Origin: Clostridia bacterium
GTDB taxonomy: Bacteria; Bacillota; Clostridia; DSM-8532
Length of the DNA: 35,457 bases
Direction of reading: 5' to 3'
NCBI GenBank assembly: GCA_020047785.1
Contig: JAIFNI010000252.1
Location: forward strand, 1 to 35,457
Numbering within the stretch: the stretch's first letter is position 1; each line of letters begins with the position of its first letter. Position numbers and translations under genes: made by a program. Shown here one piece after another: positions 1 through 35,457 of the stretch. The notes under the pieces are model-generated. The model saw nothing but the letters and a program-made list of their open reading frames with translations, had not been told where the DNA came from and did not search any database.

Positions 1-168
1 GGGGAAAAAGGTCGCGAAGGCGCCCGTTCTCAACTCGTCGATATCCGACCCGCAGATGGAGCAGGCTTTCGTTTTCACAAGAACAAATTCATCCCCGATG
101 TCCGGCACGTCGATTTCTCTCACAACGAGTTCATTCAGGGCTTCCATGACAGCCGCCTTCATTTTCAT
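1..168 (-). CDS. Zinc-dependent MDR alcohol/polyol dehydrogenase, N-terminal part only
   Basis: This ORF runs off the left edge of the window, so only about 56 N-terminal residues are present and it is missing from the ORF track. The reading is MKMKAAVMEALNELVVREID, followed later by ACSICGSDIDE. The C-x-x-CGSD signature with its Cys ligand and the start MKAAV...L.V.E...P are typical of medium-chain zinc dehydrogenases (GroES-like fold), which oxidise alcohols or sugar alcohols with NAD(P). The start is chosen because AAAGGAG lies about 8 bases upstream of the ATG at 168. It is the last visible gene of the minus-strand cluster that follows lacI, about 110 bases after the RraA-like gene. The substrate cannot be read from this fragment. 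Confidence 0.8.
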   Translation of the reverse strand, partial: MKMKAAVMEALNELVVREIDVPDIGDEFVLVKTKACSICGSDIDELRTGAFATFFP

Positions 169-215
169 GTCCGTTGCTCCTTTCATGATTCGGCCTGTAG
201 AGACATGGCTGCTTC

Positions 216-246
216 ACACGGTCTTCACACTGGCTTCAGACCGTGT
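216..246. other. Hairpin between the RraA-like gene and the dehydrogenase gene
   Basis: ACACGGTC and GACCGTGT form a perfect 8-bp stem with a 15-base loop in the 108-base gap between the RraA-like stop and the dehydrogenase start. No T-run follows on either strand, so it is more likely a processing or partial attenuation structure than a strong terminator. Function is inference. Confidence 0.35.
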
Positions 247-276
247 TCACCGATTCAACCGGCAGCCCGACTCCGT

Positions 277-942
277 TCAGAGTGCGCCGTACTTGTCGAA
301 CACATCCCGCAGATAGGCACCCTGCTTCAATTCGTCCCGGCTCTTGTTTTCCCGGTCCACCTTGTCCAGCGCCTTCGGGATGACATCCATCACGACGGCT
401 TTCGGGATGACGACCACGCCATCGCAATCCGCGAAGATCACGTCTCCGGGATGCACCAGGATGTCGCCGCAGGCAACCGGACAGTCATAATTGATGACGA
501 GGCCGCGCCCCCGGCTGTCCAACGGCTTGAAGCCCGCCGTGAACACCTTGAATCCCAATTCCAGAATCTTCTTCGTGTCACGGGAAATCCCGTCGATGAT
601 GGCGCCCCTGGCCCCGCGCATCATGCTGGCAGTGGAAAGCAATTCCCCCCAGAAACCATTGTTGATGGACCGGTTGGTGCAGGCCACGACCACTTCGCCT
701 TCCTTCAGGCTGTCGATGGAGGCAATCTCCATCTTGTACGGGTCTTCGGGAATCTCGTACACGTCGACGGACAGAATCGTCTTGGCGCGCCCTGCGATGA
801 CAAAGTCTCGTTCAATCGGCCGTATGTCCTGGCGCATGGCCTGATTGCGGTACCCCAGTTCATCCAGGATGTCCGCCACCACACCGGTGTACAGTTTCTC
901 CTCCATCAGATCGAACATTTCCTTTTCGCTTACGAACTGCAT
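277..942 (-). CDS. RraA-like family protein (4-hydroxy-4-methyl-2-oxoglutarate aldolase fold)
   Basis: 221 residues from MQFVSEKEMFD. The start at 942 is preceded by GGGAGG 8 bases upstream, so the longer ORF to 1080 is not used. The protein has the RraA/HMG-aldolase fold pattern: TGVVADILDELG near residue 20, the central NNGFWGELLSTAS segment, and the metal- and keto-acid-binding GAIIDGISRDTK segment near 125. Members of this family with the G...DG..RD signature are often divalent-metal-dependent aldolases or oxaloacetate decarboxylases acting on hydroxy-keto acids; others are RNase E inhibitors. In a cluster with an amidohydrolase, a deacetylase and a dehydrogenase, a catabolic lyase role is more likely than RNA metabolism. 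It lies 20 bases downstream of the amidohydrolase stop, so the two are probably co-transcribed. Confidence 0.85.
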   Translation of the reverse strand: MQFVSEKEMFDLMEEKLYTGVVADILDELGYRNQAMRQDIRPIERDFVIAGRAKTILSVDVYEIPEDPYKMEIASIDSLKEGEVVVACTNRSINNGFWGELLSTASMMRGARGAIIDGISRDTKKILELGFKVFTAGFKPLDSRGRGLVINYDCPVACGDILVHPGDVIFADCDGVVVIPKAVVMDVIPKALDKVDRENKSRDELKQGAYLRDVFDKYGAL

Positions 943-962
943 GACGTGATCCTCCCTATGAT

Positions 963-1817
963 TCAGCCCAGCCGGATGCCCAATGCTTCCAGCGGATTCC
1001 GGTGAATGATGTCCTCGAAGACGGAAGCGGGAATTTCCGGCAATCCTGTCCCCTCCCCGAACCTGCGTACCGCCATGCATCCGGCGATGGTCTGCTGCGG
1101 GGTGGTGACGGGAAAGTCGGTGCCGAAGAACAGCTTATGGGTCACCTTGTATTCCATCGCCAGGACCATGCTGTTGTAGAACTGCCAGGGTCGGTAATAG
1201 AGAGCCGAAATATCGGCCCAGACATTGGGCTGTTTTCGGATCAGCACGATGGTTTCGGCTTCCCATGGGTGGCCGAGGTGTGCGATGACCTGTTTCAGGT
1301 TTGGAAAGTCCAACGCGACTCTGTCAATGTGGATGGGGCGTGTATATTCGAGCGGTCCCTTCTCGACAAACGAGGTGCCCATGTGCCAAAGGATGGGTAT
1401 TCCCAGCTGCTGCGCCATTTCATAAACAGGGTAGGCCTTCTTCTCGTCAAGTGGATGAAAATGCTGGTAGATCGGACCCAGCTTCAACCCCTTCAGACCT
1501 AGTTCCGTGATCGCGTGCTTCAGGCCATCCGCGGCATCTGCACGATTGGGGTCCACCGAGGCGAACCCGACGATTCGGTCCGGATAATCCCGCTGATAAG
1601 CGGCGCAGTATTCGTTCGGCACCACGAGACCGCTGGCCGGCGCGTCCAGCGCCATGATGCAGGCCACATCCACCTGTGCCATCTCCTCGGTGAAATGCCG
1701 TTCCCGGTCGGCGATCATGCCTTCGTATCGGCCACCTCCCCGGATGCAGTCTTCCATGAACTTCGTTCCGATGAGATGTTCCGGTGCGTTCACATGGGTG
1801 TGCAGATCGATGAGCAT
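963..1817 (-). CDS. Amidohydrolase-2 family metal-dependent hydrolase/decarboxylase
   Basis: 284 residues from MLIDLHTHVNAPEH. The ATG at 1817 has GGAGG 7 bases upstream, whereas the longer ORF to 1931 has no such site. The PF04909-type TIM barrel is supported by the N-terminal HxH in DLHTHVN, a metal-binding His in ILWHMGTS near residue 150, AHLGHPW near 190, and the late Asp in FFGTDFP near 240. Family members hydrolyse lactones or amides, or decarboxylate aromatic and sugar acids. It is flanked by a PIG-L deacetylase upstream (110-base gap) and an RraA-like protein downstream (20 bases), all under a putative LacI-type operator. The exact reaction is not readable. Confidence 0.85.
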   Translation of the reverse strand: MLIDLHTHVNAPEHLIGTKFMEDCIRGGGRYEGMIADRERHFTEEMAQVDVACIMALDAPASGLVVPNEYCAAYQRDYPDRIVGFASVDPNRADAADGLKHAITELGLKGLKLGPIYQHFHPLDEKKAYPVYEMAQQLGIPILWHMGTSFVEKGPLEYTRPIHIDRVALDFPNLKQVIAHLGHPWEAETIVLIRKQPNVWADISALYYRPWQFYNSMVLAMEYKVTHKLFFGTDFPVTTPQQTIAGCMAVRRFGEGTGLPEIPASVFEDIIHRNPLEALGIRLG

Positions 1818-1927
1818 GAAGCCACCTCCATTTTCCGCTCTCTTCCGGGAAAATCCGGTCCTGCAGGACATGCCACGCAATTCCACCGTCATCGTTTGTT
1901 GCGGCATTTCCGGCACCGTATGGCCGG

Positions 1928-2629
1928 TCACGGCAGAACCCGCTTTGTCGTCCCCCGATACCAGGCGTCGACCCGGCGAAAGGCCTCCGCATACCGGACA
2001 CCTGCATGATAGCCGCGGAATTTCGCGCAGGTTTCAATCACGTCCGTGAAATCATATCCCGTGATTTCCATCATCCAGCTGTCCTGGCTGCGGTGGCAGC
2101 GGAACATTTCCAGTTTCGTAGTCATCGTATCCGTGACATCGACGAACTCCGTTGGCTCGAATCCGATGCCGGCAAGATTGTCCATATGGTAGATCAGCGC
2201 CTGTTTGTTCATCTGTGGCAATTCCCTCACAATGTTGTGTACACAGGCCAGAGGAGCAGCCTCGAAGACAAGCTGGCCGCAGTTGCGGTGATCGACGTGG
2301 TAGTCGGTTGGTCCATGCGTGAAGATGACGTCGGGATCGGCCCGACGCAGTACGTCCACCATCTGGAGACGCGCCTGCAGATTGATCTCGGAGAATTCGT
2401 CATCCACATCCATCCAGAGAACTTCCGCGCCGATGCGTGCCGCGGAAGCTTCCATTTCCGACTTGCGCACACGGGCCATGTCATCCGGCCTGTATCGGGG
2501 ATGTCCCATGTTGCCGTTCGTGAGGGAAGCCATGAAGACCTTGTCCCCTCTGGCCGCATACTTGGCCAGCGTGCCGCCCATGAGGATTTCCAAATCATCG
2601 GGATGTGCGCCTACCGCCAGAATGTTCAT
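1928..2629 (-). CDS. PIG-L / LmbE-like zinc N-deacetylase
   Basis: 233 residues, close to the usual family length. The zinc motif AHPDD lies at residues 8-12 and the third-ligand motif HVDH lies near residue 112, as in MshB/BshB/LmbE enzymes that remove N-acetyl groups from amino-sugar conjugates. There is no signal peptide, so it should act in the cytoplasm. The ATG at 2629 has AAAGGAG about 6 bases upstream. It is the first gene after the 11-bp repeat array and has a perfect LacI-type palindrome 28 bases before its start, so it probably heads a repressed operon. A substrate-specific deacetylase for an imported N-acetylated sugar derivative is the simplest reading; bacillithiol-type synthesis is possible but unsupported by neighbours. 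Confidence 0.9.
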   Translation of the reverse strand: MNILAVGAHPDDLEILMGGTLAKYAARGDKVFMASLTNGNMGHPRYRPDDMARVRKSEMEASAARIGAEVLWMDVDDEFSEINLQARLQMVDVLRRADPDVIFTHGPTDYHVDHRNCGQLVFEAAPLACVHNIVRELPQMNKQALIYHMDNLAGIGFEPTEFVDVTDTMTTKLEMFRCHRSQDSWMMEITGYDFTDVIETCAKFRGYHAGVRYAEAFRRVDAWYRGTTKRVLP

Positions 2630-2656
2630 TAAAACTCCTTTTCAATCTCGGCAAGA

Positions 2657-2672
2657 CCGGTAACGTTACCGG
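2657..2672. promoter_or_regulatory. LacI-type operator in front of the deacetylase operon
   Basis: CCGGTAACGTTACCGG is a perfect 16-bp palindrome with a central CG, the hallmark of LacI/GalR-family sites. It matches the palindrome at 4097-4114 in 12 of 16 positions, keeping the CCG ends and the AACGTT core. It lies 28 bases upstream of the PIG-L ATG, where repressor binding would block transcription or its initiation. Confidence 0.65.
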
Positions 2673-2747
2673 AAACCAGAACAATTCCCCGTTTTCTCCG
2701 TGACATGCTGCGAGCCTGCCAGAATCCAGAAAGGGACTTCGCCCAAA

Positions 2748-2899
2748 GGCGGGTTTCAGGTCGTTTCAGTCCGGATCCAGGTTGGATTCAGTTTGGAATC
2801 AGGTCGGAATCAGTTCGGTTTCAGGTCGTTTCGGTCCGGATTCAGGATGGATTCAGGTCGGAATCAGTCCGGATTCAGATCGGTCTTAGGTCTGATTCA
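2748..2899. repeat. 11-bp tandem repeat array, about 14 copies
   Basis: Fourteen consecutive units of 11 bp (two of them 10 bp) with consensus GGTCGGATTCA fill the gap from the lacI stop to just before the deacetylase operator. Examples are GTCCGGATTCA (2834 and 2867), GGTCGGAATCA (2802 and 2856) and GGTTGGATTCA (2780). The last unit contains the lacI stop codon (TCA at 2897-2899 read on the minus strand). Units diverge by 1-4 bases. The period is close to one DNA turn, so each unit presents the same helical face. No protein reading is supported because 11 is not a multiple of 3. Confidence 0.9.
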
Positions 2900-3979
2900 T
2901 GCTTGACCAACAGGTTTCACCGCGCCAAGATAGTTGTCCTTCCCATAGGTGTTGTACCTTGTGTACAGATGGAAATCGATGAACATTTTCTCATGGGGTG
3001 GCTTTTTTCTATCGAGCAGATAGTCGGCCATGCATTTCAGCGCGTGATAGCCCTGCAGATACGGATTCTGGCAGATCGCCGCACTGATGGTCCCCTCCTG
3101 CAGAAGACGGTTCACATCCTCGGACATTTCGTGGCCTACAAGCACAAGTCCCCTGCGGCCGCTGTCCTTTACGGCCATCGCGGTTTCCTGAAGAAAACCA
3201 TCGACACTGTACACGCTTTGCATGCCGCCATCGACCGCCAGCTTCCCCAATGTGACATTGTAGGCATCTTCACTGTACATCTCATACGTCGCAACATCGA
3301 GCTCGATGTCGGGATATGCCTGGCACAGGACTTCCTGAAACCCCGTCAGCCTCAGTCGGCATTCGGGAGACAATGCGCCGGATTTTGCATGCATGGCTGT
3401 GATTGCCATGCATTTTCCGCGCCCTGCCGAAAACTTTCCGACAAGTTCCCCCGCAAGTCGCCCAATCAGCAAATTGTCCGGACCGACATAGAACTGTCGC
3501 CCGAAAGCTTCCTCATCATCATTGAGCATGCCCAGTGGAATGCCATCACCGATGATACCCCTTATTTTACCAGCGACAGGACCGAGTCCCTCGGGGACGA
3601 GGAGGAAGCCGTCCGTCTTCCGTCCGACAGCCTCCTTCACATGCGACAGCACCAGATTTCCGTCCATCCTGTTCAGGCAGACGCAATTGACGGAAACCCC
3701 GCAGAAGGAGAGTTCGCGTCCGGCACATTCGATTCCGGCCCGCATCTGATGCCAGAAAGGCGCGTTGTAAGGCATGAGGACGGTAATGTTCTTCCGGCTC
3801 TTCAGCGAAAGGGAGCGGGCGTGCCTGTTGGGCAGGTATTTCATTTCCTCGATTTTTTCAAGGACCCGCTGCCGGGTGTCCGCATTGATGTCGCTCTTGC
3901 CATGCATCGCACGCTCCACCGTACCGATGGATACGCCCAACGCCTTTGCGACATCCTTCAAGGTAATCCTTTCCTGCAT
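2897..3979 (-). CDS. LacI/GalR-family transcriptional regulator
   Basis: 360 residues from MQERITLKDVAKALGVS. The N-terminal HTH occupies about residues 4-25 (DVAKALGVSIGTVERAMHG), followed by the hinge region YLPNRHARSLS near 50-60 and a periplasmic-binding-protein-like effector domain from about residue 60. The ATG at 3979 is preferred over 4003 because AGAGG lies about 10 bases upstream of it and the HTH starts properly there. It is divergent to the acyltransferase-like gene, with a perfect palindrome between them, and codirectional with the deacetylase-amidohydrolase-RraA-dehydrogenase genes, which carry a matching palindrome. This indicates autoregulation and local control, probably released by a sugar or sugar derivative. 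Confidence 0.93.
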   Translation of the reverse strand: MQERITLKDVAKALGVSIGTVERAMHGKSDINADTRQRVLEKIEEMKYLPNRHARSLSLKSRKNITVLMPYNAPFWHQMRAGIECAGRELSFCGVSVNCVCLNRMDGNLVLSHVKEAVGRKTDGFLLVPEGLGPVAGKIRGIIGDGIPLGMLNDDEEAFGRQFYVGPDNLLIGRLAGELVGKFSAGRGKCMAITAMHAKSGALSPECRLRLTGFQEVLCQAYPDIELDVATYEMYSEDAYNVTLGKLAVDGGMQSVYSVDGFLQETAMAVKDSGRRGLVLVGHEMSEDVNRLLQEGTISAAICQNPYLQGYHALKCMADYLLDRKKPPHEKMFIDFHLYTRYNTYGKDNYLGAVKPVGQA

Positions 3980-4096
3980 GCTGAACCCGCCTCTCTCAGG
4001 CATCGGATAGATATTGCCTGCTCTTTTTCAGAAAAAAAGGCACATCAAGCCATTCGTTTCTGAAATTCATAGAGCAGGTTGTTTTTCCAAGCCCGT

Positions 4097-4114
4097 ACCG
4101 TAAACGTTTACGGT
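4097..4114. promoter_or_regulatory. LacI-type operator between lacI and the divergent acyltransferase gene
   Basis: ACCGTAAACGTTTACGGT is a perfect 18-bp palindrome with central CG. It sits 118 bases upstream of the lacI start and 163 bases upstream of the divergent gene, so it can control both. Its core resembles the second palindrome at 2657-2672, as expected if the adjacent LacI protein binds both. Confidence 0.7.
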
Positions 4115-4276
4115 TCTTGGGACATTGTATCGGAACATCGTGATGCTGTCCATAGGATCATTCCTGTTCCACGTGTGGTGGAATGGATGGCCAGTGAATA
4201 CGGGCAGTGGAATAACCGAGCTGTGTATCGTACAATGGGGATGGACGCAAACAGCCTGAAACCAAGAGGTGTGAAC

Positions 4277-5482
4277 ATGATGAATCCGGCGATGGACGAA
4301 ATCGAAATGCTCAAACCCGAACGACTGGCCTATTGGTGCAAACGCATCGGAATCCCTGATGAAATGGTCGCTGTACTGGAACCCATCCGGAAGACGATCC
4401 TTTCGGATGACGCCTTGTCTGCCGCCATGCAGGAGGCTCATCACCGTCTGGTTCACAAACGGGAATGGGGAAAGGATTGGACCGCACCCGAGTCCGATCC
4501 GGTTGCCATTGAAAAACTGGGCGAGAACGCATGGGCAATGGATTTCCTCGCCTATCTTTCCGCATTGCCTTTTGCGGAAGCCTGGTACAGGGACAAAGGA
4601 ATCCCGCAGGAGTTGTTCGACGCAACCATGGCGGACATCGGTCTCTGGGTACACAACGACCATGAGAAGCATGGCACATGGCGGTTTTCGCAGTTCGGGT
4701 GGATAAAGCTTCATCTGTCCTGCCAGCTGTTCCGATTGGGGCGGCTCCAGTTCAGGTTGTTGGACTATGCATCAGACATGACGTTTTTCAGGAAAAAAGG
4801 TCATGACTGTTATGTCGGGCTTGCCTTGCCGGAGAATCAACTTCGCACGGACGGGTATGCAGACGGTGCGGATGGCCGTACGGACCCGGCATGCTGGCAT
4901 CCGGAATATGAAGAGCATGCAGGAGGCTGGTCGGGAAATCCCGTTTCACCCTATGGCCGGGCATCCCAAGAAAAAGTCCTGCTTCCCCGCGAAGAGTGGG
5001 ACATCGTTCTGAAAAAGGGCGACACGCTGATCGACATTCACATTCCCCAGGGTGGCAAACTCGACATGGACGAGTGCCGGAAGTCCTTTTCCCTGGCGGA
5101 AGCCTTCTTCTCCCGCTTTTTCCCGGAATCGCCGACCCGGGCGTTTTTCTGTGACACCTGGCTTTTTGCGCCGCAGCTGCAGACCCTCCTTGGCGGAAAA
5201 GGAAATATCGTGAAGTTCCAGCGGGAGTTTTACCTGACCCCTGAAGCCGGTGACCGTACCCAGGCATGGGAAAGGATTTTCGGCAATCATGTCACCTCTC
5301 TGGATGATGCGCCCAGACAATCCGCCATCCAACAGGCGTTTCACGCATGGCTGACCCAGGGCAACGAGTTTTTCGGTTTGCCGGGGGTACGCTTTCATCC
5401 AGCGGCAGACTGGGGTTCACAGCCTTATATGGGTGCGTGGGACCGTGATGGGACCTCTGATATGTCTGCAGGAGATCCGTGA
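4277..5482 (+). CDS. Acyltransferase-domain protein (two-domain NAT_N / GNAT-like C-terminal type)
   Basis: 401 residues from MMNPAMDEIEMLK. The ORF opens at 4079, but that start lies before the operator; the ATG at 4277 has AAGAGGTG about 6 bases upstream. The N-terminal part is helical (residues 1-130). The C-terminal part carries IDIHIPQGGKLD, FFCDTWLFAPQL and NIVKFQREFYL, then an ERIFG element, in the order I associate with Bacillota acyltransferase-domain proteins having a GNAT-like C-terminal domain (DUF5596 type). The family is poorly characterised and the acyl donor and acceptor are unknown. It is divergent from lacI and shares its operator, so acyl transfer and PIG-L deacetylation may belong to one pathway. 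Family assignment is from memory of motif layout and is moderate. Confidence 0.55.
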   Translation: MMNPAMDEIEMLKPERLAYWCKRIGIPDEMVAVLEPIRKTILSDDALSAAMQEAHHRLVHKREWGKDWTAPESDPVAIEKLGENAWAMDFLAYLSALPFAEAWYRDKGIPQELFDATMADIGLWVHNDHEKHGTWRFSQFGWIKLHLSCQLFRLGRLQFRLLDYASDMTFFRKKGHDCYVGLALPENQLRTDGYADGADGRTDPACWHPEYEEHAGGWSGNPVSPYGRASQEKVLLPREEWDIVLKKGDTLIDIHIPQGGKLDMDECRKSFSLAEAFFSRFFPESPTRAFFCDTWLFAPQLQTLLGGKGNIVKFQREFYLTPEAGDRTQAWERIFGNHVTSLDDAPRQSAIQQAFHAWLTQGNEFFGLPGVRFHPAADWGSQPYMGAWDRDGTSDMSAGDP

Positions 5483-5494
5483 GCGGGAGCGCGC

Positions 5495-7480
5495 TCATTG
5501 GGATAGCAATTGCTCCGCGCGGGCCAGAACGTTCTCCACCGTGAATCCATAGGCGGCAAAGAGTTGTTCGGCTGGTGCGGAAGCGCCGAAGGTGTCCCTT
5601 GAGATGATATCCCCATCAAGTCCCACATAGCGGTGCCAACCAAAGGAGGCACCCGCCTCCACGGCAAGACGCGTGCGCACAGCCGGTGCGATCACACTGT
5701 CGCGGTATGTTTTGGGCTGTTCTTCAAACAACTCCCATGAGGGCATGCTGATGACACGGACACCCACACCCTTTTCCTGAAGACGTTTACCGACCTCGAG
5801 CACAAGCTGTGTCTCTGACCCGGATGCCATCAGCTGAATGTCGATTTTTTCAGAATCCAGCAGAATGTAAGCGCCTTTCCCAGCGTCTTTGCCCGTTCCC
5901 GCCAGTTGGGGCAGGTTCTGACGGGTCAATACAAGCGCGGTGGGAGAGGTCTTGCGACCCAATGCCGCGACCCATCCCGCGACCGTTTCCCTTGCGTCCG
6001 CCGGACGGAACACCGTCATGTTGGGAATGCTGCGCAGAGAGGCCAGCTGTTCGATAGGCTGGTGGGTGGGGCCGTCCTCTCCGACACCGATGCTGTCATG
6101 GGTAAGCACATATATCACACGAAGATTCATCAGGGCGGACAACCGCATGCAGGGCTTCATATAGTCACTGAACACGAAGAAGGTGGACACATAGGGGATG
6201 AGCCCGCCATGCAGGGCCAGGCCATTGCCGATGGCCGTCATGGCCAGTTCCCGTACACCAAAGTGCAGGTTGCTGCCGGACCTGTCTTCCCTGGAAAAAG
6301 ACGTTCTGTTTTTCATCAGGGTTTTGGTGGAAGGTGCCAGATCGGCGGAACCGCCGATCAGGTTGGGCACCAGTTCCGAAACGGCATTGAGGACGTCGCT
6401 GGAACTGGAACGGGTGGCGTTGGGCTTGCCGTTGTTTGCCCAGAATGAGTCTCTGTCCATCATATCCAAGGGTACTTCTCCGCTTTGCCAGGCTTCCCAG
6501 GAAACCAGCAGTTCCGGGAATGCCTTTCCATAAGCGGCTTTTGCCCGCAGCCAGTCCTGTTCCCGCTTATTTCCCGCCTCAGTGAAAGCTGCAAAGGCAT
6601 TCCGCACTTCCTCCGCCACCGTGAAGGGTTCGGTTGTGGGAAGTTCCAGCCATGCCTTGGCTGCGGCGAGGTTTTCAGTACCAAGCGGTTCCCCATGCGC
6701 GGAAGCTTTTCCTTGTTTTGCCGGGCAGCCATATCCGATCTGTGTGGAGATGATGATCAGGGAGGGCTTGCCGGTTTCCGCCTTCGCGGCCTCAATGGCC
6801 TGGCTGATGCCGTCGATGTCATTGCCATCGGCCACAGCCTGTACATGCCAATCGTAGGCGGCAAAGCGTGCAGCCACATCCTCGCGGAAGGCGATGTCCG
6901 TATCCCCTTCGATGCTGATGCGGTTGGAGTCATAAAAGACGATCAGTTTTCCAAGGCCCAGCGTTCCTGCCAGAGAAGCGGCCTCCGATGTAATGCCCTC
7001 CATCATGCAGCCGTCCCCGGACAGAACGTACGTGTGGTGATCCACCAATGTTTGTTCCGGTCGGTTGAAGGTTGCCGCCAGATGGGCTTCCGCCATGGCC
7101 ATGCCCACGCCATTGGCGAAGCCCTGCCCAAGGGGACCGGTCGTGGCTTCCACACCCACGGTGTGACCGAATTCCGGATGTCCGGGCGTAAGGCTGTTCC
7201 ATTGGCGGAACCGGCGCAGTTCCTCCATCGGCAGTCCATATCCAAACAGATGCAGCAGGGTGTACAGCAGGGCGGAACCATGTCCGGCGGAAAGAACGAA
7301 CCGGTCACGCTCCTCCCATTTCGGGTTTGCCGGATTGTGCTTGAGGTGTTTGGCCCAGAGTGTGTATGCGATGGGCGCAGCACCCATCGGCAGGCCCGGG
7401 TGGCCGGAATTCGCAGCTTGCACGGCTTCCGCAGAAAGGATTCTGATGGTGTCCACATTCATTTTATCGATTCTTGTCAT
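5495..7480 (-). CDS. tkt: Transketolase
   Basis: 661 residues, the normal full length. The enzyme moves two-carbon units between sugar phosphates in the non-oxidative pentose phosphate pathway, with thiamine diphosphate and Mg. The N-terminal thiamine-binding domain has [11 protein letters not shown] near residue 26, [12 protein letters not shown] near 68, and GDGCMMEG at 155-162 followed by FYDSN. The pyrimidine-binding domain has FGVREL and [19 protein letters not shown], and the C-terminal domain is complete. The ATG at 7480 is preceded by GGAGG 8 bases upstream. It is monocistronic, convergent with the acyltransferase gene (12 bases apart), and divergent from the muropeptide operon. Confidence 0.98.
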
Positions 7481-7601
7481 GTGCTTCCTCCGTTGTTGCA
7501 TTCGTCAACAAGGTATCCGGCCATATTCCGGACAGCAGCGGAAACCCTTCCGCATCCATGGGCACACAGCCATGCATGGAGCCGTGCATACCCATGCTCC
7601 A

Positions 7602-7610
7602 AGTATACCA
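7602..7610 (-). promoter_or_regulatory. Candidate extended -10 promoter for tkt
   Basis: On the minus strand TGGTATACT is an extended -10 element (TGn plus TATACT) about 120 bases before the tkt start. The matching -35 position is poor (CTTACT), so activity would depend on the extended -10. Weak prediction. Confidence 0.3.
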
Positions 7611-7732
7611 AGAACAGTCAAGGGAGTAAGTCTCCTTGTTCGGAACGGCCTCATGATGGAATTTCTTTGTTCCAAGGGTTTCAGCTTATGACGGATGAGG
7701 AAGATTTGCCACAACTGTCAGCGCAATGGGAT

Positions 7733-7761
7733 TTGACGCAGACAGCCATCGGACATAAAAT
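7733..7761 (+). promoter_or_regulatory. Sigma-70-type promoter for the muropeptide operon
   Basis: TTGACG, a 17-base spacer and TAAAAT match the housekeeping consensus at the ideal distance. It lies about 130 bases upstream of the PF06541 membrane-protein gene. The rest of the 409-base gap between tkt and that gene shows no convincing ORF. Confidence 0.55.
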
Positions 7762-7889
7762 ACACCTGTGCCATTCAACAGCAAGGCTCCATCATATCGT
7801 GCAGCAGCCCGGGGCATGAAATCATGAAGAGGGCGTGCACATCCTGCTTGTTGTCGCAGCCATCATGGGGAAAGGTTGGTGTGTGATTC

Positions 7890-8891
7890 ATGTGGCTGGT
7901 GGACAATTTTCTGTGGCTGGTCCTCTACAGCGTGGCCGGCTGGACCTACGAATCCATTCTGTGTTCCATACAGGAACGGAAACTGGTCAATCGCGGATTC
8001 CTCAATGGGCCGCTCTGTCCGGTCTACGGCACTGGCTCCGTGGTTGTGTTGCTGGTCATCGGCAACCTCCAGGGCAACATTCCCGCCTTGTTTCTGGCTG
8101 GTCTGGTCCTGACGTGCACAGTTGAATATGTGACGGCATGGTTGCTGGAAACTCTGTTTGATACGAAATGGTGGGATTATTCCCACATGAAGTATAATAT
8201 ACACGGCCGAATCTGCCTGCTTGGTGCCATCGTGTTCGGTCTGTTCTCGGTTGTGCTGGTCCAGTGGATCCATCCTTTGGTGAGAGGGTTCACGGACGGT
8301 GTTCCTTCTCTTTTCCGCATTCAATCTTCGATCGTTCTGTTCCTGCTCATTGCGGCAGACACGACCCTCACCGTGCTTCATATCCTGAAAATGAACGGAA
8401 GGCTGCGCGAAATTCAGGAAGCATTCGACCGATTCACTGATTCGACATCGGACAAGGCAAGTTCCCTCCGGCTTTCCATTGCCAATGGGGTTCGGGAAAC
8501 AGCAGAGAACCTGAAAGAAACGGCGGATGAATGGCTGGATAACGTCGGCGGTCTGAAAGAAAGCATTCTGGATACCGCGGATGAATGGAAGGAAAGCATG
8601 AAGGAAAAGACCGGGGACCTGAAGGAAACGGTGGAGGCCCTGAGCGAAAAGACGGGCTCCCTCAAGAGCGGTCTGCTGGAAAAGGCCGCTCAAGTCCGGA
8701 GCGCGCTGCTGGCACGATTCGAAGAAAGCGAGTTTTTCAGCGAACGCATCCGATCCCTGCTTGACATGAACCGTCTCCAGAGCCGGCGCCTTTCACAGGC
8801 ATTCCCGAGAATGAAGCACCGTCGCTACGATTTGGCCTGGACCGAACTGAAAAAAAATCTGATGATCAGAAAACAAAAAGAGCACAAATAA
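7890..8891 (+). CDS. PF06541-type membrane protein with long charged C-terminal helix
   Basis: 333 residues. The N-terminal half has about five hydrophobic segments (roughly residues 5-25, 47-62, 66-85, 106-130 and 146-165). It has the family pattern of the 'putative ABC-transporter type IV' proteins of Bacillota: early GWTYES, NRGFLNGPLCPVYGTG near 35-50, EYVTAWLLE and WDYSHMKYNIHGRICL near 95-110. After residue 170 it is a long charged amphipathic helix with repeated LKE and DEW elements (ENLKETADEW, LKESILDTADEW, DLKETVEAL), likely coiled coil or membrane-surface lying. The start at 7890 has only a weak ribosome site. It is the first gene of the operon and 42 bases before the serine hydrolase. 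No transport activity is established for this family despite the name. Confidence 0.8.
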   Translation: MWLVDNFLWLVLYSVAGWTYESILCSIQERKLVNRGFLNGPLCPVYGTGSVVVLLVIGNLQGNIPALFLAGLVLTCTVEYVTAWLLETLFDTKWWDYSHMKYNIHGRICLLGAIVFGLFSVVLVQWIHPLVRGFTDGVPSLFRIQSSIVLFLLIAADTTLTVLHILKMNGRLREIQEAFDRFTDSTSDKASSLRLSIANGVRETAENLKETADEWLDNVGGLKESILDTADEWKESMKEKTGDLKETVEALSEKTGSLKSGLLEKAAQVRSALLARFEESEFFSERIRSLLDMNRLQSRRLSQAFPRMKHRRYDLAWTELKKNLMIRKQKEHK

Positions 8892-8933
8892 TTCATTCAG
8901 TCACTTCAGTTCGCAAGGCGGGAGAACAGACAT

Positions 8934-9728
8934 TTGAACAGGAATCATCCTTGTAACGAATTGGATCAGGAAGTGGAACAATGCCTCGCGGGAAATCCAG
9001 GCACTTTTTCCGTGCTGGTACATCGTCTATCCGGCTCCGATTTTCATTATGAGCGCCTGGCGGACCGGGTGGTTCCTTCGGCAAGTCTCATCAAGATTCT
9101 CATCATGGTCGAGGTCTTCCGGCAATCCACAGAAGGCTTGCTCTCCTTGTCCGAACGGCTTGAAGCACCGCCCTCGAAGATGGTTCCATTCGGTCTGCTG
9201 CCTCTGCTTCGGGAGCCTGCCTATTCCATCTGGGACCTGCTTGTCTATATGATGACCCTCAGCGACAATACAGCCGCCAACCTCCTGATCGACCGTCTGG
9301 GCATGACCTGCGTCAATGCGCTGGCCGATCGGCACGGTTTGCCTCAAACGAGACTGCGCCGAAAGATGATGGATTTTCAGGCCCGCCTCGAAAACCGGGA
9401 AAACGAAACCAGCCTGGCCGACATGGCCCGCCTGATGACCCTCCTCCACAGGGATGCGGTGGATTCTCCCGAATCCTGTGCTTCCATGCGCGGCATCATG
9501 ATGACGGAATGCAGTGCGGCCGGGCTGCGCCGATGTGCGCCGTCCAGCTGGCCCATGCTTCGAAAGACCGGCGAACTGGAAGGCATCCGCCACGACCTCT
9601 GTGTCCTGTACGCGCCCGAAGGAACTCTGCTGATGGGCGTATTCTCCACGGAACTCCATCATGAGCATGAAGCGGAAGAATTGACCGTCGCACTCGGGCG
9701 TCTGATGATAAAATATGGACTGGGATGA
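8934..9728 (+). CDS. Class A beta-lactamase-fold serine hydrolase, apparently cytoplasmic
   Basis: 264 residues from a TTG start (8934) with GGGAG about 9 bases upstream; no ATG offers a better N-terminus. All three penicillin-recognising motifs are visible: SLIK in PSASLIKILIM near residue 51, SDN in LSDNTAANLLID near 110, and KTG in LRKTGELEG near 211. The general-base Glu motif ExxLN of true class A beta-lactamases is not seen where expected, so the protein is more likely a carboxypeptidase, amidase or transpeptidase-like hydrolase than a resistance enzyme. No signal peptide or lipobox is present. It precedes dipeptide epimerase and NlpC/P60 genes, which suggests action on imported murein peptides. 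In Bacillus ykf operons an unrelated LD-carboxypeptidase (YkfA) holds this position. Confidence 0.8.
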   Translation: MNRNHPCNELDQEVEQCLAGNPGTFSVLVHRLSGSDFHYERLADRVVPSASLIKILIMVEVFRQSTEGLLSLSERLEAPPSKMVPFGLLPLLREPAYSIWDLLVYMMTLSDNTAANLLIDRLGMTCVNALADRHGLPQTRLRRKMMDFQARLENRENETSLADMARLMTLLHRDAVDSPESCASMRGIMMTECSAAGLRRCAPSSWPMLRKTGELEGIRHDLCVLYAPEGTLLMGVFSTELHHEHEAEELTVALGRLMIKYGLG

Positions 9729-9775
9729 CCGGTTGGACGACATCAATCCCCGATGATGAAGGAAGTGCACCCAGC

Positions 9776-10840
9776 ATGAGAATTGAACGAATGGACATCG
9801 AAACGACCCATGTCCCCCTCAAACGCTCTTTCATCACGGCCCTGCGGGTGGTGAACGAGGCACATTTCATTATCCTGCGGCTGCACGGCGACGATGGTTC
9901 GATCGGATACGGCAGTGCTCCACCCACCGCCGCCATCACGGGAGAGACTCTTTCATCCATCGAAGGTGCGCTTCGGCAGCATATCGGACCGGCCATTCTC
10001 GGAATGGACATCGGTGAACTGGATGCCATCCTTGACCGAATCGACGGGGCGATGCCACGAAACACCAGCGCCAAGGCAGCCGCCGACATGGCGGTTCACG
10101 ACCTTTTCGGCAAATTCTTCGGGTTCCCGCTGGCTCGGTACTTTGGTGGGGCAACCGACTCGGTGGAAACGGACATCACGGTCAGTCTGCGCTCCCCCAA
10201 CGAGATGGGCGAGGAAGCGCTGGAATACCAAAAGCGCGGCTACACGGCCATCAAGGTGAAGGTGGGCAGGGACAGTCTGCTTGATATCGAGCGGATCCGT
10301 AGGGTTCGGGCGCAGATCGGACCCGCGGTCCGGCTCCGGATTGACGCGAACCAGGGCTGGAAACCCAAGGAAGCGGTCCGTACCATCCGTGCGCTGGAAG
10401 ACGCCGGATTCAACCCGGAATGGGTCGAGCAACCCGTGCAGGCGCAGGACGTCGAAGGGCTCCGTTTTGTCACGGAGCATGTGGGCACCCCGATCATGGC
10501 CGACGAGGCCCTGTTCTCCCCGGAAGACGCTTTCCGGTTGCTGGAAGCCCGCGCGGCGGATCTGTTCAACATCAAGCTGATGAAGTGCGGCGGGCTCCGC
10601 AACGCGCGGACCATCCATGCCATGGCCAAAGCCCGGGGCATAGACTGCATGGTGGGCTGCATGATTGAGAGCCGAATCGGCATTACGGCCGCCGCCCATT
10701 TCGCCTGCGGGCAGACCGGCATCCTCGCGGCAGACCTTGATGCAATCGATCTGATACAACCGGAGATCTTCGAAGGGGGCGTCAGCCTCACAGGAAACCG
10801 GGTTGTGCTTCCTGATGGAAACGGGCTGGGTATCGGATAA
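9776..10840 (+). CDS. Dipeptide epimerase (L-Ala-D/L-Glu epimerase type, enolase superfamily)
   Basis: 354 residues from MRIERMDIETTHVPLKR; the ATG at 9776 follows AAGGAA, while the longer start at 9725 overlaps the previous stop and would add 17 unlikely residues. The muconate-lactonizing fold is clear. The KxK pair lies in AIKVKVG near residue 163, metal-binding Asp in LRIDANQGW near 192, Glu in WVEQPV near 220, Asp in MADEALFS near 245, Lys in NIKLMKCGG near 270, and the substrate-specificity DxD in AADLDAIDL near 322. That last motif is typical of enzymes that epimerise L-Ala-D-Glu released from peptidoglycan. It sits 9 bases before the NlpC/P60 gene, matching ykfB-ykfC order. Confidence 0.88.
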   Translation: MRIERMDIETTHVPLKRSFITALRVVNEAHFIILRLHGDDGSIGYGSAPPTAAITGETLSSIEGALRQHIGPAILGMDIGELDAILDRIDGAMPRNTSAKAAADMAVHDLFGKFFGFPLARYFGGATDSVETDITVSLRSPNEMGEEALEYQKRGYTAIKVKVGRDSLLDIERIRRVRAQIGPAVRLRIDANQGWKPKEAVRTIRALEDAGFNPEWVEQPVQAQDVEGLRFVTEHVGTPIMADEALFSPEDAFRLLEARAADLFNIKLMKCGGLRNARTIHAMAKARGIDCMVGCMIESRIGITAAAHFACGQTGILAADLDAIDLIQPEIFEGGVSLTGNRVVLPDGNGLGIG

Positions 10841-10849
10841 GGAGGGGTT

Positions 10850-11662
10850 ATGCAGACGGGAACCGCATGTCAAACCATCGTTCCTCTTTTTCGGGATCCT
10901 GACGCAACGAGCGAGCGGGTTGACGAGATGCTGTACGGCATGGCCGCTGAGGTCGGCCTCCGTTCGGCTGATGGGGAATGGGTACAAATCCGTACCCGTT
11001 ACGGGTATTCCGGGTGGGTGAAAGCTGATTGCCTGCTGGTCCCGGATATGCTGGACGACACATGGGAAACAAAGGCCAGGGTTCTCATTTCCCATGCATT
11101 TGCCGATTTGCTGTCCGATCCCCGGGAGGATGCGCCCCTCCTGCAAACGCTGACCAGAGGCTGTTTGCTTCGGGATCCGGAGGACCGGATCGGAAGGTGG
11201 AGTCTTGTCCGTCTTGTCGGCGGGGAAGCAGCCTGGGTCCCGACAAGTGCGCTGCTGACTCCTGAAAACAGGCCGGTTCCGGGAAGCGAGGCCTGGCGCG
11301 AACGGGTGGTGAATTCCGCCCTGGGCTATCTGGGAACGCAATACCGCTGGGGCGGGAAGAGCCCCAGCGGCATCGATTGTTCGGGACTGTCCTTCATGGC
11401 CTACTTCCTCAATGGCGTGACCCTTCCGCGTGACGCCGACGTTCAGCAGGATTTTCTCGCGCCCATAGCACGGGACAAGGCCAAGAAAGGCGACCTCCTC
11501 TTCTCACCCGGTCATGTGATGATTTGTCTGGGTGAGGGCAAGTATGTTCACGCAACCGGCCGCGAAGGCTATGTGATTGTGAACAGCCTTGACCCGATGG
11601 ATTCGGCTTATCGGGAGGACATTGACCGGAACTGTCGGGAAGCAGGCACACTCCGGATTTGA
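10850..11662 (+). CDS. SH3b-NlpC/P60 endopeptidase, YkfC-like
   Basis: 270 residues. Two SH3-like segments (about 5-60 and 75-135) precede an NlpC/P60 domain (about 150-265). The nucleophile is Cys177 in GIDCSGLSF, with the catalytic His in FSPGHVMICLG near 223 and a downstream YVHATG. YkfC-type enzymes cut between D-Glu and the diamino acid of murein peptides that have a free N-terminal L-Ala, releasing L-Ala-D-Glu for the epimerase encoded just upstream. The N-terminus has no signal peptide, so cytoplasmic action on imported peptides is likely. The ATG at 10850 is preceded by AAGGAGGGG, a strong site that overlaps the end of the epimerase gene. Confidence 0.9.
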   Translation: MQTGTACQTIVPLFRDPDATSERVDEMLYGMAAEVGLRSADGEWVQIRTRYGYSGWVKADCLLVPDMLDDTWETKARVLISHAFADLLSDPREDAPLLQTLTRGCLLRDPEDRIGRWSLVRLVGGEAAWVPTSALLTPENRPVPGSEAWRERVVNSALGYLGTQYRWGGKSPSGIDCSGLSFMAYFLNGVTLPRDADVQQDFLAPIARDKAKKGDLLFSPGHVMICLGEGKYVHATGREGYVIVNSLDPMDSAYREDIDRNCREAGTLRI

Positions 11663-11713
11663 TGGAGCGTTCATGCCATTCAGGCCGATTTGTATGGAAG
11701 GAGTGGACCACGC

Positions 11714-13177
11714 ATGTTCAGAAAACCATTGAAACCGGAAAAACAGAGCCGACTCACTGTCATTCTGATATTCACAGCGGGCTTGATATGTGTGTTTGCT
11801 GCCGGATGCACCTCGAACGGCAGTCTGATGCCGACAGCAAATCCAACCTCTGCTGCTTCATCGACTTCAGCCACACAAGTCGGGGGAATATCGGCCACAG
11901 GCAACACCTCTGCAGACACCTCGCCGGCAGATGTGGAACCAACTCCCTCAAAATCAGACGAAACCGAATCTTCAGCCTCCCTCAATCCCATCGTCACGAC
12001 GGATGATCTGAACAAGCGCCTGCTGGCCAATCTGGATAAAACAACGGATGAAACCGTCCGCTATGTCTTTGAGCTCTCGCCCGACAACCTGAAGGTCGAT
12101 ACAACCTGGAAAGGCAGTTTCACTGGCGTTGGCAAAAAGGAGCTTCTTTCCATCATCCGGTTGAAAGGTGTTCCCCATGCAGGGGGTCTGGATTGTTCCG
12201 TCGCCGCTGTTTATGATGCGGAAAGCCTTTCATTGGCGAGTCAAACTGTTTTTCCTTACGATGAATGCAGCTTTTCCGTCTGTACGGATGACGGAGATCG
12301 CAGTTATCTGCTGTTCTCGGGTGCCACCACCTACCAAGGCAACAGCAATTATGTCCTTCATTTGTTGAATCCCGCTGCGAAGTGGAACAAAATGTCCATT
12401 CCGGCCTATGCCCCCTATGAGACACAAACCAATGGCCGACACAAATTCAAGCTGCTGTTGAAGGGCATTGTTGCCGTTTCAGATGCCATCTTCCCGACGG
12501 ATGGTTCCGCCAAGGACCCGAAATGGAAAACGAGCAGTTTCCTGAAATGGAATCCGACTGAAAAAACCTTGGAAGAATACACGCCGGAAAAATGGAACTT
12601 CCTCTGGATGAATGGCTTCCGGGAAGGGATTGAAGTTTCCAGAAACGGAAATTATGCCATCGTCACACGGGAATGGATCAGTGGCCGGGAATCGGGCGTG
12701 CTTCTTTATGATGTCGTGAATGACAGGCTCCTGAAGAATTACGATCTGCCCGCCATCGCGTATTCCGTCAGATGGGCGCCGGACAGTCTGAAAGCCGCAA
12801 TCGGCCAAACGACGAGTCAGTCGGAAAATCTCATAATCCTTGACGTGAAGTCTGCGGGAGAGAAAACGCTTCCGAATGGGGAAGCATTGCTTGCGCTTTT
12901 TAGCACCCAATCGGTCATACTTCCGTACAAGGTCGCGCCCGATCGCCCCGACCCGCAGATATCCTATTGTTCCTGGTCCCCAGACAGCAGCCGCGTACTT
13001 GCCTTCTACCAATGGACGGATGATACGGGCAGTCGGCAGAGCGGGACTTTTGTCTATATGATTTCCGATGGTTCAATCGACCATATCACGCAAAACCAGC
13101 CCGACTTGGCTGGGGGCCATCTGAAACCGACTGCTCCGGAGGGATTCGACTGGGATGCCCTGGGAAGTCCGCGATAA
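11714..13177 (+). CDS. Secreted lipoprotein with beta-propeller-like C-terminal region
   Basis: 487 residues from MFRKPLKPEKQ (ATG with AAGGAG about 12 bases upstream; the TTG at 11690 is less likely). A basic N-terminus and hydrophobic stretch end in a lipobox FAAGC with Cys32, followed by a Ser/Thr/Ala-rich linker to about residue 90. The remainder contains repeated WD40/TolB-like elements such as VRWAPDSLKAAIG and CSWSPDSSRVLAF, so a propeller is likely. It follows the NlpC/P60 gene by 51 bases on the same strand and may belong to the operon, perhaps as a surface binding protein. I do not recognise a specific family, and no enzymatic motif is seen. Confidence 0.75.
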   Translation: MFRKPLKPEKQSRLTVILIFTAGLICVFAAGCTSNGSLMPTANPTSAASSTSATQVGGISATGNTSADTSPADVEPTPSKSDETESSASLNPIVTTDDLNKRLLANLDKTTDETVRYVFELSPDNLKVDTTWKGSFTGVGKKELLSIIRLKGVPHAGGLDCSVAAVYDAESLSLASQTVFPYDECSFSVCTDDGDRSYLLFSGATTYQGNSNYVLHLLNPAAKWNKMSIPAYAPYETQTNGRHKFKLLLKGIVAVSDAIFPTDGSAKDPKWKTSSFLKWNPTEKTLEEYTPEKWNFLWMNGFREGIEVSRNGNYAIVTREWISGRESGVLLYDVVNDRLLKNYDLPAIAYSVRWAPDSLKAAIGQTTSQSENLIILDVKSAGEKTLPNGEALLALFSTQSVILPYKVAPDRPDPQISYCSWSPDSSRVLAFYQWTDDTGSRQSGTFVYMISDGSIDHITQNQPDLAGGHLKPTAPEGFDWDALGSPR

Positions 13178-13218
13178 TGACTTTTTTACCAATGCCGTTG
13201 CAGACGGAAGCTGAAAAA

Positions 13219-13682
13219 ATGAAACTGCCCATAGGAGAGAATATCCGTGCTTTGCGTGTAGAACAAACTCAAAGAAGGGACTTCCTTTTTACAAGGGGCA
13301 GCGCCAGCTCATTGGCCTGATGTCACGGCGTAACAGAATCAAAGAAAGCATAGATATTCATACCTGTCTGCTGGAAAAGGAACCGGACGATATCCAAAAC
13401 TATGTCTCACTAGCATTAGCCTATCATTGTGCCGGAAAGAACGAGAAGGCCTGGAGTATTATCAGGAATGCGCTGATGCTGGCTCCCGGTCACGCATTGG
13501 TTCTCAATCTTGCCGGTGAAGTTCGAAGAAATCAGGGATTCAGAGAGGAAGCCATCGACTTCTTGCAAGAATCATTTGTCCGGGATCCGGAAATGGCGAA
13601 CAAAGGGTTTTCATCCTTCTTAATGATGAAAACCCTGGTGGTCCTAACAAGGTTGTGCCAAAAGGTGATAACATGGCGCTGA
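13219..13682 (+). pseudogene. Decayed HTH (XRE) plus TPR regulator remnant
   Basis: A short frame from ATG 13219 starts MKLPIGENIRALRVEQTQ, which is how an XRE-type HTH domain begins, but it runs into unrelated residues and stops at 13320 before the recognition helix. The next frame from 13320 (120 aa) encodes one or two TPR-like helical pairs (SLALAYHCAGKNEKAWSII, LNLAGEVRRNQGFREEAIDFL) and ends abruptly. Bacillota have many proteins with an N-terminal XRE domain and C-terminal TPRs. The simplest reading is such a gene with a large internal deletion, a frame change and a truncated 3' end. An alternative is a small stand-alone TPR protein from 13320, but it lacks a ribosome site. Confidence 0.45.
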
Positions 13683-13836
13683 TTGATTAGTTTGTTGGCG
13701 CTATTTCTCCGTAATAAATCACTTTGCCACCTTCTCATTGGAATCCTGTAGTAAATTAATATTCTGCTTTCCAGCCAGCCAGTCAGTCGATATCAATATA
13801 CCAGATCATTATTAAACGTCTCAAACCGAGCCATGT

Positions 13837-13865
13837 TTGACAAATTCATAGATACACAATATGAT
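13837..13865 (+). promoter_or_regulatory. Near-consensus promoter of the toxin-antitoxin locus
   Basis: TTGACA, a 17-base spacer and TATGAT form the best promoter in the window, ending 38 bases before the toxin GTG start. The surrounding DNA is AT-rich compared with its neighbours. Confidence 0.7.
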
Positions 13866-13877
13866 GTATATATCATA
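13860..13877. promoter_or_regulatory. Operator overlapping the -10 of the toxin-antitoxin promoter
   Basis: TATGATGTATATATCATA is an 18-bp palindrome with 16 of 18 positions symmetric. Its left arm is exactly the -10 box. This is where an autorepressing XRE antitoxin would be expected to bind. Confidence 0.55.
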
Positions 13878-13903
13878 ATGAGTTTGGGGAGAATTGTTGA
13901 TCC

Positions 13904-14256
13904 GTGTTTGAAGTCGAATATTATCGAACTGAAAACGGTCAAAGACCCATTGAAGAATTCATTGATAGCTGGATCAAAAGATGCAGGGGAAAGTATTCAG
14001 ACAGATAAGCCTTCTAAAAGAACATGGACATCTGCTGGGAGAACCATTCTCGAGCCTGCTTGACAAAGGTATATATGAATTGAGGGTCCAACAATCAAAC
14101 AATATTGTCCGGATATTGTACTTCTTTATCCGAGACCGAAAGATTGTTTTGAAACATGGATTTACAAAGAAGACACAGAAAACGCCACCAGGAGAAATCG
14201 AACGTGCAAAAAAGTACAAGACTGATTATGAAAGAAGGGATATCAATCATGGATGA
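13904..14256 (+). pseudogene. HigB/RelE-type toxin, frameshifted
   Basis: The N-terminal part reads from GTG 13904 as VFEVEYYRTENGQRPIEEF and stops at 14006-14008. The rest continues in another frame from about 13975 (ORF 13981-14256) with LLDKGIYELRVQQ, IVRILYFFI and the C-terminal GFTKKTQKTP..EIERAKK. Together they give a complete phage-derived Gp49/HigB-like mRNA interferase of about 117 residues. The frame change lies at the run TGGATCAAAAGATGC; one added base before CAAAAG restores the frame and gives the expected helix. The context does not look like a slippery site, so this is a one-base deletion or a sequencing error. The end overlaps the antitoxin start by 8 bases. Confidence 0.75.
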
Positions 14257-14521
14257 CTTTGAACTGCACTTGAACAAGAAAATGCAGGATCCGGATTTCA
14301 AGGCTTCCTGGGATGCTTTGGAGGCAGAATACAGTCTTATCAATGCGCTGGTCAAGGCTAGAAATTCAGCAGGACTTACTCAACAGCAACTTTCGGAAAA
14401 AATCGGTATCAATCAGGCTGTCTTGAGTCGAATCGAAACAGGCAAGGCAAATCCTAGTATTGGAACGCTGCAAAAATTGGCTAAAGGGCTGGGTAAGAAA
14501 CTGATAATTGATTTTCAGTAA
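14249..14521 (+). CDS. HigA-type XRE antitoxin
   Basis: 90 residues from MDDFELHLNKKMQDPDFK. The ATG at 14249 follows AGAAGGG and is preferred to the upstream in-frame starts of the 121-aa ORF. The XRE HTH occupies about residues 38-88: LVKARNSAGLTQQQLSEKIG, then NQAVLSRIETGKANPSIGTLQKLAKGLG. The N-terminal helix with M.DPEF-like sequence is typical of HigA partners of HigB toxins. The antitoxin should neutralise the toxin and repress the promoter at 13837. It is intact although the toxin frame is broken, so it may act as an orphan antitoxin against related toxins. Confidence 0.85.
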   Translation: MDDFELHLNKKMQDPDFKASWDALEAEYSLINALVKARNSAGLTQQQLSEKIGINQAVLSRIETGKANPSIGTLQKLAKGLGKKLIIDFQ

Positions 14522-15012
14522 AGTGTCCAAAATAGATACTGACCGTCACCTGAAACATTGAACGAAATGGCTTTGGGCTTGATTTGTGACGGAAGCAACC
14601 AACCGACCTTTATGTTTGCGGATTCAACCGACCTTTTCTGATGGTAGGGTAACTAGGACGACCGAAAACCGATTCCAGTACCACGAGGCAAGGAATGATT
14701 GTCCTTACACCTAACCAAATGGAAGAGAGCCAGTTACTTTGAACGAATCCACTCAATGAAACCGCATTCTGGCGTTCGACATTGCCGAATATCAACGCAT
14801 TCATGATACAATCATCTGAGCTCCAAAGCCCCTCTCAAAAAATCACTTGTCTGGATGGACAACCATATGAAATCATTCGGGATGAAACTAGTCGCACTGA
14901 TACTGAGACTCACACTGATGGAACAGACCACCCCGGCATCCGGCGCGACACAGGTTGCCGCAAAGAACCTGGCAGAGAGGTAGCGCACCCAAAAACTTAC
15001 AGGAGATAAAAA
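14522..15012. other. Gene-poor 491-base gap with decayed sequence
   Basis: No convincing intact gene is present. The small ORFs of the track (14610-14804 minus, 14782-15009 plus) show no recognisable motifs. A short frame at 14867-14983 (MKSFGMKLVALILRLT...) looks like the hydrophobic start of an alpha/beta hydrolase and stops at an early TAG, which suggests a decayed gene fragment. A TACAAT at 14807 is a possible -10 for the SEC-C gene without a good -35. Confidence 0.4.
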
Positions 15013-16491
15013 ATGGAACAAATATATCGGGAATATGCCGCCGGCAGCGGCTCTATGGCATATGGTCTCTTCGATGCCACGGATGTACTGAGAAGAAAGT
15101 ACCGTTCTGTCATAGACCGTGGCACAATACCCATCCCGCCGCAACCCATCAAGTTTCAGCTAGACGCTACTGGACTCGCAGACATGCTTTCTGCCTGTAC
15201 GAGTGAAAAATTGACGGCACTAGGAGAATTATTTCATCTGAGGCCCTGCAAAAAGCCCGCACAAGTTGTCCAACTGATTCCTCCGCTTTCCGATTTATTC
15301 GAAAAGATTCTGGACCAGGCCGATTCGACTCTTTTTGCGTTTCTCAATCAGTTAGCCGCTTCACCGGTTCTGCAGCTTCCTCCGTCATCAGCACAAAAGC
15401 CGCAGATACGTTACTTGCTGCACCACGGCTTTTTATTTCACGGTGTACCGAAGGGTGAAAAGGGGGCATTGTGGGTCCTGCCGGCAGAATTCCGGGCACA
15501 GGTTCTTCAGAACGGTATTCCCGCCAGAATGGAAAGACGGCGCCTGAACGATGCGATATGTGCTATGGGTACAGGAATCCTGTGCCATTATGGCGTTGTT
15601 GGAGAATGTGCCTTTGACGAAATGCTGGAGAAACTTGTTTCGCTGTTCAGGAAAAACGAAAAGACCGTTCAGGTTCCTGTCGCGCATGTCGCAATGACAA
15701 CACTGGAGTTTGAACGGGGTTGCGTGTGGTTGTCTGATATACAGAAGGAAAAATCGGTTTCAGATGACAGGAAAACGAGTGTCGAATCTAAATTGAACGA
15801 ACCTGAGTGGCGTGAAACTGGATCAGCCAATCATATACGGAATGTCATACGACTATATGCGGAAACAAGTGGTCGCATCCGTTATCTCAGCTTCCTGTCT
15901 CCCCCATATGGACTTTTCTTCTGTCATGGGCAAGTCCATGATCCCTATTCCATTCATGACGAACAGTTTTGGGCGCGGGAACCTGGTTTTCGCCCGCTGT
16001 CATGCAATGATGCATTGAATGGCATGCAGTTGGATGCCATTGTAAAAATAAGCATGGCCCAATACTTTGAGCGAACGCTGCGGATGAACCAGTTGAAGGC
16101 AAAGCTCCTGGTTGATGAGTGGACTTTCCTTATCAGAAACGGAGAGCAACCATTACCATCTACCCAACGTATCATCGGACAATTGGACATGATGGATCAA
16201 ATGCAGCTGGTTGAGCTGATGAAGCATGCTTCCATGCATTTTATGAACGATCTGCATCAATGGGCTCTCCGGGGAAACACAGCAATGGAAGTGTTCAAAA
16301 AAAATGAATCCATTGCTGGCAAGGATACACCGGAAGTAACTCGCGCAATGGAATCAGCAAGGATGTCCTCCACGACCGAATCCTCAGCCCCCTCCGGAAC
16401 GCTACGATTGGGATCCAAACCGGGACGCAACGACCTCTGCCCGTGCGGAAGCGGGAAAAAATACAAAAAATGCTGCGGTATGTCAATTTAG
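15013..16491 (+). CDS. SEC-C zinc-motif protein of unknown function
   Basis: 492 residues. AGGAG lies 7 bases before the ATG. The C-terminus ends in a textbook SEC-C zinc motif, GRNDLCPCGSGKKYKKCCG, preceded by a Ser/Thr-rich linker. The N-terminal half has a SAP- or Rho_N-like helical stretch (KLTALGELFHLRP..KPAQVVQLI, about residues 70-95), then a segment near 130-200 resembling the middle domain of clostridial SEC-C proteins (LLHHGFLFHGVPKGEKGALWVLPAEF...GTGILCHYGVVG). SEC-C motifs bind zinc and occur in SecA and many accessory proteins as docking modules. The SNF2 gene follows after 14 bases, so the two are surely co-transcribed. No enzymatic motif is visible. Confidence 0.8.
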   Translation: MEQIYREYAAGSGSMAYGLFDATDVLRRKYRSVIDRGTIPIPPQPIKFQLDATGLADMLSACTSEKLTALGELFHLRPCKKPAQVVQLIPPLSDLFEKILDQADSTLFAFLNQLAASPVLQLPPSSAQKPQIRYLLHHGFLFHGVPKGEKGALWVLPAEFRAQVLQNGIPARMERRRLNDAICAMGTGILCHYGVVGECAFDEMLEKLVSLFRKNEKTVQVPVAHVAMTTLEFERGCVWLSDIQKEKSVSDDRKTSVESKLNEPEWRETGSANHIRNVIRLYAETSGRIRYLSFLSPPYGLFFCHGQVHDPYSIHDEQFWAREPGFRPLSCNDALNGMQLDAIVKISMAQYFERTLRMNQLKAKLLVDEWTFLIRNGEQPLPSTQRIIGQLDMMDQMQLVELMKHASMHFMNDLHQWALRGNTAMEVFKKNESIAGKDTPEVTRAMESARMSSTTESSAPSGTLRLGSKPGRNDLCPCGSGKKYKKCCGMSI

Positions 16492-16505
16492 GCAGGAGGT
16501 ATTTG

Positions 16506-18827
16506 ATGATGCAAGGAGTTTCTGAAACTGAGGTTCATTTTCATGTAATGCTTCCTGATGAATTCGAACCGACGCTTATGGGAGCCGAAGCAACATCAGA
16601 TATCGAAGCATGCCATGAAAATGCGAACACCAGGGTTCCTGTTTCCCGGGAGAATGCAGACATCAACTGGAAATCCATGCTCATTGGGATGCTTCCCCCC
16701 GAAGCGGTTCTGAATTTCCATCTCGATCATGACAGAGGGTTCATAGTCCTTTACCCGACCGTTGTCATGAAGAACCGTATCTGGCGATTGGACAACCTCA
16801 ATGGAAGAACAGAGAAAGATATGTTCTTTCTGAATATGGTACAGGACTACTTGAAATTTACATTGACTTCCTATGGGTTTCGACCGTCAGAATATTATCC
16901 AGGCCTTCTGACCATGCATCTTGACCACAATTCCCTACTTCTGGACTTCCTGCTGGAAAAAATCCCGGATATGATGCGGTTGGGAACCGTATTCTATACC
17001 GACAGCTTCAAGAAAAAGATGGTGCGGAAGCGCCTGAATTTGTCTGTCCGATGGAATGACGGGAACTTGGAAAGTCTTTTGGAATGCACGTTCTCCTATG
17101 ACGGGGACCTGGACGCAGAGGACTTGTCCGAACTGCTTGATACGGTCGGCGATATCGAAGCGATCCGGTACCACGTCCTGAGAAATGGTGGCTTTGTTGA
17201 TCTGCGTGCCCGTAATGTCATGGAAACGCTCTTGTTTCTCAAACGACTCGGCATCACGGAGAAGGAGCTGGAGGAGCGTCGGATTCAACTTCCGAGATGT
17301 GATGTGCCTTGGTTTGCAGATCAGCTTCAGCATGCAAACGCCATCGGTGTGGCTGATCTCGGCGGATTGGACGCGGAGGCGTTGAAAAGGAAGATCCTGG
17401 ACTTATCCCATGTGAATGACGGACTTCCCAAATCACTTCAGGCATCCCTGCGACCCTATCAGGAAGATGGATTTCGATGGATGAAGGCTCTGCATGCCGC
17501 AAAACTCGGAGGCATCCTGGCAGACGACATGGGACTTGGAAAAACACTGCAGGCCATTTCACTTCTGCTGTCCATACAGGAAGAGAAGGGAACGGTTTCT
17601 GCGCTCGTGGTGGTCCCGACGTCGCTGCTCGACAACTGGAAACGGGAACTGGCGCGCTTTGCGCCTACCCTTGAAGCGTTGTTGGTGACAGGTTCCATCG
17701 TTCAGCGAAATGAATTGAGGGCAGGATCGGATTCCACCGACACCCGCAACAGTTCGCAGTCGGGACCAGGTTGCATTTTCATCTCGACATACGGGCTTGT
17801 TTTGAATGACCTCGCCCACTATGAAAAGATGATGTTCGATGTCATCATTCTTGATGAAGCGCAGAAAATCAAAAACTTGAAAGGGAAAACAGCCACCTCA
17901 TTCTCCCGGCTCCAGAGCGAAAGTCGGTTTGCCCTGACCGGAACGCCGATGGAGAACAACTTGTCCGAATTGTGGTCCATCTTTCACTGGGCACTCCCTC
18001 CCTTGCTGAAGCATCATGCCGCTTTCAGGAAAAAATATACGAATGATTCCGGAGCGCGGCTGGAACTTCGATCCCGCATCCGCCCTTATCTCCTGCGCAG
18101 AATGAGAGTGGATGTGTTGACCGAACTTCCTGAAAAGACCGAAACCATTCTGCGCATTGAACTTTCGGATAAAGAGAAGGAGCTGTATCTGGCTTATCGG
18201 AACAAGGCACTTGAACTGCTGGAGGAAAAGACAGTATTCCAGGTTCTTCCGGTTCTGATGCGTCTGCGGCAGATATGCTGTCATCCGGGCATGTTCATGG
18301 AAACCTGGCAGAATTCATCGGAAAAGCTGGAGGAAGTGGTCGATCTGGTCGAATCCCTTTGGCAGGAGGGGAGAAAGACGCTGGTCTTCTCGCAATTCAC
18401 ACGCATGCTCGATCTCATCGCCGGTGCGATTGCAGCAAAAGGAATTCCCTTTGAGGCATTGGACGGTCGGACACCTTCCTCCGCCAGAAGCATGATCGTG
18501 GATCGCTTCGAGCATGGTTCTGCAGCAGTTTTTCTGATTTCGCTGAAGGCAGGCGGAACCGGTCTGAACCTTACTGCAGCGGATACAGTCATCCATTGCG
18601 ACCCCTGGTGGAACCCGAGTGTGGAGGAGCAGGCTACCGCCCGGGTCTATCGGATGGGTCAGAAACAGAACGTGCAGATTTTCCATCTTGTGGCGAAAGG
18701 CACGATTGAAGAACGTATTCAGGATGTGAAGCGGGATAAAGCGGAATTGATCAGCAGCATACTGGATGAGGACGAAGGAACCCGCAACCTGCTCACGGTA
18801 GAAAATCTTCGCTTTTTACTTGAATAA
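16506..18827 (+). CDS. SNF2-family helicase/translocase lacking the SWIM zinc domain
   Basis: 773 residues from MMQGVSETEVHFHV; AGGAGGT lies 6 bases before ATG 16506, so the ORF-track extension to 16443 is rejected. Residues about 10-300 match the bacterial SNF2-associated domain. The helicase core has motif I DDMGLGKT near 340, Ia VVVPTSLLDNWKREL near 378, II DEAQKIKN near 450, III ALTGTPMENNLSELW near 480, and the C-terminal lobe KTLVFSQFTRML near 625, GGTGLNLTAADTVIHCDPWWNP near 685 and EEQATARVYRMGQ near 707. It is a DNA-stimulated ATPase translocase. Clostridial relatives usually carry about 200 extra N-terminal residues with a SWIM zinc finger, absent here. The zinc-bearing SEC-C gene is immediately upstream, which suggests a partnership. 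Confidence 0.92.
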   Translation: MMQGVSETEVHFHVMLPDEFEPTLMGAEATSDIEACHENANTRVPVSRENADINWKSMLIGMLPPEAVLNFHLDHDRGFIVLYPTVVMKNRIWRLDNLNGRTEKDMFFLNMVQDYLKFTLTSYGFRPSEYYPGLLTMHLDHNSLLLDFLLEKIPDMMRLGTVFYTDSFKKKMVRKRLNLSVRWNDGNLESLLECTFSYDGDLDAEDLSELLDTVGDIEAIRYHVLRNGGFVDLRARNVMETLLFLKRLGITEKELEERRIQLPRCDVPWFADQLQHANAIGVADLGGLDAEALKRKILDLSHVNDGLPKSLQASLRPYQEDGFRWMKALHAAKLGGILADDMGLGKTLQAISLLLSIQEEKGTVSALVVVPTSLLDNWKRELARFAPTLEALLVTGSIVQRNELRAGSDSTDTRNSSQSGPGCIFISTYGLVLNDLAHYEKMMFDVIILDEAQKIKNLKGKTATSFSRLQSESRFALTGTPMENNLSELWSIFHWALPPLLKHHAAFRKKYTNDSGARLELRSRIRPYLLRRMRVDVLTELPEKTETILRIELSDKEKELYLAYRNKALELLEEKTVFQVLPVLMRLRQICCHPGMFMETWQNSSEKLEEVVDLVESLWQEGRKTLVFSQFTRMLDLIAGAIAAKGIPFEALDGRTPSSARSMIVDRFEHGSAAVFLISLKAGGTGLNLTAADTVIHCDPWWNPSVEEQATARVYRMGQKQNVQIFHLVAKGTIEERIQDVKRDKAELISSILDEDEGTRNLLTVENLRFLLE

Positions 18828-18887
18828 GGATGATGATTTTCGCACCACAAGCCAGCCGATTCCCTGTTGGAAAGTCAAAACCCGCAC

Positions 18888-18916
18888 TTGTATTTCATAA
18901 AATTTAATTTTATAAT
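18888..18916 (+). promoter_or_regulatory. Promoter of the MFS exporter gene
   Basis: TTGTAT, a 17-base spacer and a perfect TATAAT lie in a sharply AT-rich stretch 50 bases before the MFS start. It separates the exporter from the SNF2 transcript. Confidence 0.5.
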
Positions 18917-18965
18917 ATATTTATTGAAGTGACGAATCCTGTTCCACTAATCAGGGAGGTCAGCG

Positions 18966-20237
18966 ATGAAAAAATCAAGTCCGCTCCTGGCGCTTTTCTC
19001 AGTTGTATTTGTCGACATGCTCGGCTTTGGTCTTATCCTTCCCCTGCTGCCCTATCTTGCCGCAACATATGGCGCAAGCCCCCTCATTATCGGGTTGATC
19101 GGTGCCGCTTACCCATTGGGTCAATTCATCGGCGCGCCGCTTGTCGGCAGGCTGTCGGATCGGTTCGGCAGGAAGCCGCTTCTGCTTTTCAGTATTGCAG
19201 GCACTTTTTTATCCCTGCTGATGCTGGGTTTTGCCAGAAGCATTGCGGTCATTCTGCTCAGCCGGTTTTTTGACGGTTTGACAGGCGGCAACATTACTGT
19301 CGCGCAAGCATACATAGCGGATACGACGGATGAGAAAAACCGTGCAAAGGGAATGGGCCTGATCGGTGCCGCATTCGGTTTGGGGTTCATTCTTGGTCCT
19401 GCTTCCGGCGGTTTCCTCAGCCAATGGGGCTACAGCGTGCCTGCCTTTTTTTCTGCAGGCTTGTCAGCCATCAATATGATTCTGATTACCGTGCTGCTGA
19501 AGGAATCGCTTGCAAAAGAGAAACGTGTCAAAAAGGGAGAGCGTGCCCAAAAAAGAAATCCATTGTCGAACCTGAAAAACGCATTGTCCAAGCCCATTGC
19601 GGGTCCACTTCTTCGCAGCATCATTGTTTTCAGTCTGGCAATGTCTCTGTTTGAATCTGTTTTTTCTCTCTATGCGAAACAACGGCTGGCGCTCAACGCG
19701 CAGACAACAGGATACATTCTCGCATACGTTGGCATCCTGGTGTCCATAGTCCAAGGGGGTGCGATGGGCGCGCTCACCAGGCGGTTCAAGGAACACACGC
19801 TGCTGCGTTTTGGTGTCGTCACACTCATGTTTTCCTTTTTGGGCTGGGCGATAGCGCCAAATGTTCCCGTTCTCATGGTCATTCTCATTCCGCTTTCACT
19901 GTCCAGCGGCATTCTCAGCACCATTCTTCGATCAAGCCTGTCAAAGTCCGTATTGCCGAGAGAAACAGGCGAAATCATGGGAACCTCGGCAGCCATGGAA
20001 AGCCTGACACGCATAGCTGCTCCGGCGTTGGGTGGTTTTCTCATAGGCGTAGCCGCATGGGCTCCCGGTCTGCTGTCATCTCTTTTGTTGGGTGGACTTG
20101 TCATTTACACAGCCCGCTTATTGCGTCTGCATGTCCCAATCCCAACAGAAAATGAAGAGCCTTCCGGCGTAGATGTCTTCGGACGCAGCTGTGTCATCGG
20201 AGACCCTGGCTGCAGCCTTGTGGAGAAAGTTTCATAG
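18966..20237 (+). CDS. Major facilitator superfamily drug-type exporter
   Basis: 423 residues with about 12 hydrophobic helices. The start has AGGGAGG 7 bases upstream. Motif A of the DHA1 drug:H+ antiporters is present between helices 2 and 3 as GAPLVGRLSDRFGRKPLL, and motif C of 12-helix exporters in helix 5 as GLGFILGPASGGFL. A basic cytoplasmic loop between helices 6 and 7 (KRVKKGERAQKRNP) divides the halves. The layout resembles TetA-like and multidrug exporters; the substrate cannot be told. The C-terminal 30 residues are hydrophilic. It has its own promoter and no co-directional partner within 250 bases. Confidence 0.9.
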   Translation: MKKSSPLLALFSVVFVDMLGFGLILPLLPYLAATYGASPLIIGLIGAAYPLGQFIGAPLVGRLSDRFGRKPLLLFSIAGTFLSLLMLGFARSIAVILLSRFFDGLTGGNITVAQAYIADTTDEKNRAKGMGLIGAAFGLGFILGPASGGFLSQWGYSVPAFFSAGLSAINMILITVLLKESLAKEKRVKKGERAQKRNPLSNLKNALSKPIAGPLLRSIIVFSLAMSLFESVFSLYAKQRLALNAQTTGYILAYVGILVSIVQGGAMGALTRRFKEHTLLRFGVVTLMFSFLGWAIAPNVPVLMVILIPLSLSSGILSTILRSSLSKSVLPRETGEIMGTSAAMESLTRIAAPALGGFLIGVAAWAPGLLSSLLLGGLVIYTARLLRLHVPIPTENEEPSGVDVFGRSCVIGDPGCSLVEKVS

Positions 20238-20255
20238 ACAAAGTTGTTGCATGAC

Positions 20256-20332
20256 TGGGGATCAGGTACCGTGAACACCTTGGTGATTGGGGTCAGGCAC
20301 TGTGAACAAACATTCATAGGGCCTGACCTGAT
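20256..20332. repeat. REP-like direct and inverted repeat element
   Basis: Two copies of a 20-bp sequence (second copy TGGGGTCAGGCACTGTGAAC at 20288-20307; first at 20256-20276 with a one-base insertion) lie 32 bases apart. A third inverted segment, GGGCCTGACCTGAT (20319-20332), can pair with both (TCAGGC with GCCTGA, ATCAGGT with ACCTGAT). Such GGGGTCAGGCAC...GTGAAC strings resemble palindromic elements mobilised by IS200-like RAYT transposases. No transposase is adjacent. Confidence 0.5.
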
Positions 20333-20437
20333 ACTCGTGTGATGAATCGATTCTGCAACTCCTTGCGCATCTTCTGCAAAGACAAGCGTACTCCGACGAC
20401 ATACAATGAGTTCGGAAACCAATGCGACCGGCGCTAT

Positions 20438-20465
20438 GTCCGGTTCTCCTCACTTGAAACCGGAC
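20438..20465. promoter_or_regulatory. Inverted repeat before the UroD-like gene
   Basis: GTCCGGTT and AACCGGAC form a perfect 8-bp inverted repeat with a 12-base loop, ending 25 bases before the ATG and 4-8 bases before the AGGAGG. It could be an operator or a leader hairpin affecting translation. A weak promoter (AAGACA, 17 bases, TACAAT at 20379-20407) lies just upstream. Confidence 0.35.
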
Positions 20466-20490
20466 AAAACCGCACAGGAGGATAATCCCC

Positions 20491-21729
20491 ATGAATCTGC
20501 AGGAAAAGCACCGTCTCCAGGAACTGGCCCGTCGTTACTCGGAACTTGCGTCAAATGACGCGAACCAAGAAAGAAAACAGCGCGCCCTGCAGATCAACGA
20601 TCGCCAGGCGGTTCGTCCCATCGTCTGGATCGACGAAATTCCCTGGCACGAGATGAATACCGACGATGAACTCACGCTGCAGTGCGAAGATGATTTCGCG
20701 CGCGGCATGGAGCGGTTTTTTCTGACATCCCTCTACCGTTGGCGGCACATTCAGGCAGACATGGTTCTGGAGCCTTTCTACCGAATAGGGAAGTCCTGCA
20801 CCAACTCGGGCATCGGGGTGGAGGTTCATGAACAGGTGCTGTCGAATGACAGCAGGAATCATATCGTTTCACACCATTATCAGGATCAGCTTGCAACCGA
20901 TGCCGATCTTGATCGGCTCCGCCTGCCCGTCATTCGCGCGGACAGGGAACAGGATGCACGAAACATGGAGATGGCGCAGGATGCGCTGCAGGAGATTCTG
21001 CCGGTGAAACTGCACGGCTGGAATTTCGGTTTCGCTCCATGGGACACAATCTCCATGCTGCGCGGTGTGGAACCTGCTCTCATCGATCTGGTCGAACGGC
21101 CGGAATTCATACACCGAACCATGGAGAAATTTGCAGCCATCGGCCTTGCCTCCATGGAGCAGCTTGAACAGGAAGGTCTGCTCGATCAGGACATCTCCAG
21201 TCTCCATTGCACGCCCCCGTACGTATCCGACCTTCCGGCTTCCGATTGGAAAGGTGCAAACATTCAACTGAAGGACACCTGGTTCCGTGGAACGGCGCAG
21301 ATGTTCTCCACCGTGTCCCCAGCCATGCACGAAGAATTCGAACTTCAGTACATGCGACCGCTGATGGCAAAATGTGGACTTGTGTATTACGGATGCTGCG
21401 AGCCACTCGACAACAAAATCGACGTGCTTCGTTCCATCCCGAATCTGCGCAAGATCGGCGTCAGTCCCTGGGCAAATCCATATCGCTGCGCGGAACAGAT
21501 CGGGCGCGATTATGTCTTTTCCTGCAAGCCAAATCCCGCGCTTGTGGCGGATGTCGCCGATCCGACCGTCATCAGGAAAGAAATCACGAACATCCTCACC
21601 GCTTGCCGGGAACACGGCTGTGCCGTCGAATTCGTACTCAAGGACATCAGCACGGTCTCCTACCGCCCTCAGAACCTCATCACATGGAGCCTGGTCGTGC
21701 AGGAATGCATCGATGCATGCCACCGATAG
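20491..21729 (+). CDS. Uroporphyrinogen decarboxylase-like (UroD superfamily) protein
   Basis: 412 residues; AGGAGG lies about 9 bases before the ATG. The length and C-terminal half (YYGCCEPLDNKIDVLRSIPNLRKIGVSPWAN near 305-335, then YVFSCKPNPA near 345) match a UroD-fold family common in catabolic loci of Clostridia and other gut or environmental bacteria. It is not the heme enzyme HemE: the N-terminal HemE signatures are missing and the context has no tetrapyrrole genes. Some UroD-fold proteins are corrinoid-dependent methyltransferases, but no corrinoid protein gene is nearby. A strong terminator follows, so it forms its own unit ahead of the sulfatase operon. Function unknown. Confidence 0.8.
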   Translation: MNLQEKHRLQELARRYSELASNDANQERKQRALQINDRQAVRPIVWIDEIPWHEMNTDDELTLQCEDDFARGMERFFLTSLYRWRHIQADMVLEPFYRIGKSCTNSGIGVEVHEQVLSNDSRNHIVSHHYQDQLATDADLDRLRLPVIRADREQDARNMEMAQDALQEILPVKLHGWNFGFAPWDTISMLRGVEPALIDLVERPEFIHRTMEKFAAIGLASMEQLEQEGLLDQDISSLHCTPPYVSDLPASDWKGANIQLKDTWFRGTAQMFSTVSPAMHEEFELQYMRPLMAKCGLVYYGCCEPLDNKIDVLRSIPNLRKIGVSPWANPYRCAEQIGRDYVFSCKPNPALVADVADPTVIRKEITNILTACREHGCAVEFVLKDISTVSYRPQNLITWSLVVQECIDACHR

Positions 21730-21760
21730 ACCATTTGATGTCTGGTTTCGTTGAAACAAT

Positions 21761-21848
21761 CAGGCCGGACCATTCTACAAACCAGGCCGGATCAACCGAC
21801 AAACAAAGGCGGACCTACCAACAAACCAAGCCGGATCAACCGACAAAC
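21761..21848. repeat. 22-bp tandem repeat, four copies
   Basis: Four contiguous 22-bp units lie just after the UroD-like stop: 21761-21782, 21783-21804, 21805-21826 and 21827-21848. Units 2 and 4 share GGATCAACCGACAAAC. All units end in ACAAAC. The period is twice the 11-bp period of the array at 2748. The fourth unit forms the left arm of the terminator. Confidence 0.85.
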
Positions 21849-21870
21849 CAAGTCGGTTGATCCGGCTTTT
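21830..21870 (+). terminator. Strong intrinsic terminator after the UroD-like gene
   Basis: GCCGGATCAACCGAC and GTCGGTTGATCCGGC form a perfect 15-bp stem with a 7-base loop (AAACCAA), directly followed by TTTT; two A-T pairs extend the stem. Repeat unit 2 carries the same left arm, so an alternative longer-loop hairpin is possible. Confidence 0.85.
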
Positions 21871-21929
21871 CCAGATTTGTCTTCAGCGGATTCAACAAAA
21901 CTTCGGACTTTTTCTCGGGTTGCCTGCAT

Positions 21930-22001
21930 TTTTGCATAACAATCCCTGAGTTTTGCATTTTACACACAGGAATTTGCCTAATCGCCCAAACACAATTGCA
22001 T
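21930..22001. promoter_or_regulatory. AraC-style direct repeats upstream of the sulfatase operon promoter
   Basis: TTTTGCAT occurs at 21930 and 21951, exactly 21 bases apart, and AATTGCAT at 21994, 43 bases further. These spacings are about 2 and 4 helical turns. Direct half-sites 21 bases apart are the typical pattern of AraC/XylS activators, and an AraC-family gene lies inside the downstream operon. The third copy overlaps the -35 box. Confidence 0.45.
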
Positions 22002-22024
22002 GAGACGGGTGTCACCGATATAAT
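21996..22024 (+). promoter_or_regulatory. Promoter of the sulfatase/ABC-transporter operon
   Basis: TTGCAT, a 17-base spacer and a perfect TATAAT lie 110 bases before the TIM-barrel gene and after the terminator. The -35 is poor beyond TTG, which fits an activator-dependent promoter. Confidence 0.5.
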
Positions 22025-22133
22025 CAGGCCATACCAAGCGCTTGTCGATCAGCCGTTCCAGAAATTGCCCGCCAACAAGCAAATCCTGAAACAGCTCTGT
22101 CAGACCAGGAATCAGAAAAGGGAGGTTGCCCTC

Positions 22134-22931
22134 ATGATCAGTCTGGGTGTCAACACGGTACTCTTCAAGGCGTTCCCATTTTTAGAGGCGGCCAGGGCCA
22201 TCAAGCTGGCCGGATATGACGGACTCGAAATCTCGGCCATCCAAGGCATGTGCGAGCATCTGGACCCGGTGAACTACAAGGCGCAGAAGCAGGGTATCCT
22301 GGATGCGCTGGAAGAAACCGGCCTGAAGATGCTGGCCGCCGAAGTGGCGTCCCTGGATGCGGAGCGGCTCAAATGGGCATGCGAAGCGGCTGCCGAAATC
22401 GGTATTCCCATCCTGAATGTGGGCCCCGGTGGAAAGGCCGGCGATGAGGCAACCTTGCTGCAAAGCATCGAAACGCTCATGGCGCTGTCCGACATGGCCG
22501 CATCTCATGGCGTCACCCTCTGCTGCAAGGCGCATGTGGGTGCCGCCATTCACAATACCGAAACCACCCTTCGGGCCATGGCGGCGATTCCCTCGGCCGG
22601 ATTCGGCATCGACATGGACCCCAGCCACATCTTCCGCGCCGGCGAAAACCCGGCTGTAGCACTTCCAGCTGTTCTCTCCCGCACCCGGCACATTCATATC
22701 AGGGACTGTCGGGGACCCGGCCCTTCCCCTGGTGAACCGGCGTTTCAGGCTTGCGGACGCGGAGACATCGATCTGTTCGGCTACTGCAAAGCCATGACGG
22801 AAGGGTCCTATGACGGCCCGGTCTGCCTGGAAGTCATCGGGCCGGAACAAAACATGATGCAGGCCATCACCATAGCCGCTGAGAGCTACGGCTACATGAA
22901 TGCGTGTCTGAAGAAGCTGGGCGCAAGATGA
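22134..22931 (+). CDS. Sugar phosphate isomerase/epimerase-like TIM-barrel protein
   Basis: 265 residues from MISLGVNTVLFKAFPF; the ATG at 22134 has AGGGAGG about 8 bases upstream, so the longer ORF from 21996 is not used. The AP-endonuclease-2/xylose-isomerase-like barrel is indicated by GYDGLEIS near residue 30, GIDMDPSHIFRAGE near 155-170 with Asp and His metal ligands, HIHIRDC near 185, and the late Glu in VCLEVIGPE near 240. Relatives interconvert keto- and aldo-sugars or 3-keto sugars, often next to Gfo/Idh/MocA oxidoreductases as here. It is the first gene of the plus-strand operon. Confidence 0.87.
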   Translation: MISLGVNTVLFKAFPFLEAARAIKLAGYDGLEISAIQGMCEHLDPVNYKAQKQGILDALEETGLKMLAAEVASLDAERLKWACEAAAEIGIPILNVGPGGKAGDEATLLQSIETLMALSDMAASHGVTLCCKAHVGAAIHNTETTLRAMAAIPSAGFGIDMDPSHIFRAGENPAVALPAVLSRTRHIHIRDCRGPGPSPGEPAFQACGRGDIDLFGYCKAMTEGSYDGPVCLEVIGPEQNMMQAITIAAESYGYMNACLKKLGAR

Positions 22932-23011
22932 CAAGAACCACATGACAAGCACCACATGAAAATCACCGCATGACAAGCACCGCAGGACAAGCACCACATG
23001 AAAATCAGTGA
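22928..23011. repeat. 14-bp tandem repeat, six copies, overlapping a stop codon
   Basis: Six contiguous 14-bp units (ATGACAAGAACCAC, ATGACAAGCACCAC, ATGAAAATCACCGC, ATGACAAGCACCGC, AGGACAAGCACCAC, ATGAAAATCAGTGA) begin inside the stop codon of the TIM-barrel gene and fill most of the gap to the sulfatase-like gene. Most units carry ATGA. No protein reading is supported. Confidence 0.9.
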
Positions 23012-23042
23012 AAATCAATCTGCAAGGGGAAAGAGGAGTACC

Positions 23043-24548
23043 ATGAAAAAGCCGAACCTTCTGTTCTTCGGTCTGGAAAGCCTGCGCAGCGACCATATGA
23101 GCCTGTACGGGTACAACCGCCTGACAACCCCCCACATGGACAAGTACCTGGCGGATGGCGGCATCGTGTTCGACCATTTCTTCAGCCCGAGCATTCCCAC
23201 CACACCCGGCTATTCCTCCATGCTCACAGGAATGGATTGCTTCAGCACCAACGTGGTTGCGCTGCGCCATGAAGGCGGAATCGCCCCAGGGGTGAAGACG
23301 CTGGCGGAACTGCTGCGGGAACAGGGATACGACACCACGTGTGTCGGATTCACAGGAAATGCAGCCTCTCAGGGATTCGACAAGTATCTCGAATTCGAAG
23401 GATGGGGCAGCTGGGAAAAAGGCCGCTCCCCCAAGGCGGAAAACCTCAACGCCGTCACCATTCCGGAGTTGGAACGACTGGCCGCCGGAGAAAAACCGTT
23501 CTTCCTGTTCCTCCGCCACATGGATCCTCATTCTCCTTACCTTGCGCCAGAACCTTTCGCCAGCATGTTCCATCAGGGCGACGCGTTCGATTCGGAAAAC
23601 AAATCCCTGGACCCGGTCTACAGCTTCAAGCCCTTCTGCGACTACTTCTATGCCTGGTTCCCGCCGGGATGCACGGACAAGGAATACATCGTCGCCCAGT
23701 ACGATGCGGAGATCGCGTACATGGACGCATGCGTGCAGATTCTGCTGCAGAAGCTGGATGATCTGGGCATCACGGAAGAGACGGTCGTGGTCTTCACCAG
23801 CGACCATGGCGAAACCCTCCACGACCACGAATGCTGGTATGACCATCACGGTCTTTATGAATGCACGCTCACCGTACCGTTCGCCATCCGGTTCAAGGGG
23901 AAGACGGAAGGAAAGCGCATTGCGGAAATCTGCCAGCACAAGGATCTTGTACCGACCCTGCTGGATGTGATGGGCCTGGAGACGGATGTCTCCTTTGATG
24001 GCCGCAACCTGATGAAACTGGTTCGCGGCGAAGAAATCCCCACTGAAAACGAGTTCTACATCACAGAATGCACCTGGCAGCGCAAGCATGGCTGGCGCAC
24101 ACCGGAATGGAAACTCTTTGTCGCGCTGGAACCGGATTTCCACTACAAGCCGGAAACCGAGCTCTACAATCTGCTGGAGGATCCGGAGGAACTGCACAAT
24201 CTGGCGGAGGAACGCCCGGATGTGGTGGCAACGTTGAAGACCAGAATGCTCGAACACGTCGCAAAGCGTGAAGCCGCCTGCGGACGTGACAACCCGATGT
24301 ATACCAACCTGAACTGGCATGGGTTGGGATGCGGTCCCTTCACGTCCTCCGATCAAGCGTACAATTCAATGCACATCGGGGACCCGGAAACGGCCCGCCG
24401 TCTGCAGGCCGAGGGTTTGAAGCGCAATGTGAAGGAAGAACAGCCGGATGGAGCGGCCTCCGAACAGCTGAATGAATTGGCATCCGTTCAGCCGGATGAA
24501 TCAGCCTCCGAACAGCCGGAAAAAGAATCCCCCGAACAGGAGGCGTGA
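23043..24548 (+). CDS. Sulfatase-fold (alkaline phosphatase superfamily) hydrolase with Thr at the active-site position
   Basis: 501 residues; AGAGGAG lies about 5 bases before ATG 23043, and the ORF-track start at 22998 is in the repeat. The fold is shown by LLFFGLESLRSDHMSLYG (residues 6-23), RHMDPHSPY near 160, and TSDHGETLHDHECWYDHHGLYE near 255-278 with Asp/His metal ligands. The formylglycine motif C/S-x-P-x-R is replaced by T53-T-P-G-Y57, so neither the modifiable Cys/Ser nor the Arg is present. Thr nucleophiles occur in phosphodiesterase, phosphonate and phosphoethanolamine-transfer members of the superfamily, so a phosphoester or related substrate is possible. No signal peptide is seen. 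The C-terminus is an 8-residue Glu/Pro/Ser repeat tail. Confidence 0.85.
   Translation: MKKPNLLFFGLESLRSDHMSLYGYNRLTTPHMDKYLADGGIVFDHFFSPSIPTTPGYSSMLTGMDCFSTNVVALRHEGGIAPGVKTLAELLREQGYDTTCVGFTGNAASQGFDKYLEFEGWGSWEKGRSPKAENLNAVTIPELERLAAGEKPFFLFLRHMDPHSPYLAPEPFASMFHQGDAFDSENKSLDPVYSFKPFCDYFYAWFPPGCTDKEYIVAQYDAEIAYMDACVQILLQKLDDLGITEETVVVFTSDHGETLHDHECWYDHHGLYECTLTVPFAIRFKGKTEGKRIAEICQHKDLVPTLLDVMGLETDVSFDGRNLMKLVRGEEIPTENEFYITECTWQRKHGWRTPEWKLFVALEPDFHYKPETELYNLLEDPEELHNLAEERPDVVATLKTRMLEHVAKREAACGRDNPMYTNLNWHGLGCGPFTSSDQAYNSMHIGDPETARRLQAEGLKRNVKEEQPDGAASEQLNELASVQPDESASEQPEKESPEQEA
24438..24545. repeat. 24-bp coding repeat, 4.5 copies, at the end of the sulfatase-like gene
   Basis: Units of 24 bp begin with GAACAG or GTTCAG and encode 8-residue repeats EQPDGAAS, EQLNELAS, VQPDESAS, EQPEKESP and the partial EQEA. 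The last half-unit, GAACAGGAGGCG, also supplies the AGGAGG ribosome binding site of the following oxidoreductase gene. Confidence 0.9.
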
Positions 24549-24553
24549 GCCGG

Positions 24554-25564
24554 ATGCTGAGAGTATGCGTCATTGGCATGGGTCCCATCGGGAACACCCA
24601 CGCGGCGGTCTATCAGGCACTTCCCGGCGTTGAACTGGTTGCCGTGTGCGATCGGCGGACAGAACGCGCCCAGGCGGGCGGAGCCAAGTACGGCGTTCCG
24701 TGTTTTGAAAATGCGCAGCAAATGCTGGATGAAATGAAGCCCGATCTCGTCAGTGTCGCCACAGGCGGATTCGAATATTCGAGCGATCATTACGAACCCA
24801 CCCTTCAGGCACTCCATGCGGGATGCCATGTCCTGTGCGAAAAACCGATCTGCAACGATCTGGAGAAGGCGCAGGAAATGGTGGACACAGCCAGACGGCT
24901 CAATCGCTGTCTGGCTGTGGACCTGAACCACCGCTTCACCCCCGCCGCCCGTGCCGCCAAGGCATGGCAGGATCAGGGGCTCATCGGGGAGCTGCTCTTT
25001 CTGAACATGAACCTGTGGATTGGCCGGTTCGAGCAGTTCGAAACGGAGTTCTACCATCTGAAGGCCCTGAATCCACACAGTGTGGATATTCTCCGGTATT
25101 ATGGCGGTGAAATCGAAGAAGTGCAGTGTTTCGCGATGAAGGCCAGCGGACGGTCCATCTATTCCACCCAGTCCACGAATCTCCGGTTTGCCTGTGGAGC
25201 GGTCGGACACCTGACGAGTTCCTACGACATCAAGCGGGGACACCCCATGGAGCGCATCGACGTGGCCGGCGTCAACGGACGGATGGTCGTAGAGGACATG
25301 TGGCGGGAAGCCACGCTGTATCCGGCTGATTCATGGATCAAGCAGCAGTACACCAATCCAGTATTTGGTGGATTCGGACAGTTTTATGACACCTTCGCCG
25401 ATCGGATCGCCTCATTTGCCCGCGAGGTTGCGGCCGGGGTTCGGCCGGAGGACATTGATGGAAGCGGACAGGCCGGGCTGGAGGCCAGCCGGGTGATCCA
25501 TGCCGCCATCGAATCCATCCGGCGAGGCGGTCAGCCGGTGAAGGTAGCGGAAATCACAAAATGA
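24554..25564 (+). CDS. Gfo/Idh/MocA-family sugar oxidoreductase (first copy)
   Basis: 336 residues from MLRVCVIGMGPIGNTHA; ATG 24554 has AGGAGG 10 bases upstream, while the GTG at 24545 is too close to it. The N-terminal Rossmann fold binds NAD(P): GMGPIG near residue 8 and VAVCDRR near 31. The family Lys lies in CEKPICND near 95. The C-terminal domain has HLKALNPHSVDILRYYGG near 172, which keeps the HxxD catalytic pair. Such enzymes oxidise or reduce sugar ring or inositol hydroxyls. Overall it resembles the second oxidoreductase at 26506. Its start is nearly coupled to the upstream sulfatase-like gene (5-base gap). Confidence 0.92.
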   Translation: MLRVCVIGMGPIGNTHAAVYQALPGVELVAVCDRRTERAQAGGAKYGVPCFENAQQMLDEMKPDLVSVATGGFEYSSDHYEPTLQALHAGCHVLCEKPICNDLEKAQEMVDTARRLNRCLAVDLNHRFTPAARAAKAWQDQGLIGELLFLNMNLWIGRFEQFETEFYHLKALNPHSVDILRYYGGEIEEVQCFAMKASGRSIYSTQSTNLRFACGAVGHLTSSYDIKRGHPMERIDVAGVNGRMVVEDMWREATLYPADSWIKQQYTNPVFGGFGQFYDTFADRIASFAREVAAGVRPEDIDGSGQAGLEASRVIHAAIESIRRGGQPVKVAEITK

Positions 25565-25609
25565 GCTGCCCGTGAACAATCACCTCACCTTTCCCATAAG
25601 GAGCCACCC

Positions 25610-26461
25610 GTGAACTATAACCGCATTCTCACCAACGAATACTTCGAGCCCGGCATGCCGCCCGTGTTCGTCACAAGTGACAAACATCATGGCAATGTCA
25701 GTCTGCACAATCATGAATTCTTCGAGCTGGTGTTCATCGAGCGAGGCGTCGCACTGCACAGCCATGAGGGTAATACACAGATCCTGACGACCGGAGACGT
25801 ATTCATCATCCTGCCCGGTGAAGTACACTCCTATATCAGCACCAACAACACGTCGCTCTACAATTGCCTGTTCATTATTGATTCCTTGAAGGGACACGAA
25901 CAGGATATCAGGGAAATGCAGGGTTTGTCCTGGCTGCTGAAGGGGAGGACGGATTTCCAGCAAGTCCACGCCGGGCTTGCCGAAACACAGGAGCTGCTGC
26001 TGTATCTGGAAAAAATGATCTGGGAGCGGCTAAATCGGGGTGTCGGCTGGGAGCTGAAGATCAAGTCTCTTCTGTACGGGCTTCTGGTGGCCTATGCCCG
26101 TCTGTACGGAAACGCCAGGTTGTCTGCAGAAGGGGCAAAATCCAATTTCAAGCATGTCTTCGAGGCCGTTGCCTACATTGAATCGAACTATCAGCATGAG
26201 GTACTGTTGGAGGATGTGGCCCGAGCAACTGGATTGTCAGCGGGATATCTGTCAAAGCAGTTCAAGAGCCTGTTGGGATCCACCCCGGCGGAATATGCGA
26301 GGAGTTTCCGAATGGCCAAAGCAGCGGAACTGCTGAGAAATGAAGGCACTTCCGTGGCCGCGGTCTCCGAAGCGATGGGCTTTTCCGACCTGTCTCTTTT
26401 CTCGCGTCAGTTCAGACAAGTGACTGGCGTATCGCCGACAGGATTCAGAAAAACAATTTGA
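25610..26461 (+). CDS. AraC-family transcriptional regulator with cupin-type sensor domain
   Basis: 283 residues from a GTG start with AAGGAG about 7 bases upstream. The N-terminal cupin-like domain (about 15-110) contains LHNHEFFELVFIERG and a GDVFIILPGEVHSY element. The C-terminal double HTH (about 180-283) has LEDVARATGLSAGYLSKQFK and VAAVSEAMGFSDLSLFSRQFRQVTGVSPTGFRK, the standard AraC signature. It lies in the middle of the sulfatase operon between the two oxidoreductases and probably activates the operon in response to a sugar. The 21-bp-spaced TTTTGCAT repeats at 21930 are candidate binding sites. Confidence 0.93.
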   Translation: MNYNRILTNEYFEPGMPPVFVTSDKHHGNVSLHNHEFFELVFIERGVALHSHEGNTQILTTGDVFIILPGEVHSYISTNNTSLYNCLFIIDSLKGHEQDIREMQGLSWLLKGRTDFQQVHAGLAETQELLLYLEKMIWERLNRGVGWELKIKSLLYGLLVAYARLYGNARLSAEGAKSNFKHVFEAVAYIESNYQHEVLLEDVARATGLSAGYLSKQFKSLLGSTPAEYARSFRMAKAAELLRNEGTSVAAVSEAMGFSDLSLFSRQFRQVTGVSPTGFRKTI

Positions 26462-26505
26462 ACCGCACCATGAAAATCGAGAGAATCATAAAGGGGGACA
26501 CTGTA

Positions 26506-27609
26506 ATGTCATTGAAAATCGGATTGGTCGGAATGGGCGGAATCGGAAATACCCATGCGGATGTCTATAAACAGGACGAACTGGCCAATTTGGCTGCGGT
26601 CTGTGATGTCAAGCGGGACCGGGCGGATGCGGCGGCTGAAAAATACGGCGTGCCGGCCTTCTATTCCCTGAAGGAAATGCTGGAAGCAATGCCCGACCTG
26701 GATATCGTGGACATCACAACTTCCGGCTATGAAAACGGCAGCTGGCACTATGTACCGGCCATGGAAGCCATCGCGGCCGGGAAAAACGTGCTGGTGGAAA
26801 AACCCATCTCGAACGATGTGCGGGAAGCGCGCGAAATGGTCCGGTTTGCTGCAGAAAAAGGCGTGTATCTGGGCTGCAACCTCAATCATTTTTTCACAAA
26901 ACCGGCTGAACGCGCCGATCAGCTGATAGACGAGGGAAAAATCGGAGAACCGGTTTATATTGTCCACAAGATGGGCTTCAATGGCGGAGAGTCCGGCTAC
27001 GGCGGCCGCGGATCCGCCCGCTGGCAGCGTCCTTATTCACATCTGAAGGCGTTCCTCGCGCATCCGTTTTCCGTGATGCGTCACTTCGGCGGCGACATCA
27101 CCCATATACAGGCTTACCTCAGCAAACCCGGCGTGCGCAAGACAGCCGACGATCTGATGTACTCCATCAACAGCGTCCACGTGCGTTTTGAAAACGGAAG
27201 CACCGGATATCTGCTCTCCCAGCGCGGGGATGCGATGTTCGGCCTCGGTGGCTGGTGGAGCTTCGAAATGGCCGGCACGAAAGGCACCTTCGTCATCGAG
27301 AACTGCGTGGAGAAGCTTCAGTTCTGGGATGCCTCCCAGCCGAAGAGCGCCATGGCTTCGCCGGAACCCAACGAAATCCTCGACACGGGCATCACCGATT
27401 TCGGAGCCACCTTCCCGGCCAGGCTCCATGCCTATCTGGAAGATGTGACGAACAAGGTGCCCCTTGAATCGCTTCGCGCCTCCGGCCGTGATGCGCTTGC
27501 CACACTGGAATACACCTTTGCCGCCATCAAATCCTTTGAGGAGGGTGGCACAGTAGTCCGTCCGGAACCGCTGCCCAACCTGCACGGCGACATCTTCAAA
27601 CCTATCTGA
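26506..27609 (+). CDS. Gfo/Idh/MocA-family oxidoreductase (second copy)
   Basis: 367 residues from MSLKIGLVGMGGIGNTHA; AAGGGGG lies about 8 bases before ATG 26506. The Rossmann motif GMGGIG and the family Lys in VEKPISND near 98 are present. Its N-terminal half is clearly related to the first copy (IGNTHA, AAVCD, KYGVPAF), so the two look like an old duplication or recruited paralogues. In the catalytic segment, HLKAFLAHPFSVMRHFGG keeps the His, but the Asp found in the first copy's HxxD is replaced by Ser. That may mean a different reaction or substrate. The canonical sulfatase gene follows 56 bases downstream. Confidence 0.92.
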   Translation: MSLKIGLVGMGGIGNTHADVYKQDELANLAAVCDVKRDRADAAAEKYGVPAFYSLKEMLEAMPDLDIVDITTSGYENGSWHYVPAMEAIAAGKNVLVEKPISNDVREAREMVRFAAEKGVYLGCNLNHFFTKPAERADQLIDEGKIGEPVYIVHKMGFNGGESGYGGRGSARWQRPYSHLKAFLAHPFSVMRHFGGDITHIQAYLSKPGVRKTADDLMYSINSVHVRFENGSTGYLLSQRGDAMFGLGGWWSFEMAGTKGTFVIENCVEKLQFWDASQPKSAMASPEPNEILDTGITDFGATFPARLHAYLEDVTNKVPLESLRASGRDALATLEYTFAAIKSFEEGGTVVRPEPLPNLHGDIFKPI

Positions 27610-27665
27610 TTCATCCGTTTCAAACCTGCAACAGATCCCTTCGACACGCACCTCGGGAGGCCTGC

Positions 27666-29042
27666 ATGAAGCCGAACATCCTGCTCATCGTCGCCGATCA
27701 GCACCGCCATGACGCACTGGGTTGTGCCGGCAGGTTCCCGATCCTTACCCCGCATATCGACAGACTGGCGCGTGAAGGCGTGTTTTTCGAAAACGCCTTC
27801 ACGCCCTGCCCGGTGTGCGCACCTGCCCGCCAGGCGCTTTTGGGTGGACGGGCACCGGAAAGTTTCGGCGCGCTATGGAATCCCGATTTCATCCCAATGC
27901 CTACCCTGTCGCCCGACCCGGGTTTCCACACAGCCGCGCTGGCACGGTCGGGTTATTCCTGTGCACTGGTTGGAAAATGGAATTCATCCATCAGCTTCTC
28001 TCCGTACGACTTTGGCTTCTCCACGCATATCGGCTATGAGGTGTACAACGCCGGCATTGCCGTGAAGTATCCGACGCTGTCATACAGGAACGGGTGGTTC
28101 GGGGAACCGACCCCCATCGCCCTCGAGGACAGCAAGACCCACTGGGCCGCCTCGCAGGCGTGCAGCCTGATGGTGGAATATGCGAAACAGGAAACACCTT
28201 GGTATATCCGTGTGGATTTCACCGATCCCCATCTGCCCTGTCGCCCTTCCGAACCTTTTGCCAGCCTGTATGACCCGGACACTGTCGAACCATGGGACAG
28301 CATGGGCGATCCGTTGGAAGGAAAACCGTACATCCAGCGCCAGCAGATACGCAGCTGGGGTTTGGAAGGCCGGACCTGGGGTGAGTGGAAGCATACGCTG
28401 GCCATGTACCAGGGCATGGTCAGCCAGATCGATGACGCGGTCGGGGTCCTCCTTGCGCAGCTGGACAGCCTGAATCTGACGGAAGACACCATAGTGGTGT
28501 ACACGGCGGACCATGGCGACCTTTGCGGCGGGCACGGCATGCTGGACAAGCATTACGTCCTGTACGACGATGTGACCCGGGTTCCCTTGCTCATTCGGTA
28601 CCCGCGTCTGGCACATGCGGGACATCGGGCGAAGGAGTTCGCCAGCAACTGTCTGGACCTCGGCGCAACCCTCGGCGAACTATGCGGGGTGAAGGTATCG
28701 GCCGGGCATGGAATCCCTCTGACACCCATGTTGACCGGAGAAAGCAAGCCCGGACGGGACTTTGCCGTATCTGCCGCAAGCGGCCAGCAGTTCGGGCTGT
28801 ACTCCCAGCGAAGCATCCGGACGAAAGACTGGCTGTATGTCTGGAACATGACGGATATGGATGAACTGTACGATTCTGCAGCCGATCCCGGGCAGATAAG
28901 GAACCTGATTCATCAGCCGGATTTGATGGAGGTTGTGGAAGAATTGCGGAAAAAGCTGCATGCCGAGCTGCGACGGCGGGAAGACCCGTTTGTTTGTTCG
29001 GGCTGGCTGGACGGACAATTGCTTGAAGGAAAGAAGGACTGA
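27666..29042 (+). CDS. Sulfatase with canonical Cys-type formylglycine motif
   Basis: 458 residues; GGGAGG lies about 6 bases before the ATG. The catalytic motif C51-A-P-A-R55 is present as VCAPARQALLGG, so an anaerobic sulfatase-maturing enzyme or equivalent is needed to make formylglycine; none is in the window. Metal ligands are in VADQHRHDALG near residue 10 and TADHGDLCGGHGMLDKH near 283, and the GKW element is near 103. It removes sulfate esters, probably from a sugar. No signal peptide is visible, which suggests cytoplasmic desulfation after uptake by the ABC transporter encoded next. Confidence 0.93.
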   Translation: MKPNILLIVADQHRHDALGCAGRFPILTPHIDRLAREGVFFENAFTPCPVCAPARQALLGGRAPESFGALWNPDFIPMPTLSPDPGFHTAALARSGYSCALVGKWNSSISFSPYDFGFSTHIGYEVYNAGIAVKYPTLSYRNGWFGEPTPIALEDSKTHWAASQACSLMVEYAKQETPWYIRVDFTDPHLPCRPSEPFASLYDPDTVEPWDSMGDPLEGKPYIQRQQIRSWGLEGRTWGEWKHTLAMYQGMVSQIDDAVGVLLAQLDSLNLTEDTIVVYTADHGDLCGGHGMLDKHYVLYDDVTRVPLLIRYPRLAHAGHRAKEFASNCLDLGATLGELCGVKVSAGHGIPLTPMLTGESKPGRDFAVSAASGQQFGLYSQRSIRTKDWLYVWNMTDMDELYDSAADPGQIRNLIHQPDLMEVVEELRKKLHAELRRREDPFVCSGWLDGQLLEGKKD

Positions 29043-29170
29043 CCATGAGAAAAGTGGCTGGATATAAGAAAACAACAACAGACAGAACGCGGAAAGAAAG
29101 TTGAAGAATCAGAAAAAAAACTGAAAATACCGTAAAAATCATCAGAGAAAACAGAGAAAGAGGAGACAAC

Positions 29171-30412
29171 ATGAAAAGAATTCTGACCATTTTTCTTATC
29201 CTGATCCTTGCCTTTCTTCCGGTTGGATGCGCCCAGAAATCTCCGGCACAGGACATTACGCTGAAGTTCGTGCGCATCGGCAATGACGCTGCGGAGGCCG
29301 AATACTGGAAAGGTTTGATTACCCGTTTCGAGGCGAAGACACCCGGCATCAGGATCCAGTATGATGACGCCGCGATCGGCGAACCGATGGAAACCAAACT
29401 GAATTCGATGTTCAGCGCCGGAATGGGACCTGACCTCATCGGCCATGGCATCATGTCCGTGGCAGCACGCGCGGTGGCTAAGAATTATCAGCCGATCACG
29501 AAATACTTCAGTACCTGGGAAGGCAAGGATGACATCATGCCCAGTGTACTGGCAAACGGCACCTACAACAAGGAAGTGTATGGATTGGCCTACTCCACCA
29601 CGCCTTTTGTATTCGCTTACAGGAAGGATTTGTTTGCCGCCGCTGGTCTGGACCCGGAGAGCCCGCCGAAAACATGGGCGGAACTGAAAGAATATGCGGA
29701 AAAGCTGACCGTCAAGGAAGGTGACCGCATCGTCACCTCCGGATTCTCCTTCCCGAAATCCGCCGGCAATTTCGTGGAATTCGACTGCTTTGTTTTCGGC
29801 AATGGCGGCCGCTACTATGACGCGGACGGCAAACCGACGATTGACACACCGGAAAAGGCGGAAGCTTTCCGATTCCTGTCCTCTTTTCTCAACGAGGTCA
29901 GCATCCCTTTCAGCAACACGGAGGTGAATCCCTTCGTCAACGGCAGCGCGGCCATGACCCTCATCAACAACGTGGCGCTGACCGGCATGCTGAAGAATGA
30001 GGAATACAAGGACAAAATCGGCATCGCGCTGCCGCCGTCCAACGAGGGCAAGGCACAGGAAACCTTCGCCGGCTGCAACATGCTCTTTGTCGGCGGTGAC
30101 TGCAAGAATCCCGATGCAGCCTTCCAGTTCATCGCGTTCGCCCTGACCAATGAGGAAGTCATGAAACGGGCCACCGATCTCAACATCCCCGTGACCCGCC
30201 AGTCCCAGGTCGAAGCCTTCACGGCCCTGAATCCCATGAATGCGGTCCGTGCCGCCTGTGTGGCCAACGGCACCGGCATGCCCCGCACCACGTGGGCTGC
30301 CTCCTTCCAGAAAATCCGCAACACGATGGTGCAGGAAGTCCTGTATGGGAAAACTACGCCGGAGGATGCGTTGAAGAATGCGCAGCAGGCGCTGCTTGAT
30401 GAAATTGAGTAG
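29171..30412 (+). CDS. ABC sugar transporter substrate-binding lipoprotein (CUT1)
   Basis: 413 residues; AGAGGAG lies about 5 bases before the ATG. The signal peptide ends in the lipobox LPVGC with Cys20. The rest is a type 1 extracellular solute-binding fold: EAEYWKGLITRFEAKTPGIRI near 37-58, GMGPDLIGHG near 82, VYGLAYSTTPFVFAYRKDLF near 137-156, and AAMTLINNVAL near 260. It captures an oligosaccharide or sugar derivative outside the cell and delivers it to the two permeases. The 128-base leader before it is purine-rich without a clear terminator. Confidence 0.93.
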   Translation: MKRILTIFLILILAFLPVGCAQKSPAQDITLKFVRIGNDAAEAEYWKGLITRFEAKTPGIRIQYDDAAIGEPMETKLNSMFSAGMGPDLIGHGIMSVAARAVAKNYQPITKYFSTWEGKDDIMPSVLANGTYNKEVYGLAYSTTPFVFAYRKDLFAAAGLDPESPPKTWAELKEYAEKLTVKEGDRIVTSGFSFPKSAGNFVEFDCFVFGNGGRYYDADGKPTIDTPEKAEAFRFLSSFLNEVSIPFSNTEVNPFVNGSAAMTLINNVALTGMLKNEEYKDKIGIALPPSNEGKAQETFAGCNMLFVGGDCKNPDAAFQFIAFALTNEEVMKRATDLNIPVTRQSQVEAFTALNPMNAVRAACVANGTGMPRTTWAASFQKIRNTMVQEVLYGKTTPEDALKNAQQALLDEIE

Positions 30413-30486
30413 TTGGCCGTCATGACGGCTCAACCGACCGGCTTGCAGGCTCCGTCTTGCGCGCATACATTGGGGAAGCAGGTTTC

Positions 30487-31419
30487 ATGGGCACCTTTCG
30501 ACACGGAATACAGACAAACATCGATGTAAAGAAACGGATTCCGTTTCTGACCGGAGACGCGGTATCGGCCTACCTGCTGATACTGCCTTTCTTTGTGTTT
30601 TTCTTCCTGTTTGTTCTCTCTCCGCTTCTGCGCAACTTCCTGAACAGCTTCACGAATGACAGCCTTGGCGTGAAGGAATTCATCGGCTTCCGCAATTATG
30701 AAAAACTTCTGCGGGACCGCAGCTTTCTGCGTTCCGTCCTGAACACATTCACCTTTGCCCTGTTTTCGATTGTCCCGCTGATGGTGCTTGGCTTTGCGGC
30801 CGCTCTGAGCGTCAATCGGCCGAAGAAGGCCATGTATGCCGCGCGTGCCGTTCTCATGTACCCGTACGTAGCTTCCATGGTCTCCGTGTCGATGATTTGG
30901 CTGTACCTGTTCGACCCGGGCTCCGGTCTTTTCAACAAGGTCCTTTGGATGGCCGGGTTTTCAGGCAGCGACTGGCTTTTCGATGAAAAGCTTGCCCTTC
31001 CCTGCCTGATTGTCGTGAACGTCTGGAAAATGATCGGCTATGTCATGATTCTGTATCTGGCCGCCCTGCAGGGGGTTCCCCAAAGTCAGTACGATGCGGC
31101 GGTCGTCGACGGCGCCGGATTCCTTGGCGCCACCTGGCATGTCACACTGCCGGCCATCCGTCCGGTCAGTTTCTTTCTGCTGGCCACGCTGTCCATCGAG
31201 TGCTTCAAGACATTCGAGCAGGTCCGGATCATGACGAACGGCGGCCCGCTGGACGCGACGACCACCATCACGCACCAGATCTACATGCGCGCCTTTTCCG
31301 AGTTCAAGATGGGCTATGCCTCCGCAATGTCCGTCGTTCTGTTTCTCATGGTCTTCGTGGTCACCCTGCTGAATCTGAAATTCGGCGGGCAGCTGGAAGA
31401 GGACAGGGGGAACGGATGA
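30487..31419 (+). CDS. ABC sugar permease, UgpA/MalF type
   Basis: 310 residues from MGTFRHGIQTN; AGCAGG precedes ATG 30487, and the TTG at 30457 is less likely. About six helices are visible, from AYLLILPFFVFFFLFVLSPLL to VVLFLMVFVVTLLNL. The ATPase-docking EAA loop is present as YDAAVVDGAGFLGATWHVTLPAIRP near residues 200-225. It pairs with the following permease, whose start overlaps its stop codon (ATGA). Confidence 0.93.
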   Translation: MGTFRHGIQTNIDVKKRIPFLTGDAVSAYLLILPFFVFFFLFVLSPLLRNFLNSFTNDSLGVKEFIGFRNYEKLLRDRSFLRSVLNTFTFALFSIVPLMVLGFAAALSVNRPKKAMYAARAVLMYPYVASMVSVSMIWLYLFDPGSGLFNKVLWMAGFSGSDWLFDEKLALPCLIVVNVWKMIGYVMILYLAALQGVPQSQYDAAVVDGAGFLGATWHVTLPAIRPVSFFLLATLSIECFKTFEQVRIMTNGGPLDATTTITHQIYMRAFSEFKMGYASAMSVVLFLMVFVVTLLNLKFGGQLEEDRGNG

Positions 31420-32384
31420 TTAGCCGAATGAAGAACTGCATGCCAGGTTGGCTGGCGAGAGTAAGGTCGGACCGGCCCATCCGGCAAATGAATGGACGGA
31501 CGACGGAACACAGGAGAGGACGAATGACAGGCCGTGTCGCGGGCTTCTTCCTCCTGATGTTTTTTCTTCTGGCCGCCGGAATCCCCTTCCTCATCATGCT
31601 GTCCGTGTCTCTCCAGAGCATGGAACAGATTTATTCCCCATCCCTGGCACTGCTTCCGAACCCCGTCCGGTTTTCCAACTACCCGGATGCCATGTCGAAC
31701 GGAAACTGGACCCGATACCTGTTCAACAGCGCCTATGTCGCGGGGATGTCCACGGTACTCAGTCTGTTCATCAATGCCATGACCGGGTATGCTTTCGCGC
31801 GGATCGCGTTCCCGTTGAAGCGCCCGCTGTTCGTGCTGATTCTGGCGGGCATGATGATTCCGCCGCAGGTGACGCTGGTACCGCTTTTCATCCAGATGAA
31901 GCAATTCCCACTCGCAGGCGGCAACAACCTTTTCGGTGCGGGCGGCACGGGACTGGTCGACACATACGCCGGTCTGATTCTTCCCTACATCGCAGGCTCC
32001 TTTGGGGTTTTCATGTGCAGGCAATTCTACCTCATGTTCCCGAAGGAACTCGATGAAGCGGCGAAGATGGACGGGTGCGGCAGATTCCGAACTTTCCTGT
32101 CCATCTACCTGCCCCTGTCCGCCCCGATTCTTGGCGCGCTGGCTGTGCTGAAGTTCACGGCTGCCTGGAACGAGTACACCTGGCCGCTTGTGATGACCAA
32201 TGCAGGCGCGGACACCCTGACCACCGTGCAGCTTGCCCTGACTCGTTTCCGCAATGAAGGGGAGATCTTCTGGAACCAGCTGATGGCGGCGACAATGGTA
32301 TCCAGCCTGGCGATTCTTGTGGTGTTCCTGTCCATGCAGAAGTATTTCGTGGCGGGTATCTTGTCAGGAAGTGTGAAGGAATAG
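31416..32384 (+). CDS. ABC sugar permease, UgpE/MalG type
   Basis: 322 residues from ATG 31416, which overlaps the previous stop and has AGGGGG 5 bases upstream. ATG 31524 (MTGRVAGFF) also has a good site, GGAGAGG; it would remove an unusual basic 36-residue leader and may be the real or a second start. Six helices are seen, and the EAA loop reads KELDEAAKMDGCGRFRTFLSIYLPLSAP near 211-235. No ATPase gene follows; CUT1 systems in Bacillota often share a general MsmX/MsmK-type ATPase encoded elsewhere. Confidence 0.93.
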   Translation: MISRMKNCMPGWLARVRSDRPIRQMNGRTTEHRRGRMTGRVAGFFLLMFFLLAAGIPFLIMLSVSLQSMEQIYSPSLALLPNPVRFSNYPDAMSNGNWTRYLFNSAYVAGMSTVLSLFINAMTGYAFARIAFPLKRPLFVLILAGMMIPPQVTLVPLFIQMKQFPLAGGNNLFGAGGTGLVDTYAGLILPYIAGSFGVFMCRQFYLMFPKELDEAAKMDGCGRFRTFLSIYLPLSAPILGALAVLKFTAAWNEYTWPLVMTNAGADTLTTVQLALTRFRNEGEIFWNQLMAATMVSSLAILVVFLSMQKYFVAGILSGSVKE

Positions 32385-32396
32385 CGGATGCAGACT

Positions 32397-32418
32397 CGGT
32401 GGCAGGGTGATGCCACCG
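32397..32418 (+). terminator. Hairpin after the ABC transporter operon
   Basis: CGGTGGCA and TGCCACCG form a perfect 8-bp GC-rich stem with a 6-base loop 12 bases after the permease stop. The following bases (TTCATGGGTTT) are only partly T-rich, so termination may be incomplete. Confidence 0.5.
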
Positions 32419-32539
32419 TTCATGGGTTTCTCCTCCTATGCTATATGCTTCCAGAAACTCGTCCATGGTGAGTGGGAAAATGTCCGGCAGATTGACCATG
32501 CCTACAGAATAAGACTTCGGCCTTTAATATTCATTTCAA

Positions 32540-32682
32540 ATTTCGTACGTTTTTTCGAATAAGCACATCATTTTTCACACATTTATCCGAGTTTATGCTT
32601 TCATTTTCACACAATATTTCGTGTTCTCGCATTCGCAAGCACACTCACACACTATTTCGTGTTCCCGCATTCGCAAGTACAC
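32540..32682. repeat. 38-bp tandem repeat (two close copies plus degenerate ones)
   Basis: Units 32607-32644 and 32645-32682 are contiguous and differ at 3 of 38 positions; both contain ATTTCGTGTTC and GCATTCGCAAG. Degenerate relatives begin near 32540 (ATTTCGTACG...AAGCACA) and 32575 (TCACACATTTAT...). Units are AT-rich against the surrounding GC. The 447-base gap 32385-32831 otherwise holds only the hairpin at 32397 and the elements near 32752. Confidence 0.8.
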
Positions 32683-32751
32683 GTTTTCCCAATAGCAATC
32701 GTTCATAAATACTCGCTTCTCTTGAATGCAGCTGGGCGCGACAGCATTTTT

Positions 32752-32777
32752 CGGACGCCTGTCCGCTATGATATGAT
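32752..32777 (+). promoter_or_regulatory. Hairpin and possible -10 before the nucleoside phosphorylase gene
   Basis: CGGAC and GTCCG form a 5-bp stem with a 4-base loop at 32752-32765. It is immediately followed by two overlapping TATGAT boxes (32767 and 32772). No convincing -35 is seen. Weak promoter or operator candidate. Confidence 0.3.
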
Positions 32778-32831
32778 AAGGCCGGGAATCGCACCATACA
32801 GTCTATCCATCATCAAAGGAGACGGAACAAC

Positions 32832-33632
32832 ATGCCCATCGTGAAACATGCGTACCCGATTCTTGAACATGATACCGCTCCGGACGGCATTATCCGTCCG
32901 AATCGTCATGGCCGCCCGCCACTGCCCCCGGTGGCTGTCCTCACATTCTTCGGAGAAGTGCTTGAAGCCTATGTCGAACGTCATCAGTGCCCTGTTTTGA
33001 ACAGCTATGATTCGGAAATGAGGCGCTTTCCTGTCTATGGTACAACCTATGGAGGACGGGATATCGCACTCATTCAGGCGGTGGTCGGCTCCGGCTCCAT
33101 TGCCATGATGACGGATTTTCTACTCGGGCACGGTGTCCGAACTATCCTTGCCTGTGGCGGATGTGGCGTATTGGACGCCATTCCGGCTGGAGACGTCATT
33201 CTTCCGACATCCGCCCTGCGTGATGAAGGCGCCTCCTACCACTATCTGCCTCCGGCCCGTCACATTGATCTGGATGAGGATATCCTCGCCATTCTGAAGG
33301 AAACCCTAGACGCACATCACGTTCCATACGTGAGTTGTCGGACATGGACGACCGATGCCTTTTATCGGGAAACGCCGGATATGGTGACCTATCGCAAGGA
33401 GGAAGGATGCCGGGTCGTTGAGATGGAATGTGCCACAATGGCTGCCGTGGCTCGCTTTCGAGGAGCAAAATTCGGTCAGCTTCTGTATAGCGGTGATATC
33501 CTGACTGATTTTGATCATTATGATGACCGGGAATGGTCCAAAAACGGTTCTGCCCGGGAGACACTGTTTCGGTTGATTCTTGAGAGTGCGAAACATGAAT
33601 CTCTTATACATGAATATTGTCATAGCAGATGA
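32832..33632 (+). CDS. Nucleoside phosphorylase (PNP/UDP family, uridine phosphorylase-like)
   Basis: 266 residues; AAAGGAG lies 10 bases before the ATG. The family fold is shown by the phosphate-binding VVGSGSIAMM near residue 86, ACGGCGVLD near 111, TWTTDAFYRE near 173, VVEMECATMAAVARF near 198 with the ribose-contacting Met-Glu, and YSGDILTD near 220 with the base-contacting Asp. It cleaves a nucleoside with phosphate to a free base and ribose-1-phosphate. Base preference is not certain. It is not closely coupled to neighbours; 113 bases separate it from the nucleotidyltransferase gene. Confidence 0.88.
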   Translation: MPIVKHAYPILEHDTAPDGIIRPNRHGRPPLPPVAVLTFFGEVLEAYVERHQCPVLNSYDSEMRRFPVYGTTYGGRDIALIQAVVGSGSIAMMTDFLLGHGVRTILACGGCGVLDAIPAGDVILPTSALRDEGASYHYLPPARHIDLDEDILAILKETLDAHHVPYVSCRTWTTDAFYRETPDMVTYRKEEGCRVVEMECATMAAVARFRGAKFGQLLYSGDILTDFDHYDDREWSKNGSARETLFRLILESAKHESLIHEYCHSR

Positions 33633-33745
33633 AAATCATCTGATGGTGCACCTTCCTGATTCGGTATAGAATCAGTGGTGCAATTCCAAGCGAACACATA
33701 TCAATCCATGCAACCGCAAAAAAGGAGAATTGGAGAATAAGGACG

Positions 33746-34531
33746 ATGTATCAGCACCATCGGGAAGCTATAGAAAAAATCACAGAAAAGCTCAGGAACA
33801 GAAAAGAGGTACAAGGCGTCATCGTTGGCGGTTCCGTCGCACACGGCTTCGCCACAGAGTCATCGGACATCGATCTGATGATCGTTCTGTCTGACGCGGA
33901 TTATGAACGCGCAATCCAATCCGGTGAAATCGGTTACTACGAAACCGAGGCTACTCCATGGCCGGATGGGTATGTTGATGGAAAGTACACCTCAGCCGCG
34001 TATATCCGCAAGGTTGGGGAATCCGGCAGTGAACCCGCGAAATTTGCGTTCCTGGACTCCTTTGTCACGCATTCCGCCGTCGATGGCCTGCAAGAGCTGG
34101 TTTCTGCCGCATCGCGGTATCCGATCGAACGAAAGGATGACAATATCCTCAAGTTTCATGCCCAGTGCGAGGCATGGAAATGGTACCATCACGAAGGACT
34201 CAAGCGGAACAACCGCTACCTGATGGATTGCAGCCTATCCAATTACGTTCTGTTTGCCGGGCGCATGATTTTGGCGGAGAACGAAATGCTGTATCCGTAT
34301 CACAAGTGGTTCCTCCGCGTGCTGGAAGGCGCTGAAAAAAAGCCTGCAGGGCTGATGTCCGTCATCCATCGTGTTCTGGACGAACGTACGATGGCATCAC
34401 TGGATTCGTTGCATGACTGCGTCATGGGATTCAGAAAATGGGCTCCCGAGAATGGAAACTGGTCCAAACGCTTCATGCTCGACAGCGAACTGAACTGGCT
34501 TCAGGGAAATGTTCCGATTGCCGACCTGTGA
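33746..34531 (+). CDS. Nucleotidyltransferase-fold protein
   Basis: 261 residues. The catalytic signature GGSVAHGFATESSDIDLMIV (residues 28-47) is the GG-S-x(9)-D-x-D motif of the DNA polymerase beta superfamily that includes aminoglycoside nucleotidyltransferases. The helical C-terminal half (about 130-261) has WKWYHHEGLKRNNRYLM and YPYHKWFLRVLE, resembling HEPN/KNTase C-terminal-type helices fused to the catalytic domain. It may transfer a nucleotide to a small molecule or protein; no specific substrate can be named. The ATG follows AAGGACG. It is convergent with the FAH-family gene. Confidence 0.8.
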   Translation: MYQHHREAIEKITEKLRNRKEVQGVIVGGSVAHGFATESSDIDLMIVLSDADYERAIQSGEIGYYETEATPWPDGYVDGKYTSAAYIRKVGESGSEPAKFAFLDSFVTHSAVDGLQELVSAASRYPIERKDDNILKFHAQCEAWKWYHHEGLKRNNRYLMDCSLSNYVLFAGRMILAENEMLYPYHKWFLRVLEGAEKKPAGLMSVIHRVLDERTMASLDSLHDCVMGFRKWAPENGNWSKRFMLDSELNWLQGNVPIADL

Positions 34532-34574
34532 TACGCAGCGTGCGTCTTCATTCCTTTCTCCCTGGCTACCCTGT

Positions 34575-34622
34575 AAATGCGTCGTATAAATGACATAAAC
34601 CATCAGACTCAGACGCATTTAA
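34575..34622. terminator. Inverted repeat between convergent genes
   Basis: TAAATGCGTC and GACGCATTTA form a perfect 10-bp inverted repeat separated by 28 bases in the 180-base gap between the convergent nucleotidyltransferase and FAH-family genes. A smaller ACGCA-GCG-TGCGT hairpin lies at 34533-34545. A bidirectional terminator role is plausible, but neither has a strong T-run. Confidence 0.35.
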
Positions 34623-34711
34623 AGGGAATTGCTGGTGATTCGCCGCGAAGCATCAGGGGTCTACCCACATTGAGCAAAGGAGAAGCTGGCAGATACCAGA
34701 CGGATTGCCCT

Positions 34712-35457
34712 TCAGCGGTCTTCCACCATCCTGTTCCGAAGCACACCGAGTCCCTCCACCTCCACCGTCACCACATCACCATGGGTCAGGTACACGCGGT
34801 CCGCCTCCGGCATGCCGAACACGACCCCTTCGGGCGTACCCGTCAGAATGACATCTCCCGGTTCCAGGGTCATGTGCCGTGAAAGGTAGGAGATGATTTC
34901 ATCACAGGCAAATATCATGTCGCGTGTGCTGGAATTCTGACGTACTTCCCCGTTGACTCTGCTGCCGATGGCAAGCGCATTCGGATCCGGCACTTCGTCG
35001 GCCGTCACAAGGTATGGGCCCAGCGGCGCGAACCCCTCACAGGTCTTGCCCAGCAGCCACTGGCTGGTTCTTTTCTGCAGGTCCCTTGCCGAAAGATCAT
35101 TGGCGCAGCAGTAACCGAAAACCCCGGACAATGCCTCTTCCCGTGAAACATTCCGGGTGCGCTGTCCCATGACGATGGCCAGTTCCGCTTCATAATCCAC
35201 CATCCGGCTGGCAGCCGGGAGCACAATGTCCTGATCATGGGCGGCCAGCGCATTGTTGAACTTCCCGAAGACCACGGGTGTCTCCGGAATCTCGGCTCCT
35301 GTTTCCTGGGCATGTTTCCGGTAGTTCAGCCCGATGCACAGAATCTTTCCGGGGTTTGGAACGCAAGGTTCAAACACGAGATCTCTTTCCCGGAGCAGAC
35401 ATGCGGGCGGCAGGCCATTGATTCCGACACGCTCCGCCTGCGTCTGCAGTATGGACA
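34712..35457 (-). CDS. Fumarylacetoacetate hydrolase (FAH) family protein, 5' part missing
   Basis: The track gives 221 residues from a GTG at 35377, but the same frame stays open to the window edge and reads ...RVGINGLPPACLLRERDL before it. The true start is therefore outside the window, and about 247 residues are visible. The FAH C-terminal fold is clear: KILCIGLNYRKHA, MVDYEAELAIVMG with the metal-binding Glu residues, NDLSARDLQ, GKTCEGFAPLGPYLV, and DVILTGTPEGV near the end. Family members hydrolyse acylpyruvates or dehydrate, decarboxylate or isomerise keto acids in sugar-acid and aromatic catabolism. Neighbours upstream are outside the window. Confidence 0.93.
   Translation of the reverse strand, partial: SILQTQAERVGINGLPPACLLRERDLVFEPCVPNPGKILCIGLNYRKHAQETGAEIPETPVVFGKFNNALAAHDQDIVLPAASRMVDYEAELAIVMGQRTRNVSREEALSGVFGYCCANDLSARDLQKRTSQWLLGKTCEGFAPLGPYLVTADEVPDPNALAIGSRVNGEVRQNSSTRDMIFACDEIISYLSRHMTLEPGDVILTGTPEGVVFGMPEADRVYLTHGDVVTVEVEGLGVLRNRMVEDR

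Follow-up and report, generated by a model that had tools for sequence, protein, structure and literature searches.

The operon and its surroundings

The window analysed here is the whole 35,457-nucleotide stretch; the operon of interest lies on contig C269 of its host genome, a 3.92-Mb MAG that is 75% complete. ORF calls combined with Pfam on the window place nine genes on the single (+) strand between positions 22134 and 32384, in the order AP_endonuc_2 TIM barrel, Sulfatase, Gfo/Idh/MocA, AraC, Gfo/Idh/MocA, Sulfatase, SBP_bac_1 and two BPD_transp_1. The gene order and coordinates given by an earlier sequence-only reading are borne out by the window ORFs, and all its family labels agree with Pfam; what does not stand is "sulfatase" as the function of the first sulfatase-fold protein, which has a TTPGY site. 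The features are as follows.

21828-21868, no strand assigned: inverted repeat with a 17-bp stem, followed by TTTT on the + strand; it likely terminates the gene before it and bounds the operon on the upstream side
22134-22931, + strand: TIM, xylose-isomerase-like TIM barrel (AP_endonuc_2), candidate lyase, epimerase or isomerase
23043-24548, + strand: SulA, enzyme of the PF00884 fold whose nucleophile position holds Thr (T53)
24545-25564, + strand: OxA, Gfo/Idh/MocA oxidoreductase; 4-base overlap with the SulA stop
25610-26461, + strand: AraC-family regulator with a cupin sensor domain
26506-27609, + strand: OxB, second Gfo/Idh/MocA oxidoreductase
27666-29042, + strand: SulB, canonical FGly-type S1 sulfatase by motif (C-A-P-A-R), without signal peptide
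29171-30412, + strand: SBP, CUT1-type extracellular solute-binding lipoprotein
30457-31419, + strand: PermA, UgpA/MalF-type permease; start at 30457 or 30487
31416-32384, + strand: PermB, UgpE/MalG-type permease; overlaps the PermA stop

The nine genes likely form a single transcription unit, since they are separated by about 130 bp at most or overlap (OxA with SulA, PermB with PermA), most of them are preceded by Shine-Dalgarno-like sequences, and a hairpin lies upstream. The starts of OxB and PermB are better placed at 26506 and 31416, respectively. A promoter scan gave fewer matches than in shuffled sequence.

Short tandem arrays of differing unit lengths, mostly intergenic, are scattered over the window (2752-2892, 21764-21856, 22928-23007, 24438-24520 and 32607-32682). 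The ORF at 20491-21729, which has no Pfam or NCBIfam match, is conserved: L084 (51%) and L098 (43%) have relatives of it close to the SulA core. On the minus strand, adjoining genes for an RraA-like aldolase, an amidohydrolase and a PIG-L deacetylase occupy positions 277-2629, beside a gene for a LacI/periplasmic-binding-type regulator (2897-4003).

SulA, a threonine-type member of PF00884

The alignment of SulA with three solved enzymes places T53 at the FGly position and Y57 at that of the stabilising Arg, the Cys/Ser-x-Pro-x-Arg site of S1 sulfatases being replaced by Thr-Thr-Pro-Gly-Tyr (IPTTPGY). The S1 DD/DQ pair reads E-S (D-S in orthologues) and GK reads G-F, and the joint alignment shows neither a second acidic metal ligand nor the GK Lys. 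A Thr is found at the nucleophile position in 81 of 81 family members, as well as in relatives at 42-50% identity wherever the motif is readable. The residues that remain are E12, T53, H163, D254, H255 and H268, position 12 being Glu only in the window copy among the 81 and Asp in orthologues. S1 formylglycine sulfatases (SulfAtlas, PMC5066984) have the fold, the Asp-His metal pair and the PH motif in common with SulA, whereas their FGly Cys/Ser, stabilising Arg, GK Lys and second metal acid all have no counterpart in it. Because Thr replaces the nucleophile and these three other groups are missing, SulA cannot, as judged from the aligned residues, be an ordinary FGly sulfatase. The authors of SulfAtlas mentioned that Thr-bearing PF00884 members exist, which are not to be assumed functional sulfatases without experiment (PMC5066984). 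The window genome contains, besides SulA, 11 PF00884 matches with C-x-P-x-R, SulB included.

A different kinship is suggested by the Thr-type phosphotransferases. The active-site residues of MCR-1, EptA, LtaS and YejM have been listed (PMC7576196), and the acid, the Thr, the Asp-His pair and the further His of LtaS, EptA/MCR and YejM are equivalently placed in SulA, as far as sequence positions go. The phosphoethanolamine-transferase and LtaS NCBIfam models match SulA far below their cut-offs (42.2 bits against 500 for the Thr-type phosphotransferase model) and do not match SulB. Unlike LtaS, EptA and YejM, SulA has no transmembrane domain or N-terminal extension, appears cytosolic, and carries an S1-sulfatase-like C-terminal domain (SGSH_C). 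Its AlphaFold2 model (pLDDT 84.5, pTM 0.85) has the fold of S1 sulfatases and phosphonate monoester hydrolases, two groups that Foldseek does not separate (best matches 3ed4, 7lj2 and 4uph). From its residues, we infer that SulA is a phospho-ester hydrolase or transferase; cleavage of a sulfo-ester looks less likely.

SulA also has a low-complexity C-terminal tail, encoded by the tandem array at 24438-24520 and absent from the aligned orthologues. A second Thr-type PF00884 family, F7, has the motif IPTEVAHT (e.g. L087:13083-14471, L091:12990-14378); in operons of the Paenibacillus type it adjoins APS kinase and SulB.

SulB, its maturation and the import system

SulB displays the full S1 FGly set (CAPAR, ADQ, VGKW, DPH, ADHGD and LDKH), and C-x-P-x-R is found in all 19 SulB members with a readable motif; by motif, it is a complete canonical FGly sulfatase. 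In sequence it comes closest, at low similarity, to an exo-2S-iota-carrageenan sulfatase and to S1 enzymes from the gut. The N-termini of the two sulfatase-fold proteins (MKKPNLLFFGLESLRSD and MKPNILLIVADQHRHD) show no signal peptide by inspection, in agreement with what had been claimed for both SulA and SulB.

The sequence-only reading had proposed to look in the genome for a sulfatase-maturing radical SAM enzyme and for an MsmX-type ATPase, and both were found. An anSME-type maturase is encoded on contig C303 (TIGR03942, 388 bits against a cut-off of 349). No FGE was found in the 75%-complete MAG, and FGE-type maturation was rejected on this ground. The only above-cut-off anSME gene of the genome lies beside six sulfatase genes, all with C-x-P-x-R (G000:C303:15168-25569; cluster loci L004, L005, L007, L008, L011, L013, L016, L063 and L064), which form a separate sulfated-glycan locus.

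Among the 29 Pfam-scanned ORFs of the window there is neither a glycoside hydrolase nor an ABC ATPase, as had been stated before. A UgpC/MsmX-type ATPase gene lies at C289:214-1317 (484.5 bits against a cut-off of 432); it is solitary, with no relative of binding protein or permease on C289, and probably provides in trans the ATPase of the operon's importer, whose SBP carries the lipobox LPVGC. Import followed by cytosolic processing, as previously suggested, is supported by the SBP and permease genes, the solitary ATPase gene and the sulfatase-fold proteins without signal peptides.

Two halves of separate origin

The mirrored gene order of the window had been taken to suggest that a sulfatase-oxidoreductase unit was duplicated, both sulfatases being of the FGly type. 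SulA and SulB are, however, only 27% identical, and OxA and OxB 34%, against 52-78% (SulA, OxA, OxB) and 42-56% (SulB) to their orthologues. Tree distances between the window paralogues are 4.8 and 2.8, respectively, whereas their nearest orthologues lie 0.4-0.7 and 0.2-0.3 away. SulA, SulB and F7 each make up a clade of their own. Strict monophyly does not hold for OxA and OxB in the tree, but each window copy has only sequences of its own type as nearest neighbours. The mirror order is itself unstable, OxA being followed by SulB in L071, L073, L076 and L094. These identities and distances rule out duplication in situ and, together with the differing active-site residues, leave the duplicated-unit reading hardly tenable. 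According to these sequence comparisons, the operon halves have been put together from old, separate families.

A core module conserved across phyla

A genome scan retrieved at least 443 SulA relatives, and the 80 best loci were retained. By record title they come from Clostridia, Bacilli, Verrucomicrobia, Planctomycetota, Lentisphaerae, Armatimonadota, Chloroflexota, Spirochaetes, Poribacteria, Latescibacterota and others. Of these best 80 of at least 443 loci, 73 contain one or more Gfo/Idh/MocA genes, 64 contain TIM and 23 contain SulB. As read from these neighbourhoods, TIM, SulA and Gfo/Idh/MocA constitute a conserved core module of about ten phyla, which the sequence-only reading had overlooked, together with its ties elsewhere to sulfate activation and sulfotransfer. 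One MAG locus, L069, reproduces all nine genes in this order and adds a second TIM barrel. A plasmid search gave a single Paenibacillus megaplasmid, with an annotated cognate operon. In open-access literature on sulfatases paired with Gfo/Idh/MocA enzymes, on sulfatases of the Thr type and on clusters with a sulfotransferase, no description of the core was found, which is weak evidence; the pathway is highly conserved and, it appears, undescribed.

Roughly 20 of the best 80 of at least 443 loci contain ABC importers, and the type found next to the core (CUT1, Opp or ribose) varies with lineage. A role in uptake and catabolism is the consistent reading of such varied importers.

Sulfate activation and sulfotransfer near the core

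The Sulfotransfer_3 protein F5 is encoded in 21, and APS kinase in 16, of the best 80 of at least 443 loci; F5, APS kinase or SulB occurs in 45 of them. The F5 model (pLDDT 92.7) best matches CurM and the tyrosylprotein sulfotransferases (TPST). CurM sulfates a hydroxyl and thereby turns it into a leaving group. This curacin-type sulfotransferase is the best structural match of F5, yet at 13% identity, and F5, which is absent from the window, differs from it in that it stands alone or carries a fused CE15-like esterase domain. Such fusions are present in several Verrucomicrobiota. Those at L187:8252-10279, L197:7152-9119, L199:8047-10068 and L158:3-1850, with a CE15-like (GCE_fung) domain, have a metallophosphoesterase gene nearby and, in L199, additional HpcH/HpaI aldolase and 2-hydroxyacid dehydrogenase genes. 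In L144, cysN-cysD-cysC and F5 adjoin TIM-SulA-OxA-OxB-SulB; a Type I phosphodiesterase (PF01663) gene lies between F5 and the TIM-SulA operon there (L144:7070-8986, minus strand).

The association extends to whole genomes. Of 388 Verrucomicrobiota genomes, 20 have F5 and SulA together and the remainder have neither. The two genes are adjacent in eight of these 20; in at least seven, F5 lies mid-contig with no core gene nearby, as in G193, where both are on one contig, at 1.25 Mb and 4.01 Mb. At 75% identity the 20 SulA sequences separate into 10 groups and so do not represent a single recent clade, relatedness being not fully removed. Of 400 Chloroflexota genomes, 14 have SulA and two have F5, in both cases beside SulA. 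F5 thus implies SulA, whereas SulA can do without F5. The coupling, two-way in Verrucomicrobiota and one-way in Chloroflexota, makes F5 an optional partner outside the core.

These observations bring in another reading of SulA, in which it needs no FGly and transfers sulfuryl groups, as a hydrolase or a transferase, within a pathway linked to sulfation; it would process the sulfated intermediate by way of a Thr-sulfate enzyme. Lineages with F5 and PAPS genes would sulfate the compound themselves and the others would import it sulfated. The shared set of 20 genomes with at least seven clearly unlinked cases, its 10 sequence groups, the two Chloroflexota cases, the structural matches of F5 and the L144 arrangement all speak for it. 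Against it, a Thr-type sulfatase is not known, and experiment is demanded by the SulfAtlas authors (PMC5066984); F5 is missing from 12 of the 14 SulA-bearing Chloroflexota; and neither APS kinase nor Sulfotransfer_3 is detectable in the 75%-complete window genome. On balance we consider this reading rather unlikely. A PAPS requirement in the window organism itself was rejected on the last of these results.

Related loci with genes for a sulfotransferase and for PAPS synthesis, and the lack of a transporter in the stretch examined at several PVC-type loci, would also suit a biosynthetic cluster for a sulfated or phosphorylated small molecule, with the window transporter incidental. This looks very doubtful in view of the differing importer types beside the core in several phyla, the FGly sulfatase SulB in 23 of the best 80 of at least 443 loci, and the AraC control.

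The redox enzymes

The levoglucosan pathway, with LgdA, LgdB1, LgdB2 and LgdC, proceeds by oxidation, elimination, hydration and reduction (PMC7676230). Its layout (PMC7676230), with two Gfo/Idh/MocA enzymes, an ABC importer and a TIM-barrel enzyme called "sugar phosphate isomerase", recurs in the present operon, where the two Gfo/Idh/MocA genes and the TIM-barrel gene stand together. It differs in using two TIM barrels instead of one, and in having no AP-superfamily enzyme or sulfatase, while the window operon has both. A second TIM barrel, F6, is found in 16 of the best 80 of at least 443 related loci. The levoglucosan dehydrogenase model gives 65.7 bits for OxA and 62.2 for OxB, against a cut-off of 650. 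The redox-assisted cleavage proposed earlier is plausible by analogy to this pathway (PMC7676230), with OxA and OxB far below the curated cut-offs for characterised dehydrogenases. TIM has no close solved relative; its conserved motifs are KAHVG, DMDPSH, HIHIRD and LEVIG.

The same protein families serve myo-inositol catabolism, where IolG corresponds to OxA/OxB, and IolE and IolI to TIM. OxA, OxB and TIM might thus oxidise, isomerise or dehydrate, and reduce a ring polyol, leaving no glycosidic bond cut. This cyclitol pathway draws on the match of OxA to inositol 2-dehydrogenase (105.6 bits) and of TIM to IolE (33.4 bits) and IolI, but the scores are far under the equivalog cut-offs of 355 bits for IolG and 290 bits for IolE. 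Myo-inositol catabolism is not known to include an AP-superfamily enzyme. The core is followed by rhamnose genes in L085 and L136 and has a GH106 gene in its vicinity in L123; these three loci hint at a rhamnose-containing substrate and suggest glycosides, and a cyclitol pathway appears unlikely. OxA, TIM and OxB fit levoglucosan logic and inositol families equally, reaching curated cut-offs for neither.

Proposed pathway and its implications

The explanation we prefer, at close to even confidence, is an AraC-controlled operon through which an imported sulfated conjugate is broken down in the cytosol by redox-assisted steps, SulA acting on a phospho-type ester. The substrate is probably a sugar-like compound, sulfated. 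The AraC regulator would control the operon, and the CUT1 importer (SBP, PermA, PermB and the UgpC/MsmX-type ATPase in trans) would bring in the sugar-derived conjugate. Cytosolic SulB, matured by anSME, would take off the sulfate ester. OxA may then oxidise a ring hydroxyl, the TIM-barrel enzyme would pull the now acidic neighbouring proton in an elimination or epimerisation, and OxB would reduce what this step yields, in the manner of the levoglucosan pathway. SulA, via Thr53 and one metal (E/D12, D254, H255, H268), would cleave or transfer the phospho-type ester.

The partners that recur with the core handle sulfate, not phosphate, and this speaks against a role of SulA in phospho chemistry alone. 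Its neighbours, with their link to sulfate, and its active site, which is phospho-like, are opposing pointers, and the most interesting tension of this system. At its widest, the sulfate side would have SulA found an FGly-independent family acting on sulfated metabolites, in a core spanning many phyla where PAPS-derived sulfate is placed on a sugar or cyclitol for a time, to activate or mark it. This appears quite unlikely; if true, PAPS-derived sulfate would play the part that phosphate has in ordinary sugar metabolism. The strict coupling of SulA to the PAPS sulfotransferase F5 in some phyla makes such a sulfation-linked carbon pathway directly testable.

SulA relatives currently carry a "sulfatase" annotation (e.g. 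on NZ_CP045296 of Paenibacillus cellulositrophicus, with SulA at 841750-843168) despite being unable, by their residues, to act as FGly sulfatases. The family is unusually conserved, with 58-73% identity across about ten phyla, so that one biochemical result would re-annotate many genes.
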